NCBI RefSeq assembly: GCF_001270265.1
Contig: NZ_LGAP01000013.1
Span: 1-64,000, forward strand
Origin: Ensifer adhaerens
GTDB taxonomy: Bacteria > Pseudomonadota > Alphaproteobacteria > Rhizobiales > Rhizobiaceae
Length of the DNA: 64,000 nucleotides
Direction of reading: 5' to 3'
Positions 1-64,000 of the stretch are shown piece after piece (within the stretch, counting starts at the first letter, position 1; the number at the start of each line of letters is the position of its first letter). The notes beneath the pieces are model-generated. The model searched no databases and was not told where the DNA came from. It saw only the letters and a program-made list of their open reading frames with translations. The position numbers were made by a program, and so were the translations under genes.

Positions 1-222
1 GGACTCCAAACTGTCTAAAACCTGCCTGTTGACGACAACACCAGCCAAAGCAATCGCCTGCGTTCTCCAAGGCAACGCGGCCCGTACGCCGTCTATCTCG
101 CAAATACCCAGTCCGACAGGCTGCTAGGTGTCTCGCCCGGATATCCAGTCTGTTTCCGCGTGAAGAATCAGCCTACGACGCCCCGGACGTCACATGGGTG
201 ACCGCCGCGGAGAAACGCGTTG

Positions 223-1434
223 ATGCATCAGGTCATCCTTTATCGAGACAAGGGCAATACGGAACCGGTGACGCTCAGATACACCGAGCAGACTCTCAGG
301 AGCTCGCAGGCGCGCTTGATCAACCGGATGACGCTGACCCCACAGATCGATCTCGAAGCCTACCAGTGTCGCGCTGTGGTCGATTGGATCGACATTGATT
401 TCGAGCTGTCTCGGCGCACACAGTATTGGCACTTGAACGATCGCGTCGAAAAACTGACGGGCCGGAAGGAGTATCCCGAGGCTTTGGATCTCGGCGAAGG
501 CAAGACAGCAACGCGATATAGGCTTCGCGTCCAAGAGCCAGATTTCCAGTACGTCCGGAAGGTGCTCGACGAGCTTGAGAGCGTGTATGGCTTCGTTGCG
601 CCAGCCACCATCAGTGGGATCGAAATCAGTATCGACTTCTACCCAAAAACGCCGAGCGAGGAAGCACGAGCACAGATGCACGGGGTCCTGGTCCGGCACT
701 TCTTCCCAACCACCCGCGTATTGAGGAGCAACCGGATGTGGCCGCGGTTCATGCCGGGTTCTGTCGACAAGACCGACTACACAGTCGGCCGTAACGATAG
801 TGATGACAGCCTGGACATTGTCGACCGCATGACGCCAGGAATAGACCGTCCCGCGCTCTACGGCTCCACCTACTACGTCGGCGAGCGAGACCATCCACGA
901 GCCTTCTGGCGCATCCAGAACAAGGTGCTCGACAAGCAGAACAAGGCTGCAGGCACACGGGATGAGCTATCTGATGACAAGAAGCGAATTCGGATTGAGG
1001 TAACGCTTGGGCACGAGGGCTGCCGGGAAATCGGATTGGAAAATTACAGCGATCTTGAAACACTGATGATCACGCGCCTGCAGAAAGGCTTCTTCCAGTT
1101 TATGAAGCCGACTTTCGCAATTATCCGGCCGGGAAGTGCTCGACCAGGATCAGCGACGGTGAAGCTAAAGGTCGAGGAATACCGAAGGGAAAGATTCCTG
1201 AACGCGGGCGTGCTGGGACTGCAGATCCGCGAAGACGCAAGGGAAGAGCTGCGAGCGCTGGAAATGCGAAAAATCAGAAGATGGCATAGGACCAGCGGAA
1301 GCAAGGTGCCGCCCAAGATGAGATCGGGCGCGGGCGCATACGGAACGATGATCGCGTACGAAGAGCTGACCAGGATGGTGGAGCGGGCGCTGGCTGGGCT
1401 CCAGAGGACGGTGAGGAAAGAGATGGGTGTTTAG
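223..1434 (+). CDS. Rep_trans-like (rolling-circle initiator-like) protein
   Basis: A 403-residue protein without signal peptide or membrane segments. Its layout resembles the Rep_trans family of plasmid/phage replication initiators: an early 'VVDWIDIDFEL' strand, a central 'GIEISIDFYP' strand, then 'YGSTYYVGERDHPRAFWRIQ' followed by 'KKRIRIEVTL', which corresponds to the family's GxxxYxGxRxSxxxxRxYDK...RxEV block. I chose ATG 223, nine bases after a GGAGA ribosome site; a TTG lies one codon earlier. It is the only plus-strand gene on the island and converges with the defence operon. Function is inferred from motif order only; the catalytic tyrosine cannot be assigned by eye. It could instead be an uncharacterised island protein. 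Confidence 0.6.
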   Translation: MHQVILYRDKGNTEPVTLRYTEQTLRSSQARLINRMTLTPQIDLEAYQCRAVVDWIDIDFELSRRTQYWHLNDRVEKLTGRKEYPEALDLGEGKTATRYRLRVQEPDFQYVRKVLDELESVYGFVAPATISGIEISIDFYPKTPSEEARAQMHGVLVRHFFPTTRVLRSNRMWPRFMPGSVDKTDYTVGRNDSDDSLDIVDRMTPGIDRPALYGSTYYVGERDHPRAFWRIQNKVLDKQNKAAGTRDELSDDKKRIRIEVTLGHEGCREIGLENYSDLETLMITRLQKGFFQFMKPTFAIIRPGSARPGSATVKLKVEEYRRERFLNAGVLGLQIREDAREELRALEMRKIRRWHRTSGSKVPPKMRSGAGAYGTMIAYEELTRMVERALAGLQRTVRKEMGV

Positions 1435-1632
1435 GTGATCTACTAAGGTCGAATAAGCTGTCGTATAGCAAGTTATTAGGCCTGATCCCAATCCGTTCAT
1501 CAATAACCATGACAGATAGGCTCAGTAGCGGACCACCAGCGTTTAGCCGCTCAAAATTTTTCGGGAAAAACTTGCTTCCTTTTCGAACAAACCAGGAGAA
1601 CAATGAAAATTGACTCTCGCCGTCGCGGTTCA
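1435..1632. other. Intergenic stretch between convergent genes
   Basis: AT-richer spacer between the converging Rep-like gene and the Mrr gene. I see no convincing coding potential, perfect hairpin or RNA gene here. It may hold the terminators of both genes. Confidence 0.4.
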
Positions 1633-2547
1633 TTATTCCTCGCTGAAGAAGTCCTCGTCTAGCCGCTTGAACTCAACGGTCCGGTAGCCTCGCACTCCGA
1701 CATCATGCTCAATCATCAGATCAGTTAGCTCTTGGCCGTCGATTAGAATGACACGTTGTGCGAGGTGCTTGACGTAATCGCGGGCAGGTTGGCTGAAGGT
1801 CGAGGTGGTGACGAAGACGCCTTTGGTAGCGCCAAGACCGACGAGGCTACCGACAAAGCCGTTGGCGTCAGGACGGCCTACCGGATTGCCGGGAGCATAA
1901 CGCTTCGCCTGCACATAGATGCGGTCTAGGCCAAGGCGATCCTCGTTTACAATCCCGTCCACCCCACCATCGCCGGTGCGTCCGAGTTGGGCAGCGGCAT
2001 TTTTATGGCTGCCGCCGTAGCCCATGGACACCAGCAGATCGACGATAAGCTGCTCAAAAAAAGTTGGGCTGTTTGAGAGGATGCGTTCGAGAAGCTCGTC
2101 ACGCAGGGCCGCCGCTAGCGCGGTGTGGGCAGCGTCGATTTGCTCTTCCGGGGTAGTATTGAGAGGAGTTGTTACCGCAGTGACGCCTTCTTCTTCGATA
2201 GCGCTACCCTCGTTCCTGTAGAACTCGCGGAATTCCGGCTCGCGCATTAGAAGGGCAACATCGATCCGCTCAGGCGCGGTAGCCAGGAGTGCTTTGCCCT
2301 TGTCAGTCGCGATAAAACGGCCTCGTACAGGCGACGAGATCAGGCCGGCCTTACTCATGTAAAACTTGGCCCAGTGAATTCGGTTGTGCAGGACACGCTG
2401 GCGCCCGCTCGGGAGAAGCTCGTCTCGCTGCTCCGATGTCAACGCCAAGTCATCGGCTATGCGCTCTGCAACGTCGGCGACCCGTGTTTCTCCGTCAGCG
2501 GCAGCGCGCAAGACCGGTAGCATGAGTGTCTGGTAGTCGGGAATCAT
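1633..2547 (-). CDS. Mrr-type restriction endonuclease
   Basis: 304 residues. The N-terminal part (MIPDYQTLMLPVLR, then a winged-helix region with 'VLHNRIHWAKFYMSKAGLI') matches the Mrr_N DNA-binding domain. The C-terminal part has the Mrr_cat PD-(D/E)xK-like core: 'FFEQLIVDLLVSMGYGG', 'GDGGVDGIV', 'IYVQAKRY' (D...QxK) and a 'GVFVTTSTFS' strand. Mrr nucleases cut DNA with foreign modification or act with partner modules. I chose ATG 2547 because the family starts at this motif; a GTG at 2592 would add 15 residues and lies six bases after the upstream stop. It is the last gene of the six-gene minus-strand defence operon. Confidence 0.87.
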   Translation of the reverse strand: MIPDYQTLMLPVLRAAADGETRVADVAERIADDLALTSEQRDELLPSGRQRVLHNRIHWAKFYMSKAGLISSPVRGRFIATDKGKALLATAPERIDVALLMREPEFREFYRNEGSAIEEEGVTAVTTPLNTTPEEQIDAAHTALAAALRDELLERILSNSPTFFEQLIVDLLVSMGYGGSHKNAAAQLGRTGDGGVDGIVNEDRLGLDRIYVQAKRYAPGNPVGRPDANGFVGSLVGLGATKGVFVTTSTFSQPARDYVKHLAQRVILIDGQELTDLMIEHDVGVRGYRTVEFKRLDEDFFSEE

Positions 2548-2597
2548 GGATCTCGCGCCCTGTGCAAAGGATTGGTGGTGATTTTCAGGCACCGGTG

Positions 2598-5500
2598 TTA
2601 GGCGCTCCTCACCACGTCCATAAGCCGAGAATAATCTGTGACGACATCATACTTCACCTGATCGGTAGTCACCTTGCTGCCAACCTCCTCGAAGAACCGG
2701 CGGGCGCACTCGATCTTTGTGGTCTCGAATTCTCGCATCTTCAGGGACGACAGCGTGCCCTTGGTCTCTGCGACGAAATAAATATGCCTCACGGAGCCTT
2801 CCTTGAACGAGATCGCCCAGTCCGGATTGTAGTCGCCGACGGGCGTCGGGATCGCGAACCCCCTGGGAAGTTTGGCATAGACGACGATCTCGTTGCTCGT
2901 ATCCAACTGCTCGACGAAACGGCGCTCGGTGTCGGAATCGAGGAGCGCGTAGTCGTACACGTGCTTCTTCAGCTTCTCGCTCGCCCTGGAGAAGTCCTGA
3001 ACGGTCTGGCTCGCGGTAAAGATATCCGTCTCGTATCGCTCCGATACCGCATCGTAGGTGAGGCGCTCGATCACCATCGAGGCCTTCTGCTCGATGATCA
3101 AACGCGAAGCTTCACTGATAAAGTGCTCCGGGTTCTGTTTGAATTGGTTGAAGACGCTCGACTGGATCTTCGACAGGATCTCCGCGATGGTCTGCCGCGT
3201 GAGCTGCGTGCCCTCGGCGAGCTTTGCCAGCAGATCGTACTTCACCAGCGATGTAACGCTATCGGCCTGATAGGTTGCCTGCTCCTTCTCGCGGAAGCTC
3301 TTGCCGTCTCCGATCGTGTCGTAGGTCAGGCCGTCCTGCTGGATCCCGCTCGTGACGGTATATTGCAGTGGGGTCACGCGAAGATGGCTGTCGAGCGCGC
3401 TGACACTTTTGCGGATCAGCTCGCCGGGATCGAACTCGACCCGATACACAGCCTTCTGGTTGATCCTGTTCCAGAGCTCCTGGAACTCCTTGCGGTGGAA
3501 GTTGTCGTTCAGGGGATTGATCTTGGAGCGACGATCATCTTGCAGCTTCGGCAACTGCCGTTCATTGAAGACGCCATCGACGAGGTCCAGGATCTGGTCC
3601 GTGTAGGACTTCAGATCATCGGGCAGCTCGGCGATCGTCCCGCTTTGACGGGCGGTCTGGTATTTTTCGGTGATGTTCTTCTGCCGGTCGACGTACCCGT
3701 TCTGCACGAGGAAGAACTCGATACCTGCCGCCATGTCCGGTGACACCTCGACGGTTCCATCCTCGGTGTGCAGCACCTTCCCCTTGAAATACTCTTCATT
3801 CGCCTGGCGCGGACGCGCCGTGAGCGCCTCGACCATCTCCTTCTGCAAAGCGTCAACGAAGACCTTGTAGCTCTCGCTGGCGACGACTGTCAGCACGTTG
3901 ATGTCATGCACCGTGGCGGGATGATCCATCCGATCGCCATTTTGATCGACGCTCAAGCGCAGTCCGCGGCCGACTTCCTGCCGACGGGAGATCGTGTTGT
4001 CGCTGTGCTTCATCATGCACATGACGAAGACATTCGGGTTGTCCCATCCTTCACGCAGTGCCGAGTGTGAGAAGATAAACCTGACCATGCGTTTGGCTCC
4101 ATCATCGGGAGAATCCCTCGAGGTAGGAAATGCCAACAAGCTTTCTTTGTCCTTCAGGATCAAGTCGTAGGCGTCGACGTCGTCAGAATCGACGGCGCGG
4201 GCACCAACATCAGGGTCCTTCAGGCGATTGGTCTTTTTGTCGATCGAGAAATAGCCATTGTGGGTCTTCGCAGCGTCGATGCCGGCCAGATATTTCCGGT
4301 AGGCTTCGTTGTCGATCGCCAGCTCCGACAGATATTCCTCCTTCAGGAGCGTATACTCTTCCTCGAAGACGCGGGCATACTCGCCCTTCTCGTCGGCCTG
4401 GGCGTAGTCGCGATACTTCACCACCTCGTCGATGAAGAAGAGCGATAGCACCTTGATGCCGCGGGAGAAGAGCTGCCTCTCCTTGTCGAAATGCGCCTTG
4501 ATGGTCTCTCTGATCTGGATGCGGCGAATATCGCGCTCCGAGACGTCGCCGTTGGCTTCGCCAGCCTTGAGCACGACGCCATTCGTGAATTCGACCGTTT
4601 CGCTGACCGCATCGATCTGGCTAATCGTGAAGCCGCTATATTGGTCTAGATCACCCGACTCGACGAACAGATCATCCCGGAACTCCAGGCGCCGAAGCTG
4701 CCGCTTGATCTCGCCGGACGCCAGCTTCACCTCCAACTCGACGCGGGCAACAGGTGCCTTCTTCGAGATGTCGATCCCTTCGAGATAGAGGTAAGCATTT
4801 GTGCCTGCCAGCCCGCGGGTATGGATTCCGCGGACGGCGATTTTCTTCACCAGCTTCTGGTTATAGGCGTCGAGCGCGTCGAGCCGGTGGATGCGGCTGT
4901 GCTGCGTCCTGTGGGTAGCTGAGTAGCGCAGGATCATCAGTGGCTTGAACTTCGGCAGAGCCTCTGTCGTTGCCGCGCCTTCCATCTTCTGCGGCTCGTC
5001 GAGGATAATGATGGGCCGGTTCGAGGCGATGACGTCGATCGGCTTTCGCGACTGGAAGTCGTCCAGCTCGTCATAGATGCGACGATTGTCGGCGCCCCGC
5101 GCGTTGAACGCCTGGATGTTGATAATCATCACGTTGATGCCGGCATCGGACGAGAAGCTCTCCAACTCATGCAGGCGCTTGGAATTGTAGATGAAGAACC
5201 GAGCCTTTTTGCCATAGCTCTCGGTGAAATGGTCGGCCGTGATCTGTAGCGACTTGGCAACGCCTTCGCGGATGGCGATGGACGGCACCATGACGATGAA
5301 TTTCGACCAGCCATAGCGCTTGTTCATTTCGAAGATGGTCTTGATGTAACAGTAGGTCTTGCCTGTCCCAGTCTCCATCTCGACGTCCAGGTGGACGCGG
5401 GTCGCGGCAAGGGCGTCCTTCTTATAAGCTGCAGGGGCAGGCACGCGCTCACCACGGTTATTGGAGGTGGTGAATTCGGTCAGGGACTGCGATAGAGGCA

Positions 5501-5723
5501 GGTTCTGACGCCGCTGGACCTTTTGAATGTTCTCCAGGATCTGCGGCTCACTGAGCGCGAAGTCGGCGTTCTTGAACCCCTCCTCGAAGGCGCTGGACTG
5601 CGCCTTTCGACCGGGATCGATCCGGTAGGTGAGGCCATCGTTCCTGGGCTGGCCCGCGAAGCAGTCGACGACGGCATCGACGGCATTGGTCTGGTACGGC
5701 TGGACCTTGAATTTCAGCTTCAT
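2598..5723 (-). CDS. res: Type III restriction enzyme, Res subunit
   Basis: 1041 residues, typical Res length. The superfamily 2 helicase motor is visible: Walker A 'METGTGKT' (about residue 115), motif II 'ILDEPQ' (DExx box as DEPQ), 'SATHRTQ' (motif III) and a C-terminal motor part with '[15 protein letters not shown]' and '[11 protein letters not shown]' (motif VI). The extreme C-terminus has a PD-(D/E)xK nuclease signature: 'NPDWAI' followed by 'FVAETKG'. Res subunits pair with Mod to translocate or diffuse along DNA and cut near pairs of unmodified sites. Here Mod is not directly adjacent: the AlbA_2 gene lies between them, and 64 bases separate that gene from res. The stop is six bases from the alternative Mrr GTG. 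Confidence 0.95.
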
Positions 5724-5787
5724 GGGACGTCGGCTTTCTTAAATTTCTTTCTTAGCTCTCTTAGGGCTTTCGTAGAATGTTCACTGT

Positions 5788-7443
5788 TTAGTCCATGAGG
5801 CGCCACTCGGGAGTAGCCTTGGATCCGGCGTTGTAAATCCGCCCCTTTATCCTCAAGCTACTCAAAAGATTACCTATTTTGTTTCTTTTTTGCGAATCGT
5901 CGAGCACTTCACTGAGCTTATTCCGGAGAAGGTCATCGATTTCCTTTCTTGAGGCCTGGCCAAACTCTCTTAGAAATCCGACGATCATTTCCTCGTAGTG
6001 ATGGTCATCGAACGCCCGCGTCTTAATGTAACGAGCCTTTTGAGAGGTCGCATTCGCCACGCTGGCAGATATGAAGATGTTCGGCTTTCGGCCTTCAATC
6101 AGATGATTTCGGCGCAGGTGGCGGACGGCTTCATCGGTAATGGGTAGCTGCTTCTGCACCCGGTCCAGAGCAAGGACATCTGCCAACGGCAGTCCGGTCT
6201 GCTGCATAAGAAGCTGACTATAAGCGGGATCGACAACTCTGCCATGGATTGTCAGTCGGACAACATGGGGCTCGCTGAGGTCGTAATCTGGCAGTGGAAA
6301 GAAGCGCTGGCGCTGCCGGCGATAGATATCCTGAATGCCATACCCCATGTGGTCGATCATGTTCAGCTCGGTCATCGCCTGGGTCAGGAAGGGATTTCGA
6401 TAGCGCCGGGGCACGCGGTCGTGCAGGACATAGTCCTCGGGTTGGCCTTCGAAGAAACCACCCTCATTATCCAGGATCAGCCGATCCGGTCGCTCAGTCA
6501 CGACAACACGCGCTAAGCGAGCATAGTCCTGATGGGCGATGCAGTTGTGCAGCGCTTCAAGAACGACTTTCTGATCGTACTTCGCCACCTCGTGGGCCAG
6601 CAGTTCGTTTTCCGGAAGCAGTCGGAGCTGAATGTTGCGGATGCGGGCAAAGACCTGTGACGACGTCAGCAGGAAGGGCGGCCCGAAATGCTCATAGGCC
6701 CGCTCTTCCCCTTCGAGCTTCCAAGTGATCTCAACAGGATGCGGATTGAGCCTCCAGGCGGATTCAGGCTTGCCTAGCAACAAAAGGGTTGCACGGGTTA
6801 TCGCACCATCCTGCGTCAGCTTTGCCCTCTTAAGGAACGCTGCATCGCTCCAGCCGACGACTTCTTCCGAACTGAAGCGGTTTGCATGCTTGGCAACAAA
6901 ACGTTCACGAGCCACCTTCAACGCCTGCGGATCGAGATCAGCAAGGGTAGCGCCTTCGACAAGCTGAGCCGTCCAATCGGTCGCAAGCGTCTGTGAGCGT
7001 ATCTCGTCCAGCTTGTCCTGCCCCAACGCCACCAGGCTCTCGTTTGCTCGGCCATAGTAGTGGCCGTTCCAGTTGATCGGCATGCCGCGGGGCGCTGCCG
7101 GGATTTCGAAAAGAACAACCCGGCCATCCTTATGGTTCAGCACATAAATATCGCGGACCGTGAAGCTGCCAGTGCCATTGATGATCTGCATCTTATCGGC
7201 CTGCAGATGAGCGGGGGTCTCCTTATAGCTCGTGCCGACCACAGATCGCGTCTTGTCATCGACGCCGAAGACCAGCCAGGCGCGATCCCGTCCTCGCAGA
7301 TTGGCCTCGTTTGCCAATGCAGAGACATACTTGCCGAGGTCACTGCTTTGGAAGCCATCCCTTCCACGCTTGAACTCCACCACTTCGCTCTCCCAATTGG
7401 AAATGAGCTGGTCGAGCAGGGCAGAGAGGTCGGTCTGATCCAT
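5788..7443 (-). CDS. AlbA_2 / Schlafen-type ATP-binding protein
   Basis: 551 residues. The N-terminal AlbA_2 (Schlafen-like) domain shows 'SEVVEFKRG', 'DLGKYVSALANEANLRG' and 'AWLVFGVDD'. The middle carries a RecG-related HATPase_c_4-like region: 'VVLEALHNCIAHQDYARLARVVV', 'PDRLILDNEGGF', then 'NMIDHMGYGIQDIYRRQ'. The C-terminus looks like winged-helix DNA-binding modules. Such proteins are often annotated as transcriptional regulators or 'ATP-dependent helicase RecG-like' and are frequent in defence islands. ATG 7443 follows the Mod stop by ten bases with a TGAGG site, so translation is probably coupled to mod. Its role may be regulatory or as an effector; the sequence does not decide. Confidence 0.85.
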   Translation of the reverse strand: MDQTDLSALLDQLISNWESEVVEFKRGRDGFQSSDLGKYVSALANEANLRGRDRAWLVFGVDDKTRSVVGTSYKETPAHLQADKMQIINGTGSFTVRDIYVLNHKDGRVVLFEIPAAPRGMPINWNGHYYGRANESLVALGQDKLDEIRSQTLATDWTAQLVEGATLADLDPQALKVARERFVAKHANRFSSEEVVGWSDAAFLKRAKLTQDGAITRATLLLLGKPESAWRLNPHPVEITWKLEGEERAYEHFGPPFLLTSSQVFARIRNIQLRLLPENELLAHEVAKYDQKVVLEALHNCIAHQDYARLARVVVTERPDRLILDNEGGFFEGQPEDYVLHDRVPRRYRNPFLTQAMTELNMIDHMGYGIQDIYRRQRQRFFPLPDYDLSEPHVVRLTIHGRVVDPAYSQLLMQQTGLPLADVLALDRVQKQLPITDEAVRHLRRNHLIEGRKPNIFISASVANATSQKARYIKTRAFDDHHYEEMIVGFLREFGQASRKEIDDLLRNKLSEVLDDSQKRNKIGNLLSSLRIKGRIYNAGSKATPEWRLMD

Positions 7444-7453
7444 CGTCGCGGCC

Positions 7454-9430
7454 TCAGATCGCTTTGATGTCGGTGGTCGGGGAAAGCTGGCGGAAAATCT
7501 GCTCGACATTAATCTTCACGGCGTCCGAGACGAAACCGCTGTCGCGGAAGACGACGCGCAGCGCCTCGCGCTTTGCCAGGTCCTTGACCAGATCCTCGGT
7601 CACCCCCTCGTCGAAGCACGCGACGAGGGCGTTGTCATCTACGAAAAACACGGTCTTGCCCTGTACGGTCTCGCGGCGGATCGGCAGCGTCAGATCCACG
7701 CCCCAATCGACCAGCACCTGGAACAGCAGGTCCTCGGCCGTGCGGCCTTCCTTCACGTTGTCGACCATATCGAGAAGGTCAGCCTGCTTCAGTTCATCGG
7801 GGCGGTAGTAGACTTCCTTCATGTTCGAGGTGTCTACTTTGAGCACACGGAAGCCGACGTCGCGGTTCCAGTCGGTGTGGCATTCGCCTTCGAGGATCTT
7901 CTTGCCGGCGCGGCGAATGCGCTCCCTCGAGATATCTGGAATGCTTCCGAACCCATTTCTCCCCGCGACCGAGTCACAGTCAATGTCCTCGCTAATCTGC
8001 GCCATAATGAACCTGCGCGACCCGCCATCTTCGGAGTTTTGGGCCATGACGGCATGTGCAGTGCTTGCAGAGCCGGCAAAAAAATCCAGAATAATATCAT
8101 CGCGACCAGTTAGATATCTGACAATCCTTTTTAGATCTTTCCAATTCTTTGGATTGTCGAATACGCGATCGCCCATTAACTCGACAAAATCCACTGTTGC
8201 AGTTTGCGCATAACTATAAAACACCGAGGGCATTACTTGACCCTCGCTTTCAAAAAGATAGCGACACTGGCGCGGCAGGGTCTTTTCGTCCGGTCCGAAC
8301 ACCACTCTGCCAGCGTCAAACTCTTCCCAAAATCTTTCGGGCTTGGAGTAGCACCAGCCGCCAGCAGGAACCTTACTCGGCTTGCCGGTGACAGGGTGCA
8401 ATACCTCATACTTTGGCCCGCCCCCACCCGGCCAAGAGAGGTCGCCATCATCTCTGTAAGGGCCTTTGGGTCCAACCTTCGCAAAGCGGCCAATCTTTTT
8501 CCGAGGGTCAGACGCTGGAATGTTGCGATAGAAAGCCCTCCAGTCACTCTGGATGCCATCCCAATTTTCACCGTGGCGCTTCTTCAGTGAGTTGAATAGT
8601 TGAAGGGCTTCATCAATACCGTCTCGCGGCTCCCTAAGCTTTACTTGCCGTTCAGATAGCAGCGAGCGACTTTTTGCATAGACGAACATGTACTCATGCC
8701 CAACTGAGAAAAATCTAGCATCGTTCTTTCGGTTTTTGTCCCAGCAAAGCACCGCTAATTCGTTGCTTTCACCAAATATATCGTCCAATATTTTCTTTAG
8801 ATTTGCCGCTTCGACATCATCTATGCTGACAACAATGAACCCATCATCACAGAGTAAGTTGCGCGCCAGCCTCAGGCGCGAGTAGATCATAGTGAGCCAA
8901 TCGGAATGAAATCGGCCACTTGTCTCCGGGTTTGAAATCATCCTGTTTTTGCTGGCATCAATCTGCATTGTGCGCGAAAAATAATCGCTGGCCGCTTCAC
9001 AAAAATCATCATCGTAGATGAAATCGCTCCCTGTGTTATATGGAGGATCGATGTAGATAAGTTTGATTGAGCCAAGGTAGTTCTCTTGGAGTAGTTTGAG
9101 GACCTCAAGATTATCGCCCTCAATGAAGAGGTTCCGCGTTTCGTCGTAGTCCAAGCTTTCAGCAGGTGCCGGACGTAGTGTTTTTGCGATTGGCGCGTTA
9201 GCGAGCAGTAGCGCCTCCCGCTTCCCTGGCCAGTCAAGCCGATACCGCTCCTGCGATCCCTCCACGATGCTATCGCTCAATTCCTGCCGAAGCTGATCGA
9301 AATCCACGGCCAGACGCAACTGCTGGGTCACCTCGTCGCGCGCCTCGGTCACGCAGCCGGGAAACAGGTCGCGGATCTTGGCGATTTTCTCCTGGCTCAG
9401 GTCAGAACTGTGCATCTTCAGCTTGTCCAT
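7454..9430 (-). CDS. mod: Type III DNA methyltransferase, Mod subunit
   Basis: 658 residues. It has the beta-class order of amino-methyltransferase motifs: motif IV DPPYNTG at residues 129-135, then a long target-recognition region, then motif I 'ILDFFAGSAS' at about residue 450. This arrangement and length match Mod of type III restriction-modification systems, which methylate adenine N6 on one strand of an asymmetric site and specify recognition for Res. ATG 9430 has a good GAGGA site ten bases upstream and follows the DUF4391 stop by ten bases. The target-recognition part (codons around 8200-8900) looks more AT-rich than its flanks, as expected for exchangeable specificity segments. Confidence 0.95.
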   Translation of the reverse strand: MDKLKMHSSDLSQEKIAKIRDLFPGCVTEARDEVTQQLRLAVDFDQLRQELSDSIVEGSQERYRLDWPGKREALLLANAPIAKTLRPAPAESLDYDETRNLFIEGDNLEVLKLLQENYLGSIKLIYIDPPYNTGSDFIYDDDFCEAASDYFSRTMQIDASKNRMISNPETSGRFHSDWLTMIYSRLRLARNLLCDDGFIVVSIDDVEAANLKKILDDIFGESNELAVLCWDKNRKNDARFFSVGHEYMFVYAKSRSLLSERQVKLREPRDGIDEALQLFNSLKKRHGENWDGIQSDWRAFYRNIPASDPRKKIGRFAKVGPKGPYRDDGDLSWPGGGGPKYEVLHPVTGKPSKVPAGGWCYSKPERFWEEFDAGRVVFGPDEKTLPRQCRYLFESEGQVMPSVFYSYAQTATVDFVELMGDRVFDNPKNWKDLKRIVRYLTGRDDIILDFFAGSASTAHAVMAQNSEDGGSRRFIMAQISEDIDCDSVAGRNGFGSIPDISRERIRRAGKKILEGECHTDWNRDVGFRVLKVDTSNMKEVYYRPDELKQADLLDMVDNVKEGRTAEDLLFQVLVDWGVDLTLPIRRETVQGKTVFFVDDNALVACFDEGVTEDLVKDLAKREALRVVFRDSGFVSDAVKINVEQIFRQLSPTTDIKAI

Positions 9431-9440
9431 TCTCGTCCTC

Positions 9441-10202
9441 TTATTCCTTCACCAGAGCCTGCACCGGGCTTTTGCCGGCCAGCCGCTCCAGTTCCTGTTT
9501 CGCAGCGCGCAGCTCGGCATTGATCGCCACACGCTTATTGAATTGCTTCTCGCGGCCCAACCGTGCCTTGATCCGTTCGACCTCGCGGGTCATGGCCCTG
9601 ATCGCCTCGGCCTGGGCGATCCTTTCCTCCAGTGACAGAGGCTGTATCACCGGCCCTGCTGCGAACGAAGCCTGCGGGGCTTCCGCAAAGCCGGTTGTGG
9701 CGCCGGGCGCCAGCCGGACGGTCTGCTCCTCGACCAGGGGACCGAGAAGCTGTTCGTAAAGCGCGCCCATCGTTAGCGCCACGGGTAGCGCCGTCCGTGG
9801 CGCGTCCTCGTTCAGCCACTCGCTCTCGAAATAGTCGCCCAGCACCCATTTCGTACTGTCAGCCTCGCTTGGCCGTTTATAGGCCGCGGCGAGCTTGACC
9901 TTGCCGCCATGCGCCAGCTCGAACAGCAATGGAAACGGGATAGCACGATCGATGGCGCGCAGCGCGTCAATGCTGAGGGTTTTTTCCCGTTGCGTGATCC
10001 GAAACACCTGGATTTCGGTCACCGCCTTCGTCGCGGGCAGATTGATCGTCTCCGGCGCCAGCTTGTGCGACCAGACGATCTGATCGACCTCCCGCACGAA
10101 CAGGTCCTTGAGCGCGGTGTTAGCGCCCGCATGCTCATAGATCTTGTTCTTGGGGATGACCCGCCCGAAAGCACTGGCGCGGGGCCAATCGTAAAGGGTC
10201 AC
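9441..10202 (-). CDS. DUF4391 domain protein
   Basis: 253 residues. The N-terminus ('MTLYDWPRASAFGRVIPKNKIYEHA', shown here only to its motif YDWP...GRVIPKNKIYE) and 'QIVWSHKLAPETINLPAT', 'EIQVFRI' match the DUF4391 family, a family of unknown function that I know as a companion of helicase and methylase genes in restriction-like loci. The C-terminal 100 residues are charged and likely coiled-coil ('ERIAQAEAIRAMTREVERIK'). It starts at a GTG that shares a GTGA overlap with the stop of the helicase gene, so the two are translationally coupled. No catalytic motif is evident. The tight coupling suggests it works with the helicase. Confidence 0.85.
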   Translation of the reverse strand: MTLYDWPRASAFGRVIPKNKIYEHAGANTALKDLFVREVDQIVWSHKLAPETINLPATKAVTEIQVFRITQREKTLSIDALRAIDRAIPFPLLFELAHGGKVKLAAAYKRPSEADSTKWVLGDYFESEWLNEDAPRTALPVALTMGALYEQLLGPLVEEQTVRLAPGATTGFAEAPQASFAAGPVIQPLSLEERIAQAEAIRAMTREVERIKARLGREKQFNKRVAINAELRAAKQELERLAGKSPVQALVKE

Positions 10203-13200
10203 GACGCACCCCCGTCCACGCGCAGGCCTCCTTCGACGCGCAGGAAGGCGATCAGCTCGAAATCATCCAGACCCTTGATCGTATGCGTCAGCGCGGTCGT
10301 GCGGCCACCGCTGAACAGGCTGTCTATGTCCTTCTCTTCCTTCACCTCGATCATCGAACGTATCGCCTGGCTCAGCAGATCCGAATAGCGTCCCATCTGG
10401 CGGCCGTCCTCGGTCCGCTCGTTGAAGAGACGGCAGACGCCCGGAACAGGCTCGGCCCGCCCCTTGCAACTGCTGCGGATCAGGTCGAGCAGCCGCTTGA
10501 CCTCGGTATGGTCGGCCACGATTTCGCCGTCGTCGTCGATATAGACCAGGTAGAAGGGATGGAGCCGGTTCTGCTGGTTGATGTTCACGCTGTCGTGGAT
10601 GTTCTTCAGCGCGAAGATCACGCCGGGCCGCAACCCCACCTCGTCGGCCGCTGGCACGACGGCGTGCATGCCAAACGGCGCGGCCTCCAGATCCCCATGT
10701 TCCTTGACGTAGTTGAGCAGGTCCATGCGAAAATCGTTGAGGCCAAGGTCGGTGATCGAAATCCCGGCCTTCACGTCTTCCAGCTCGATCACCTCTTCCT
10801 GCATCCGCTTGAGCTGTTCCTTGCGGTAGGCGATGTCGCTGGATTTGGCGGTGAGCACATTGTCGTCGCCGGTCGCAGTGACGTCGGCGATCACCATGCG
10901 ATTTTCGACACGCTCCTTGAGATTGATATATTCGTCCAGCGTGATGTCCGGCCAATAGTTGACGAGCTGGATTTGATCATTCGGAGAACCGATACGATCG
11001 ATACGACCGAAGCGTTGGATGATCCGGACCGGGTTCCAATGAATGTCATAATTGACCAGGAAATCGCAGTCCTGCAGGTTCTGACCTTCCGAAATGCAAT
11101 CCGTGCCGATCAGGATATCCAGTTCGGCTGTCTCATGAGGCAGAACGACCGACTTTTCCTTCGAGCGGGGTGAGAAGAGCGTCAGCACGCTCTGGAAGTC
11201 GTAAGCCTTTTTGAGGGTGGTTTTCGGGGCACTCGAGCCTGTGACCTGGCCCACATGCAGGCCAAGTCCATGGGCAAGCGGCGCCAGGTTTTCATAGAGG
11301 TAGTTCGCGGTGTCGGCGAAGGCCGTGAACACGATGACTTTGCGATTGTCCGGATTGAGTGGTTCCGCGACCTTCTGCTGGAGGAGCGAAATCAGGTGCT
11401 GAAGCTTGGCGTCGTCCTTCGGCGCCACCTTGTCCATCGACACGATTAACGCGTCGATCAGGGCGCGGTCCGCCGCGAGATCGTGTTTCCAGGACGGCAA
11501 GTCCATGTCACCGAGGCTGATCTGCACCTTCTTGCCGACGGTAAACTCATCGAGCCCGGAGAGGTCATCATCTTCAGGGTCGAAATCGCCCATATCCTCT
11601 AGGTGGTCGCTGATGCTTCCACCGCGACCGGTCCTCTCATACTCGGCAATGGCATCGAGCGCCCGCGTAATGTTGCCGCCCAGAGCGCGCAAGGTCAGGC
11701 GGAAGGCCGCAACCGAGCTTTCGAGGCGCTTGAGGAGGTTGGTGGTCATCAGCGCCTGGAGGCTGCGCTCGCGGTCGGCCTGCCGAAGTTTTCCGCGGCC
11801 ACCTTCGACCTGGGTGTCGTAGATCTCCTCGTACTTCCTGAGCCGGCTCGGCAGGATGTAGCTGATCGGCGCATAGACCGCGAGCTTCAGCACCGACAAC
11901 TGGCCGAAGATCTCGTTCAGGCCCATCACGTCAGGGCGCTGCGTGATCGGGCAATGGAACGACAGAGGCTTGCGGCGCTGGGGGAATTTTCCGATGTCCT
12001 TCGTGTCGTAGAAGGTCTCGATGTGCTTTCGCGACCGGGCGATGGTCACGGCGTCCAGCAGTTCGAAGAAGTCGAAATCCAGCGTCTTGAGGATTGTGGC
12101 AGCCGTTCGCTCGTCTGGCGGCAGCGCCGACCATTCGTTAAATGCCTTCTGGGCGCGCCGGAATATCTCCTCAATGCTGGTCTGCGATTTCAGGCTCTTG
12201 CTGAGCGTATCCGACTGCCCTTCGTAGGCCAGCGCGAGCTGATTACGCAGATCGTTGAAGCGGTTGTTTACCGGCGTCGCCGAGAGCATCAGCACCTTGG
12301 TCTTCACGCCCGCGCGGATGACCTTGTTCATCAGCTTCTGATAGCGGGTCTCGCGGTCTTTGAAGACGTCGTTGTTCCGGAAATTGTGGGATTCATCGAT
12401 CACCACGAGATCGTAATTGCCCCAGTTCACCCGGTTCAGCGGAATGCCGAACGACTCACCCGACGTGCGCGACAGATCGGTGTGGCAGAGCACGTCATAA
12501 TTGAAGCGATCCTTGGCGAAGATGTTGGTGGTGAGATTGGTGTTGTAGTTCCGCCAGTTGTCGGCCAGCTTCTTCGGACAAAGCACCAGCACCGACTTGT
12601 TGCGAAGCTCGTAATATTTGACGACGGCAAGGGCCGTGAATGTCTTTCCAAGACCAACCGAGTCCGCCAGGATGCAGCCGTTGTAGGTCTCGAGCTTGTT
12701 GATGATCCCGGTCGCCGCGTCCCGCTGGTAGTTGAACAGCTTGTTCCAGACGATGCTCTCCTGATAGCCGGTCAGGTCGTTCGGTAGCACGTCCTCGTTG
12801 ATGTCCTCCAGGAATTCGCGAAAGATGCTGTAGAGCATCAGGAAGTAGACGCGTTCCGGTGCGTTTTCTTGATAGACTGACTCGATGTGCACGCAAATCG
12901 CGTCCGTGACGTCTTTCAGCTTTTCGGCATCGTTCCAGATCTGGTTGAAGAGCTGGAGATAGATCCCGGCATGCACTGGCTCATCCATCCGCGTGACAAA
13001 GTTCGAAACAGCGTTGCCCTTCTGGTAGCCGAGGTCGACAGCCGTAAACCCGCTTATCGGCATATAGGCAACTGCCGCAGCACCGGTGTCCACATGAGCA
13101 AATGGCTGCATCGCGGCCTGTGTCGCATTGGATTTGAACCGCGCCTTTCTGCGGATCCATTCCGCACATTCCCTCGCCACGGCACGCTGGGTCAGCTTGT

Positions 13201-13489
13201 TGCGAAGCTTGATCTCGAACTCGGTGCCATAAAGGCTACTCTCCCGGCCAGCTTTCGGGATGAAGAACTCGCGTTTCTCCTTCCGTAGCCGATCCGTCGC
13301 ATCCGTCGGCACAAAAGTTGGCGACGTGAAAATGAATTGCAGGCTTTCAACCTTGGAGAGCTCTGACTTCAGCGCTTCGAATGCGTAGATCGAGAAGCAC
13401 GATGCAGCGATCTTTACTCGCGAGCCGCGAGCGAGCGTTTCCTTCAAGTCATCACCAAGCAGTAGCGAGGTGTTATCCAGAATCTTCAT
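10199..13489 (-). CDS. PLD-like / SNF2-family helicase
   Basis: About 1096 residues. The N-terminal 170 residues ('RVKIAASCFSIYAFEAL', 'LQFIFTSPTF') resemble a phospholipase-D-like domain, but I see no HxK(x4)D motif, so it may be catalytically dead. A SNF2-type superfamily 2 motor follows: Walker A 'LADSVGLGKT', DExH box 'VVIDESHNF', 'LMLSATPVNN' (motif III), 'GTDCISEGQNLQDC' and 'IIQRFGRIDRIGS' (motif VI). It is the first gene of the defence operon, behind the integrase gene on the same strand. Start is uncertain: ATG 13489 (MKILDN) or ATG 13501 (MRVDMK), neither with a strong ribosome site. Helicases of this build act with nuclease or methylase partners in several anti-phage systems. Confidence 0.9.
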   Translation of the reverse strand: MKILDNTSLLLGDDLKETLARGSRVKIAASCFSIYAFEALKSELSKVESLQFIFTSPTFVPTDATDRLRKEKREFFIPKAGRESSLYGTEFEIKLRNKLTQRAVARECAEWIRRKARFKSNATQAAMQPFAHVDTGAAAVAYMPISGFTAVDLGYQKGNAVSNFVTRMDEPVHAGIYLQLFNQIWNDAEKLKDVTDAICVHIESVYQENAPERVYFLMLYSIFREFLEDINEDVLPNDLTGYQESIVWNKLFNYQRDAATGIINKLETYNGCILADSVGLGKTFTALAVVKYYELRNKSVLVLCPKKLADNWRNYNTNLTTNIFAKDRFNYDVLCHTDLSRTSGESFGIPLNRVNWGNYDLVVIDESHNFRNNDVFKDRETRYQKLMNKVIRAGVKTKVLMLSATPVNNRFNDLRNQLALAYEGQSDTLSKSLKSQTSIEEIFRRAQKAFNEWSALPPDERTAATILKTLDFDFFELLDAVTIARSRKHIETFYDTKDIGKFPQRRKPLSFHCPITQRPDVMGLNEIFGQLSVLKLAVYAPISYILPSRLRKYEEIYDTQVEGGRGKLRQADRERSLQALMTTNLLKRLESSVAAFRLTLRALGGNITRALDAIAEYERTGRGGSISDHLEDMGDFDPEDDDLSGLDEFTVGKKVQISLGDMDLPSWKHDLAADRALIDALIVSMDKVAPKDDAKLQHLISLLQQKVAEPLNPDNRKVIVFTAFADTANYLYENLAPLAHGLGLHVGQVTGSSAPKTTLKKAYDFQSVLTLFSPRSKEKSVVLPHETAELDILIGTDCISEGQNLQDCDFLVNYDIHWNPVRIIQRFGRIDRIGSPNDQIQLVNYWPDITLDEYINLKERVENRMVIADVTATGDDNVLTAKSSDIAYRKEQLKRMQEEVIELEDVKAGISITDLGLNDFRMDLLNYVKEHGDLEAAPFGMHAVVPAADEVGLRPGVIFALKNIHDSVNINQQNRLHPFYLVYIDDDGEIVADHTEVKRLLDLIRSSCKGRAEPVPGVCRLFNERTEDGRQMGRYSDLLSQAIRSMIEVKEEKDIDSLFSGGRTTALTHTIKGLDDFELIAFLRVEGGLRVDGGAS

Positions 13490-13636
13490 ATCGACCCGCA
13501 TTCCGCTGTGAAGGCTCAAATACAATCAGATATCAATGGCTAATTGCATCGATGAGTTGTGTCTATATCGCAAGCTGTTTAAGTCACGGTGAGAACCCCG
13601 AATTCAGGAAGAAGGGTCAACGACCGAGATGCGCTC
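13490..13636. promoter_or_regulatory. Candidate promoter region of the defence operon
   Basis: A 147-base AT-rich gap between the integrase stop and the helicase start, both on the minus strand. It is the only place within the island where a dedicated promoter of the six-gene operon could sit. I do not see a confident -35/-10 pair or operator, so the assignment rests on position. Confidence 0.3.
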
Positions 13637-15442
13637 TCAGGCCGTTTCAATGTCGGTCTTTAAGTGGTCCAACATTAATCCTGGATAAGCGATCGAGTTA
13701 ATGAGCTCAACTCGTTGGTCAAGCATGCCCTGCGGCAACGTTCCATAGCGCTGAGTCATTGTGCCCGTGGTATGCCCCAGGATGAAGCCAAACTGCTCGT
13801 CCAAGTACCCCGCGCGTCGAAAGGCGTCCGCTGCTCCGTGCCGAAAACTGTATAGAGAGAGACCGCGGCCTTCCTTTAACCCGATCTTCGTCAGATAGCG
13901 GGGGAAATCTCGGCTGAAATCAGCGATCATCTGCCCGCGTTCGTTACGCTCAGCACTTGGGAAAAGCCGCTTTTCTTCACCTTGCTTCATTTCAGCGTGG
14001 TAACGCAGGAAGCCAAGCTGCATGAGTTCGGGGTGGATAGGAACAACTCGCATCGAACCATCGGTCTTGACGCTTTTATCCCCATCCCCTTCAGTGGTGA
14101 TATGCATGATCCAATGCCCACGATCCTGACGTAAGTCATCAATGGCGAGCTGCGCGATCTCCCCCGGCCGAGCCCCGGAGAAAAGCATCACAAGCGGCAC
14201 CCAGAAACGATGGTCGCGGATTTGCATGTTTCCGGGCTTGCTCCAAAAGCGAGGGGCCTCATCCGATTGACACCCAGTGAAGAACGGAGATTTAAAAAGC
14301 GCGTTCATCTCTTCGACGGTAAACGGCTTCGTCGTCTTGTCCTTCGACTTCTTCAAGAACATGTCTGACGCTGGGTTCTGAGTCAGATAGCCGTGGTTGG
14401 TCATCCATGTGCAAAATGCGCTGAAACCGGAGAGGTAGCGATTGACGGTTGTAGAGCTGATCACCGGCTTTTTTATTGTCTTGTTGTGCTCGACAATCTG
14501 CGTGATCGTCATCCCTTGGAACGCCTTCGTTTCAGTCGCCTTTACAGGATACTGCAGCAAAAGAGCTTTCCACTCGCGTGTACCCTTCTTATCGATGCGG
14601 TGAGCGGGGAATGTGGAGCCGACGTACTCGACAAACAGTCCGACGTCACGGCGAGCCTGCGCCAAGGTGTCCTGCTTGATTTGGTTCGGGTTCTCGCGCG
14701 CGTAAATTTCGAAGAGCTCCATGATCGTTTCTCTAGGAGGAGCGGCTTCATGGACCGGGCGGTTCACAGGCTTGACGATGGGATCCTTGGGCGCCCCGGT
14801 AAAGTCTCCCTTATCGCGCTCAAGAGTTCGCTGCAGACCTTCGATCTCAGCGCGCGCCATCGATGCACACAGATCGCGGTAATGGTCCGATCCTGGTTCG
14901 ACGAGCAGGTTATTCTGCTTGATGAAAATCTCGACCGCTGGCTCGATAAGCCGGACATCTCCTGAACCGACTGCGGCCTTGAGGGCCGTCAGGCGACGGG
15001 ATCGCAGGTTCGCGTCGTCGTCACGCGCTCGAAGCATCAGTTCATGGTCTACATAGGCATTGATCATGGCATACGGGTTTTCGCCGTTGATCTTTCCCTC
15101 GTCGATCAGGCCGTAGAGCCTTTGCAACTCCGCATCAATCTGAGCGCGGGTCGGCATGCGCTGCTGTTTTCGATCATACCGTTCGATTGTCGTCTCGTAG
15201 TGCTGCCAAACTGCGAGCCCGCTATCGTCAGCTGTGATCTCGCGCCGTGCACGGATTTCCTCGAACTCCGTTCGCCAACCCTCGACGACGGGCCAGAGGC
15301 GCTTCTTCGCCTCGTTCTCATCCTTAGTGCGGAGTGACTTCTTGCGCGTCGTGGTGCCGTAGTGGCTCACCAGATCGAGCGGCACATCCAACCTCGCGTA
15401 GTAGGTCGCTCCACGTCTCTCGAGATACGTAACCCTTGCCAA
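13637..15442 (-). CDS. int: Tyrosine recombinase / phage-type integrase
   Basis: 601 residues. The C-terminal catalytic domain shows 'FSGARPGEI' (first Arg, about residue 424), 'LYSFRHGAAD' (second Arg with His, about 536), 'FILGHTTG' (His, about 555) and 'MTQRYGT' (nucleophilic Tyr, about 564). The N-terminal part ('YLERRGATYYARLDVPLDL') matches the DUF6538/arm-binding type seen in long rhizobial island integrases. It would catalyse integration and excision of the island between att sites. The gene lies at the island's right side, next to the host outer-membrane gene; no tRNA is adjacent, so the attachment site is not evident. Confidence 0.93.
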   Translation of the reverse strand: MARVTYLERRGATYYARLDVPLDLVSHYGTTTRKKSLRTKDENEAKKRLWPVVEGWRTEFEEIRARREITADDSGLAVWQHYETTIERYDRKQQRMPTRAQIDAELQRLYGLIDEGKINGENPYAMINAYVDHELMLRARDDDANLRSRRLTALKAAVGSGDVRLIEPAVEIFIKQNNLLVEPGSDHYRDLCASMARAEIEGLQRTLERDKGDFTGAPKDPIVKPVNRPVHEAAPPRETIMELFEIYARENPNQIKQDTLAQARRDVGLFVEYVGSTFPAHRIDKKGTREWKALLLQYPVKATETKAFQGMTITQIVEHNKTIKKPVISSTTVNRYLSGFSAFCTWMTNHGYLTQNPASDMFLKKSKDKTTKPFTVEEMNALFKSPFFTGCQSDEAPRFWSKPGNMQIRDHRFWVPLVMLFSGARPGEIAQLAIDDLRQDRGHWIMHITTEGDGDKSVKTDGSMRVVPIHPELMQLGFLRYHAEMKQGEEKRLFPSAERNERGQMIADFSRDFPRYLTKIGLKEGRGLSLYSFRHGAADAFRRAGYLDEQFGFILGHTTGTMTQRYGTLPQGMLDQRVELINSIAYPGLMLDHLKTDIETA

Positions 15443-15770
15443 TTTTGCCCATCCGTAGCACTATTCCGGAACACCCAACCGGAACAGTCCTAGAAAATAA
15501 GCTCTTTATTTGCAATAGGTTGTTGCGCATCAAAGGCTTGAGAGAAGTTGGATTACTTTCCAGGTTCCCCAGCCAAATTTCTTTTTTCACAAACAAATTC
15601 AGTCGCATGGTCGCTTCGACGACTGTCGGGTTCGCACGCTTTGGGCGCCTCTTCGAGGGATTCTGGCTCGGTCGGCCCGCCGCACCTTATGCGCAGCAAT
15701 CAGGTACGCCTTTAGATTGCATTAAGGATATCTGCTTACTCTTTGGTAGGGTTTCCAGCGGAGTGGGCAG
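15443..15770. other. Island/host junction, no gene seen
   Basis: A 328-base non-coding stretch between the integrase start and the outer-membrane protein gene. It probably contains the integrase promoter and the island end. Short repeats such as two CCGGAACA-like words near 15467 and 15479 are visible, but I found no direct repeat that could be matched to a left end, which lies outside the window. A GGAG ribosome site precedes the next gene. Confidence 0.35.
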
Positions 15771-16610
15771 ATGTTTCGGACGAGCGGTTTTCTTGTTTTT
15801 CTTTTGTCGGGCGCACAGTTCGCGGCGGCCGCCGATATGGATAGGCCGTTGGTCGGGGCAGACGACTACTATGAAGCGCCGGTCGAACAATCGTCTCTGG
15901 GTGTGACGGGGTACATCGAAGGGGCCTATGGAAGCGTTATCGATTCTCCCGGCGATATCGATGCCGACGCATGGGCGCTGCGTGGCGCCGTCAACTTCGA
16001 TGCAGGCGCCGGCTTCAATCTACAGGTGGATCTCGGCTATGCCCGCGCCTCGATCGTGGACGCGAATACGAATGCCTATAACGGCACCTTGCATGGTTAT
16101 TACCGGGACAACCTCTATGCGGCTGGTGTGTTCGTGCAAGCGTCGCGTCTCGATGCAGGCTTCGACAGCCACATCAACGATTATATGGGCGGCATTGAGG
16201 GCGCCTATTTCCAGGACACATGGACCATCCACGGTGCGGCCGGCTACGGCCAGGCACGGTGGGAAGGTTTCGGCGCCGACCACTACATGGCTGCGCTCGG
16301 CGCCCGCGTCTATGCGACCGACAATGTGCGCTTCGATCTCGACGGCGCGCTCGATCGCATCACCGACAGCGGCATCGACTACGATATCCGCAGCCTGAAG
16401 CTGACGGCCAACTATCGCCCGGAATCCTTCCCGGTCACATTGTTCGGCGGCTACAAATACGCAGACGAGGAGGTTTCCGGTTTCGGCTCCTCGGTGTCAG
16501 GCGACAGCAGCACGATCTTCGGCGGCCTGCGATTCTCCTACGGCTCGAACAGCATCAAGGAAGAAGAGCGCCTGGGTCCGATCTGGTCAAACAACAGCCG
16601 ATCGTTTTGA
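15771..16610 (+). CDS. Outer-membrane beta-barrel protein
   Basis: 279 residues with a clear signal peptide ('FLVFLLSGAQFAAAA', likely cut before ADMDRP). The rest is made of alternating amphipathic strands ending in aromatic or glycine residues ('VTGYIEGAYGSV', 'FNLQVDLGYARAS', 'WTIHGAAGYGQARW', 'VTLFGGYKYAD', 'TIFGGLRFSYGS'), typical of small outer-membrane barrels. No enzymatic motif is visible, and the substrate or partner is unknown. It is the first host-like gene right of the island. A late repeat-free C-terminal tail (EEERLGPIWSNNSRSF) follows the last strand. Confidence 0.75.
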   Translation: MFRTSGFLVFLLSGAQFAAAADMDRPLVGADDYYEAPVEQSSLGVTGYIEGAYGSVIDSPGDIDADAWALRGAVNFDAGAGFNLQVDLGYARASIVDANTNAYNGTLHGYYRDNLYAAGVFVQASRLDAGFDSHINDYMGGIEGAYFQDTWTIHGAAGYGQARWEGFGADHYMAALGARVYATDNVRFDLDGALDRITDSGIDYDIRSLKLTANYRPESFPVTLFGGYKYADEEVSGFGSSVSGDSSTIFGGLRFSYGSNSIKEEERLGPIWSNNSRSF

Positions 16611-16703
16611 CCGCGAGACGTATCGGCGCATGGCGGCCGCGTCGCTGTACACCGACAAATCGGATGCCGAACATCACCGCGATTTTCCGCGGACACCGGC
16701 GCG

Positions 16704-17342
16704 TCATCTCTTGCGGGCTACGATATAGGGACGGTTGTCGTTGCCCTTGGTTGCGTGGCTTTCAGCGGCAAGGATATCGAAGCCTGCGGCATGTATCAGC
16801 TGGTTCAGATCCGCTGCCCGAAAGATGCCGGCGTAGGGTGCCTTCCCGAGCGCGCGCATCGCGGGCAACAGGGCAAGCCGGATGAGTGGGTTCATATCTC
16901 CAACGCAGGGCGTCTTGGAAATGAACAGACCCTCCGGTGCAAGCAGGGCATGGATGTGGCTGAGCGTGCCAGGCAGGTCGCGGACCAGATGGAGATAGTT
17001 GAACCCGAGAACGACGTCGAACTGCACTCCTTCGGGCGTCAGCGCTTCTGCGGTTGCTGTGCGGAAGGTCAGGCCCGGGAGAGGATCGGCGACGTGCTTT
17101 TCTTCGGCAATCGCGATCATTCCGGTGGAAATATCCGTTGCAAGATAGCTGTGCACCTGGCTCGCGAGCCGGAGCGCCGTTGTTCCTGTGCCGCAGCCCA
17201 ACTCCAGGACCCGATCGCTTGATTTCATCAAGGCGCTCGTCCGCTCCAGCGTGCGCTCATAGCCGGCCTGATCGGCAATCTTGCCCATGGCGTATTTCCG
17301 TGAACTCCGGTCCCAGAAACGGGCGTCAGTTTCCGTGCTCAT
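16704..17342 (-). CDS. Class I SAM-dependent methyltransferase
   Basis: 212 residues. Motif I 'VLELGCGTGTTALRLA' (residues 44-60), then 'YLATDIS' (acidic end of strand 2), 'FDVVLGFNYLHLV' (motif post-II/strand 4) and 'LLAPEGLFISKTP' (strand 5) define a Methyltransf_11/25-type Rossmann methyltransferase. The substrate is unknown; the family includes small-molecule and ubiquinone/menaquinone-type methylases. It converges with the outer-membrane protein gene and stands alone on its strand. Confidence 0.88.
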   Translation of the reverse strand: MSTETDARFWDRSSRKYAMGKIADQAGYERTLERTSALMKSSDRVLELGCGTGTTALRLASQVHSYLATDISTGMIAIAEEKHVADPLPGLTFRTATAEALTPEGVQFDVVLGFNYLHLVRDLPGTLSHIHALLAPEGLFISKTPCVGDMNPLIRLALLPAMRALGKAPYAGIFRAADLNQLIHAAGFDILAAESHATKGNDNRPYIVARKR

Positions 17343-17531
17343 GGTGGGTTTTCTGCCTTTCCAATGCGGGGCCGGACCGATGCGCGGGAAATTGCTCTAC
17401 CGACCATGCAAGCATCAACAGTGGGTGAAGCGGACGTGTAGATTTGAATGAGACCGCCGACACCTTGTCAACGCCGCTTACAACTGCCACGCTAGTCCTT
17501 GCGTGATTCACGGTTACCTATGGGAGGGCAC

Positions 17532-17714
17532 ATGGCTCATAAGTTCGAGATCTACAAAGACAAGGCCGGCGAATATCGGGTTCGCTTCAAGTACAACAGC
17601 GAAGTGATGTTTTCGACCGAAGGCTATTCAAGCAAGGCCAGCGCTCAGAACGCCATCGATTCGATCAAGAAAAACGGACCGGACGCACCTGTTGAAGACA
17701 ACAGCCAAGCTTAA
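17532..17714 (+). CDS. YegP/DUF1508 family small protein
   Basis: 60 residues with one DUF1508 unit: 'FEIYKDKAGEYRVRFKYN', then 'EGYSSKASAQNAIDSIKKN'. Such YegP-like proteins are small soluble folds of unknown function, often two units in tandem in enterics; this is the single-unit rhizobial form. The start is fixed by a strong GGGAGGG ribosome site seven bases upstream of ATG 17532. A rho-independent terminator follows directly. Confidence 0.88.
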   Translation: MAHKFEIYKDKAGEYRVRFKYNSEVMFSTEGYSSKASAQNAIDSIKKNGPDAPVEDNSQA

Positions 17715-17730
17715 TTGGATTTCACGTTGG

Positions 17731-17766
17731 GGGCCCGCCGATGAAGATCGGCGGGCCCTTTCGTTT
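17731..17766 (+). terminator. Rho-independent terminator after the YegP-like gene
   Basis: A perfect 12-bp stem (GGGCCCGCCGAT / ATCGGCGGGCCC) with a GAAG loop is followed by TTTCGTTT, 16 bases after the stop codon. Confidence 0.9.
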
Positions 17767-17836
17767 AAGTCGGACCTTTGTCCAGTTCATGACCAGGCGT
17801 TGATCTCAGGCTGAATAAGCCACCGCCACATCGAGC

Positions 17837-18976
17837 CTAAAGCAGGCCACGCCTGGCGAGGTTGCGCATCAGCGCGGCCGTGCCGAATGTCCAGGGCGGG
17901 CAATCCGTCGACAGGCGCACGGTGTTTGTCAGGCTGCCGAGTTCGGCATTTGAAATCGTCACCACGTCGCCGATCTTGTGGGTAAAACCCTGGCCCTTTT
18001 CGTCGCGGTCTTCGACCGGGGCAAACAAGGTGCCCATGAACAGCATCAGCCCATCGGGATATTGATGATGGGGGCCGATGGTCTGAGCGACGAGGTCGAG
18101 TGGGTCGCGACTGATCTCCGCCATGCTGCTCGTTCCCTTCAGGCGGTAGCCGTCCGCGCCTTCGACCAGCAGCTCGAGTTCGGCCCTGCGCACATGGTCG
18201 ATCGTGTAGGTCTCGTCGAACAGGCGGATGAAGGGACCGATCGCGCAGGAGGCATTGTTGTCCTTTGCCTTGCCGAGAAGCAGAGCTGACCGGCCCTCGA
18301 CATCGCGCAGGTTGACGTCATTGCCGAGTGTCGCGCCCTTCACATTGCCATTCGAGGCGACGGCCAGCACGATTTCCGGCTCCGGATTGTTCCAGCGCGA
18401 GATGGGGTGGAGGCCGACATCGGCACCTGAGCCGACCGACGACAAAACCTGCGCCTTGGTGAAAACCTCGGCATCCGGACCGATGCCGACCTCCAGATAT
18501 TGCGACCAGACGCCCTCCTCGATCAGCGCGGCCTTGACGCGGGCAGCCTCCGGCGAACCGGCCTTCAGGTTTCGCAGGCTGTCGCCGATGACGGCGGTGA
18601 CGCGCGCGCGTATGGCCTCGGCACGGGCGGCATCGCCGGCCGCCCTCTCCTCGATGACACGTTCGATCATCGAGCGCGCAAAGGTGACGCCACAGGCCTT
18701 CACGGCCTGGAGGTCGCAAGGAGCAAGCAGGCGAAGATTCGACTTTTCGCCCTCCCCCGTAGCGAGGTCCGCCACCGATGCGAGCCGTTCGCCATCCAGC
18801 TGATGGATATGAGCGACGGGCTCGGGAAGCTCCAGCAGGTCGCGCATGGTGGGCGCCAGTTTCGAGGTGATGTCGACAATCGCGCCATCCCTGACGGTCA
18901 CGAGCGCCGGCCCATCGATATCGGCGCGCCAGACCCGCCCGACAAAGGTTCCGGTTCGGTATGTCTCAAGCGTCAT
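17837..18976 (-). CDS. Fumarylacetoacetate hydrolase family protein
   Basis: 379 residues. The C-terminal half carries the FAH fold core: 'VGLHPISRWNNPEPEIVLAV' with the metal-binding acidic pair in PEPEIV, 'GNDVNLRD' and 'KDNNASCAIGPFI', then 'DLVAQTI' and 'LFMGTLFAP'. FAH-superfamily enzymes hydrolyse, dehydrate or decarboxylate beta-diketo or 2-keto-3-deoxy acids with a divalent metal; the order resembles members that process sugar-acid intermediates. The precise substrate cannot be read. ATG 18976 has a near-ideal GGGAGGTGATC ribosome site; an upstream extension is possible but unsupported. It is divergent from a stress-promoter-driven membrane protein gene. Confidence 0.85.
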   Translation of the reverse strand: MTLETYRTGTFVGRVWRADIDGPALVTVRDGAIVDITSKLAPTMRDLLELPEPVAHIHQLDGERLASVADLATGEGEKSNLRLLAPCDLQAVKACGVTFARSMIERVIEERAAGDAARAEAIRARVTAVIGDSLRNLKAGSPEAARVKAALIEEGVWSQYLEVGIGPDAEVFTKAQVLSSVGSGADVGLHPISRWNNPEPEIVLAVASNGNVKGATLGNDVNLRDVEGRSALLLGKAKDNNASCAIGPFIRLFDETYTIDHVRRAELELLVEGADGYRLKGTSSMAEISRDPLDLVAQTIGPHHQYPDGLMLFMGTLFAPVEDRDEKGQGFTHKIGDVVTISNAELGSLTNTVRLSTDCPPWTFGTAALMRNLARRGLL

Positions 18977-19058
18977 GATCACCTCCCAAAGAGACGACTT
19001 TCTTGCAGCGAAAACAGCAGGCTGTAAAGCGTTCGCGATCCGGACGGTTGTACCCAGC

Positions 19059-19083
19059 GGAACATTGCAAGTTTTCGCGCGTT
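19059..19083 (+). promoter_or_regulatory. EcfG/RpoE2-type stress promoter
   Basis: GGAAC at 19059, 16-base spacer, CGTT at 19080, the exact alphaproteobacterial general-stress sigma consensus. It points toward the gene starting at 19230, leaving about 140 bases of leader. Confidence 0.7.
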
Positions 19084-19229
19084 TCCTGTTGCAGAGCGCG
19101 TCCAGTCGGGCACGCCAGGTTCGCAACGACAGTTTGCAACCGCACAACCCGGTCCTCTGCCTTTGCCGAGGCCGATCCGGCCGGGCAGGACCCATAGGCC
19201 GAAGGACGCCCAGAAAGGATGTGAACGCG

Positions 19230-19631
19230 ATGAACCAGCATGAAGAGATTAGGGAAAAGCCGCTCATCGACCCGGTAACAGGTCAGCCGACACCGATGCC
19301 GACAGACCCGGCGCCGGTCAGCGCCAAGCGCAGCAGTTGGCCGCTCATCATCATCCTGCTTGCCGGCCTCGTGCTCGCGCTGATCGCCTGGCTTCCAGCA
19401 GAACTGACGCGTGACACGACCGAGACGGCAACGCCACCGGCCACGACCGATCAGTCGACAACGGGCCAGACGGCGACACCGCCGGCCGCGGATACGACGA
19501 CCACTCCGCCGGCCGATACGACCACCGCGCCATCAGGCGGAACGATGACCGCCCCGGAAACGACGCCACAGCAAGGCACGACACCGCCTGCAACGGATGG
19601 AACGACAACACAGCCGGCACCGGCCCAATAA
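19230..19631 (+). CDS. Single-pass membrane protein with Thr/Pro-rich tail
   Basis: 133 residues: a cytoplasmic 35-residue start, one membrane helix ('WPLIIILLAGLVLALIAWLP') and an about 80-residue low-complexity tail of Thr, Pro, Ala and Gln that would face the periplasm. No known domain; such tails are typical of cell-envelope spacer regions. ATG 19230 follows an AGAAAGGA site; a GTG three codons earlier is possible. A stress-type promoter lies upstream, so induction in the general stress response is likely. A 12-bp hairpin follows. Confidence 0.75.
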   Translation: MNQHEEIREKPLIDPVTGQPTPMPTDPAPVSAKRSSWPLIIILLAGLVLALIAWLPAELTRDTTETATPPATTDQSTTGQTATPPAADTTTTPPADTTTAPSGGTMTAPETTPQQGTTPPATDGTTTQPAPAQ

Positions 19632-19654
19632 CGGTGCTGTCGCCACGCCTCGCC

Positions 19655-19682
19655 TTTGCCGGAAGAGAGCTCTTCCGGCAAA
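19655..19682 (+). terminator. Hairpin after the Thr/Pro-rich protein gene
   Basis: Perfect 12-bp stem TTTGCCGGAAGA / TCTTCCGGCAAA with a GAGC loop, 24 bases after the stop. There is no long T-run after it, so it may be a transcript-stabilising hairpin rather than a strong terminator. Confidence 0.55.
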
Positions 19683-19755
19683 GCTTCACTTGCGTGGATT
19701 GCGACGCGCGCGCCGAGCACGAGTTGGACGATCTGGATTGAGGGCAAGTTCGCGG

Positions 19756-20376
19756 TCAGATTTTCCTCGAGGAGGCGTCAACCATCGCGTCCCATCCCGC
19801 CGCGCAACAGTCGGCGATCGCCATCAGGGTCTGCCGCGAGGCCCCGTCGCGCGCATGGATCGACATTCCATGCTGGATCGAGGTGACATAGGCGGCGATG
19901 TCGTCACAGGCCGTCCCCTGGGGAAGATCGCCTTCCGCGACGCCACGCTCGAGACGGTGCTGCAATGCCGCCTGCTTCTGCAGCCGCCGGGCCTTCAGAT
20001 CGTCGCACACCGCCGCGTCGCCACCCTCCATCTGCGGGGCCGAAAGGACCACCATGCAGCCGCGTGGCTCGGGCCATTGGGTAAAGTTCTCGGCCGACCG
20101 CCGCAAAAGGTCATGCACCGCCTCCTTTGCCGTCGGCGCGCTATCGAGAAATTCCCAGATGCCGGCGCCGTCGGTGCGGCCATAGAGATCGACAGCTTCA
20201 AGGAAAAGCTTCGCCTTGCTGCCGAAGGCCGCGTAGAGGCTCGGCGGATTGAGCCCCATCACCCGCGTCAGATCGGCAAGCGAGGTGTTGTCGAACCCCT
20301 TGTCCCAGAAGATTTCCATCGCGCTCTTCAGCGCTTCCTCGCGCGAAAAGTTGCGGGGTCGGCCGCGGCTAGGCAT
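19756..20376 (-). CDS. TetR/AcrR family repressor
   Basis: 206 residues. The N-terminal TetR helix-turn-helix is clear: 'FSREEALKSAMEIFWDKGF', 'TSLADLTRVMGLNPPSLYAAF' and 'SKAKLFLEAVDLY'. The C-terminal ligand domain is of the TetR_C type common next to oxidoreductases. The start ATG 20376 has GGGAGT eight bases upstream. It is divergent from the SDR gene, and two near-identical palindromes in the shared intergenic region are the likely operators, so it probably represses itself and the SDR gene until an unknown small molecule binds. Confidence 0.92.
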   Translation of the reverse strand: MPSRGRPRNFSREEALKSAMEIFWDKGFDNTSLADLTRVMGLNPPSLYAAFGSKAKLFLEAVDLYGRTDGAGIWEFLDSAPTAKEAVHDLLRRSAENFTQWPEPRGCMVVLSAPQMEGGDAAVCDDLKARRLQKQAALQHRLERGVAEGDLPQGTACDDIAAYVTSIQHGMSIHARDGASRQTLMAIADCCAAGWDAMVDASSRKI

Positions 20377-20394
20377 CGCGTGAACTCCCTTTTT

Positions 20395-20466
20395 TGTATC
20401 GATCAATACATAATTGACTTGACAGCGCGAGGCAAGTTGTTCGGTATATATGTATCGATCACTACA
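20395..20466. promoter_or_regulatory. Paired TetR operators and divergent promoter
   Basis: Two copies of TGTATCGATCAATACA-type palindromes: 20395-20410, and 20451-20466 with ACTACA in place of AATACA. Their outer arms TGTAT/ATACA are symmetrical. A -35-like TTGACA (20419) and an AT-rich TATATA (20445) toward the SDR gene lie between and into the second copy, so a bound repressor would block it. Placement exactly in the tetR/SDR gap is the main support. Confidence 0.75.
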
Positions 20467-20476
20467 AATACGGAGC

Positions 20477-21221
20477 ATGAACGTGTCGAATTTGAAGAAC
20501 AGGATAGCGCTGGTGACGGGCGGCGGACGTGGCATAGGTGCGGCGATCGCCAGGCGGCTGGCAAGCGAAGGCGCCATCGTCGCCATCACCTACGGGCAAT
20601 CGCAGGCAAAGGCCGATGCACTGGTTGCCGAAATCGAACAATCGGGCGGCACGGCGCTCGCCGTTCGCGCCGACAATCGGGATGCCAAGGCGGTTGAGGC
20701 CGCCGTCAAGACGGTCGTCGAGTGGCACGGCCGCATCGACATCCTCGTCAACAATGCCGGCATTTATGAAGCAGTCGCCATCACGGACGTGACCGCGGAC
20801 GATTTCGACCGCACGGTCGACATCAATGTGAAGGCGGTGGTCCTGGCCACAAGCGCTGCGACAAAACATATGCCGGAAGGCGGGCGCATCATTTCGATCG
20901 GCAGCAATCTGGCGCAGCGCATCCCCTTTCCGGGCATCAGCCTTTATGCGCTCAGCAAGTCGGCGCTCGTCGGCTTTACCAAGGCGGGCGCGCGACCTGG
21001 GTCCGAAGGGGATCACCGTCAACATCGTCCATCCCGGTTCGACCAATACCGAAATGAACCCGCAGGACGGCGCGCATGCGGATCCGCAACGCGGCCTGAT
21101 GGCGATCCCGCGGTTCAACGATGCCAACGAGGTGGCCGGTCTGGTCGCCTGGCTTGCCGGGCCCGAAGCGCGGGGCGTGACCGGCGCCGAGTTCACCATC
21201 GACGGCGGCACGAACGCCTAG
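20477..21221 (+). pseudogene. Short-chain dehydrogenase/reductase, frameshifted
   Basis: The first frame gives a classical SDR: cofactor motif 'VTGGGRGIGAAIA' near residue 17, 'ILVNNAGIYE' (NNAG), a Ser in 'IISIGS' and the Tyr-x3-Lys 'YALSKSA'. Directly after this the frame breaks at about 20990 in a GCGGGCGCGCG run; the next frame continues with 'ARDLGPKGITVNIVHPGSTNT' to the normal end 'TGAEFTIDGGTNA'. Length 745 bases is one more than a multiple of three, so one base is extra (or two missing). With correction it would be a normal enzyme of about 247 residues using NAD(P)H. ATG 20477 has GGAG upstream. A sequencing error is as likely as a real mutation. Confidence 0.85.
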
Positions 21222-21320
21222 AGCTTTTCTAGGAAAAGTGCGAAGCGGTTTTCCGTCAAGAAATGCGTAAAAACAAAGAGATATAGCGTTTCCGCAACTC
21301 CGTCTGAACCGGAAACACTG
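21222..21320. repeat. Dispersed rhizobial repeat, family B copy 1
   Basis: Its reverse complement matches 56471-56577 over nearly its whole length, sharing words such as CTCTTTGTTTTT, CGCATTTC, GACGGAAAACCGC / AACGGAAAGCCGC and CGCACTTTTCCT. It sits directly after the SDR stop. Family B resembles the mosaic intergenic elements of rhizobia. Confidence 0.75.
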
Positions 21321-21341
21321 TAGCAACAAGACCCATGGCAA

Positions 21342-21373
21342 AGAGGCCGGAAGCGATGCTCCCGGCCTCTTTC
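21342..21373 (-). terminator. Terminator of the D-amino-acid dehydrogenase gene
   Basis: Stem AGAGGCCGG / CCGGCCTCT with a ten-base loop, 20 bases beyond the stop at 21391. T-rich short tails occur on both sides, so it could serve both strands. Confidence 0.65.
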
Positions 21374-21390
21374 GACGATCGGATAGACGA

Positions 21391-22644
21391 TCAGGAGAAG
21401 AAACGCTCCGGACGATAGGGGGCGATGTCGATCACCGTTTTTTCGCCGGTCATCGCTTCGGCGAGCGCCCGGCCGGTGACCGGGCCGAGCGTCATGCCGT
21501 GATGGGCATGACCGAAGGCGAACCACAGGCCCTGGTGACGCGGCGCCTTGCCGATGATCGGCATCATATCCGGGGTGCACGGGCGAGCGCCCATCCACGG
21601 TTCTTCGTCGCGGCGTTCGGCCAGCGGGAAGAACTCGCGCGCTACACGCTCGGCGCGGGTGAGCTGAACCGGCGTCTTCGGCGCATCGCGCCAGGCAAAT
21701 TCCGCGCCCGTCGTCAGGCGGATGCCGCGCAGCATGGGCGCCAGGAAATAACCCCTCTCGGCATCCAGCACCCAGTTGTTGAGCTGGGCGCCCTCCTGCA
21801 TGCCGTAGTGCATATGATAGCCGCGCTTGACGGCAAGCGGGAAATGGTAGCCGAGCTTGCGCGTCACGGTATCGGCCCAGGGCCCGAGCGCGACGACGAC
21901 TTCATGCGCCTCAAGCGGCCCTTCGGGTGTCGCCACCCGCCAGCCCGGACCTTCAAGGACGTGCTCGACCGTCGCCGCGTCGCCGGAAACCAGCCGGCCA
22001 CCGAGCGACTGGAAATAGGTGAGATAGGCCTTGTTGAGGCTGTGCGGATCGCGGATCGACCAGGGATCGCTCCAGCGCAGGCCGCCGACGAGATCGGCCC
22101 TGATCGACGGCTCCATGGTCTTCAACTCGCTGGTCGAGAGCTTCTGATGATTGACGCCGAAACCGGTCGACAGTTTCTCGGCATCCTTGTAGGCAGCGTC
22201 ACGCTCCTTCTCGGTGCGGAAGACCTTCATCCAGCCGTCCTTGCGGATCAGATCGCCCGCGCCGGAGGCATTGATCAGATCCTCATGCTCGGCGATCGAA
22301 TTTTCGATCAGCGGCGCATACAGGTGGGCGATGCGCTGGTGCTGGGTGAAACCCGAATGCCACCAGTAGCGCGCCAGGAACGGCACCAGCCCTGGCAGGG
22401 CGCGAATGTGGTAGGAAGCGTCGATCGTATTGTTCAACGCGTAGCGGAACAATGCCCCGAAATCATGGGGGAAGCCGTAGGGAAACACGCCCTCGCGCTG
22501 GATGAGGCCGGCATTGCCGTAGGATGTCTCTTCACCTGCACCGCGACGATCGAGCAGCACCACCGACTTGCCGCGCCGCGCCAGATGGATGGCCGTCGAT
22601 ATGCCGACGATACCGGCGCCGAGAACCACTACGTCAGTCTTCAT
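21391..22644 (-). CDS. FAD-dependent D-amino acid dehydrogenase-like oxidoreductase
   Basis: 417 residues of the DAO family. The FAD-binding Rossmann motif is at the N-terminus: 'VVVLGAGIVGISTAIHLARRG' compresses to GxGxxG with E/D at 'VVLLDRR'. DadA-like features follow: 'ETSYGNAGLI' after the dinucleotide motif, 'VVVALGPWAD' and the C-terminal 'GLWFAFGHAHHGMTLGP' flavin-contact block. The family oxidises D-amino acids (or related amines) to keto acids and passes electrons to the quinone pool at the inner membrane. The substrate is not determined. Starts at ATG 22644 and stands as a single gene. Confidence 0.88.
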   Translation of the reverse strand: MKTDVVVLGAGIVGISTAIHLARRGKSVVLLDRRGAGEETSYGNAGLIQREGVFPYGFPHDFGALFRYALNNTIDASYHIRALPGLVPFLARYWWHSGFTQHQRIAHLYAPLIENSIAEHEDLINASGAGDLIRKDGWMKVFRTEKERDAAYKDAEKLSTGFGVNHQKLSTSELKTMEPSIRADLVGGLRWSDPWSIRDPHSLNKAYLTYFQSLGGRLVSGDAATVEHVLEGPGWRVATPEGPLEAHEVVVALGPWADTVTRKLGYHFPLAVKRGYHMHYGMQEGAQLNNWVLDAERGYFLAPMLRGIRLTTGAEFAWRDAPKTPVQLTRAERVAREFFPLAERRDEEPWMGARPCTPDMMPIIGKAPRHQGLWFAFGHAHHGMTLGPVTGRALAEAMTGEKTVIDIAPYRPERFFS

Positions 22645-22704
22645 GTCCAGGTGCCCCGCTACTCGATCAAGACCACCGCAGCGATGCGCGCCGCTCGGTC
22701 CAAG

Positions 22705-22911
22705 CTACTTCTTCTTCAGTCCATTCATGATCTGCTCGAGATAACCGAGCAAGACGGCCGAGACCACGAAAGCAAGATGCATGATCGTCGCCCACATCAG
22801 CTGCTGGCTCGTGTATTGCAGGCCTTTGGTGCGCGTCAGATCCGTATTGGCATGAATAGCCAAGCGCATCTGTGAGGGCAAGGGATGCAACCGGAGCATC
22901 GCGACATGCAA
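22705..22911 (-). pseudogene. Remnant of a UPF0114/YqhA membrane protein
   Basis: The last 45 residues ('SQQLMWATIMHLAFVVSAVL' then 'LGYLEQIMNGLKKK') align with the C-terminal helix region of YqhA-type proteins (compare the E. coli end [24 protein letters not shown]). The usual three preceding membrane helices are absent: upstream codons (from 22911) show no YqhA similarity in any frame. I read it as a 3' gene fragment. It could still be a short expressed membrane peptide. Confidence 0.6.
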
Positions 22912-22943
22912 AAGGGACGAAGTCTTTCAACATTCGTCCCTTG
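22908..22943 (-). terminator. Terminator of the DUF1328 gene
   Basis: Stem AAGGGACGAA / TTCGTCCCTT, followed on the minus strand by TTTTGC, about 30 bases after the stop of the DUF1328 gene. Confidence 0.8.
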
Positions 22944-22973
22944 CTGATTTCCTAAAGCGGATCAGCACCTGGA

Positions 22974-23138
22974 TCAGGTTCTACGCATGAGTCCGGCCAC
23001 CAGAGAGATCACCAGGAAGGCGAGGAAGAGGAAGAACAGGATCTGCGCAATACCTGCGGAAGCACCGGCAATACCGCCAAAACCAAGTACACCTGCGATA
23101 ATGGCCACTACCAGAAAGACGAGAGCGTAGTAAAGCAT
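22974..23138 (-). CDS. DUF1328 (UPF0391) small membrane protein
   Basis: 54 residues, nearly all hydrophobic: '[20 protein letters not shown]', then '[20 protein letters not shown]' and a short Arg-rich end. This is the YtjA/DUF1328 family of two-helix inner-membrane proteins, function unknown, often stress-induced in alphaproteobacteria. The start is fixed by an AAGGAGATATCCT ribosome site. A perfect EcfG-type promoter lies upstream, which fits stress control. Confidence 0.92.
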
Positions 23139-23171
23139 AGGATATCTCCTTGTCTGCGTCGCTGAAGATGA

Positions 23172-23197
23172 AACGTCATGGTCACCTATTTTGTTCC
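23172..23197 (-). promoter_or_regulatory. EcfG/RpoE2-type promoter of the DUF1328 gene
   Basis: On the minus strand GGAAC (23197-23193), 17-base spacer, CGTT (23175-23172). Distance to the start codon is 34 bases. Confidence 0.8.
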
Positions 23198-23314
23198 AGC
23201 GCCGACGCAAGCGTAGACGAAATCTTTGAATGCAATGAGCGAGGCTGGAAACCAACTATTAACCACGACCATCAAAACAGTCCCGGTTTGGCACAGCCGA
23301 GACGAAAATCGCCA

Positions 23315-23339
23315 GGAACATTCGAGATAGTCCTACGTT
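23315..23339 (+). promoter_or_regulatory. EcfG/RpoE2-type promoter of the NepR-like ORF
   Basis: GGAAC (23315-23319), 16-base spacer, CGTT (23336-23339), 30 bases before ATG 23369. Confidence 0.8.
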
Positions 23340-23368
23340 GTTCCCTCAAGGAATGAAGCAGGTTCGAC

Positions 23369-23575
23369 ATGAAGATGCCAATGTCACATATCTGGAAGTC
23401 CGCGGCTGAAACGGCGCGGCGAAACGCCGAGTTGCCGGACAGCAATCTTCATATCGGTAGGACGATGCGCGATCTCTATGCTCACAACGCAGACAAACCG
23501 AGTCAGGACCTAAACAATCTTCTCGAAGAACTGAAAAAGGCCGAGCCGAAGCCGAAGCCGAAGCCGAAGAGATAG
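23369..23575 (+). CDS. Small NepR-like protein
   Basis: 68 residues. The central segment 'LHIGRTMRDLYAHNADKPSQ' followed by 'DLNNLLEELKKAE' lines up with the NepR anti-sigma core of the RsiA2-type protein encoded nearby ('LIGSKLKALYRAIEQEPVPD' then 'LFIDLLQKLDDAE'): the IG, LY, P, D-L, LL, L and AE positions agree. The tail is a KPKPKPKR repeat encoded by a tandem GCCGAA-type hexamer. If the similarity is real it would bind the general-stress sigma factor or PhyR. The strong stress promoter directly upstream supports expression. A different helical small protein is possible. Confidence 0.6.
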   Translation: MKMPMSHIWKSAAETARRNAELPDSNLHIGRTMRDLYAHNADKPSQDLNNLLEELKKAEPKPKPKPKR

Positions 23576-23592
23576 TTGCGTTGCGCCGTTCT

Positions 23593-23781
23593 TCAGCAAA
23601 GACTTAAAAAAGCAACCGCCGCGACGGTTGGTATCCGTAGCGGCGTTTGCTTTTGGCTTTTCGAGCCGATCAGGCACGCTTCTCGGTGGCGGGAAGCCCA
23701 CTCGTCGATCTGGCGCTCGGCCTCATCGCGGGCAATGCCCTTCAGCTCAGTCCACTTGCCTTGAATGATGTCCCAGTTCAT
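23593..23781 (-). pseudogene. Shortened CsbD-like stress protein
   Basis: The first 15 residues 'MNWDIIQGKWTELKG' are the CsbD N-terminus, but they run straight into 'IARDEAERQIDEWASRH', which looks like the C-terminal helix of rhizobial CsbD proteins. The central GKLTDDD region of about 30 residues is missing, in frame. After that the frame continues through a hairpin to an out-of-place stop. So it appears internally deleted and perhaps frameshifted at the end. It lies 44 bases downstream of a stress-promoter gene on the same strand and may be co-transcribed. Confidence 0.55.
23603..23655 (-). terminator. Terminator-like hairpin inside the CsbD-like tail
   Basis: On the minus strand GCAAACGCCGC pairs imperfectly with GCGGCGGTTGC and is followed by TTTTTTAAG. 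It lies before the annotated CsbD-like stop, which suggests the original gene ended upstream of it. Confidence 0.6.
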
Positions 23782-23825
23782 GCGTCGCTCCTTTCAGCAC
23801 AGCAACGAGAATGGGCATGGCGGGT

Positions 23826-24155
23826 TCAGTTGCGGAATTTCGGCTTTTCGTCCGCGCGCGCAGCAACGGCGTAGGTGCCGTCGTCGGCAATCACCTTGAC
23901 TTCAAGCTGACGCGACGGCGTGATCCGCCACTCGATCATCGCGTCCTCTACGAACAGGGCCGGATCGACTTCGGCACATTTGCCGTAGGCGCTCTTGAAC
24001 GTCTTTCCGACCTCTTCGATCGACGGCGAAAGCAATTCATGACATTCCTCGACGGTCTCGAAGCCGACGACCGGTGTCGGAACCTCACGGCAGGCGGCAT
24101 CGCCCTGCATGCAGCCGACGAGGACCATGATGGCAGCGATATGTTCCATCCGCAT
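23826..24155 (-). CDS. Small secreted Cys-containing protein, unknown function
   Basis: 109 residues with a likely signal peptide ('MEHIAAIMVLVGCMQGDAAC'; cleavage near DAA-C or before CREV). The mature part has Cys residues near 22, 38 and 60 that could form a disulfide, and an amphipathic end 'LEVKVIADDGTYAVAARADE'. No family recognised. The start has AAAGGAGC immediately before ATG 24155. A perfect EcfG-type promoter lies upstream, so it belongs to the stress cluster. Confidence 0.75.
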   Translation of the reverse strand: MRMEHIAAIMVLVGCMQGDAACREVPTPVVGFETVEECHELLSPSIEEVGKTFKSAYGKCAEVDPALFVEDAMIEWRITPSRQLEVKVIADDGTYAVAARADEKPKFRN

Positions 24156-24183
24156 GCTCCTTTCATCAAAAACTTGAACAGCA

Positions 24184-24209
24184 AACGGTTATGGACGGCG
24201 TGGAGTTCC
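24184..24209 (-). promoter_or_regulatory. EcfG/RpoE2-type promoter of the secreted protein gene
   Basis: Minus strand GGAAC (24209-24205), 17-base spacer, CGTT (24187-24184), 28 bases before ATG 24155. Confidence 0.8.
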
Positions 24210-24390
24210 ACCGAGATCCATCAAATTTTTGTCGGCAGCGTCGCGGGTTCGCGCGGTCGGCCCGGATTTTTCCGGGGAAGCGGGTGGAGAGAACCGTTGA
24301 AAACCCGGGCGATCCCCCCTGCGAGATCCGTGGCGGGTCGAGCGCCGTTGCGGCCGGCAAACGGCATGTCTCGGGAAGAATCCGCTCGAT

Positions 24391-24415
24391 GGAACAAATT
24401 GCCGTGATCGTCGTT
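24391..24415 (+). promoter_or_regulatory. EcfG/RpoE2-type promoter toward 24469/24679
   Basis: GGAAC (24391-24395), 16-base spacer, CGTT (24412-24415). It points to the small ORF at 24469 and the lipoprotein gene at 24679. Confidence 0.7.
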
Positions 24416-24468
24416 TTCACAGCGATAACAAGCGCCGCACCCGTGGCGATACCACAAGGGAGACATTG

Positions 24469-24669
24469 ATGAGCGGTGCAGATCCGCCCGTTGCGAGCAA
24501 TCCAAAGGTGGTTAAGATAGGCGTGGGGCCCGCATCAGGGCCGGCGTCGATAACGGGCGTTCGCCTTTGCGAACGGCCTCATTGTCGTCATTCTGTTCGT
24601 CCTCAGTCCCTCGCAACCGGTCTCGACCGAATGCATCCTTCAATGTTCAACGAAGCAAACCTCGGATAG
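24469..24669 (+). CDS. Small ORF, possibly frameshifted, unknown function
   Basis: 66 codons with a good AAGGGAG site before ATG 24469 and a stress promoter 53 bases upstream, which argues for expression. The first 28 residues look protein-like; the rest is Arg/His/Cys-rich and less so. In the frame one base over, downstream of about 24556, a convincing membrane helix appears ('AFANGLIVVILFVLSPSQP'). A missing or extra base near the ACGGGCG run would join the two. Otherwise the region 24156-24678 holds only promoters. Confidence 0.35.
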   Translation: MSGADPPVASNPKVVKIGVGPASGPASITGVRLCERPHCRHSVRPQSLATGLDRMHPSMFNEANLG

Positions 24670-24678
24670 GAACGCGTC

Positions 24679-24927
24679 ATGAAGAAGATACTTATCATAG
24701 CAAGTCTGATCCTCCCCCTGGCGGCCTGCACGCAAACGGAGAAGGGTGCAGCGATCGGCGCGACCGGCGGCGCGATCATCGGCGGTGCCGCAACGGGCAA
24801 TGTCAGAGGTGCTGCAGTCGGTGCAGCGATCGGCGGTGTCGCCGGCGCGCTCATCGGCAATGCCAATGAACCGGGACGTTGCATCTATCGCGACCGCTAC
24901 GGCCGCCGCTATGAGGCCGCCTGCTAA
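24679..24927 (+). CDS. Glycine-zipper lipoprotein
   Basis: 82 residues. Signal peptide with lipobox 'LPLAAC' (Cys at residue 18), then a glycine-zipper segment ('GAAIGATGGAIIGGAATG', 'AAVGAAIGGVAGALIGNAN') of the YMGG/Gly-zipper_2 type, ending 'CIYRDRYGRRYEAAC'. Members sit in the outer or inner membrane as lipoproteins and help envelope stability. A stress-type promoter lies 264 bases upstream. Confidence 0.85.
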   Translation: MKKILIIASLILPLAACTQTEKGAAIGATGGAIIGGAATGNVRGAAVGAAIGGVAGALIGNANEPGRCIYRDRYGRRYEAAC

Positions 24928-24951
24928 GGCGAAAGCTTCGAAAGATTTCGG

Positions 24952-24976
24952 GAAACGGGCTTCGGCCCGTTTCTCA
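24952..24976. terminator. Shared terminator between lipoprotein gene and rsiA2
   Basis: Stem GAAACGGGC / GCCCGTTTC with a TTCG tetraloop in the 59-base gap between two convergent genes; the T-run is short. Confidence 0.65.
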
Positions 24977-24986
24977 TGCCTTGCGC

Positions 24987-25205
24987 TTACACCACGGAGC
25001 GAACTTTGTCGTCGGCGCGGCTCAGCGCCTCGGCATCGTCAAGCTTTTGCAGAAGGTCAATGAAAAGGTCAGGCACCGGCTCCTGTTCGATCGCACGATA
25101 GAGCGCCTTCAGCTTCGAACCGATCAAGCCGTTCGGATCTGAACCTCTCGCAGCCCTCGCCGTTTCCTCTTCACCGACGCCACGCTCGTCCACAGGATCT
25201 TTCAT
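24987..25205 (-). CDS. rsiA2: NepR-family anti-sigma factor (RsiA2-type)
   Basis: 72 residues. The NepR core is explicit: 'GLIGSKLKALYRAIEQEPVP' then 'DLFIDLLQKLDDAE', two helices flanked by disordered acidic ends. NepR binds and silences the EcfG sigma factor (RpoE2) and is titrated by phosphorylated PhyR. It is divergent from the PhyR gene. No sigma gene is adjacent; in S. meliloti the rpoE2-linked pair is rsiA1/rsiB1, and the unlinked pair is rsiA2/rsiB2, which is why I use this symbol. ATG 25205 was chosen because the upstream extension is not family-like. Confidence 0.88.
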   Translation of the reverse strand: MKDPVDERGVGEEETARAARGSDPNGLIGSKLKALYRAIEQEPVPDLFIDLLQKLDDAEALSRADDKVRSVV

Positions 25206-25370
25206 CCCCACAATCCCTAAGCCAGACGGCGCTCGAAACACCTCGAGTACGCGTCACTGTTCCCAGCTTCCCATAGGCCGAAAAACGTGTTCAAAACACT
25301 CACGTCTTTCGCAGGATGCGCACTGTCCTCAGAAAACAAGCGAATCACTTCAGACCCAAGGAAGTACTTG

Positions 25371-26168
25371 ATGTCACTTTCGACCCGTATTGCACCACAC
25401 CTTCCCTTTCTTCGCCGTTACTCCCGCGCCGTCACCGGTTCGCAGGCCGCTGGCGACGGTTATGTGGCGGCGATTCTGGAAGCGTTGATCGAAGACATCA
25501 GTCTTTTCCCGGAGAGCTCCAACGACCGGATCGCCCTCTACAAGCTGTTCTGCTCGCTGTTCGAGAAAGTCTCCATCGACCGGACCGAGAACGCCTCTCC
25601 CTTTGCCTGGGAACAGCAGGCCGCCGCCAATCTTTCGCTGATCGCGCCTGCGGCGCGGCAGGCGTTTCTGCTCGTGTCGGTCGAGGGATTCTCAATCGCC
25701 GATGCCGCCGAGATCATGGGGCAGAGCCAGGCGGCGTTTTCCAAGCTCCTGACGGTCGCTTCGGAAGACATTTCGCGTCAGGTGGCAACAGAAGTCCTGA
25801 TCATCGAGGATGAACCGCTGATTGCGCTCGATATCGAAGACATGGTGACGAGCCTCGGCCATCGTGTGACCGGCATTGCCCGCACCTATAAGGAAGCGCT
25901 GGATCTCTACCGCAAGACGGCGCCGAAGATGGTTCTGGCCGACATCCAGCTCGCCGACGGCAGCTCCGGTATCGACGCGGTCAATGAGATCCTGAAGGAT
26001 GCGACGGTGCCGGTGATCTTCATCACCGCCTTCCCCGAGCGCCTGCTGACGGGAAAACGGCCGGAGCCTGCCTTCCTCGTGACCAAGCCTTTCAACCCGG
26101 ATATGGTCAAGGCGCTGATCAGCCAGGCTTTGTTCTTCGATGAGCACGCTCGCTCGACACGAGGATAA
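25371..26168 (+). CDS. rsiB2: PhyR-type anti-anti-sigma response regulator (RsiB2-type)
   Basis: 265 residues. Residues 1-135 form the sigma-like domain ('FLRRYSRAVTGSQAAGDGYV', 'FSIADAAEIMGQSQAAFSKL'), residues 140-260 a receiver with acidic pair 'IIEDEP', phospho-acceptor Asp191 in 'VLADIQLADG', 'FITAFPE' and 'LVTKPF'. When phosphorylated, the sigma-like half binds NepR and frees RpoE2, switching on the general stress response. ATG 25371 has AAGGA eight bases upstream. It is divergent from rsiA2 and converges with the AI-2E transporter gene 20 bases away. Confidence 0.95.
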   Translation: MSLSTRIAPHLPFLRRYSRAVTGSQAAGDGYVAAILEALIEDISLFPESSNDRIALYKLFCSLFEKVSIDRTENASPFAWEQQAAANLSLIAPAARQAFLLVSVEGFSIADAAEIMGQSQAAFSKLLTVASEDISRQVATEVLIIEDEPLIALDIEDMVTSLGHRVTGIARTYKEALDLYRKTAPKMVLADIQLADGSSGIDAVNEILKDATVPVIFITAFPERLLTGKRPEPAFLVTKPFNPDMVKALISQALFFDEHARSTRG

Positions 26169-26187
26169 TGCTCAGGCAGTGCACGCC

Positions 26188-27318
26188 TCAAGCCGGCAGT
26201 TGCCGTTCGGGCAGCTGCTCGCGCACCTCTTCGAAAATCGTCATGGCGATCAGCGACAACGGCAGCGCCAGCATGGCCCCGACCGCGCCCCACATCCATG
26301 TCCAGAAGATGATCGCGACGAAGACGAGGAACGGGTTGACCTCGAACCTGTTGCCCAGGATCGACGGGATCACCAGGTTTTCCATGACAAGATGCACCAC
26401 GAAGAAAGCCGCGGCCGGTGCAAGCGCCAGCAGGATAGGCTCGTGCGTCATCAGCCCGCCCACCAGCAGAGCCAGCGTCATCATGGTCACGCCGAGATAG
26501 GGGATGAAGCTGGAGACGAAGGCGAACAGACCCCAGAGCGGTGGCATGGCCAAGCCGCCGACCAGCGCGATGACCATGGTGACGACGCCGAGCGCCAGAT
26601 AGATCAGACTGGCGATGGAAAAATATTGCGCCAGCGCGTTCTCGATCGCGTTCATGATCCGGATCGTGCTTAGACGCTGCTCTCGGCTGGTAAAGGCAAG
26701 GATGATGGTTCGGCGCAGGTGCAGGCGCCCAAGCAGGAAGAGCCCAAGCGCCGCAAGGAAAATCAACGTCTGTATCAAGGCCGGCGTCAGCCCGCCGGCG
26801 ACAGCTCCGAGCACCGGGCCTGCATTCTTCATGACCGTGTCGGCGAGCGCGTCGCCGCCCGCCCCTCGCGCCAGGGCCAGCCGCAGCCATTCGAAGCGCT
26901 CGATGAACGGCAGCACACGCTCGACGACGCCTTCCGCCAACTTCGGCGCTTGCTGCGCCAGTTCCGTCAGGGGGCCAAGCAGGGCGCTGACGACCGAAGC
27001 GAGGCTAAGGACGAAGAAAAGTGCCAGCAGCAGCCCACCCATGATCGGTGGAAAGCCGAACTTTGCCAAGCTGTCGGCGGCGCGGCCGAGCACGATGCCG
27101 ACGACGACCGCCAGCGTGATCGGCATCAAGATGGTTTCCATCTGGTAAATTGCAGCTGAGCCGGCAATGACGAAGACGCCGATGATGCTCCAGGCCACCA
27201 TCAGCTCGATACCGTCCCGCTTCGGCTCGGCCGGCAGCGCCGCCTCTACCGATGCCTTCTCCTCCTCGGCAATGCGTTTCAGCTTATAGTAAGCAGCCGT
27301 GTGGCCGGATGTGTCCAA
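26188..27318 (-). CDS. AI-2E family (PerM/TqsA-like) transporter
   Basis: 376 residues with about eight membrane helices: a first pair near 40-85 ('MVAWSIIGVFVIAGSAAIYQ'), 'GGLLLALFFVLSLASVVSAL', a central soluble segment, and a C-terminal set ('SIASLIYLALGVVTMVIALV', 'FIPYLGVTMMTLALLVGGL', 'FLVFVAIIFWTWMWGAVGAM'). This is the UPF0118/AI-2E_transport family, which includes AI-2 exporters and Na+/H+ antiporters; the substrate is unknown. It lies 57 bases after a small membrane protein gene with a stress promoter, so the two probably form an operon. Confidence 0.9.
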   Translation of the reverse strand: MDTSGHTAAYYKLKRIAEEEKASVEAALPAEPKRDGIELMVAWSIIGVFVIAGSAAIYQMETILMPITLAVVVGIVLGRAADSLAKFGFPPIMGGLLLALFFVLSLASVVSALLGPLTELAQQAPKLAEGVVERVLPFIERFEWLRLALARGAGGDALADTVMKNAGPVLGAVAGGLTPALIQTLIFLAALGLFLLGRLHLRRTIILAFTSREQRLSTIRIMNAIENALAQYFSIASLIYLALGVVTMVIALVGGLAMPPLWGLFAFVSSFIPYLGVTMMTLALLVGGLMTHEPILLALAPAAAFFVVHLVMENLVIPSILGNRFEVNPFLVFVAIIFWTWMWGAVGAMLALPLSLIAMTIFEEVREQLPERQLPA

Positions 27319-27375
27319 TGCCGTCCCTCGCCGTTGTTTTGTAATGCGCCACGCCCGTCGGGCGGACCGGATCGT

Positions 27376-27546
27376 TCAGTGTCGTTCGGGCGGGAACACA
27401 AGTAGGGTGAGCGACAGAAGCCCGAGACCGAGGACGATGACCAGAAGTGTGCGCGCCACATCGGTGGCGGTGTCCGGGACCAAGCCAAAACCGATCAGTA
27501 GACCTGCAAAAGCGAGCACGCAGACCCGCGGCAGCCAGTAGAGCAT
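27376..27546 (-). CDS. Small two-helix membrane protein
   Basis: 56 residues, two membrane helices ('LPRVCVLAFAGLLIGFGLVP' and 'ARTLLVIVLGLGLLSLTLLV'), no known domain. ATG 27546 is favoured by a GGGAGGG site eight bases upstream; an in-frame ATG five codons earlier overlaps that site. A perfect EcfG-type promoter is just upstream, so it is likely stress-induced with the AI-2E transporter gene. Confidence 0.75.
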   Translation of the reverse strand: MLYWLPRVCVLAFAGLLIGFGLVPDTATDVARTLLVIVLGLGLLSLTLLVFPPERH

Positions 27547-27582
27547 CGACGACCCTCCCATGTTTTCGTGGAACCGAAGGTA

Positions 27583-27607
27583 AACGTGCAGGCTGGCGAA
27601 TGGTTCC
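27583..27607 (-). promoter_or_regulatory. EcfG/RpoE2-type promoter of the small membrane protein gene
   Basis: Minus strand GGAAC (27607-27603), 16-base spacer, CGTT (27586-27583), 36 bases before ATG 27546. Confidence 0.8.
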
Positions 27608-27640
27608 TGTGCCGCGGCGGAATGCTGGCCGCAGATCCGG

Positions 27641-27677
27641 CAAAAGAAAACGCCGCCGTGCCCGGGGCACGGCGGCG
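27641..27677 (-). terminator. Terminator of the RidA gene
   Basis: GC-rich palindrome CGCCGCCGTGCCC / GGGCACGGCGGCG followed on the minus strand by TTTTCTTTT. Confidence 0.8.
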
Positions 27678-27729
27678 GAAATGCAATGTCGCATGAAGCC
27701 GTTCGGCTTCGCCAAGCGCCTTAACGCGC

Positions 27730-27815
27730 GCGATCTTCAGATACGATTGCTGCGCTTTAAGCTCTTGTTCTTGCGCATGTCTTTATCGCAAAACCGCTAC
27801 GCACTTTTGCGCGAC
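27730..27815. repeat. Dispersed rhizobial repeat, family B copy 2 (diverged)
   Basis: Shares the CTCTTG-TTCTTGCGCAT, ATCGCAAAACCGC and CGCACTTTTGCGC order with the other two family B copies but with more substitutions. Located between ridA and its terminator. Confidence 0.55.
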
Positions 27816-27820
27816 CTGCC

Positions 27821-28168
27821 TTAGGCGGCGGCTGCGACGACGATCACTTCGACGAGGTATTCCGGCGTTGCAAGCTTGGCTTCGCCGGTGGCGCGTGCCG
27901 GGGTGTGGCTCTGCGGTGCCCAGGCATCCCAGACCGAGTTCATCTTCGGGAAATCGGCCATGTCGGCGAGCCAGATGGTGGCCGAGAGGATGCGGGTCTT
28001 ATCGGTGCCGGCGAGCGCCAGAAGACGGTCGACTTCGGCAAGCGCCTGCTTCGTCTGGGTCACGACATCGTCACCGGCATTGCCGACCTGACCGGCGAGG
28101 TAGACGGTGTTGTTGTAAACCACGGCCTGGCTCATCCGGGGGCCGGTTTCGAAACGCTTGATTTCCAT
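27821..28168 (-). CDS. RidA family deaminase-like protein
   Basis: 115 residues of the RidA/YjgF/Rid fold: 'SQAVVYNNTVYLAGQVG', then 'QTKQALAEVDRLLALAGTDK', 'ATIWLADMADFPKMNSVWDA' and 'PARATGEAKLATPEYLVEVI'. The family hydrolyses reactive enamine/imine intermediates; the Arg in 'PARATGEA' is the usual active-site Arg. The start ATG 28168 is preceded by CAGGAAC. It follows the dpp operon on the same strand but a hairpin separates them. Confidence 0.9.
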   Translation of the reverse strand: MEIKRFETGPRMSQAVVYNNTVYLAGQVGNAGDDVVTQTKQALAEVDRLLALAGTDKTRILSATIWLADMADFPKMNSVWDAWAPQSHTPARATGEAKLATPEYLVEVIVVAAAA

Positions 28169-28293
28169 GATCGTGTTCCTGAAGTTGGGCCGAACGCTGA
28201 ATGGTCCGGCCGAAAAGCGGCTGCCCGCCGCCGGAAGGCGAGAAGTGAATGGCGGCGCGAAAGCTCTACACCATCGGCCCGGCAAGGCCAAGA

Positions 28294-28315
28294 AGCCGGG
28301 GAATTCTTTCCCCGG
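28294..28315 (-). terminator. Hairpin at the end of the dpp operon
   Basis: Stem GCCGGGGAA / TTCCCCGGC about 30 bases past the dppF stop, with a short T-containing tail on the minus strand. Confidence 0.6.
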
Positions 28316-28346
28316 CCTCGCTATTGGATGACAACGCCGAGAAGGC

Positions 28347-29174
28347 TTAGGCGGCCTGCTTCTTGGCAAGCCTCGCCTTGATGCTGGCAACGTCGGCGCG
28401 CGGCGTCGCGGCAAACAGCGTCTTGGTGTAGCTGTGCTTGGGGTCGGCAAAGACTTCGTCGCGGCTGCCGTATTCGACGGCCTCGCCGAAATACATCACC
28501 ATGACCTCGTCGGCGATATAGCGCACCACCGAGAGATCGTGGCTGATGAAGACGTAGGTCAGCTGGAACTCGTCCTGCAGATCCGCAAGCAGGTTCAGCA
28601 CCTGCGCCTGAACCGACAGGTCGAGCGCCGAGACCGGCTCGTCCAGCACCAGAAGCTTCGGGTTGAGCATCAGCGCGCGCGCAATGGCGATACGCTGGCG
28701 CTGGCCGCCTGAGAACATGTGCGGGTAACGATTGTAGTGCCGCTCGTCGAGACCGACCTTCTTCAGCATCGCCATCGCCCGGTCGCGCCGTTCATCGGCG
28801 GGCGTCTTGGTGTTGATGATCAGCGGTTCGGTGAGAATATCGCCGATCTTCTGGCGCGGGTTGAGCGAGCCATAGGGGTTCTGGAAGACGATCTGCACCT
28901 TGCGGCGCATCTCCGACGTCAGCTCGCCCTTGGTGATGTCGATCTTGTTGCCATCGATCAACAATTCACCTGATGTCGCCGGATCGATCAGCGTCAGGAT
29001 GCGGCCAAGGGTGGACTTGCCGCAGCCGCTTTCGCCGACGATCGCCAGCGTCTTGCCCTGCTCGACCGTGAAGCTCACGCCCTTGAGCGCATGCACGGTC
29101 TTGGCCTTTTTGATCAGGCCGCCGGGAATATGGTAGTCGCGCACCAGATTGCGTGCTTCGAGAACGACGGTCAT
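28347..29174 (-). CDS. dppF: Dipeptide ABC transporter ATP-binding protein DppF
   Basis: 275 residues. Walker A 'GESGCGKSTLG', signature 'FSGGQRQRI', Walker B 'LLVLDEPVSA', H-loop 'FISHDLSVVRYI', and the C-terminal oligo/dipeptide extension after 'YGEAVEYGSRDEVF'-type residues. It powers peptide (and possibly haem or delta-aminolevulinate) uptake with DppD. Start overlaps the dppD stop by four bases (ATGA). Confidence 0.93.
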   Translation of the reverse strand: MTVVLEARNLVRDYHIPGGLIKKAKTVHALKGVSFTVEQGKTLAIVGESGCGKSTLGRILTLIDPATSGELLIDGNKIDITKGELTSEMRRKVQIVFQNPYGSLNPRQKIGDILTEPLIINTKTPADERRDRAMAMLKKVGLDERHYNRYPHMFSGGQRQRIAIARALMLNPKLLVLDEPVSALDLSVQAQVLNLLADLQDEFQLTYVFISHDLSVVRYIADEVMVMYFGEAVEYGSRDEVFADPKHSYTKTLFAATPRADVASIKARLAKKQAA

Positions 29175-30025
29175 CGGGCGGCTCCTTGAAGGCTCGGCTC
29201 ATCCACGAACAGTTCAGAGATGGTCGGCAGCCGGTCACCCGTTGCATTGTCCGGCAAGGCTGCCAGAAGCGCGCGCGTGTAGTTGCTCTTCGGCGATTCG
29301 AACAGCGACAACACGTCGGCCTCTTCCATCTTGCGACCCTTGTACTGCACGACGACGCGGTCGGCGGTCTCGGCGACCACGCCCATATTGTGGGTGATCA
29401 TGATCAGGCCCATGCCATGCTCGGCCTGGAGCCGCATCAGGAGATCGAGGATCTGCTTCTGGATCGTGACGTCGAGCGCGGTGGTCGGCTCGTCGGCAAT
29501 CAGGAGCTTCGGGTTGCAGGCAATGGCGATCGCGATCATCACGCGCTGGCACTGGCCGCCCGACATCTGGTGCGGGAAGTGCCCCAGCCGTTCGGCCGGG
29601 TCGGGGATGCCGACCGCCTCGAACAGCTCGATGGCGCGCTTGCGCCGTCCCGCCTTGTCGAGACCGAGGTGAATGCGCAGCACTTCCTCGATCTGGAAGC
29701 CGACCGTGAAGCACGGATTGAGGCTTGCGACCGGTTCCTGGAAGATCATCGAAATGTCCTTGCCGATGATCTTCTTGCGCTCCGCCGACGACATGCCGAG
29801 CAGGTCGCGACCGTTGAACGTCAGCTTGTCGGCCGTGACCTTGGCCGTCCAGGGCAGGAGGCCCATGGCCGCCAGCATCGACACGGACTTGCCCGAACCG
29901 GACTCGCCGACAATCGCCAGCACTTCCTTTTCATGGACCTTCATGGAAACGCCGTCGACGGCGCGGAAGGGACCGGTGGCCGTCTGGAATTCGACGACCA
30001 GGTTTTCGATTTCGAGAAGCGCCAT
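29171..30025 (-). CDS. dppD: Dipeptide ABC transporter ATP-binding protein DppD
   Basis: 284 residues. Walker A '[11 protein letters not shown]', Q-loop '[15 protein letters not shown]' typical of the DppD/OppD branch, signature 'MSGGQCQRV', Walker B '[12 protein letters not shown]' and H-loop 'ITHNMGVV'. Second nucleotide-binding subunit of the dpp transporter; dppC ends one base upstream. Confidence 0.93.
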
Positions 30026-30026
30026 G

Positions 30027-30935
30027 TCAGGACCTCTTCAGCTTGGGATCGAGAGCATCGCGCAGGCCGTCACCCATCAGGTTGATCGCCAGCACCGTGA
30101 CCAGAATTGCCACGCCCGGAAGCGTCACCACCCACCACTTGCTCTGGATGAACTCACGCGCTTCGGCGAGCATCGTGCCCCACTCCGGTGTCGGAGGCTG
30201 GGCGCCCATGCCGAGGAAGCCGAGGGCGGCAGCGTCGAGGATCGCGCTCGAGAACGACAGCGTCGCCTGGACGATCAGCGGCGCCATGCAGTTCGGCAGG
30301 ATCGTCTTGAACATCAGGCGGCCGTGACCGGCACCTGCGACCTTGGCAGCCACGACATAGTCGCGGGTCTTCTCACCCATCACCGCAGCACGCGTCAGAC
30401 GAACGAAGTGCGGCTGGAAAACCAGCGCGATGGCGATCATCGCATTGGTGAGGCCCGGTCCGAGAACGGCGACCAGCACGAGGGCCAGCAGCAGCGACGG
30501 GAAGGCGAGGATGATGTCCATCACACGCATGATGACGGTATCGACCCAACCGCGGAAATAGCCCGCGATCACGCCGATGAAGATACCGCCGACCAGCGAA
30601 AGCGTGGTGACGATGACGCCGACGAACAGCGAGAACTGGGTGCCGTAGATCAGGCGCGAGAGCATGTCGCGGCCGACGGCGTCGGTGCCGAGCAGGAACT
30701 CGGCGCGGCCGCCCTCCTGCCAGACCGGCGGGATCAGCACCGCATCGCGGTACTGGGCGGTTGGGTCATGCGGCGCGATGATCGGAGCGAAGATCGCCAA
30801 AAGGACGAGGAACAGGAAGAACACGAGGCCGATGACGGCGCCGCGGTTTTCGGAGAAATAGTACCAGAATTCGGCCAGTCGCGCCCGGCGGGACGGATCT
30901 GTCGAAACGGCGCTCGTTGCAGCAGCTTGAGACAT
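30027..30935 (-). CDS. dppC: Dipeptide ABC transporter permease DppC
   Basis: 302 residues, six membrane helices; N-terminal OppC_N segment ('FWYYFSENRGAVIGLVFFLF') then the BPD_transp_1 core with the EAA-type loop 'VAAKVAGAGHGRLMFKTILP'. The start lies ten bases after the dppB stop. Forms the channel with DppB. Confidence 0.93.
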   Translation of the reverse strand: MSQAAATSAVSTDPSRRARLAEFWYYFSENRGAVIGLVFFLFLVLLAIFAPIIAPHDPTAQYRDAVLIPPVWQEGGRAEFLLGTDAVGRDMLSRLIYGTQFSLFVGVIVTTLSLVGGIFIGVIAGYFRGWVDTVIMRVMDIILAFPSLLLALVLVAVLGPGLTNAMIAIALVFQPHFVRLTRAAVMGEKTRDYVVAAKVAGAGHGRLMFKTILPNCMAPLIVQATLSFSSAILDAAALGFLGMGAQPPTPEWGTMLAEAREFIQSKWWVVTLPGVAILVTVLAINLMGDGLRDALDPKLKRS

Positions 30936-30945
30936 ATCGCCCTCC

Positions 30946-31949
30946 TTAGTGCCGGATACGGGGGTTGATGAGACCGTAGAGCAGGTCCACGGCTAGGTTC
31001 ACCAGCATGATGATGCCGGCGATGACCAACAGGCCACCCTGGATGACGGCGTAGTCGCGCCGGAAGACGGAATCGACCATCCACTTGCCGATGCCCGGCC
31101 AGGAGAAGATCGTCTCGGTCAGGATCGCGCCGGCGAGCATGACGCCCACCTGCAGGCCGATCGTGGTGACGACCGGGATCATCGCATTTCGGAGCGCATG
31201 GACGCCGACGACACGGAAGGTCGAGAGGCCCTTGGCACGCGCCGTGCGCACATAGTCTCCCAAAAGCACTTCAAGCACCGCCGCCGGGTCTGGCGCGCAA
31301 TCCCGGCCAGCGGAATGGTGCCAACCACGATCGGCGGCAGGATGAGATGCCCCCCCGCAGACTTGAAGGCCCCCGCCTGCCCCGACAGCAAGGAGTCGAT
31401 CAGCATGAAGCCTGTGACCGGCGGGAAGAAGTACATCAGCGAAATGCGGCCCGAAACCGGCGTCCACTGCAGGATGCCCGAGACCAGCATGATCAAGAGG
31501 AGGCCCCACCAGAAGATCGGCATGGAGAAGCCGACGAGTGCCGTGCCCATGATCGTCTGGTCGACGAAGGAGCCGCGCTTGATCGCCGCGATCACGCCGG
31601 CGGGAATGCCGAGCACGATCGCGAAGATGATCGCACAGAGCGAAAGCTCCAGCGTCGCCGGGAACAGTTCGAAGAACTGGTCGATCACCGGCTTCTTCGT
31701 CACGATCGACATGCCGAAGTCGCCCTGAACGACGCCCCAGAGATAATCGAAGTATTGGATCACGATCGGCCGGTCGAAACCGAGCGCGTGTGAAATTTCC
31801 GCATGCCGCTCCGGCGACATGACACGCTCGCCCGAAAGCAGGGCGACAGGATCGCCCGGAAGCATGCGAATGAAGGAGAAGGCAATGATGGAGACCCCGA
31901 TGAAAGTCGGAATCAGGACCGCCAAACGCCCCAAGAGAAATCGAAACAT
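30946..31949 (-). pseudogene. dppB: Dipeptide ABC transporter permease DppB, frameshifted
   Basis: From ATG 31949 the frame encodes a normal DppB start ('FLLGRLAVLIPTFIGVSIIA', 'MLPGDPVALLSGE') up to 'PLAGIARQTR' near 31288. The other frame then continues 'AAVLEVLLGDYVRTARAKGL' (the EAA loop) to 'LLYGLINPRIRH'. The total of 1004 bases is one short of a multiple of three: a single base is missing in the ACCCGGCGGCGG run. Corrected, it gives a 334-residue permease, the usual length. Because the rest of the operon is intact, a sequencing error is likely; otherwise the transporter is dead. Confidence 0.9.
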
Positions 31950-32000
31950 GTTTTACCCCGCGCCACGTGGCCGCGCCGTTGTCTCCCGGCGCTGGCACCA

Positions 32001-32105
32001 CTGCATGTTTCCTTAAACCCTTCGGATTTGAGGGCAAAAACATGCAGCAACTCAAAGTGCTACAGCGACCTCTGCGCGTTTTAGAAGACACACGGCGCTG
32101 TAGTA
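32001..32105. repeat. Dispersed rhizobial repeat, family A copy 1
   Basis: Composite palindrome: TGCATGTTT...AAACATGCA, then CTACAGCG...CGCTGTAG enclosing GCGCGTTTT...ACACGG. The second half matches 35711-35770 and 50427-50492. It lies in the dppA-dppB gap. Confidence 0.75.
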
Positions 32106-32110
32106 GATGC

Positions 32111-32146
32111 AAAGAGGGGCGTTTGCCCGTGGCAAACGCCCCCTTT
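32111..32146 (-). terminator. Terminator/attenuator between dppA and dppB
   Basis: Perfect 12-bp stem GGGGCGTTTGCC / GGCAAACGCCCC with a three-base loop and a short TCTTT tail on the minus strand, 21 bases after the dppA stop. It would lower expression of dppBCDF relative to the binding protein. Confidence 0.75.
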
Positions 32147-32163
32147 CGGATCAGTTCATTAGT

Positions 32164-33759
32164 TTACTCGACAATATCCACGCCGTCGAAGGCAAAATCG
32201 CCGAGCGGGCTCTGGACGAAGCCTTCGACATTCTTGCGCATCGGAACGACCGACAGCGAGTGGTCGAGCGTTGCCCAGGGCGCTTCGCGCTTGAAGACGA
32301 TCTGCGCCTCTTCGTAGAGCTTGGTGCGCTCTGCCAAGTCGGACGTTTCCTTGGCCTTCTTGACCAGGGCGTCGAACTCCTGGTTGCACCACTGAGCACG
32401 GTTGTTACCGCCGACAGCGTTGCAGCCGAGAAGGGTGTCGAGGAAGTTGTCCGGGTCGCCGTTGTCGCCGGTCCAACCGAGGATGACGGCGCCGTCACGG
32501 TCCTTCGCCTTCGACTTGTCGAGGTATTCGGCCCACTCGTAGGACACGATCTCGACCTTGACGCCGATCTTGGCGAAGTCAGCCTGCATCAGTTCCGCAG
32601 CGCGGCGGGCGTTCAGCATGTACGGGCGCGAAACCGGCATCGCCCAGAGCTTCATCGACAGATCCTTGACGCCTGCTTCTTCGAGCATCTTCTTGGCTGC
32701 GTCGAGGTCGTAGGTGTCGTCCTGGAGCGTGTCGTTGTACGACCACATTGTCGGCGGGATCGGGTTGGTTGCCGGCTGGGCAGCGCCCTGGAACACGGCG
32801 TCAACGATCGCCTGCTTGTTGATCGCCTTGTTCAGCGCCTTGCGGACTTCCGGCTTGTCGAACGGAGCCTGTGTCGTGTTGTAGGCGAGGTAAGCAACGT
32901 TCAGGCCGGCCTGTTCCATGACCTTCAGGTTCGGATCGGCCTTCATGGCCTGCACGTCGGCCGAGTTCGGATACGGCATCAGGTGGCATTCGCCGGCCTG
33001 CAGCTTCTGGAAGCGAACCGAAGCGTCGGTGGTGATCGCGAAGACGAGGTCGTCGATCTTCTGCTTGCCACCCCAGTAGTCCGGGTTTGCCTTGTAGCGG
33101 ATGACGGCATCCTGCTGGTAGGCGACGAACGCGAACGGACCGGTGCCAAGCGGCATCTGGTTCATCTGGTTCATCTTGCCTTCGGCCTGCAGCTTGTCGG
33201 CATATTCCTTCGACAGGATCGAAGCGAACGGCATGGCGATGTTGGCGAGGAACGGTGCTTCCTTGCGCGTCAGGGTGAACTTGACCGTCAGGTCATCGAC
33301 CTTCTCGACCGACTTGATGACTTCCGGGAAGCCCATGCCGGCTGCGTATTCCCACGAAGCGCCGGTCACGTACTTGTTCCAGGGGTTGTCGGCCTTGAGC
33401 TGGCGCTCATACGAGAACACGACGTCGTCAGCATTCAGCTCGCGAGTGGGAGTGAAGAACTCCGTCGTCTGGAACTTCACGCCCGCACGCAGCTTGAACG
33501 TGTATTCAAGACCGTCGTCGGAAATGGTCCAGCTCTCAGCGAGGCCCGGCTCGGTTTCGGTCGTGCCCTTCTTGAACTCGAGCAGGCGGTTGTAGACCGT
33601 GTGCGCCGCTGCGTCGAACGTCGTGCCGGCGGTGTAGAGGCCCGGGTCAAAACCCTCAGGCGAACCTTCCGAGCAATAAACGAACGTTTTCGACCAGGCG
33701 GAGCCGGCCATCAGCGTGGCAAGCGCCGTCGCTGCGAAGAGAGTAGTGAGCTTTTTCAT
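32164..33759 (-). CDS. dppA: Dipeptide ABC transporter substrate-binding protein DppA
   Basis: 531 residues with a signal peptide ('LTTLFAATALATLMAGSAWS'). SBP_bac_5 features: 'TFVYCSEGSPEGFDPGLYTA', 'LAESWTISDDGLEYTFKLR' and 'GWTGDNGDPDNFLDTLLGC', the last being typical of DppA. It captures dipeptides in the periplasm for DppBCDF; rhizobial DppA also binds haem precursors. The start at ATG 33759 gives the standard signal peptide. First gene of the operon, separated from dppB by a hairpin and a repeat. Confidence 0.94.
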   Translation of the reverse strand: MKKLTTLFAATALATLMAGSAWSKTFVYCSEGSPEGFDPGLYTAGTTFDAAAHTVYNRLLEFKKGTTETEPGLAESWTISDDGLEYTFKLRAGVKFQTTEFFTPTRELNADDVVFSYERQLKADNPWNKYVTGASWEYAAGMGFPEVIKSVEKVDDLTVKFTLTRKEAPFLANIAMPFASILSKEYADKLQAEGKMNQMNQMPLGTGPFAFVAYQQDAVIRYKANPDYWGGKQKIDDLVFAITTDASVRFQKLQAGECHLMPYPNSADVQAMKADPNLKVMEQAGLNVAYLAYNTTQAPFDKPEVRKALNKAINKQAIVDAVFQGAAQPATNPIPPTMWSYNDTLQDDTYDLDAAKKMLEEAGVKDLSMKLWAMPVSRPYMLNARRAAELMQADFAKIGVKVEIVSYEWAEYLDKSKAKDRDGAVILGWTGDNGDPDNFLDTLLGCNAVGGNNRAQWCNQEFDALVKKAKETSDLAERTKLYEEAQIVFKREAPWATLDHSLSVVPMRKNVEGFVQSPLGDFAFDGVDIVE

Positions 33760-34416
33760 GAGCTTTGCTTCCCAGATTTGTTCTTGTTCTCGTATTTTCC
33801 TGACGCGGAATGACGTTTGCCCCCGGTCAAGGCCGGATGGAACGACATTTGGCGTCGCTTTGCAATAAGTCGCCAAACAAATTTGTCTATGCGAAAAATT
33901 CCTCCTATGGACGAGCCGGAAATCTGTCCACTGTTTTAGAAATCCCTGACATTTCTATGGGCTTTATCGGTCGCTGCCCGGCCGGCGCGCCGAACCGCAT
34001 CCGGTTCATCGTAGACGGCGCGACTGATGTGCGATGGCAAAAGGCAGGAGCGTGAACGGGACGCCTGTAACCGATCGCCATCCCTCATGCACCCGCCCTG
34101 CGTGTGTCGTTACAGCCAGGCCATCGGCGATTCGATGAAATCGCAGCAAACGGGTCAATCCCAAGATAGTTGGGTAGAAATCACCTGCTCGATTGTGCAA
34201 TAGAACCTGCAGAAGATCTCGGGGGAGACAATCGACGTGCCAGAACGTCCTTGGGAGGGGGCGGTATCCGCCTCCAGGCGCTTTCAACATCGCGGCGTCG
34301 CGGCCGCGAGACGGCCGTGATGATGCCGATCCGCAATTTCGTCACCGGCTTCATGCGGTTGATTGAGCCGGGCTTGCGAGTAGACTGCCGCCTCGCGACA
34401 AGGGGGTAGCGCACGC
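33760..34416. other. Long intergenic region between dppA and the LuxR gene
   Basis: 657 bases holding the divergent promoters of dppA and the LuxR-type gene. The ORFs present in it have no recognisable family and odd composition. A small inverted repeat CCCAAGATAGTTGGG lies near 34160. I see no RNA gene or riboswitch. Confidence 0.4.
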
Positions 34417-35130
34417 GTGGCACGTTTGCTGGAAAATCACAGGCGCTACGATCTCCGCGACGATCTGGAGAAAGCGCTCAACCGCGTCGATTTCTTTCGC
34501 ATCTTTCACACGATGGCATTGCGGTTCGGCTTCAACCATTTCGGCATTCTGCAGCTCGGCAACGAGAACGACGCGTGCATGCTGTCCACCCGGCTCGTTC
34601 TGCACGATCTTCCGTCAGGCCTCGCGGAGGAATACGACAAGCGTCACCGCTTCGGCGATTCGCTTTTCTACAAGACCCTGCACACGTCGATCATTTCCTC
34701 CGTCTGGAGGTCGGACGATCCCGGCTGCGCCAACGGCCAAAACCTGCTGGTCCAGCTCGGCTTCGAGCTGCTCTTGAGCGTGCCTGTGCACGCGGCGGCG
34801 ACGGGCGCGCGCTACGCCGTCCTGTTTCTGGGCGACGGCAACGATATCGCCCGCTCAGAGCATTTCGAGCTGAGCTATGACGCCGTCTGCGCCTTCGACT
34901 ATTTCTATCGCATCGCGCTTTCCAACAAGGCCGGCATGGGCCTGACGCCGCGCGAGACGGAGATTCTCAAGTGGATCTCCCATGGAAAGACGGCAAGCGA
35001 GATCGCGCTGATCGTATCGGTCTCCGAACACACCGTGAATTCGCATACGGCGACGATCCTGAAGAAGCTGGATGTCGTCAATCGGACTCAAATGGTGGCG
35101 AAGGCGATAAGGGAACAGATCATTCAGTGA
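34417..35130 (+). CDS. LuxR family regulator with degenerate AHL-binding domain
   Basis: 237 residues. Residues 20-160 resemble the autoinducer-binding domain ('LRFGFNHFGILQLGNENDAC'), residues 170-235 the LuxR helix-turn-helix ('LTPRETEILKWISHGKTASE', 'VSVSEHTVNSHTATILKKLD'). The aromatic and acidic residues that hold acyl-homoserine lactones in TraR/LuxR (WxxxY...DPxxxY) are not conserved here: the region reads 'LAEEYDKRHRFGDSLF'. It is therefore probably a LuxR solo with another signal. No luxI gene is nearby. GTG 34417 has AGGGGG upstream. A receiver protein gene follows. Confidence 0.87.
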   Translation: MARLLENHRRYDLRDDLEKALNRVDFFRIFHTMALRFGFNHFGILQLGNENDACMLSTRLVLHDLPSGLAEEYDKRHRFGDSLFYKTLHTSIISSVWRSDDPGCANGQNLLVQLGFELLLSVPVHAAATGARYAVLFLGDGNDIARSEHFELSYDAVCAFDYFYRIALSNKAGMGLTPRETEILKWISHGKTASEIALIVSVSEHTVNSHTATILKKLDVVNRTQMVAKAIREQIIQ

Positions 35131-35288
35131 AGCCGATCGACGGGGCGATTTGAACCTGGCGGCGCCGCAAGGCGCAAGCGCCGGCATCAGACGCCGCAGA
35201 AACGATACAAACTCGCCTCCCCACCCGCTTGCCGCTGACAGGCGGGCACAGCAGAATGGCTCCCGGTCACTCAGGTACTTGGACGATC

Positions 35289-35678
35289 ATGACACAAAAA
35301 GCCGATATCCTGCTCGTTGACGACGACCCTGCAGAGAACCTCATTCTGCGCGGGCTGATCAAGAAGGTCAGCAATATCGAGATCGAATTGCATTATTGCC
35401 AGACGATCGAAAGCGCGCTCGAATTCCTTCGTTCGGGCAAACCGGTCTCGATGGTGTTGATGGACAACCGCCTTCAACCGCAGCGCGACTTCCGCGAAAC
35501 GGTACCGGCACTCCGGCACCAGGGCTTCATCGGCCCGATCGGCGTGATCTCGGGGTCGCTCGCCGATCCCTATTTCCAGAACCTGGAAGAGTACGGCGCG
35601 GACTTCCGGATCGACAAGTCCGAGATCGATCCGACGGCAATAGAGTTCATACTGAGGGAATATCTGGCGCCGAGCTGA
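35289..35678 (+). CDS. Single-domain response regulator
   Basis: 129 residues, receiver domain only: acidic triad 'LLVDDDPAEN' (residues 9-18), phospho-acceptor Asp59 in 'VLMDNRLQ', Ser in 'VISGSLAD' and Lys in 'RIDKSE'. Without an output domain it probably acts through protein contact, as CheY- or DivK-like proteins do. Its kinase is not evident; it lies 160 bases after the LuxR-type gene on the same strand. Confidence 0.88.
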   Translation: MTQKADILLVDDDPAENLILRGLIKKVSNIEIELHYCQTIESALEFLRSGKPVSMVLMDNRLQPQRDFRETVPALRHQGFIGPIGVISGSLADPYFQNLEEYGADFRIDKSEIDPTAIEFILREYLAPS

Positions 35679-35710
35679 ACGGGCGGTCGGCAGCCGCTCG
35701 GAGCGGCAAA

Positions 35711-35770
35711 ATCATGCGGTGGGTTTAAGGGTTGCAGCGCCGAGCGTCATACTTAACACGCGGCGCTGGA
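35711..35770. repeat. Dispersed rhizobial repeat, family A copy 2 (half element)
   Basis: ATCATGCGG...GTT-GCAGCGCC...GCGTCATACTTAACACGCGGCGCTG matches the right half of the copy at 50427-50492; the left palindromic half is missing. It fills the gap between convergent genes. Confidence 0.7.
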
Positions 35771-35779
35771 AAAGCCGGA

Positions 35780-36244
35780 TCAGGCCGCGGTCGTCTGCGG
35801 GCGCTTGGTCTCTTCGAGGCCGAGCAGGAAGTTGATCTGGGGACGGGCCTTGACCAGATCGTCGATGGTGTAGCCCTGAAGCACCTCGAAGAAGGCGTTC
35901 AAAGCCTTGCGCAGGGCGGCGTTGAGGCCGCAGCTGTCAACCAGCGGGCAATCGATTTCACCAGCCTCAAAGCACTCGGCCATCGCGAAGCTGTCTTCCG
36001 TCACCTTGACGACGTCGAACAGGGTGATTGCCGAAGCGGGTTTCGGCAGGCGGACGCCGCCGTTTCGGCCGCGAACGGTTTCAACCAGGCCAGCGCGGGT
36101 CAGCGGCTGGAGAATCTTGAACAGAAACAGCTCGGAGACGCCATAGGCCCTGGCGATTTCGGGAATGCGGCTGAGCTTGTCGCCGTTTGCAGCGCAGTAC
36201 ATCAACATGCGAACTGCGTAGTTCGTTTGTTTCGTCAGTCGCAT
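35780..36244 (-). CDS. rirA: Iron-responsive Rrf2 regulator RirA
   Basis: 154 residues. Rrf2 winged helix ('MRLTKQTNYAVRMLMYCAAN', 'IPEIARAYGVSELFLFKILQ') followed by the cluster-binding loop with Cys91, Cys99 and Cys105 (CFEAGEIDC...DSC), exactly the RirA pattern. With an Fe-S cluster it represses iron uptake genes in rhizobia when iron is plentiful. It is divergent from a ferric-iron binding protein gene, a known rirA neighbourhood. ATG 36244 is the second of two adjacent ATGs and is better spaced from GGAG. Confidence 0.95.
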   Translation of the reverse strand: MRLTKQTNYAVRMLMYCAANGDKLSRIPEIARAYGVSELFLFKILQPLTRAGLVETVRGRNGGVRLPKPASAITLFDVVKVTEDSFAMAECFEAGEIDCPLVDSCGLNAALRKALNAFFEVLQGYTIDDLVKARPQINFLLGLEETKRPQTTAA

Positions 36245-36436
36245 CATTCGCTCCGGAATCGAGAGGTTTATCGAACCTTGATATAGGACGGATCGTAGTT
36301 TGGAACAATTCCAAAAAACCAAAAAAGTCACATCTGCTTGATCGTTAACCGTTTCCCGATTGACTGTTGGGCGGCTGCAGATCAAAAAGATGAGCGATTT
36401 TGTTAACTTAGCTCAAACCAAAAAATGGAGGAAGCC

Positions 36437-37477
36437 ATGTCCGTTTCAAGAGCTGCAATGGGCGTATTGTCTCTCACCGCCAGCCTGCTCGCGTCCACTG
36501 CAGCCTGGGCCGATGGCGAGGTCAACATCTATTCCTATCGTCAGCCCGACCTGATCAAGCCGCTGCTCGATGCCTTCACCAAGGAAACCGGCATCACGAC
36601 AAACGTGCTGTTCCTCGACAAGGGCCTCGTCGAGCGCATCCAGGCCGAAGGCGCCAACTCGCCGGCGGACGTGATCCTCACCGTCGACATCAGCCGCCTC
36701 ACCGAAGCCAAGGACGCGGGCGTGACGCAGCCGGTCGCCAATGAGACGATCAACAAGGACATCCCGGCACACTTCCGCGACCCGGATGGCAACTGGTTCG
36801 GCCTGACCACCCGCGGTCGCGTCGTCTACGCCTCCAAGGACCGCGTCGCCGAAAACGACATCACCTATGAGGACCTCGCCGATCCGAAGTGGAAGGGCAA
36901 GATCTGCACCCGTGATGGCCAGCACTCCTACAATATCGGCCTGTTCGCCTCGATGATCGCCCACAACGGCGAAGCCGAGACCGAGAAGTGGCTGACCGGC
37001 CTGAAGAACAATCTGGCGAAGAAGCCCGACGGCGGTGATCGCGACCAGGCCAAGGCGATCCTCGCCGGCGAGTGCGACCTCGCACTCGGCAACACCTACT
37101 ACGTCGGTCTGATGCTGACCAACGAGAAGGAGCCGGAGCAGAAGGAATGGGCAGCAGCCATCAAGGTGCTCTTCCCGAACGCCAAGGACCGTGGCACGCA
37201 TGTGAACATTTCGGGCATGGCGCTCGCCAAGAACGCTCCGAACAAGGACAACGCGCTGAAGCTGATGGAATTCCTGTCGGAAGGCGAAGCGCAGAAAATC
37301 TACGCCGAGCAGGTCTACGAATATCCGGTGCTGCCGGGTGCCGAGCCCTCCGACGTGGTCAAGTCCTTCGGCACGATCAAGCCCGACGAGTTGCCGCTGG
37401 CGGACATTGCCGCCAACCGCAAGAAAGCATCCGAACTGGTCGACAAGGTCGGCTACAACGACGGTCCGCAGGACTGA
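36437..37477 (+). CDS. fbpA: Ferric iron ABC transporter substrate-binding protein
   Basis: 346 residues with signal peptide ('LSLTASLLASTAAWA'). FbpA/FutA-like features: 'VNIYSYRQPDLIKPLLDAFT' (first Tyr ligand region), 'PADVILTVDISRL', 'RGRVVYASKD' and 'LALGNTYYVGLML' (paired Tyr iron ligands). It binds Fe(III) in the periplasm. Strong GGAGGAAG ribosome site before ATG 36437. No permease or ATPase gene is adjacent; a matching double permease lies at 50517. Divergence from rirA suggests iron control. Confidence 0.92.
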   Translation: MSVSRAAMGVLSLTASLLASTAAWADGEVNIYSYRQPDLIKPLLDAFTKETGITTNVLFLDKGLVERIQAEGANSPADVILTVDISRLTEAKDAGVTQPVANETINKDIPAHFRDPDGNWFGLTTRGRVVYASKDRVAENDITYEDLADPKWKGKICTRDGQHSYNIGLFASMIAHNGEAETEKWLTGLKNNLAKKPDGGDRDQAKAILAGECDLALGNTYYVGLMLTNEKEPEQKEWAAAIKVLFPNAKDRGTHVNISGMALAKNAPNKDNALKLMEFLSEGEAQKIYAEQVYEYPVLPGAEPSDVVKSFGTIKPDELPLADIAANRKKASELVDKVGYNDGPQD

Positions 37478-37499
37478 TTTCAGCAGTCGCATGAACTGG

Positions 37500-37534
37500 A
37501 AACGGCGGGCCGAGTGCCCGCCGTTTTCGTTTTG
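37500..37534 (+). terminator. Rho-independent terminator after fbpA
   Basis: Stem AACGGCGGGC / GCCCGCCGTT with a CGAGT loop and TTTTCGTTTTG tail. Confidence 0.9.
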
Positions 37535-37583
37535 ATGATGCCGTCGTACCGTGTATCGCGAAGCCGCTCGACAGGCCCGGGCG

Positions 37584-38639
37584 CTACTGACCTTGCGTCC
37601 TCAGTTCGCCGGCATAGTCGAGGATCGTCTTGCGTCGCTCCGGTGTTCCGGGATGGGTCGCAAGGATGCTGGTATCGGAACTGTCGCCAAGCTCCTTCTC
37701 GAGCAAGTCGAAGAACCGGGCAATCGCCGTCGGATCACGCCTGGCTTTCAGCATTAGCTCCACCGAGTGCCGATCCGCCGCCGCTTCCGCCGCACGCGAG
37801 TAGGAGAGCGACAGGAGGCCTGCGCCCTGCACGAGGATGTCTTCCGCACCGGATCCGATATCGCCGCCGATCATCATGATCAGCCCGGCGACCCCGGCGG
37901 CGCGGTAGATCTGCCGCAGACTATGTTCAAGCTCGACGTGACCGATCTCGTGCGCCAGCACGCCGACGATCATTTCCGTGTCGTCGCCGGCAAGTTCGAC
38001 CAGTTCGTCGGTAACGATCAGCGTGCCGTCGGGCAGCGCGAACGCATTCGGGCCGATGGTGCCGCCCTTGCGGAAGTTGAGGCTATAGCCGCCTTCGCCA
38101 CGATCGGACAGGCGCGCGATTGCCTTGAACCCGTCACGGATCTTGTCCTGGCGCTCAGCTGCCAGCGCCGACGTGTCGAGCAACGTTCGATCCATCGTCT
38201 CCAAGGTGCTTGCCGACATGATCTTCGGCACGATCGGCGGCGTCACCAGCACCGCCACTTCGACCAGCGCCGGCACGGCATAACGATAGATCGCCACACC
38301 GCAGAGCACGGTCGCCAGGACGACCGCGATCAGGCGCGGGTGAAAGCGCTCCCATTCGTGGACGAGATTGGTTTTTCCCTTCCCCTTCAGGAAACGATCC
38401 ACGGCATCGTTGTCGATCGTCTCGAACAGCGAACCGTCGGGAAATTCGACACGACGCGGAATGGCACCGACACGCGCGGAAATATCGACCGCGGCAAGGG
38501 CGCCGGTTGCGAGCACGGCGCCGGCGCCGTCCAAAGCCTTGAGGCCACCGCCATCTTCGATCAGCCGCGAGGGCACCGACCGGCTGGAACCGACCGGATG
38601 CCACTCGCCAACAGCAATCTCAGTGCCGCTAGAAGCCAA
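37584..38639 (-). CDS. M48 family membrane metalloprotease
   Basis: About 351 residues. The zinc motif HExxH is in 'VGVLAHEIGHVELEHSLRQ' (about residue 230), with the downstream Glu ligand in 'SRAAEAAADRHSVELM'. One or two membrane helices precede it ('LIAVVLATVLCGVAIYRYAV'). Such HtpX/YfgC-relatives degrade damaged membrane proteins. The likely start is TTG 38639, overlapping the last codons of the YjgN-like gene; no ATG or GTG is available nearby. The overlap suggests the two proteins function together. Confidence 0.85.
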   Translation of the reverse strand: MASSGTEIAVGEWHPVGSSRSVPSRLIEDGGGLKALDGAGAVLATGALAAVDISARVGAIPRRVEFPDGSLFETIDNDAVDRFLKGKGKTNLVHEWERFHPRLIAVVLATVLCGVAIYRYAVPALVEVAVLVTPPIVPKIMSASTLETMDRTLLDTSALAAERQDKIRDGFKAIARLSDRGEGGYSLNFRKGGTIGPNAFALPDGTLIVTDELVELAGDDTEMIVGVLAHEIGHVELEHSLRQIYRAAGVAGLIMMIGGDIGSGAEDILVQGAGLLSLSYSRAAEAAADRHSVELMLKARRDPTAIARFFDLLEKELGDSSDTSILATHPGTPERRKTILDYAGELRTQGQ

Positions 38640-39735
38640 AGTCGAAACCTTCGAAATCCATGAACTCCGAACCGACGGCCGAACCTTCCTGGGCGATCCG
38701 GTCGAACATCTCGCCGACATTGCCTTCGAAATGAACGCCCGTATGCTCATTGACATAACGCGCCATGCGCACGGCGGCCCAGGGACGCATAAGCCCCAGC
38801 GTGAAGAGGGTGACGATCACGTTAGTGATCGCGATCCAGGCGTAACGGGCCCGCGACAGATCGCTCGTCAGCTGATGCTTGCCGTCGAAGGTCGTCGCCG
38901 ACCAGGACACGTTGCGCACGCCGGCACGATAGAACAGGGCCGCGACCCCGAAGATCGAGAAGAATGCGATGTAACCAAGGACGGCCAACGCGACCAGAGA
39001 CACCTGCATTTCCGGGGTGGCCACATAGGAACCGTCGAACAGCGTCATGATCACGGCCAGATTGAGGAAGCCGACAAAGGCAATGATCAACAGGCCAGCG
39101 ACGATAATGGCCGCCGACAGGAACCAGGACTTGTAGATCGCACCGACGGAAGGATCGGTCGCGAACGCTCTTTGCCCGTAACGCAGGTTGCTGCCGATGT
39201 AGCGGTAGGACCAGCGGCTGGCGAGCGGCACCAGGATGCCGAGTGTCAGGACCGAAATCACCGGACCGACGATAAAGGCGAGGAACGCACCGCCGACGCC
39301 GCCGACGAAATCGAACCGCACATTGCGGTAGCTGGTGACGCGGGCACTGAAGCGCAGGCCCCTGACAACCAGCCACGGCACGAAGGCCACCAGCAGCAGC
39401 GCAAGGATGATGCCGGCGATCGGCACGAAGGTCAGCATAACGTTGTAGAAAATCAGGTAGGCGAACACGATCACCCGGCCGATCAGGATCTGCTTGCCCT
39501 TCGCATGATATTCGAAGGCGCGCCCGAGCAGCACCGTATTGCCGTAGAAATAGCGGTTGCGGCGGACTTTTGCCCAGGCGGAATAGATGCCGAGCGTGAT
39601 GATCGTCAGCAGCACGTTGACGATCCAGATGCCAAAATACTCTTTTCCGCTGCCGGTAAACGCCAGGCGGTGGAAATTGTCCGGTACCCTCTGCGTCAAC
39701 GTCCCGTGCATCGACGCCGTTTCGGCCACGACCAT
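38629..39735 (-). CDS. DUF898/YjgN family membrane protein
   Basis: 368 residues, about eight to ten membrane helices in two similar halves: each half has an 'F...GKEYFGIWIVNVLLTIITLG' or 'ARYAWIAITNVIVTLFTLGL' type block followed by Trp-Ala and Arg residues ('YSAWAKVRRNRYFYGNT', 'MRPWAAVRMARYVNEHT'). This is the DUF898 signature; its function is unknown. It is coupled to an M48 protease gene, an arrangement I know from other proteobacteria. ATG 39735 was preferred because the preceding residues lack family likeness. Confidence 0.9.
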   Translation of the reverse strand: MVVAETASMHGTLTQRVPDNFHRLAFTGSGKEYFGIWIVNVLLTIITLGIYSAWAKVRRNRYFYGNTVLLGRAFEYHAKGKQILIGRVIVFAYLIFYNVMLTFVPIAGIILALLLVAFVPWLVVRGLRFSARVTSYRNVRFDFVGGVGGAFLAFIVGPVISVLTLGILVPLASRWSYRYIGSNLRYGQRAFATDPSVGAIYKSWFLSAAIIVAGLLIIAFVGFLNLAVIMTLFDGSYVATPEMQVSLVALAVLGYIAFFSIFGVAALFYRAGVRNVSWSATTFDGKHQLTSDLSRARYAWIAITNVIVTLFTLGLMRPWAAVRMARYVNEHTGVHFEGNVGEMFDRIAQEGSAVGSEFMDFEGFDFGF

Positions 39736-39983
39736 GATAAAACCTCTCTCAATGAAATCAGCTTGCGGCGGCCCGCTAACAGACAAGCGCCGCGTTGCGA
39801 CAGGATGACGTCATTTGTGAACCCAGCGAACTGTGGCTATCCCCCGGATGAGCCTTCCATGCAAAAGAACGGTCGAAATGCTTGCAATATTCGATCAAGG
39901 CGCGAATCAATTTTCCGCCGCCTCGAGCATATCAAATTAGTTGCAGTGCAAAATGGCATGCAACAGGAAGTGCCCGGCAAGCA

Positions 39984-40012
39984 ACAAAAAAGGGCCTCCC
40001 GAAGGAGGCCCT
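39984..40012 (-). terminator. Rho-independent terminator after mmsA
   Basis: Stem AGGGCCTCC / GGAGGCCCT with a CGAA loop, followed on the minus strand by TTTTTTG. Confidence 0.9.
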
Positions 40013-40039
40013 GGAGGCGGGAGGATCTTTATCCCGTCG

Positions 40040-41536
40040 TTACTTCATCGTCGGTATGACGAATTCGGCACCGTCCTTGATGCCCGAGGGCCAGCGCTCG
40101 GTGATGGTCTTCGTCCTGGTCCAGAATTTGATCGAGTCCGTGCCATGCTGGTTGAGGTCGCCGAAGGACGAGGACTTCCAGCCACCGAACGAGTGGTAGG
40201 CGAGCGGAACCGGGATCGGCACGTTGACGCCGACCATGCCGATGTTGATGCGCGACGCGAAGTCGCGGGCAGCATCGCCATCGCGGGTGTAGATCGCGAC
40301 GCCATTGCCGTATTCGTGCTTCATCGGCAGATCGAGGGCTTCCTCGTAGTCCTTGGCGCGGACCACCGAGAGAACCGGTCCGAAGATTTCCGTCTTGTAG
40401 ATATCCATGTCAGGGGTCACATGGTCGAACAGGCAGCCGCCGATGAAGTGACCGTCCTCATAGCCCTGGAGCTTGAAGTCGCGGCCGTCGACGACGAGCT
40501 TCGCACCCTGTTCGACGCCGCTGTCGATCAGGCTCCGGATGCGCTGCTCGGCCTCCTTGGTGACGACCGGGCCCATGTCGGCCTTCTCGTCGGTATAGGG
40601 ACCGATGCGCAGGCTTTCGACCATCGGCGTCAGTTTCGCGATCAGGCGGTTGGCGGTGTCCTCACCGACCGGCACGGCAACCGAAATCGCCATGCAGCGC
40701 TCGCCGGCCGAGCCGTAGCCGGCGCCCATCAGCGCGTTGGCGGCCTGGTCCATATCGGCGTCCGGCATGATGATCATGTGGTTCTTGGCGCCGCCGAAGC
40801 ACTGGGCGCGCTTGCCGTTCATGGCAGCCGTGCCATAGACGTAACGGGCGATCGGGGTCGAGCCGACGAAGGATACGGCCGAGATATCGGGGTTGGTGAG
40901 GATCGCGTCGACAGCGCCCTTGTCGCCGTTGACGACGTTGAGGATGCCGGCCGGCAGACCTGCTTCGATCATCAGTTCGGCAAGGCGGACCGGAACGGAC
41001 GGGTCACGCTCGGACGGCTTCAGGATGAAGGCGTTGCCGCAGGCGATCGCCGGGGCGAACATCCACATCGGGATCATGGCAGGGAAGTTGAACGGCGTGA
41101 TGCCGGCGCCGATGCCGACGGCCTGGCGGATCGAATACATGTCGATGCCGGGCCCGGCACCTTCGGTGAATTCGCTCTTCTGCAGGTGCGGAATGCCGAT
41201 GACGAATTCGCAGACTTCCAGGCCGCGGACGATATCGCCCTTGGCGTCGTCAATCGTCTTGCCGTGCTCGCGCGAGAGGATCTCGGCAAGCTCGTTCATG
41301 TGGGTGTTCAGAAGTTCGACGAACTTCATGAAGACGCGGGCGCGGCGCTGCGGGTTGGTGGCAGCCCACTTCGGCTGCGCGGCCTTGGCGCTTGCGACGG
41401 CAGCAGCGAGTTCCGCGTCACTTGCCAGCGCCACGGTGCCCTGCACTTCGCCCGTTGCCGGGTTGAAGATGTTGCTCTTGCGCCCGCTTGTGCCGGCGAC
41501 GCGCTTGCCATCGATGAAATGACCGAGTTCGTACAT
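40040..41536 (-). CDS. mmsA: CoA-acylating methylmalonate-semialdehyde dehydrogenase
   Basis: 498 residues of the aldehyde dehydrogenase superfamily, MmsA/IolA branch: 'GITPFNFPAMIPMWMFAPAI' (the PFNFP motif), 'FVGSTPIARYVY', 'GGAKNHMIIMPDAD' and the catalytic Cys in 'GSAGERCMAIS' (about residue 281). It converts methylmalonate- or malonate-semialdehyde to propionyl- or acetyl-CoA with NAD, in valine and myo-inositol breakdown. It is divergent from a LysR regulator. In S. meliloti the corresponding gene is called iolA. ATG 41536 has GGAGGAG upstream. Confidence 0.93.
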   Translation of the reverse strand: MYELGHFIDGKRVAGTSGRKSNIFNPATGEVQGTVALASDAELAAAVASAKAAQPKWAATNPQRRARVFMKFVELLNTHMNELAEILSREHGKTIDDAKGDIVRGLEVCEFVIGIPHLQKSEFTEGAGPGIDMYSIRQAVGIGAGITPFNFPAMIPMWMFAPAIACGNAFILKPSERDPSVPVRLAELMIEAGLPAGILNVVNGDKGAVDAILTNPDISAVSFVGSTPIARYVYGTAAMNGKRAQCFGGAKNHMIIMPDADMDQAANALMGAGYGSAGERCMAISVAVPVGEDTANRLIAKLTPMVESLRIGPYTDEKADMGPVVTKEAEQRIRSLIDSGVEQGAKLVVDGRDFKLQGYEDGHFIGGCLFDHVTPDMDIYKTEIFGPVLSVVRAKDYEEALDLPMKHEYGNGVAIYTRDGDAARDFASRINIGMVGVNVPIPVPLAYHSFGGWKSSSFGDLNQHGTDSIKFWTRTKTITERWPSGIKDGAEFVIPTMK

Positions 41537-41652
41537 GGATGTCTCCTCCTGATCTTGATTGTGGTGGCATGATCGCACTACGATTTGAACAAAGCAATTT
41601 CCGATATTCAGCAACCGTTGTGCACAAATTGAAGCCCATGAGGATCAGAAAC

Positions 41653-42534
41653 ATGAACTGGGACGACGTGAGAATGTTTCTGGCGGTCGCGCGCACCGGG
41701 CAGATCCTTGCCGCCTCCAAGCGCCTCGGCCTCAACCACGCCACGCTCAGCCGGCGGGTCACAGCTCTTGAGGAAACCCTAAAGACCCGCCTCCTGGTGC
41801 GCCGGCCGAACGGCTGCGAGCTGACGGCCGAAGGCGAGATCTTCCTGGCGGCCGCCGAGCGAATGGAAACGGAGATGCTGGCGGCGCAGTCACAGATCGG
41901 ACGCATCGACACGGCGATCGCCGGCACCGTGCGCATCGGCGCGCCCGATGGATTTGGCGTCTCTTTCCTGGCGCCGCGTCTCGGCCGGCTGACGGCGCGT
42001 TATCCGGAACTGAAGCTGCAGCTCGTGCCGGTCCCCCGCTCCTTCTCGCTGTCGCAGCGCGAAGCCGATATCGCCATCACCATCGAAAGGCCGGAACAGG
42101 GCCGCCTGGTCTCCTCAAAACTCACCGACTACACGCTCGGCCTTTACGCCTCCTCGACCTATCTTGCGCAGCACGGCACGCCACAAACGATCGACGACCT
42201 CAAGCACCATCGCCGCATCGGCTATGTCGAAGACCTGATCTTCACTCCGTCGCTCAATTTCTCCGCCGAGATCATGCGCAGCTGGGACGCCGCCTTCGAG
42301 ATCTCGAGCGCCACCGGCCAGACGGAAGCGGTACGCTCCAGCGCCGGCATCGGTATCCTGCACAACTACATCGCCCGGCACACGCCCGAACTCGAGCGCA
42401 TCCTGCCGGACACGACCATCCGCCGCGCCTACTGGACGACCTATCATGAAAGCGCCCGCGACCTCGTCCGCGTGCGCACAGTAGTGGCGTTTCTGCAGGA
42501 ACTGGTGACGGCAGAACATCAGATATTCGCCTGA
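41653..42534 (+). CDS. LysR family transcriptional regulator
   Basis: 293 residues. Winged-helix start 'MNWDDVRMFLAVARTGQILA' with 'RLGLNHATLSRRVTALEETL', then a LysR substrate domain from about residue 90 ('GTVRIGAPDGFGVSFLAPRL'). Divergent from mmsA, the standard arrangement for a regulator of that gene; effector unknown. ATG 41653 was chosen because AGGA lies eight bases upstream; ATG 41638 would add five residues. Confidence 0.92.
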   Translation: MNWDDVRMFLAVARTGQILAASKRLGLNHATLSRRVTALEETLKTRLLVRRPNGCELTAEGEIFLAAAERMETEMLAAQSQIGRIDTAIAGTVRIGAPDGFGVSFLAPRLGRLTARYPELKLQLVPVPRSFSLSQREADIAITIERPEQGRLVSSKLTDYTLGLYASSTYLAQHGTPQTIDDLKHHRRIGYVEDLIFTPSLNFSAEIMRSWDAAFEISSATGQTEAVRSSAGIGILHNYIARHTPELERILPDTTIRRAYWTTYHESARDLVRVRTVVAFLQELVTAEHQIFA

Positions 42535-42635
42535 CCGCGCAACAGAGCCGGAGAGATCCGGGGCAATCGCGCGCCGGCGAATGTCTTTCCCCACAGAATC
42601 CAACGCGGCGGTTTCGCCGAGCGCGTTTTTCGCTG

Positions 42636-43316
42636 TCAATGTGCGACTTGTGAAGCTGCCGACATCAATTCTTCGGAGTTCAGCGCTTGGCACATATTTC
42701 GGCCTTGGTCCTCAACTTCCGTGAAGCTCCAGCGCACCACACCTTCTCGATCGAGCAGGAACTGGCCGACGAGCTGCATATGGCCGGGTATCCTCACCTG
42801 CTGATCGGCTTCTGTGATTTCGTACCCATCCTTCTTGCTGAGAAGGTCGTCCGCGGTCGCCGGATCCATCGGTTCAGGCAATTCATCCGGCCGATCGACC
42901 CGCATTGTCATGATCATGTCCATTCCGACCTTGCGTGGCCAGTCGGTCTCATTCTCCGTGAACTCGATGAGGGGTAAGCCGAAGGCGCGGTGTGAAGCTC
43001 GTTCCGGGTCCGATGCAGCCAGAAGACCGGGTATCGGATGATAGCGGAAATAGAGTCGCGCGCGCTCGACCGGAGTGTTGACCACCGCTAGAGAATCGAC
43101 GCCTTTTTCGCGCAGGGCCGCGTTGAACTGTGCCATCGCCGCGACATGGCGTCGGCAGAACGGACACAGCAGGCCTCGAAACAAACCGACCAACAACGGG
43201 CGACGGCCGCGAAAATCATCAAGTGCGATCTTCCCCTCGCGTGAGATCGCATCCAGCACAAAGTTCGGAGCCTGGTCGCCCGGTTGTAACGGATGGCCCA
43301 GATAATGTGCAGACAT
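42636..43316 (-). CDS. Peroxiredoxin-like (AhpC/TSA) protein
   Basis: 226 residues. Thioredoxin fold with 'QPGDQAPNFVLDAISREGKI' and 'VGLFRGLLCPFCRRHVAAMA': Cys51 and Cys54 form a CxxC rather than the single peroxidatic Cys of typical peroxiredoxins (TxxC). So it may be a thioredoxin-like reductase of the AhpC/TSA family rather than a true peroxidase. GAGGAGG site upstream of ATG 43316. Confidence 0.82.
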   Translation of the reverse strand: MSAHYLGHPLQPGDQAPNFVLDAISREGKIALDDFRGRRPLLVGLFRGLLCPFCRRHVAAMAQFNAALREKGVDSLAVVNTPVERARLYFRYHPIPGLLAASDPERASHRAFGLPLIEFTENETDWPRKVGMDMIMTMRVDRPDELPEPMDPATADDLLSKKDGYEITEADQQVRIPGHMQLVGQFLLDREGVVRWSFTEVEDQGRNMCQALNSEELMSAASQVAH

Positions 43317-43620
43317 GGTCAACCTCCTCGCCCGAAGGACCAATGAAGAAGAGGCAGCACGACAAGCGCTTCGAGGTCGGGCCCGTACTGGGCGCACACG
43401 TCCTGCTCCAACGCAAAAGGCTCTCGGCCTCCGCCATGTTGTCGGGGTCGAGATTAAGCGCCGCACGGCCTGACCTCGCGTCTTAGCGTACAGCCAGGAT
43501 CGACCTGAGAATGGCCTCACATTGGCCGACGAGCAAGCAGTAAGCAGCGAAACGTCATCCGTGCCACGGGACGGCACGGCGGCGAGGTCGAATGGACCTC
43601 CTGATCCGCGCCTTCCCTGG
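43317..43620. other. Intergenic stretch upstream of the peroxiredoxin-like gene
   Basis: 304 bases between the cyclase stop and the peroxiredoxin-like gene, both minus strand. It presumably carries the promoter of the latter. I see no RNA gene, clear hairpin or supported small ORF. Confidence 0.4.
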
Positions 43621-45384
43621 TTAGATGGACACTCCGGCCTCGCGGAGTCCGCCCGCCAGTCGATCGAGCACATTGGGATCCCGGTAGGGCAAGGCCCGCC
43701 TGAGGTGATCGATGGAAAAGTTCGGGTTGACCTCGAATACCTCGTGCCAGTAGCGGCGTGCTTCCTCGTGGCGCCCGGTGCGACCATAGAGGCAGGCGAG
43801 ATAAAAGCGCGTCATGTCCGATCGCGGCGCAAGCGCCAGGCGGCGCTTGAAGGCGATCTCGGCCTCGCCGAAACGGCCGAGGTTCAACAACGTCCGCCCC
43901 AGGAAATGCAGCGACAGGTCGAATTGCGGATCGAGCCGGTGCGCCCGCGTATAGAATGGCAAGGCCTCTTCGAACTGGCCTTGAAAATCCCTGATCGTGC
44001 CGAGGGCGGTATGGCCGCCGGCGGAATTGGGATCGAGTTCGATCATCCGTTGCGCGGCGCGCTCGGCGTCGTCGAAGTTCCGCATCCAACAGAGCGCCAG
44101 CGAGAGCGCATGATGGCCATGCGGCTCGTTGTCGTCGGTATCGACGGCTTTCTGGGCGAGCTCCAATGCGCGCCGGACATTGTCGACGGTCCCGCCGTTC
44201 CACCTGTTGATGTAGTCCGTCAAGGCGATGATCGAGAGCGAAGCATAGGCCGCAGCAAGCCCCGGGTCGATGGCGATCGCGCGCTCGAGCATGCTGCGCG
44301 CTTCCGAAGACGACACGGGATCGAACCGTAGGATAGCCTGGCGGGAGCGGACAAGCAGGTCGTAGGCTTCCGGATCGACCTTGCCGAGGCTCCCGCGTCG
44401 CTCTTCCTCGTCGGTTGTTAGCTTCACCTTGAGCGCGGCGACGATGGTGCGGGTCACTTCGTCCTGAACCGCGAAGATATCTTCAATTCCCCGATCGTAG
44501 CGCTCGGCCCATAGATGACCGCCGGTCGTGCCGTCGATCATCTGGGCATTGATGCGGATTCGATCAGCGGCCCGGCGCACGCTGCCTTCCAGGACATAGC
44601 GGACGCCAAGTTCCTGGCTCACCTTGCGGATATCCGGCGCCTTGCCCTTGTAGGCGAAAGAGGAGTTGCGGGCGATCACGAACAGACCGGAAACCTTTGA
44701 GAGATCCGTGATGATGTCCTCGGTGATGCCGTCGGCGAAATAACCCTGCTCCGGGTCGCCGGACATGTTGTCAAACGGCAGAACGGCTATCGATGGCTTC
44801 TTTGGAAGCTGCGGCGGGGCTTCGGTGGCAATCTTGATGGGATCGCTCGTGCGGTCGTCCGGCGACCACGTCCAGATGTGCACCGGGCGTTCGATGTTCT
44901 TGACCTCGTGATGACCGCTGTCGACGAAGTCGAGGTCGATGCGACCATGCACATATTCATGAACGCCATCCGAAATGGCCACGCTGCCAGGCCTGGCAAG
45001 CGCCTCGATGCGGGCCGCCACATTGACCCCATCGCCGTAGAGATCGCTGTCAGCGACCATGATGTCGCCCAGGTTGACGCCGACGCGAAGCACGATCGCC
45101 AGGTCTGGCGGCACGTCCTTGTTGGCGGCTGCCATGGCCCGCTGAAGTGCCGCGGCGCATTCGACGGCGTTGACGGCGCTGGAGAACTCGACGAGCACGC
45201 CGTCGCCGGTCCTCTTGAAGACGCGGCCCTGATGTGTAGCGACGAGCGGCTCCAACACCTCTTTCCATCGCGCCATGAGCTGCGTGTAGGTGCTTTTCTC
45301 GTCACGCTCCATGAGCCGGCTGTAGCCGACTACGTCAGCCGCCAAAATGGCGGCAAGCCGCCGTGTGATGGGTTCGTTGGCCAT
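43621..45384 (-). CDS. Class III adenylate/guanylate cyclase with TPR repeats
   Basis: 587 residues. N-terminal class III cyclase domain: 'LAAILAADVVGYSRLMERDE' (metal Asp in AADVVGYS), 'KRTGDGVLVEFSSAVNAVEC' (second metal Asp in TGDG), 'VGVNLGDIM' and 'DGVNVAARIEALA'. A middle TolB-like segment ('SIAVLPFDNMSGDPEQGYFA') follows, then TPR repeats from about residue 370 ('SMLERAIAIDPGLAAAYASL', 'EIAFKRRLALAPRSDMTRFY'). Rhizobia carry many such cyclases making cAMP for signalling. Partners unknown. ATG 45384 fits the family start. Confidence 0.9.
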   Translation of the reverse strand: MANEPITRRLAAILAADVVGYSRLMERDEKSTYTQLMARWKEVLEPLVATHQGRVFKRTGDGVLVEFSSAVNAVECAAALQRAMAAANKDVPPDLAIVLRVGVNLGDIMVADSDLYGDGVNVAARIEALARPGSVAISDGVHEYVHGRIDLDFVDSGHHEVKNIERPVHIWTWSPDDRTSDPIKIATEAPPQLPKKPSIAVLPFDNMSGDPEQGYFADGITEDIITDLSKVSGLFVIARNSSFAYKGKAPDIRKVSQELGVRYVLEGSVRRAADRIRINAQMIDGTTGGHLWAERYDRGIEDIFAVQDEVTRTIVAALKVKLTTDEEERRGSLGKVDPEAYDLLVRSRQAILRFDPVSSSEARSMLERAIAIDPGLAAAYASLSIIALTDYINRWNGGTVDNVRRALELAQKAVDTDDNEPHGHHALSLALCWMRNFDDAERAAQRMIELDPNSAGGHTALGTIRDFQGQFEEALPFYTRAHRLDPQFDLSLHFLGRTLLNLGRFGEAEIAFKRRLALAPRSDMTRFYLACLYGRTGRHEEARRYWHEVFEVNPNFSIDHLRRALPYRDPNVLDRLAGGLREAGVSI

Positions 45385-45783
45385 GGACAATGGCGCCTTC
45401 CTGGGGCGCCTTGCTAGCGCCCATTGGCGAAATTTTACTGGCGTCTTGCTCCCATGTCCATTCGGCTTGAAGCTGGTTGATCGATATCCAACATCGTTGC
45501 AGGGCGCGCCAACCTCCACTTGTGTGGTGCGCCGATGCAGTTCCAAAGAATGTCGGCTTCAGGGTGCGATCCGGCCCTCAGGAACGACCGGTTCGGGTCG
45601 ATGGCGGAGATGGACACAGCGACGTTTGGAATTCCGCTCCTGCCTTAAAGCGGATTTTAGCGTTGGCACGACCAACCCGCACCGTCGATTGTGGTGCATT
45701 TGTCGTGCAAATGTCCAGAGAACGTCGATAGAGACGGAGCGGGTGCGCGAAAAGCGCTTAATATCAGATAGATATAAAGAGAA
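45385..45783. other. Intergenic region between cyclase gene and tRNA-His
   Basis: 399 bases. Apart from the cyclase gene's upstream region and the tRNA's 3' flank I see nothing: no ORF with family likeness, no strong hairpin. An inverted word GCATTTGTCGTGCAAATG sits near 45697. Confidence 0.4.
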
Positions 45784-45860
45784 TGGTACGGTTGGGGGGT
45801 CTCGAACCTCCGACCTCAGGTGCCACAAACCTGCGCTCTAACCAACTGAGCTACAACCGC
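45784..45860 (-). tRNA. tRNA-His (anticodon GTG)
   Basis: On the minus strand: acceptor GCGGTTG pairing with CAACCGT, D-arm starting TAGCTC, anticodon stem CAGGT/ACCTG around loop TTGTGGC (anticodon GTG), T-arm GGAGG-TTCGAGA-CCCCC-type, and encoded CCA. The residue before CCA is A73 and the residue before G1 is T, so it lacks the usual G-1:C73 pair, as known for a group of alphaproteobacteria. Confidence 0.95.
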
Positions 45861-45943
45861 ACATACGAGCGACATCAGTCGCTTGGCGGCTCACATACGG
45901 AGACTTCCGTCGCTTTGCAAGCCTAAACTTGAGATTATCCAGT

Positions 45944-45972
45944 AAAAAGACCGGATGGCAAGCCACCCGGTC
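45944..45972 (-). terminator. Rho-independent terminator of the phasin gene
   Basis: Stem GACCGGATGGC / GCCACCCGGTC (one mismatch) with an AA loop and TTTTTACT tail on the minus strand. Confidence 0.85.
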
Positions 45973-46008
45973 CCATTCATGTCCAGCGCGGCCAGGGGCC
46001 GGCGAGGA

Positions 46009-46458
46009 TCAGGCCTTCTTGAAAGACGAGATCGCCTTTTCAGCGGCGTCCTTGCCGGGCTTTGCAACATTCTCGGCAACCTTCTTGGTTGCTTCCTGCA
46101 TCGACTTGGTCTGTTCGACGGCAAGTTCAGCCTGCTTGCGGAAGAACGAGGTCTGCAGTTCGACGAATTCAGACAGCGACTTCACGCCGAGCAGCGCTTC
46201 CATGTGGGAAAGCGAGTTTTCGGCATTGGTGCGCAGGGCGTCGATGGCCTTGAGGCCGAGTTCAACGCTGCCGGTCTGGGCGCTTTCAAGCGTCGCTTCG
46301 ACGGTCTTGCTTGCTTCCTCGGCAGCGGTCTTCATCTTGGAATAGGCGTCCTTCGACTGGGCCGCGCCCTTTTCCGCGAAGTCGCGGAAGTTATCGGCAA
46401 CCTTTGCCGGGTCGAAAGAGGAGAAGGAAAATGCGTCGTCGGTCTTCTTGGTAGCCAT
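46009..46458 (-). CDS. phaP1: Phasin (PHB granule protein)
   Basis: 149 residues, phasin family (Phasin_2): helical, rich in Ala, Lys, Glu and Ser, with 'FSSFDPAKVADNFRDFAEKG', 'GSVELGLKAIDALRTNAENS' and 'LSEFVELQTSFFRKQAELAV', the conserved phasin core. It coats polyhydroxybutyrate granules. AAGGAGCGC site before ATG 46458. The divergent cbrA neighbour matches the S. meliloti phaP1 location as I recall it. TTGTGC repeats upstream may be PhaR operators. Confidence 0.92.
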   Translation of the reverse strand: MATKKTDDAFSFSSFDPAKVADNFRDFAEKGAAQSKDAYSKMKTAAEEASKTVEATLESAQTGSVELGLKAIDALRTNAENSLSHMEALLGVKSLSEFVELQTSFFRKQAELAVEQTKSMQEATKKVAENVAKPGKDAAEKAISSFKKA

Positions 46459-46531
46459 GAAAGCGCTCCTTGGTGTCAGGGCCCTCATTTGAGGCGCCGT
46501 TGATTGATGCACGCTATATAATCGATACTCT

Positions 46532-46564
46532 TGTGCATTGCAATAAAATTGTGCAGTGCACAAA
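46532..46564. promoter_or_regulatory. Candidate PhaR operator of the phasin gene
   Basis: Two TTGTGC-N3-GCA units 18 bp apart (46532 and 46550); the second is a perfect inverted repeat TTGTGC-AGT-GCACAA. TGCA-rich paired sites upstream of phasin genes are typical of PHB-responsive repressor PhaR. Assignment by analogy. Confidence 0.5.
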
Positions 46565-46643
46565 ATCATCTGCGTTAACCCTTCGCACTGAAAGGGGTGA
46601 GCGAGAGACGCCGATTGCTGGACCCTCAGCCTCTCGGCGGGTA

Positions 46644-46658
46644 TTAATAGAGTGTTAA
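46644..46658. promoter_or_regulatory. Perfect CtrA-type box upstream of cbrA
   Basis: TTAA-TAGAGTG-TTAA: the full TTAA-N7-TTAA consensus of the alphaproteobacterial cell-cycle regulator CtrA, ending 30 bases before the cbrA start codon. Confidence 0.6.
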
Positions 46659-46688
46659 CGTACCAGCGTCCCGTCAATAGGCCCGTTC

Positions 46689-50315
<3,627 letters not shown>

Positions 50316-50385
50316 GGACAGATGCTGTAAGGAAATGTTGACTTGAGGAAGCCAGTTTGTTGGCATCCTCACGGCTATTCCTACT

Positions 50386-50492
50386 GCATGATCTTCTCCT
50401 TAAATCGTAGTCGATTTAAGGAGAAGATCATGCGGCGAGTTTCAAGCGTTACAGCGTCCTTAGCGCGTCATATTCGACGCGCGGCGCTGTAG
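50386..50492. repeat. Dispersed rhizobial repeat, family A copy 3 (complete)
   Basis: Left part: perfect 22-bp arms (50386-50407 and 50412-50433) with a TAGT loop. Right part: ACAGCG...CGCTGT enclosing GCGCGTC...GACGCGC. It sits between cbrA and the iron-type permease gene and could end cbrA transcripts. Confidence 0.85.
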
Positions 50493-50516
50493 CCGTTTCG
50501 CTCCGGATTCGATCGA

Positions 50517-52199
50517 TTGCAGTCCACGTCACAAAGCCTCAAACAGCGCCGCACCGGCGCAAAAACCGGTCTTTCCCATCCGCTGCTCGCCTTGTGGGCC
50601 GGAGGCGCATCGTTGATCGTGCTGATGCCGATCCTCGCCATCGCGTGGCTCGCGATTTCAGGTGGCGGTGCAGACTGGCCGCATCTCATGCAAAACGTCA
50701 TCCCGCGCGCCACGATCCGCACGTTGCTGCTGATCGGGTTGACCGGTGCGGTCACCGCCGTCGTCGGCATCCTGACGGCATGGCTGGTGGCGAGCTGTGA
50801 GTTTCCGCTGCGCCGACTGCTGTCTGCGGCCCTGGTGCTGCCGCTAGCCATTCCCGCGTATCTCGCGGCCTATGCCTTCGGCGAACTGTTCACCTTCACC
50901 GGGCCGGTGCAGGGGCTGATCCGCGCCATCTTCGGCTTCAAGACCAGCCGCGACTATTGGTTCCCCGACATCCGCTCGCTCGGCGGCGCCGTCCTGGTGC
51001 TGAGCTCGGTGCTCTATCCCTATATCTATCTGGCCTGCCGCTCGATGTTCCTGATGCAGGGGCGCGCAGCGGCTGACGTCGCCCGCACGCTCGGCGCCGG
51101 GCCGCTCAAGGTGTTCTTCCGCATCCAGATCCCGATGGCGCGACCGGCGATCATGATCGGCCTGACGCTGGTGGCGATGGAGACGCTGAACGACATCGGC
51201 GCCGTCGAATTCCTCGGCGTGCAGACGCTCACCTTCTCGATCTTCGACACTTGGCTCAACCGCGGCAGCCTTGCCGGCGCGGCGCAGATCGCCTGCATCA
51301 TGCTGGTCTTCGTCATCGGCCTGATGATGATCGAGCGTGCCGCACGGCGCAGGCAGCGCTTTTCCAGCCAGAAGACGACATCCGCGGTTCATGACGCCGT
51401 CAGGCTCCCGCTTTCCGGCTGGAAGAAATGGGCCGCGACGATCGCCTGCCTGCTACCGGTTCTCTCGGGCTTTGCTGTGCCGTTCCTGATCCTCGGCAAT
51501 TACGCGCTGAAGCGGCTAGATCAATTCATCGAGCCACGGCTGCTGAACGCACTCTTCCACAGTATGCTGGTTTCCGGTGCCACGGCGCTGTTCACGGTGC
51601 TGCTCGGCTTCGTGCTTGCCTATGCGGCCCGCACCGGACGCTCGCGCTTCACCGACACGGCCGGCCGCCTCGCCTCCTTCGGCTACGGCGTGCCCGGCAC
51701 GGTTCTGGCGATCGGCGTGCTCTTCCCGCTGGCCGCACTCGACAATCTGGTCGACGCCGGCTTTCGCAGCACCTTCGGCATATCCACCGGCCTCATGATG
51801 ACGGGAACGGGCTTTGCCATCATCTATGCCTGCACCGTACGCTTCCTCACCATGGCCGAAGGCACGCTGGAGGCCGGCTTCCAGAAGCTGTCGCCGCACC
51901 TCGACATGGCAGCACGTGCACTCGGCCGCACCGGCGGGCAGACGCTGCGCACCGTGCTTCTGCCGATGATGCGCCCTGCCGTCTTGACCGCTGCGCTGCT
52001 CGTCTTCATCGAGACCATGAAGGAACTGTCGGCGACGATCATGCTGCGCCCGTTCAACTTCAACACGCTTGCAACGCTCGTCTATGAGGACGCATCGCGT
52101 GCGAAGGTCGAGGATGCATCGGTGGCTGCGATGATCATCGTTGTTGCCGGCATGATCCCTGTGATCCTGGTTTCGAGATCGATGGAACGCCGGCCCTGA
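50517..52199 (+). CDS. Ferric-iron-type ABC transporter permease (FbpB-like)
   Basis: 560 residues with about twelve membrane helices in two BPD_transp_1 domains. Each domain has the EAA loop: 'ADVARTLGAGPLKVFFRIQI' and 'MAARALGRTGGQTLRTVLLP'. Fused double permeases of this kind serve Fe(III) (FbpB/AfuB) or thiamine uptake. 'FGELFTFTGPVQGLI' and 'TLNDIGAVEFLGVQTLTFSI' are characteristic of the iron group. Its binding protein is probably FbpA encoded 13 kb away; no ATPase gene is nearby. The start is TTG 50517; alternatives further in would cut the first cytoplasmic stretch. Confidence 0.87.
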   Translation: MQSTSQSLKQRRTGAKTGLSHPLLALWAGGASLIVLMPILAIAWLAISGGGADWPHLMQNVIPRATIRTLLLIGLTGAVTAVVGILTAWLVASCEFPLRRLLSAALVLPLAIPAYLAAYAFGELFTFTGPVQGLIRAIFGFKTSRDYWFPDIRSLGGAVLVLSSVLYPYIYLACRSMFLMQGRAAADVARTLGAGPLKVFFRIQIPMARPAIMIGLTLVAMETLNDIGAVEFLGVQTLTFSIFDTWLNRGSLAGAAQIACIMLVFVIGLMMIERAARRRQRFSSQKTTSAVHDAVRLPLSGWKKWAATIACLLPVLSGFAVPFLILGNYALKRLDQFIEPRLLNALFHSMLVSGATALFTVLLGFVLAYAARTGRSRFTDTAGRLASFGYGVPGTVLAIGVLFPLAALDNLVDAGFRSTFGISTGLMMTGTGFAIIYACTVRFLTMAEGTLEAGFQKLSPHLDMAARALGRTGGQTLRTVLLPMMRPAVLTAALLVFIETMKELSATIMLRPFNFNTLATLVYEDASRAKVEDASVAAMIIVVAGMIPVILVSRSMERRP

Positions 52200-52215
52200 C
52201 CCGGCCGACGCCAAG

Positions 52216-52246
52216 GCAAAAAAAGAGGTGGCTGGGAGGCCACCTC
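52216..52246 (-). terminator. Strong minus-strand terminator, possibly of a small RNA
   Basis: Stem GAGGTGGC / GCCACCTC with a CTCCCA loop on the minus strand, followed by TTTTTTT. It lies 230 bases beyond the acetoacetyl-CoA synthetase stop. Confidence 0.85.
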
Positions 52247-52469
52247 GATAATTGAATGCTAAACCAACAAATGCTCGAGAAGTAATGACATCATGTCTGC
52301 GGCGGCATCGCTGCCAGGCGCCGACCACTCATCGGCCGGCCTCAAGTTGGCCTGACCATGCGCCCCCAATCGTAAACAAGACCTTACCAGCCGATCCGAC
52401 AATTTTAGGGATTTTTCAGCATGTCTGAAGGCTTGGTTAATTCCAAAAGCGCGAACAAGTTAACGCCCC
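52230..52469 (-). ncRNA. Candidate small RNA or long 3' UTR
   Basis: A 240-base non-coding stretch before the strong terminator. The terminator loop CTCCCA is typical of alphaproteobacterial small RNAs with anti-Shine-Dalgarno CUCCC loops. The part from about 52320 down contains a short AT-rich single-stranded segment. A promoter is not clear, so it may simply be the 3' UTR of the synthetase mRNA. Confidence 0.3.
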
Positions 52470-54422
<1,953 letters not shown>

Positions 54423-54580
54423 GCTTTCCTCCACTCCTACTCCACGCTCTCTATACCATGCTGCAACGCAAAATAAACAGCAGCGGAACCTGCTCCGGCG
54501 TCGCATTGGCGACATTTCCGTGTCGACCGCATTTGATTTATGCGAGCCGAAAGCCTATCCAAGCTGCGTGATCCCAAGCG

Positions 54581-56422
54581 ATGGGCAACCAGGCGGAAAT
54601 GACAAGAAAAATCCTGCATATGATGGGTGAATCACGCCCCTGGTCGCGGCTTCGCCGTCGCCATTTCCTCTGGCCGGCGGCGATCGGCATCGTGCTTGCC
54701 GTCGGATACAACGCGGCCCTGCCGCTCGTTATCTCGACGACGGACGTGCGGCCGACGATGGAGCGCATGCTCGACGCCTGGTCCGGTGGAAAGAGCAGGA
54801 TAACCGGCGAGCCGGACATCCGCTTCTGGCCGAACCCGACGCTGACATTGTACGGAGCCACGATCGAGACGACCGATGGCAATCCGCGCACACTCGCCCG
54901 GATCGGCAGCATCACCGCAGCCTTCAGCCTGCTTTCAGCACTTCGCGGCGAACCGGCGCTGGAAGACATCCGCCTGATCGAACCGGTGGTGACACTGGAA
55001 CGCGGCATCGACGGCGCGCTGAATTGGGAGCGACCGCGCTGGCTTGCGCCGCGCGAGCCCACCGCCGACGGCAACGACACGCCGTTCGGCGACATCACCA
55101 TCGAGAACGGCCGTCTGCAGGTCTTCGACCGGACGACCAACTATGCGCGTGAATTTCCCGGCATATCCGGTACCGTGAAGTGGCCCTCCTTCGCCGGACG
55201 GCTGAATGCGCAACTGTCGACCATGATCGGCGGGCAGGCCGTGACCTGGGCGCTGGCCTGCGACGAACCGCTGACGCTTCTGGCCGGCCGCAACACGACG
55301 CTGAAGACGTCGCTGACCTCGGCGCCTCTCAACTTCTCCTTCGAAGGTGTCGGCAATCTGTCGATGAAACCCTTCGCCTCTGGCCGTCTTCAGGTTTCTA
55401 CCGCATCATTGCCGGCGCTTGCCGCCTGGTTCGAGGGCAAGGCGCACGAAGGGCTGCCCGAGAGCAGCTTCAATCTCAATGCCAATGTCACGACCGGGGA
55501 CGCGACGCTGAAGCTGGACGACCTGCAACTGTCGATCGGCGGCGCGACGGCGACCGGCGTGCTCGACGTTGTCGCTCCCGCCGACGACACGCCGCGCGTC
55601 GAGGGCACGCTCGCCTTCGACCGGATCGATCTCAACGGGCTGCAGCCGCTCTTCGCGCAGCTTCCGGTCGATCCCGAAGAACTTGCCAGGCACATGACGG
55701 ACGCTTTCGCCCGCACATGGCGCGTCGACGTGCGCCTTTCGACACAGGAAGCGGCGATCGGCCCGCTGCGGCTCACCGATGTGGCGGCCGGCGTCATGAT
55801 CGATCACGGGCGTGCGTCACTCGATATCGGCGACAGCACCTATGCCGACGGCAGGCTCAGCGGCCGCCTCGTGTTGTCGGAAGCAGGCTTGACCCGTGGC
55901 GGCAAGCTGGAGCTGGTGCTGAAGGATGCGGATCTTGCGGCGGCCGTCGCCGACTTCGGCTTCACCGGCCCGGTACCGACGGGACGCGGCAGCGTCAGTC
56001 TCGATCTCGCGACCGACCATCCGTTCTGGACGCCGCAGGCAGCCGATGCCTCCGGACGCCTGACATTGTCGCTTGCCAACGGCACACTCTCGGAGTTCGA
56101 CGCCAACGCCTTCTCCGACCTGGTCCGCAAGGGTGAGTTCTTCTCGTTGTCGCAGGCCGGCAGCGGCACCTTCGATTTCCAGCGCGCCGACATCGAGGCG
56201 CGTTTCAGCGACGGATCTGCCCGGTTGAACCGCGCTATTTTTACCGGGCCGACGGGCAGCCTGTCGGTCAATGGCGTCGTCCCCTATCGCAGCGGCAGCT
56301 TGGCTCTCGCCGGAACCTTTACCGACGCCGGCAATGCGCCCCAGCGACTGCGGTTCTTCGTCGGGGGCTCCTGGCCGAACGCAGGGATCTCGCCGCTGTC
56401 CGTTCTCGGCGAGCCGAACTGA
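54581..56422 (+). CDS. AsmA family envelope protein
   Basis: 613 residues. One N-terminal membrane helix ('FLWPAAIGIVLAVGYNAALP') then a long beta-rich periplasmic part: 'ARIGSITAAFSLLSALRGEP', 'LEDIRLIEPVVTLERGIDGA' and the AsmA_2 end 'RADIEARFSDGSARLNRAIF'. AsmA-like proteins help move phospholipids between membranes or affect outer-membrane assembly. ATG 54581 is the first in frame; ATG 54599 is an alternative. Divergent from acsA2. Confidence 0.85.
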   Translation: MGNQAEMTRKILHMMGESRPWSRLRRRHFLWPAAIGIVLAVGYNAALPLVISTTDVRPTMERMLDAWSGGKSRITGEPDIRFWPNPTLTLYGATIETTDGNPRTLARIGSITAAFSLLSALRGEPALEDIRLIEPVVTLERGIDGALNWERPRWLAPREPTADGNDTPFGDITIENGRLQVFDRTTNYAREFPGISGTVKWPSFAGRLNAQLSTMIGGQAVTWALACDEPLTLLAGRNTTLKTSLTSAPLNFSFEGVGNLSMKPFASGRLQVSTASLPALAAWFEGKAHEGLPESSFNLNANVTTGDATLKLDDLQLSIGGATATGVLDVVAPADDTPRVEGTLAFDRIDLNGLQPLFAQLPVDPEELARHMTDAFARTWRVDVRLSTQEAAIGPLRLTDVAAGVMIDHGRASLDIGDSTYADGRLSGRLVLSEAGLTRGGKLELVLKDADLAAAVADFGFTGPVPTGRGSVSLDLATDHPFWTPQAADASGRLTLSLANGTLSEFDANAFSDLVRKGEFFSLSQAGSGTFDFQRADIEARFSDGSARLNRAIFTGPTGSLSVNGVVPYRSGSLALAGTFTDAGNAPQRLRFFVGGSWPNAGISPLSVLGEPN

Positions 56423-56470
56423 ATCGGCCGGTGCTTGGAAGCACCGGCCGATCTCTTGAAAAACGGAGCT

Positions 56471-56577
56471 AAGCGTTAGACCGTTTCCGCTTTATGCGGA
56501 GTCGCAAAAGCGGTCTAACTCTTTGTTTTTGCGCATTTCCTAACGGAAAGCCGCATCGCACTTTTCCTGGAAAGGCT
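56471..56577. repeat. Dispersed rhizobial repeat, family B copy 3
   Basis: Begins with an inverted repeat TTAGACCG...CGGTCTAA, then CTCTTTGTTTTTGCGCATTTC and CGCATCGCACTTTTCCTGGAAA. It is the reverse-complement match of 21222-21320 and runs to the potI stop. Confidence 0.75.
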
Positions 56578-57393
56578 CTACTGCGCGAAAGCGGCGCGCT
56601 CGTCCTTCTCGCGTTGCGCTTCACGCTGTTTGGTCACGATCGAGGCGACGACGACGCCGATGGCGACAATACCGATGAGGATCGTGCAGATCGCGTTGAT
56701 TTCAGGCGTCACCCCCAGGCGGACCTGGCTGTAGATCTTCATCGGCAGCGTGGTGGCACCAGGCCCCGTGGTGAAGCTCGAAATCACGAGATCGTCGAGC
56801 GACAGCGTGAAGGCCAGTACCCAACCGGAAAAGACGGCCGGCGCGATCACCGGCAGGGTGATCGCAAAGAAGGTCCTGACCGGGGTCGCACCAAGATCCA
56901 ATGCCGCCTCTTCGATCGACTGGTCGAAGCTTAGGAGCCGCGACTGCACGACGACGGCAACGAAGCACATGGTGAAGGTGATGTGTGCAAGGGTGATCGT
57001 CCAGAAACCGCGATCAAGCCCGATGGCGACGAACAGCAGCAGCAGCGACAGACCGGTGATCACCTCGGGCATGACGAGCGGCGCATAGACCATACCGGAA
57101 AACAGCATGCGGCCGCGAAAGCGCGTGTAGCGCACCAGCGCCAAAGCCGCGAGCGTTCCGAGCACCGTCGCGCAGGTGGCCGAGATCAGCGCGACGCGGA
57201 TGGTGACCCAAGCCGCATCGAGAAGCGCCTGATTGTGCCAGAGCTGCGCGTACCACTTGGTCGAAAACCCGGCCCAGACGGTGACGAGTTTCGATTCGTT
57301 GAACGAGAAGATCACCAAGAGCACGATCGGCAGGTAGAGGAAGCCGAAGCCGAGTACGATCGAGGCGATGTTGAAGCGTGACCAGTTGCCCAT
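56578..57393 (-). CDS. potI: Putrescine ABC transporter permease PotI
   Basis: 271 residues, six membrane helices, BPD_transp_1 with EAA loop 'EEAALDLGATPVRTFFAITL'. 'FLYLPIVLLVIFSFNESK' is the usual PotC/PotI start. Inner-membrane half of the polyamine channel; starts four bases after the potH stop. Confidence 0.9.
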   Translation of the reverse strand: MGNWSRFNIASIVLGFGFLYLPIVLLVIFSFNESKLVTVWAGFSTKWYAQLWHNQALLDAAWVTIRVALISATCATVLGTLAALALVRYTRFRGRMLFSGMVYAPLVMPEVITGLSLLLLFVAIGLDRGFWTITLAHITFTMCFVAVVVQSRLLSFDQSIEEAALDLGATPVRTFFAITLPVIAPAVFSGWVLAFTLSLDDLVISSFTTGPGATTLPMKIYSQVRLGVTPEINAICTILIGIVAIGVVVASIVTKQREAQREKDERAAFAQ

Positions 57394-57396
57394 GAC

Positions 57397-58308
57397 CTAC
57401 CTCCCCTCGCCGTCGGCTTTGGCCTGCGCGTTCTGGAAGAACACGATCGGTATCACCAAAATCAAGAGCAGGATCGTTGCCACCGCCGAGGAGACCGGCC
57501 AATCGCGGTTGGCGTTGAACTCGTTCCAGAGCGTCTTGCCGATCATCAGCGTTTCCGATCCGCCGAGCAGATCGGGGATGACGAACTCGCCGACCGCCGG
57601 AATGAAGACCAGCAGGCAGCCGGCAACGACACCGGCGAGCGACAGCGGGAAGGTGACGCGCCAGAAGGCCGAGAACGGCGTGCAGCCGAGATCCAGCGCC
57701 GCCTCCGTCAGGGTGTGATCCATCTTCTCGAGCGACGAATAGATCGGCAGCACCATGAAAGGCAGATAGGAATAGACGATGCCGATATAGATCGCCCAAT
57801 TGGTGTTGAGGATGATCAGCGGCTGGTCGATAACATTGATGCTCATCAGGAACTGATTGAGCAGTCCTTCCGGCTTCAGGATGGCGATCCAGGCGTAGAC
57901 GCGGATCAGGAAGCTGGTCCAGAACGGCAGGATCACCAGCATCAGAAGCGTCGGGCGGATCGATTTCGGCGCCTTCGCCATGCCGTAGGCGATGGGGTAG
58001 GCGATCATCAGCGTCAGGATCGTCGAAATGCCGGCGATGATGACGCTCGAGACATAGGCGTTGAAATAGAGAGCGTCCTCGGTCAGCCAGACATAGTTGT
58101 CGAATGAGAACTCTCGCGCCTTCTCCATGACGCCGGAAAGGCCGCCGAACAGATCGAAGACCGGCGTATAGGGAGGCATCGCCACCGCAGTCTGCGACAA
58201 CGAAATGCGAAAGACGATGAAGAAGGGAATGAGAAAGAAGAACAGCAGCCAGGCATAGGGGATGATGATGACCAGGCGGCTGAAGAGGGCTGATGCAACT
58301 CTCGCCAT
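57397..58308 (-). CDS. potH: Putrescine ABC transporter permease PotH
   Basis: 303 residues, six membrane helices. 'IPYAWLLFFFLIPFFIVFRI' and the EAA loop 'TEAALDLGCTPFSAFWRVTF', then 'GEFVIPDLLGGSETLMIGKT', the PotB/PotH signature. Starts four bases after the potG stop. Confidence 0.92.
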   Translation of the reverse strand: MARVASALFSRLVIIIPYAWLLFFFLIPFFIVFRISLSQTAVAMPPYTPVFDLFGGLSGVMEKAREFSFDNYVWLTEDALYFNAYVSSVIIAGISTILTLMIAYPIAYGMAKAPKSIRPTLLMLVILPFWTSFLIRVYAWIAILKPEGLLNQFLMSINVIDQPLIILNTNWAIYIGIVYSYLPFMVLPIYSSLEKMDHTLTEAALDLGCTPFSAFWRVTFPLSLAGVVAGCLLVFIPAVGEFVIPDLLGGSETLMIGKTLWNEFNANRDWPVSSAVATILLLILVIPIVFFQNAQAKADGEGR

Positions 58309-58312
58309 GGCT

Positions 58313-59458
58313 TCAATCCTTCAAGACGACGCCGGCGTCTTCGCCGAACGAAATCCAGACCTGCTGGTCGTAGCCGAAGGGGTCTTCGACAGCGCGCACT
58401 GCGTTCAGGGAGGACGCCTTGACGACCCTTCCATCCTTCAGCCTGACGTGAAAGACGGTCATGTCGCCGAGATAGCCGATGTCCCAGATCTCACCCTCGA
58501 CGGCATTGATCGGCGCATGCGCCGGCGGCTGGCGGCTGACACGGATCTTTTCCGGGCGAATGGCGGCCGCAGCCTTGGCCCCGATGGCCGGCTTCTCCGG
58601 CGATGCCATGCGGATGGGAAAGCCGTTGCCGGTTTCAATGCGGAGATAGCCGTTTTCGGCGGCAAAGACGGTTCCGTCGAAGATGTTCACGTCGCCGATG
58701 AAGTCGGCGACGAAGCGCGAGTTCGGCGCCTCGTAGATTTCAGCCGGCGTTGCCACCTGCACGACCTTGCCATGGCTCATGACGGCAATGCGATCCGCCA
58801 TCGTCATTGCCTCTTCCTGGTCGTGCGTGACCACGACGAAGGTCAGGCCGAGCTCCTGCTGCAGGTCCATCAGTTCGAACTGGGTTTCCTCGCGCAGCTT
58901 CTTGTCGAGCGCGCCCAGCGGCTCGTCGAGCAGCAGCACCTTCGGCCGCTTGGCGAGCGAGCGCGCCAGCGCGACGCGCTGACGCTGGCCGCCGGAAAGC
59001 TGGTGCGGCTTGCGTTTGGCAAACTTTTCGAGCTTCACCAGCTTGAGCATCTGGCCGACACGCTCGGCGATGTCGGCCTTCGGCATGCCGTCCTGCTTCA
59101 GGCCGAAGGCGATGTTGGTCTCAACGGTCATATGCGGAAACAGCGCATAGGACTGGAACATCATGTTGACGGGCCGCCGGTAGGGCGGAATACCGGCAAG
59201 GCTCTGGCCGTCGAGGATGATTTCGCCCGAGGTCGGCTGCTCGAAACCGGCCAGCATGCGCAGAAGCGTCGACTTTCCGCAGCCCGAGGCCCCCAGGAGC
59301 GCAAAGAATTCGCGCGTATAGATGTTGAGCGAAAGATCGTCGACGGCGGTGAAATCGCCGAACTTCTTGGTGACGTTCTTGACGGAAATGAATGGCTTGG
59401 ACGCAGGATCCGCCCAGGGGGCGAAAGAGCGCCTGATACTGCCGAGTGACTTCATCAT
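58313..59458 (-). CDS. potG: Putrescine ABC transporter ATP-binding protein PotG
   Basis: 381 residues. Walker A 'LGASGCGKSTLLRM', Q-loop 'FQSYALFPHMTV', signature 'LSGGQRQRVAL', Walker B 'VLLLDEPLGALD', H-loop 'VTHDQEEAM', then a C-terminal TOBE_2 domain from about residue 285. Energises PotHI. A second ATG one codon inside is possible. Confidence 0.94.
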   Translation of the reverse strand: MMKSLGSIRRSFAPWADPASKPFISVKNVTKKFGDFTAVDDLSLNIYTREFFALLGASGCGKSTLLRMLAGFEQPTSGEIILDGQSLAGIPPYRRPVNMMFQSYALFPHMTVETNIAFGLKQDGMPKADIAERVGQMLKLVKLEKFAKRKPHQLSGGQRQRVALARSLAKRPKVLLLDEPLGALDKKLREETQFELMDLQQELGLTFVVVTHDQEEAMTMADRIAVMSHGKVVQVATPAEIYEAPNSRFVADFIGDVNIFDGTVFAAENGYLRIETGNGFPIRMASPEKPAIGAKAAAAIRPEKIRVSRQPPAHAPINAVEGEIWDIGYLGDMTVFHVRLKDGRVVKASSLNAVRAVEDPFGYDQQVWISFGEDAGVVLKD

Positions 59459-59511
59459 CTATCCCCGAATGATACAGCCGATGGGCACTCTCGTTTTCCC
59501 CGGTGCCCCTT

Positions 59512-59546
59512 TAAGAAAATTGCCCGGATTTGAGGTCCGGGCAATT
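59512..59546 (-). terminator. Terminator between potF and potG
   Basis: Ten-bp stem ATTGCCCGGA / TCCGGGCAAT with a seven-base loop; the minus-strand side runs into TTTTCTTAAAG. It would make potF mRNA more abundant than potGHI. Confidence 0.85.
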
Positions 59547-59556
59547 CGTTTCGCTC

Positions 59557-60651
59557 TTACTGGCCGGTGACGACCTTTGTCCAGAGCCGGGTCAGCACCC
59601 TCTGCTCCTTCGCCTCGAACGGCGTGACAGTGAACAGTTTCTGCATCACATCATCAGTGGGATAGATGGCGGTGTCTTCGAGAACCGCCTTGTCGAGGAA
59701 CTGCTGCGAGGCCTTGTTGCCGTTGGCGTAGAAGACATAATTCGACGCCTTGGCGACGACCTCCGGCTTCATCATATAGTTGAGGAACTCATGCGCCTCG
59801 GCGACATGCGAAGCGTCTGCCGGAATGGAGAGCATGTCGAACCACATCTGCGCGCCCTGCGAGGGGATCGCATAATCGACCGTCACGCCGGCCTTGGCTT
59901 CGGCCGCACGGTCGCGGGCCTGAAAGACGTCGCCGGAAAAGCCGACTGCGAGGCAGATGTCGCCGTTGGCAAGGGCGTTGATATATTCCGACGAATGAAA
60001 CTTGCGGATATTGGGACGAACGCTGGCAAGCAGTTCAGCCGCCTTTTCGAGGTCCGCCGTTTCGTGGCTGTCCGGGTTGAGACCGAGATAAGCGAGCGCC
60101 GACGGCATCACATCCGTCGGGGAATCGAGAACATGGATGCCGCAATCCTTGAACTTGGCGGCCAGTTCCGGCTTGAAGATGACGTCCCAGCTGGGCTTCT
60201 CGGCGGTGCCGAGAATTTCCTTCATCTTGTCGACGTTGTAGCCGATGCCAGTGGTGCCCCACATATAGTCGACGGCGTATTCGTTGCCCGGATCGTACTT
60301 GGCCGTACGCTCCATGATCACGTCCCACATGTTGGCAAGGTTCGGAAGCTTGGACTTGTCGAGCTTCTGGAACACGCCGGCCGCGATCTGGCGCTGCAGG
60401 AACGTCGCCGTCGGGACGACGACGTCATAGCCCGAGCCGCCTGCGAGCAATTTGGTTTCAAGGATCTCGTTGGAATCGAAGACGTCGTAGACGACCTTGA
60501 TGCCGGTTTCCTTGGTAAAGTCTTCCAGAATGCTGCTGTCGATGTAATCCGACCAGTTATAGACGTTGACCACCCGCTCCTGCGCCGAAGCGAGCATGGT
60601 CGAACCGGCCAGCATGACCGTCGCCATGGTTGTAACGATGAATTTGGACAT
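59557..60651 (-). CDS. potF: Putrescine ABC transporter substrate-binding protein PotF
   Basis: 364 residues, signal peptide ('ATVMLAGSTMLASA'). PotD/PotF features: 'VNVYNWSDYIDSSILEDFTK' (Trp-Ser-Asp ligands), 'YDVVVPTATFLQRQI', 'YMWGTTGIGYN' and 'HEFLNYMMKPEVVAKASNYV'. Binds putrescine in the periplasm. First gene of the pot operon. Confidence 0.95.
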   Translation of the reverse strand: MSKFIVTTMATVMLAGSTMLASAQERVVNVYNWSDYIDSSILEDFTKETGIKVVYDVFDSNEILETKLLAGGSGYDVVVPTATFLQRQIAAGVFQKLDKSKLPNLANMWDVIMERTAKYDPGNEYAVDYMWGTTGIGYNVDKMKEILGTAEKPSWDVIFKPELAAKFKDCGIHVLDSPTDVMPSALAYLGLNPDSHETADLEKAAELLASVRPNIRKFHSSEYINALANGDICLAVGFSGDVFQARDRAAEAKAGVTVDYAIPSQGAQMWFDMLSIPADASHVAEAHEFLNYMMKPEVVAKASNYVFYANGNKASQQFLDKAVLEDTAIYPTDDVMQKLFTVTPFEAKEQRVLTRLWTKVVTGQ

Positions 60652-60993
60652 ACAGTTCCCTCGTTATTATCGGTCCGGACAAGGCCGCCCCGTGACACGG
60701 ATCCAGGCCCATTCTGGATCGCTCCGGAGGCGAGGTTAGGCATGTTTCTCGACAACCTCAAGCGCTTTCGTGCCGGAAAGAGGCGGACATTCTCCGCCAC
60801 CCTCGTTTTAGCAAGCCAAGGAAAATCGGGCACTTATGCCGGCGCGCACGATCTCGTGCATCGACCGGCAGTCCGGCGGCCGGCGTTAACCATGGCGCCA
60901 ACCAGCCGACACACGCGCTCGTTTACGATTGATTAACCATAACGGGCATGCGATTTTTCCTGCGGTTGTGCATCAGGGTCTGGGCAGCGTGTG
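60652..60993. other. Intergenic region between potF and the desaturase gene
   Basis: 342 bases with the divergent promoters. Two TTAACCAT words, at 60886-60893 and 60933-60940, match the CtrA half-site. No ORF with family likeness was found. Confidence 0.45.
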
Positions 60994-61947
60994 ATGAGTG
61001 GACGGAACCGCAGGATCGATCCGAGGGAGCTGAAGCGCCTTTCGATACTCGAGCCACAGAAAACGCTTGGCGCAATAGCCCTCGACTGGGCGATCATCGC
61101 CGCCGCCATCGCCGTTAGCGAGTACGCCGGCAATGTTGTCATCTACCTCCTGGCCGTGATCCTGATTGCCGGGCGCATCCATGCGTTCGGTTGCCTCGTT
61201 CACGAAGCGGCGCACTACCGCATCATCAAGAACCGCAAGCTCAGCGACTGGATGAGCGATCTTTTGCTTGCCTGGCCGATGCTGGCGACCGTCGACGGCT
61301 ATCGGCAAAACCACCTGGCACACCACCAGCATGCCAACACAGACGACGACCCGGACTGGACGGCCAAGCTCGGCATGAGGCAGTTCACCTTTCCTCAAAA
61401 GGTGGCGCGCGGCGTGATGCAGCTGCTCGGCTATCTCATAGCCGTCAACTCCATCCGCGACATGGTACACATGGCCAAGCGCATGTCGAAGAACGACCGG
61501 TCGACGCGAAGCTACAAGATGCTGCGCCTCGGCTTCTATGTCGCGGCGGCCGCCATCCTCAGCCTCACCGGCATCTGGCGCGAATTCGCGCTCTACTGGC
61601 TGGTGCCGTTCTTCACCTTCTTCTGCCTCTTCCTCTATGTGCGCAGCGTCGCTGAGCATTTTGGCCGCATGGACTATAGCGACGAGCTGACCAGTTCACG
61701 CACGGTCTATCCGCATGCCTGGGAAAAGCTGTTCTTTGCTCCGCACAACATCAACTACCATCTGGAACACCATCTTTATCCCGGCGTGCCGTTCTATAAT
61801 CTGCCGGAACTGCATGCGATCCTGATGCGCGACAAGGCCTATGCGGACAAGGCGCACATCACCCGCGGCTATACGACCGGGCTGCCGGCGGAATGCTTCT
61901 CCGCCAACGCACCGCTGCTGCCGAGCCAGCATCCGATCAGCTACTGA
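60994..61947 (+). CDS. Membrane fatty acid desaturase family protein
   Basis: 317 residues. Three His boxes: 'VHEAAHYR' (about 70), 'HLAHHQHAN' (about 107) and 'NYHLEHHLYP' (about 256), with hydrophobic pairs between them, the FA_desaturase layout of a di-iron membrane oxygenase. Acts on acyl chains, but could also be a beta-carotene or sphingolipid-type hydroxylase. ATG 60994 is preferred over GTG 60991. The end overlaps the convergent regulator gene by seven bases. Confidence 0.88.
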   Translation: MSGRNRRIDPRELKRLSILEPQKTLGAIALDWAIIAAAIAVSEYAGNVVIYLLAVILIAGRIHAFGCLVHEAAHYRIIKNRKLSDWMSDLLLAWPMLATVDGYRQNHLAHHQHANTDDDPDWTAKLGMRQFTFPQKVARGVMQLLGYLIAVNSIRDMVHMAKRMSKNDRSTRSYKMLRLGFYVAAAAILSLTGIWREFALYWLVPFFTFFCLFLYVRSVAEHFGRMDYSDELTSSRTVYPHAWEKLFFAPHNINYHLEHHLYPGVPFYNLPELHAILMRDKAYADKAHITRGYTTGLPAECFSANAPLLPSQHPISY

Positions 61948-63350
61948 AAATCAAAAACGCTGAGGCCCGTCGCCATCTCGTCGAGCCCAAGCGGGCGTGT
62001 GACGGGCGGCTCGGCGCGGGCAAGACAGCCCTGCCGCTCGCAGAGACGACAGGCCGCGCCGATGGCGATCGCGGGTGAACGCACCGCGCCATAGACCACC
62101 TCGTCGGCAAAGGAAGCCTCGCAGCCGATCAGCAACGCGGTGCGGCGAACCCGCTCCTCAAAGCCCGCCTGCGGGCCATCGAGCGTGCGCGACACGGTGA
62201 GGAACGCCAATCCCTCGGTCGTCTCCACACGATCCACCAGGATCTGCCCCGGCACGGAGAAGGCGGCATGGATATTGAGCTTCGGACAGCCGCCGCCGAA
62301 TCTGGCCTGTGGGAAGCCCGATGCGCCGGAACGACGGAGCCGGTGCCCGGCATTGTCGATCTCCATCAGGAAAAACGGAACACCGGCAGCACCTGGCCGC
62401 TGCAGCATGGTCAACCGGTTGGCGACCTGCTCGAACGACACCTGAAAGCGCGCCCGCAGGATATCGATATCGTATTTCGCCCGCTGGGCGGCAGCATGGA
62501 ACGCTCCATAGGGCATCATCAGCGCGTGGGCCGCATAACGGGCGAGTTCGAAGCGGCCGATGCGGCGCGCTTCGGCAGTCGACAAGCGCAACGGCTCAAG
62601 CTCCTGGACGATGGCCTCGTGACAGGCGATCGAAGCTGCCTCCATGGCAATCTCGCGCAGTTGGTCATAGGGCGACAGGCGCTCGGAGATAAACAGCCGC
62701 ATGGAATGGCGATCGAAGCGGCGGCGCAGATTGGGCATGGCGTGCACCGGCAGGTTGCGCACGACCAGGCCGTGCTCCTTCTTCAGCCAGGCCTTGAGCG
62801 CGCCGATCAGATCGTCGCCGGGTGCAAGAGCGTCATAAAAGGCCTCAGCGGCCTCCTCGATCCGGACAAAATGATTGGGCCGCGCCTCAAGCGTCTCGCG
62901 CACCTCGTCCATCGGCAGACGCGTTCCCGACAGCGCCTCCATATGACCCTGCCCGGCCAGGAGGTCGGCCAGGTCCTTCAGCCGCGCCGCCTGCTCGCGA
63001 TAGGCACGGTAAAGCTTGACGACGCCGCCTGCGGCGTTCGGTGCCGCTTCGGCAACTTCGATCAGCTCCTGATCCCCCGGCAACTCCGCCGCCAGCAGCG
63101 GGTCGGCAAAAACCTCCCGCAATTGTGCCAGCCCACCACCCGTCTCGCCCTGCAGTTCCTCAAGGTCGACCTTATAGACCGACGCGAGTTTCAAAAGCAG
63201 CTGCACGGTCAGCGGCCGTTGATTGCGCTCGATCAGGTTGAGGTAGGACGGCGAGATGCCAAGCGCCTCAGCCATGGCCGTCTGCGTCAGCGAGAGCCCG
63301 TTGCGGATCCGCCGCACACGCGGGCCGGCAAAGATCTTGTTCTCAGCCAT
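61941..63350 (-). CDS. XRE/ScfR-family regulator of acyl-CoA/glyoxylate genes
   Basis: 469 residues. XRE helix-turn-helix at residues 10-65 ('RVRRIRNGLSLTQTAMAEAL', 'GISPSYLNLIERNQRPLTVQ'), a ImmA/IrrE-like domain near 240 whose HExxH is degenerate ('ASIACHEAIVQE'), and a C-terminal DUF2083/ScfR part with 'CRLCERQGC', a possible metal or Fe-S site. Relatives (RamB, MccR, ScfR) sense acyl-CoA or related signals and control aceA and acetate use. It is divergent from aceA, whose control is the likely role. Confidence 0.9.
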   Translation of the reverse strand: MAENKIFAGPRVRRIRNGLSLTQTAMAEALGISPSYLNLIERNQRPLTVQLLLKLASVYKVDLEELQGETGGGLAQLREVFADPLLAAELPGDQELIEVAEAAPNAAGGVVKLYRAYREQAARLKDLADLLAGQGHMEALSGTRLPMDEVRETLEARPNHFVRIEEAAEAFYDALAPGDDLIGALKAWLKKEHGLVVRNLPVHAMPNLRRRFDRHSMRLFISERLSPYDQLREIAMEAASIACHEAIVQELEPLRLSTAEARRIGRFELARYAAHALMMPYGAFHAAAQRAKYDIDILRARFQVSFEQVANRLTMLQRPGAAGVPFFLMEIDNAGHRLRRSGASGFPQARFGGGCPKLNIHAAFSVPGQILVDRVETTEGLAFLTVSRTLDGPQAGFEERVRRTALLIGCEASFADEVVYGAVRSPAIAIGAACRLCERQGCLARAEPPVTRPLGLDEMATGLSVFDFQ

Positions 63351-63578
63351 TTGTCACTACCTTTACAAGTCTCGCGCCGATCGCGAATTTACATCCTTTA
63401 CAGATTTACTGAGCGCACCTGTCAAAGGCAAGACAAGATAACCCTTTTGAAAGACACGGGACTCCAATTCTTGTGGCCCTATAGCGCAGCGCAATGTAAA
63501 AACTGTCACATCAACTCGAGACGAAGAAGACCATAAGACAAAAGTCGAATGGTGGATGATTTCCAGCAGGAGGAAGTA
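63351..63578. promoter_or_regulatory. Divergent regulator/aceA promoter region
   Basis: Contains three direct TTTACA words (63362, 63388, 63397) and one inverted TGTAAA (63495), candidate binding sites for the XRE/ScfR regulator. A CAGGAGGAAG ribosome site precedes aceA. Confidence 0.45.
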
Positions 63579-64000
63579 ATGACTGATTTTTACAAGCTCG
63601 TTCCAAGTGCCCAGCAAGGCCGCTTTGATGGTATCGAACGTCCCTACACCACTGAGACCGTGAAGCGGCTGCGTGGCTCGGTCGAGATCCGTTACTCGCT
63701 GGCCGAAATGGGCGCCAACCGCTTGTGGAAGCTCATTCACGAAGAGGACTTCGTCAACGCGCTCGGCGCGCTTTCCGGCAACCAGGCCATGCAGATGGTT
63801 CGCGCCGGCCTGAAGGCGATCTATCTCTCCGGCTGGCAGGTCGCCGCCGACGCCAATACCGCGTCCGCGATGTATCCCGACCAGTCGCTCTATCCGGCGA
63901 ACGCCGCTCCGGAACTGGCAAAGCGTATCAACCGCACGCTCCAGCGCGCCGACCAGATCGAGACCTCGGAAGGCAAAGGGCTTTCGGTCGACACCTGGTT
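63579..64000 (+). CDS. aceA: Isocitrate lyase, 5' part (runs off the window)
   Basis: The first 140 codons. '[20 protein letters not shown]', then '[20 protein letters not shown]', '[20 protein letters not shown]' and '[12 protein letters not shown]', the last being the isocitrate lyase substrate-binding start. Splits isocitrate to glyoxylate and succinate, first step of the glyoxylate bypass. The AGGAGGAAG site fixes ATG 63579. Divergent from an XRE/ScfR-type regulator. Confidence 0.95.

Follow-up and report, generated by a model that had tools for sequence, protein, structure and literature searches.

How might a bacterium that has switched on its general stress response bring it down again? 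Over-activation of the response can be lethal, as deletion of rsiA1 in Sinorhizobium meliloti illustrates, and the negative feedbacks of the alphaproteobacterial system are little known (passages of PMC4814048). Two described systems come closest to the one that concerns us here. In Sphingomonas melonis Fr1, passages of PMC6599016 describe NepR2, a protein that is up-regulated in an EcfG-dependent manner (slightly below the authors' cut-off), that co-precipitates PhyR, that is weakened by alanine at L31 or F35, and whose deletion raises general stress response activity and whose over-expression lowers it. In Methylobacterium extorquens AM1, the passages of PMC4814048 on NepR homologues report putative EcfG promoters for META2p0735 and META1_2700, the binding of two NepR homologues to PhyR and not to EcfG, and, for one homologue under EcfG control, a response lowered by over-expression; negative feedback was proposed. 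A stress-induced NepR paralogue that acts as a brake is thus an idea already published, shown in the first of these organisms (PMC6599016) and proposed for the second (PMC4814048), as far as these passages go. Here, we describe a candidate for such a protein in Ensifer adhaerens.

The candidate lies within a stretch of 64,000 nucleotides (contig NZ_LGAP01000013.1, positions 1 to 64,000), the whole of which we call the window, at 23369-23575 on the forward strand. We refer to this frame as ORF68. A preliminary description of the window had given it a 68-residue product, and so it has: the frame is open, begins with ATG and translates into 68 amino acids. Could it nonetheless be that the locus makes a regulatory RNA and that the reading frame is incidental? 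The frame is short, and its S. meliloti orthologue is absent from the annotation of the Ak57 record, whose gene table is, however, incomplete. Selection speaks otherwise, with pooled pN/pS values of 0.19 in one Ensifer clade and 0.28 in another (16 same-genus sequences; shifted frames 1.0-1.5) and of 0.38, 0.41 and 0.14 in three further groups (shifted frames 1.15-4.0). ORF68 is a real protein-coding gene under purifying selection, and the contrast across these five groups, 0.14-0.41 in frame against 1.0-4.0 out of frame, largely refutes the RNA explanation, which we consider exceedingly unlikely.

An exact EcfG promoter had been described about 30 bases upstream, and it is there: a predicted EcfG (RpoE2)-type site, GGAAC-N16-CGTT, at 23315-23339 on the forward strand, whose end lies 29 bases ahead of the ATG. 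The same arrangement recurs in all 15 other same-genus genomes, where the first base of an exact site falls 51-54 bases before the ATG, and in all 40 loci of a multi-genus set, where an exact site starts 36-59 bases before the start codon of the family member, with 30 distinct spacers among these sites. For comparison, an exact EcfG site stands within the 200 upstream bases of 123 of the 1322 other ATG frames of at least 60 amino acids at the same 40 loci, a yardstick that takes in many frames without a gene and, among the true neighbours, several stress genes. We conclude from the sequences that ORF68 has a conserved EcfG-type promoter, and its expression would be expected to be under RpoE2. 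The window holds eight EcfG-type sites (spacers of 16-18) against 1.8 +/- 1.3 expected, a number reached in none of 100 shuffles, so that the region is a stress cluster.

The order of the genes is DUF1328, ORF68, a damaged CsbD-like frame, a hypothetical protein, a glycine-zipper gene, an RsiA2-type NepR and an RsiB2-type PhyR. The DUF1328 gene (22974-23138, reverse strand; PF07043) is divergent from ORF68 and has an exact EcfG-type promoter of its own at 23172-23197 on the reverse strand; the glycine-zipper gene (24679-24927, forward strand) takes its name from a homologue so called in S. meliloti Ak57. Both of these, together with an FAD-oxidoreductase (which we have labelled DadA-like in this analysis), are present at 40 of 40 ORF68 loci; at L101, which belongs to a separate set of ten longer loci, the DUF1328 gene was looked for and not found. 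The canonical NepR, of RsiA2 type, is at 24987-25205 on the reverse strand (PF18557, E 4.3e-12). It had been placed 1.6 kb from ORF68; it is indeed nearby, at a distance of about 1.4 kb from the end of the frame. The PhyR-type response regulator, which we propose as the partner of ORF68, runs from its ATG at 25371 to 26168 on the forward strand, matches the Pfam families PhyR_sigma2, PhyR_sigma-like and Response_reg and shares 81% identity with the RsiB2 protein of S. meliloti Ak57. A canonical NepR stands downstream on the opposite strand at 39 of the 40 loci, and a PhyR lies within the 4-kb flank at 31 of them and at nine of ten longer loci, the tenth (L101) being one whose sequence stops about 230 bases past NepR.

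Several other features of this neighbourhood deserve a record of their own. The CsbD-like stress gene (23593-23781, reverse strand) lacks 33 internal codons, lost in frame, and has a run-on C-terminus; full-length versions are found in the relatives L100, L104, L105 and L107. The hypothetical protein of 109 amino acids (23826-24155, reverse strand) is conserved in several relatives and gave no family above the cut-off in a Pfam scan; an exact EcfG-type site precedes it (24184-24209, reverse strand), and it is, by its promoter, a likely RpoE2 target. The glycine-zipper gene lies 288 bases downstream of the start of an EcfG-type site at 24391-24415 on the forward strand (261 in L105 and 264 in L107), and its long 5' leader is possibly regulatory. 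A further exact site, at 19059-19083 on the forward strand, stands upstream of a Pro/Thr-rich frame that ends at 19631 and has one hydrophobic stretch; L105 and L107 have near-identical counterparts of this site. Elsewhere in the source genome, an additional EcfG-like ECF sigma frame (L150:730-1251, forward strand, on contig C67) matches PF22029 and is distinct from the RpoE2-type one; three other PF22029 matches (L152-L154) adjoin frames that, judged by eye, resemble anti-sigma factors.

Is ORF68 also kin to the NepR encoded a few genes away? The preliminary description had called it a possible NepR-like protein and had looked to an HMM comparison to decide the matter, and the answer depends on how much of the family is allowed to speak. 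The protein by itself matched nothing in Pfam or NCBIfam, falling short of the cut-off of the curated PF18557 NepR model; it gave no BLASTP alignment to RsiA2, and there was no NepR among the matches of a single-sequence PDB search. When 16 relatives were scanned singly against Pfam, NepR was matched by four (best E 0.029) and Spore_III_AB by five (best E 0.0023); we take the Spore_III_AB result to be a chance helical match. A profile restricted to the genus (A4) aligned with NepR in hhalign (67%, E 5e-5), found no NepR in the PDB and hit a canonical NepR a single time over 31 genomes (G010, E 1.6). Such a profile barely reaches NepR, and the claim of homology, therefore, rests on the wider family.

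These are the results that would please anyone who holds that ORF68 is a small helical protein under EcfG control with no kinship to NepR and that its likeness to NepR is the convergence of two short amphipathic helices: tests on single sequences and on the genus alone come out negative, certain members score better with a Pfam model that has nothing to do with NepR than with NepR itself, and the monomer model is poor (AlphaFold2, from 22 and then 41 sequences, gave three helices at low confidence, with pLDDT 63.9 and 67.6 and pTM 0.28 and 0.27). The wider family tells against this. Its profile (A1) aligned with that of NepR (A2) over 50 columns (hhalign 95.9%, E 5.7e-9), and searched against 177,635 PDB sequences, it put two NepR chains at the top, 5uxx_B (E 0.0098) and 4qic_B (E 0.014), which are identical over the aligned part and are apparently one protein. 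Among the matches listed, its further genome matches were PF18557 NepRs in all 31 cases cross-checked by hand. In the reverse direction, with E values stated for a nominal 1000 sequences, an HMM of NepR ranked the ORF68 frame second among 1137 frames of the window (E 0.0024), behind RsiA2 (4e-24) and ahead of the third frame (0.074). Forty members of the ORF68 family scored from 1.9e-8 to 0.26 with this HMM; the best of 1000 shuffled copies scored 0.29 and the best of 40 reversed copies 3.5, so that the controls fall below most members and the weakest members do no better than the best shuffle. There is even a direct pairwise bridge, in that canonical RsiA2 matches the member L102 by tblastn (47.5% over 40 amino acids, E 3e-5 in a search of 11 loci); canonical RsiA reached only two of the 40 members at E <= 0.01. 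With profile searches significant in both directions and choosing NepR, we hold convergence to be very unlikely and consider it highly probable, judging from the sequences, that the ORF68 family and NepR share common descent, though the kinship is a distant one. What survives of the earlier claim, then, is ancestry at the level of the family, by profile-profile comparison, by the PDB search and by the NepR HMM; the genus-only profile and the curated Pfam model do not deliver it.

What was kept from NepR and what was changed can be read in an alignment (A5) of 41 rows, made of the window protein, 37 of the 40 loci (L109, L138 and L141 were left out) and L026, L028 and L030. The NepR-like core, residues 26-59 (23444-23545, forward strand), reads N-L-H-I-G-x-T-(L/M)-R-D-L-Y ... 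L-x-x-LL-x-x-L-x-x-x-E and is where both the profile-profile alignment to NepR and the HMM match to the PDB chains fall. Its positions are nearly invariant: I29 and G30 in 40 rows each and T32, L/M33, L36, L51, L52, L55 and E59 in all 41. Helix 1 of NepR (I-G/A-x-x-L-K/R-x-L-Y) and helix 2 (F/L-x-x-LL-x-x-L) are thus both present, but the tyrosine that ends the first of them, Y37, whose counterpart matters in both NepR and NepR2, is found in only 27 of 41 rows, the window protein, with Met at position 33, included. At that position, 13 rows that we call Sinorhizobium-type (several of them bear the name Ensifer) have H, Q or E, and L026 has Met. The E-x-[V/I/L]-P linker that precedes helix 2 is missing from the family, apart from one EPLP at another spacing (L147); 42 of 42 RsiA2 rows carry it as E/Q-P/A-[V/I/L]-P. 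Between the tyrosine position and helix 2, nearly all RsiA2 rows (41 of 42) have a distance of 12, as have 17 of the 41 ORF68-family rows; in the other 24, which include the window protein, it is 10-11. The pattern that had been said to be common to ORF68 and RsiA2 was therefore right in kind, but the proline and the spacing after LY differ, the linker is shorter by one residue and BLASTP, as noted above, aligns nothing.

At the other end of the protein, something is new. The motif HIWKSA, residues 7-12 (23387-23404, forward strand), is specific to the ORF68 family, with I8 in 39 of 41 rows, W9 in 36, K10 in 39 and S or T at position 11 in every row, and this IWK[S/T] N-terminus is an addition relative to NepR. 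In the clade of the window, the protein also has a basic tail. A tree of the cores (41 ORF68-family and 42 RsiA2 rows over 38 columns, with 19 rows of A2 and RsiA1 left out) separates the two families by a branch supported at 100/100, and although L026 and L030 sit on very long branches and their placement is unsure, the ORF68 family is, as reconstructed from these columns, a clade apart from RsiA2.

How far does this clade extend? By tblastn against 201 relatives, 16 of 16 genomes of the genus, the source among them, have ORF68, as do six others in the family: G060 (E 6.9e-13), G108 (6.4e-9), G117 (7.7e-8), G018 (2.1e-5), G024 (0.013) and G106 (0.047), the last two being accepted on promoter and locus. 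At E <= 1, there were matches in 62 of the 201 genomes, of which 22 are counted as carriers, with part of the weak matches inspected singly; a closer look ruled out the candidate loci at L027, L029 and L032-L035. All 22 carriers have two PF18557 NepR matches; among the matches listed, two or more occur in 43 of the 201 genomes (a hand count). The scan that gave the 40 loci, a set that overlaps the others so that counts are not additive, found the family in Ensifer, in Sinorhizobium (S. meliloti 4H41 and S. medicae included), in Rhizobium, Pararhizobium and Ferranicluibacter and in other Rhizobiales. A profile search of 394 family genomes, taking the best 15 candidates per genome, returned full-length members in 33 genomes of seven genera (g1, g4, g10, g46, g92, g94 and g103) at E <= 1.3e-17. 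Order-wide, with the best 20 candidates per genome, two of 297 genomes matched the profile at 1e-6, the source genome and G492, and the G492 match starts only at position 14. From this distribution, ORF68 is co-inherited with the rsiA2-rsiB2 locus in a part of the Rhizobiaceae that takes in Sinorhizobium meliloti, and the family would be an old one, vertically kept and confined to that part.

What might such a protein do? The findings on S. melonis NepR2 and on the M. extorquens paralogues lead us to propose that ORF68 is an EcfG-induced antagonist of PhyR that brakes the stress response, a reading that we think somewhat better than an even bet. When EcfG/RpoE2 is active, the ORF68 protein would be made; its two NepR-type helices would dock on the sigma-like domain of phosphorylated PhyR (RsiB2, RsiB1 or both); the true anti-sigma factors, RsiA1 and RsiA2, would be displaced; and once free, they would recapture RpoE2, so that the response is damped or ended. 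In sum, stress would induce a negative feedback that acts through PhyR. That PhyR is the target, that RsiA is displaced and that the sign of the effect is negative are all things that we infer.

Might ORF68 instead be one more anti-sigma factor, which binds and inhibits RpoE2 or another EcfG-type sigma factor directly, as RsiA1 and RsiA2 do? Its NepR ancestry would suit such a role, and the source genome, which has two NepRs above the Pfam cut-off and two PhyRs, offers sigma factors to bind: an RpoE2-type frame (so named by its position and a PF22029 match) adjoins RsiA1 on another contig, and there is the further EcfG-like frame on C67, a contig that holds none of the genome's four PF18557 matches. 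Still, the NepR linker is lost, ORF68 adjoins rsiA2-rsiB2 and not a sigma gene, and the PhyR-binding paralogues of M. extorquens gave no interaction with EcfG (passages of PMC4814048). In S. melonis, the EcfG test was indirect only, both proteins being unstable together (passages of PMC6599016). We regard direct inhibition of a sigma factor as distinctly unlikely.

A NepR descendant could also have left the PhyR-sigma switch altogether, its IWK[S/T] N-terminus and altered core binding another partner (a histidine kinase of the general stress response, for example, or RNA polymerase, or the envelope), at least in those Sinorhizobium-type species that lack the key tyrosine. The strong conservation of the new N-terminal motif fits this, as does the basic tail in the window's clade, and so does the replacement of the tyrosine by H, Q or E in 13 Sinorhizobium-type rows, 12 of which give a pN/pS of 0.38, so that selection is still on; the replacement counts against simple PhyR binding there and argues for binding that is weaker or different. 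What weighs the other way is that the gene has kept its place beside rsiA2-rsiB2 and that the I-G-x-T-(L/M)-R and LL-x-x-L stretches of the core hardly vary, and a departure from the switch seems to us unlikely, if worth keeping in mind. A mixed proposal we put forward as a single speculation, tentative and rather doubtful: ORF68 would titrate PhyR in Ensifer and in Sinorhizobium-type species, where the tyrosine has given way with gene and promoter still under selection, would have acquired a different partner, coupling the general stress response to something new, so that some Rhizobiaceae with a second rsiA2-rsiB2 module would have a third layer, a stress-induced, NepR-derived family set apart by an IWK[S/T] helix at the N-terminus.

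If the PhyR-antagonist reading is true, ORF68 would give the model symbiont S. meliloti an off-switch that is concrete and easy to test, and it would show that NepR-derived regulators escape current family models. The preliminary description knew of only two such proteins in S. meliloti, a list that is incomplete on two counts: there is the ORF68 orthologue (loci L120 and L037), and passages of PMC6180224 describe an unannotated RsiA1/RsiA2-like ORF opposite SMb21687, near rpoE5, that is strikingly similar to rsiA1. Passages of PMC3616915 report 71 new ORFs in S. meliloti and five in rpoE2-dependent intergenic regions, and the ORF68 orthologue may be among the 71. A passage search of the main text of PMC10117765 turned up nothing on ORF68, and the family was not found in passages on NepR paralogues in the open-licence part of PubMed Central.

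How, then, does ORF68 compare with its described relatives? The ORF opposite SMb21687 adds, as the ORF68 orthologue does, to the NepR-like ORFs that S. meliloti carries without annotation; it lies beside rpoE5, at another locus (passages of PMC6180224). RsiA1 and RsiA2 (PF18557) share with ORF68 the I-G/A-x-x-L-K/R-x-x-Y and F-x-x-LL-x-x-L helices, and RsiA2 shares its gene cluster as well; they differ from it in having the linker and in having no IWK[S/T] motif, and RsiA2 is not RpoE2-regulated in S. meliloti (passages of PMC4814048). META2p0735 and META1_2700 of M. extorquens resemble ORF68 as NepR homologues with putative EcfG promoters, a likeness drawn from their description in those passages; a plasmid collection searched with NepR for META2p0735 gave no M. 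extorquens record among its matches. S. melonis NepR2, as the passages of PMC6599016 present it, is like ORF68 in being small, EcfG-regulated (ORF68 by its promoter sequence) and inconclusive in BLAST and in having NepR-like residues toward its C-terminus. It adjoins ecfG where ORF68 adjoins rsiA2-rsiB2, and by its published residues, it has Phe where the Ensifer protein has Tyr. In an alignment that we made from the published residue numbers, the two positions at which alanine weakens NepR2, L31 and F35, fall on M33 and Y37 of ORF68, and the spacing that follows, counted by residue numbers, is common to the two: 11 from F35 to M46 in NepR2 and 11 from Y37 to L48 in ORF68, against 12 from Y36 to M48 in NepR.
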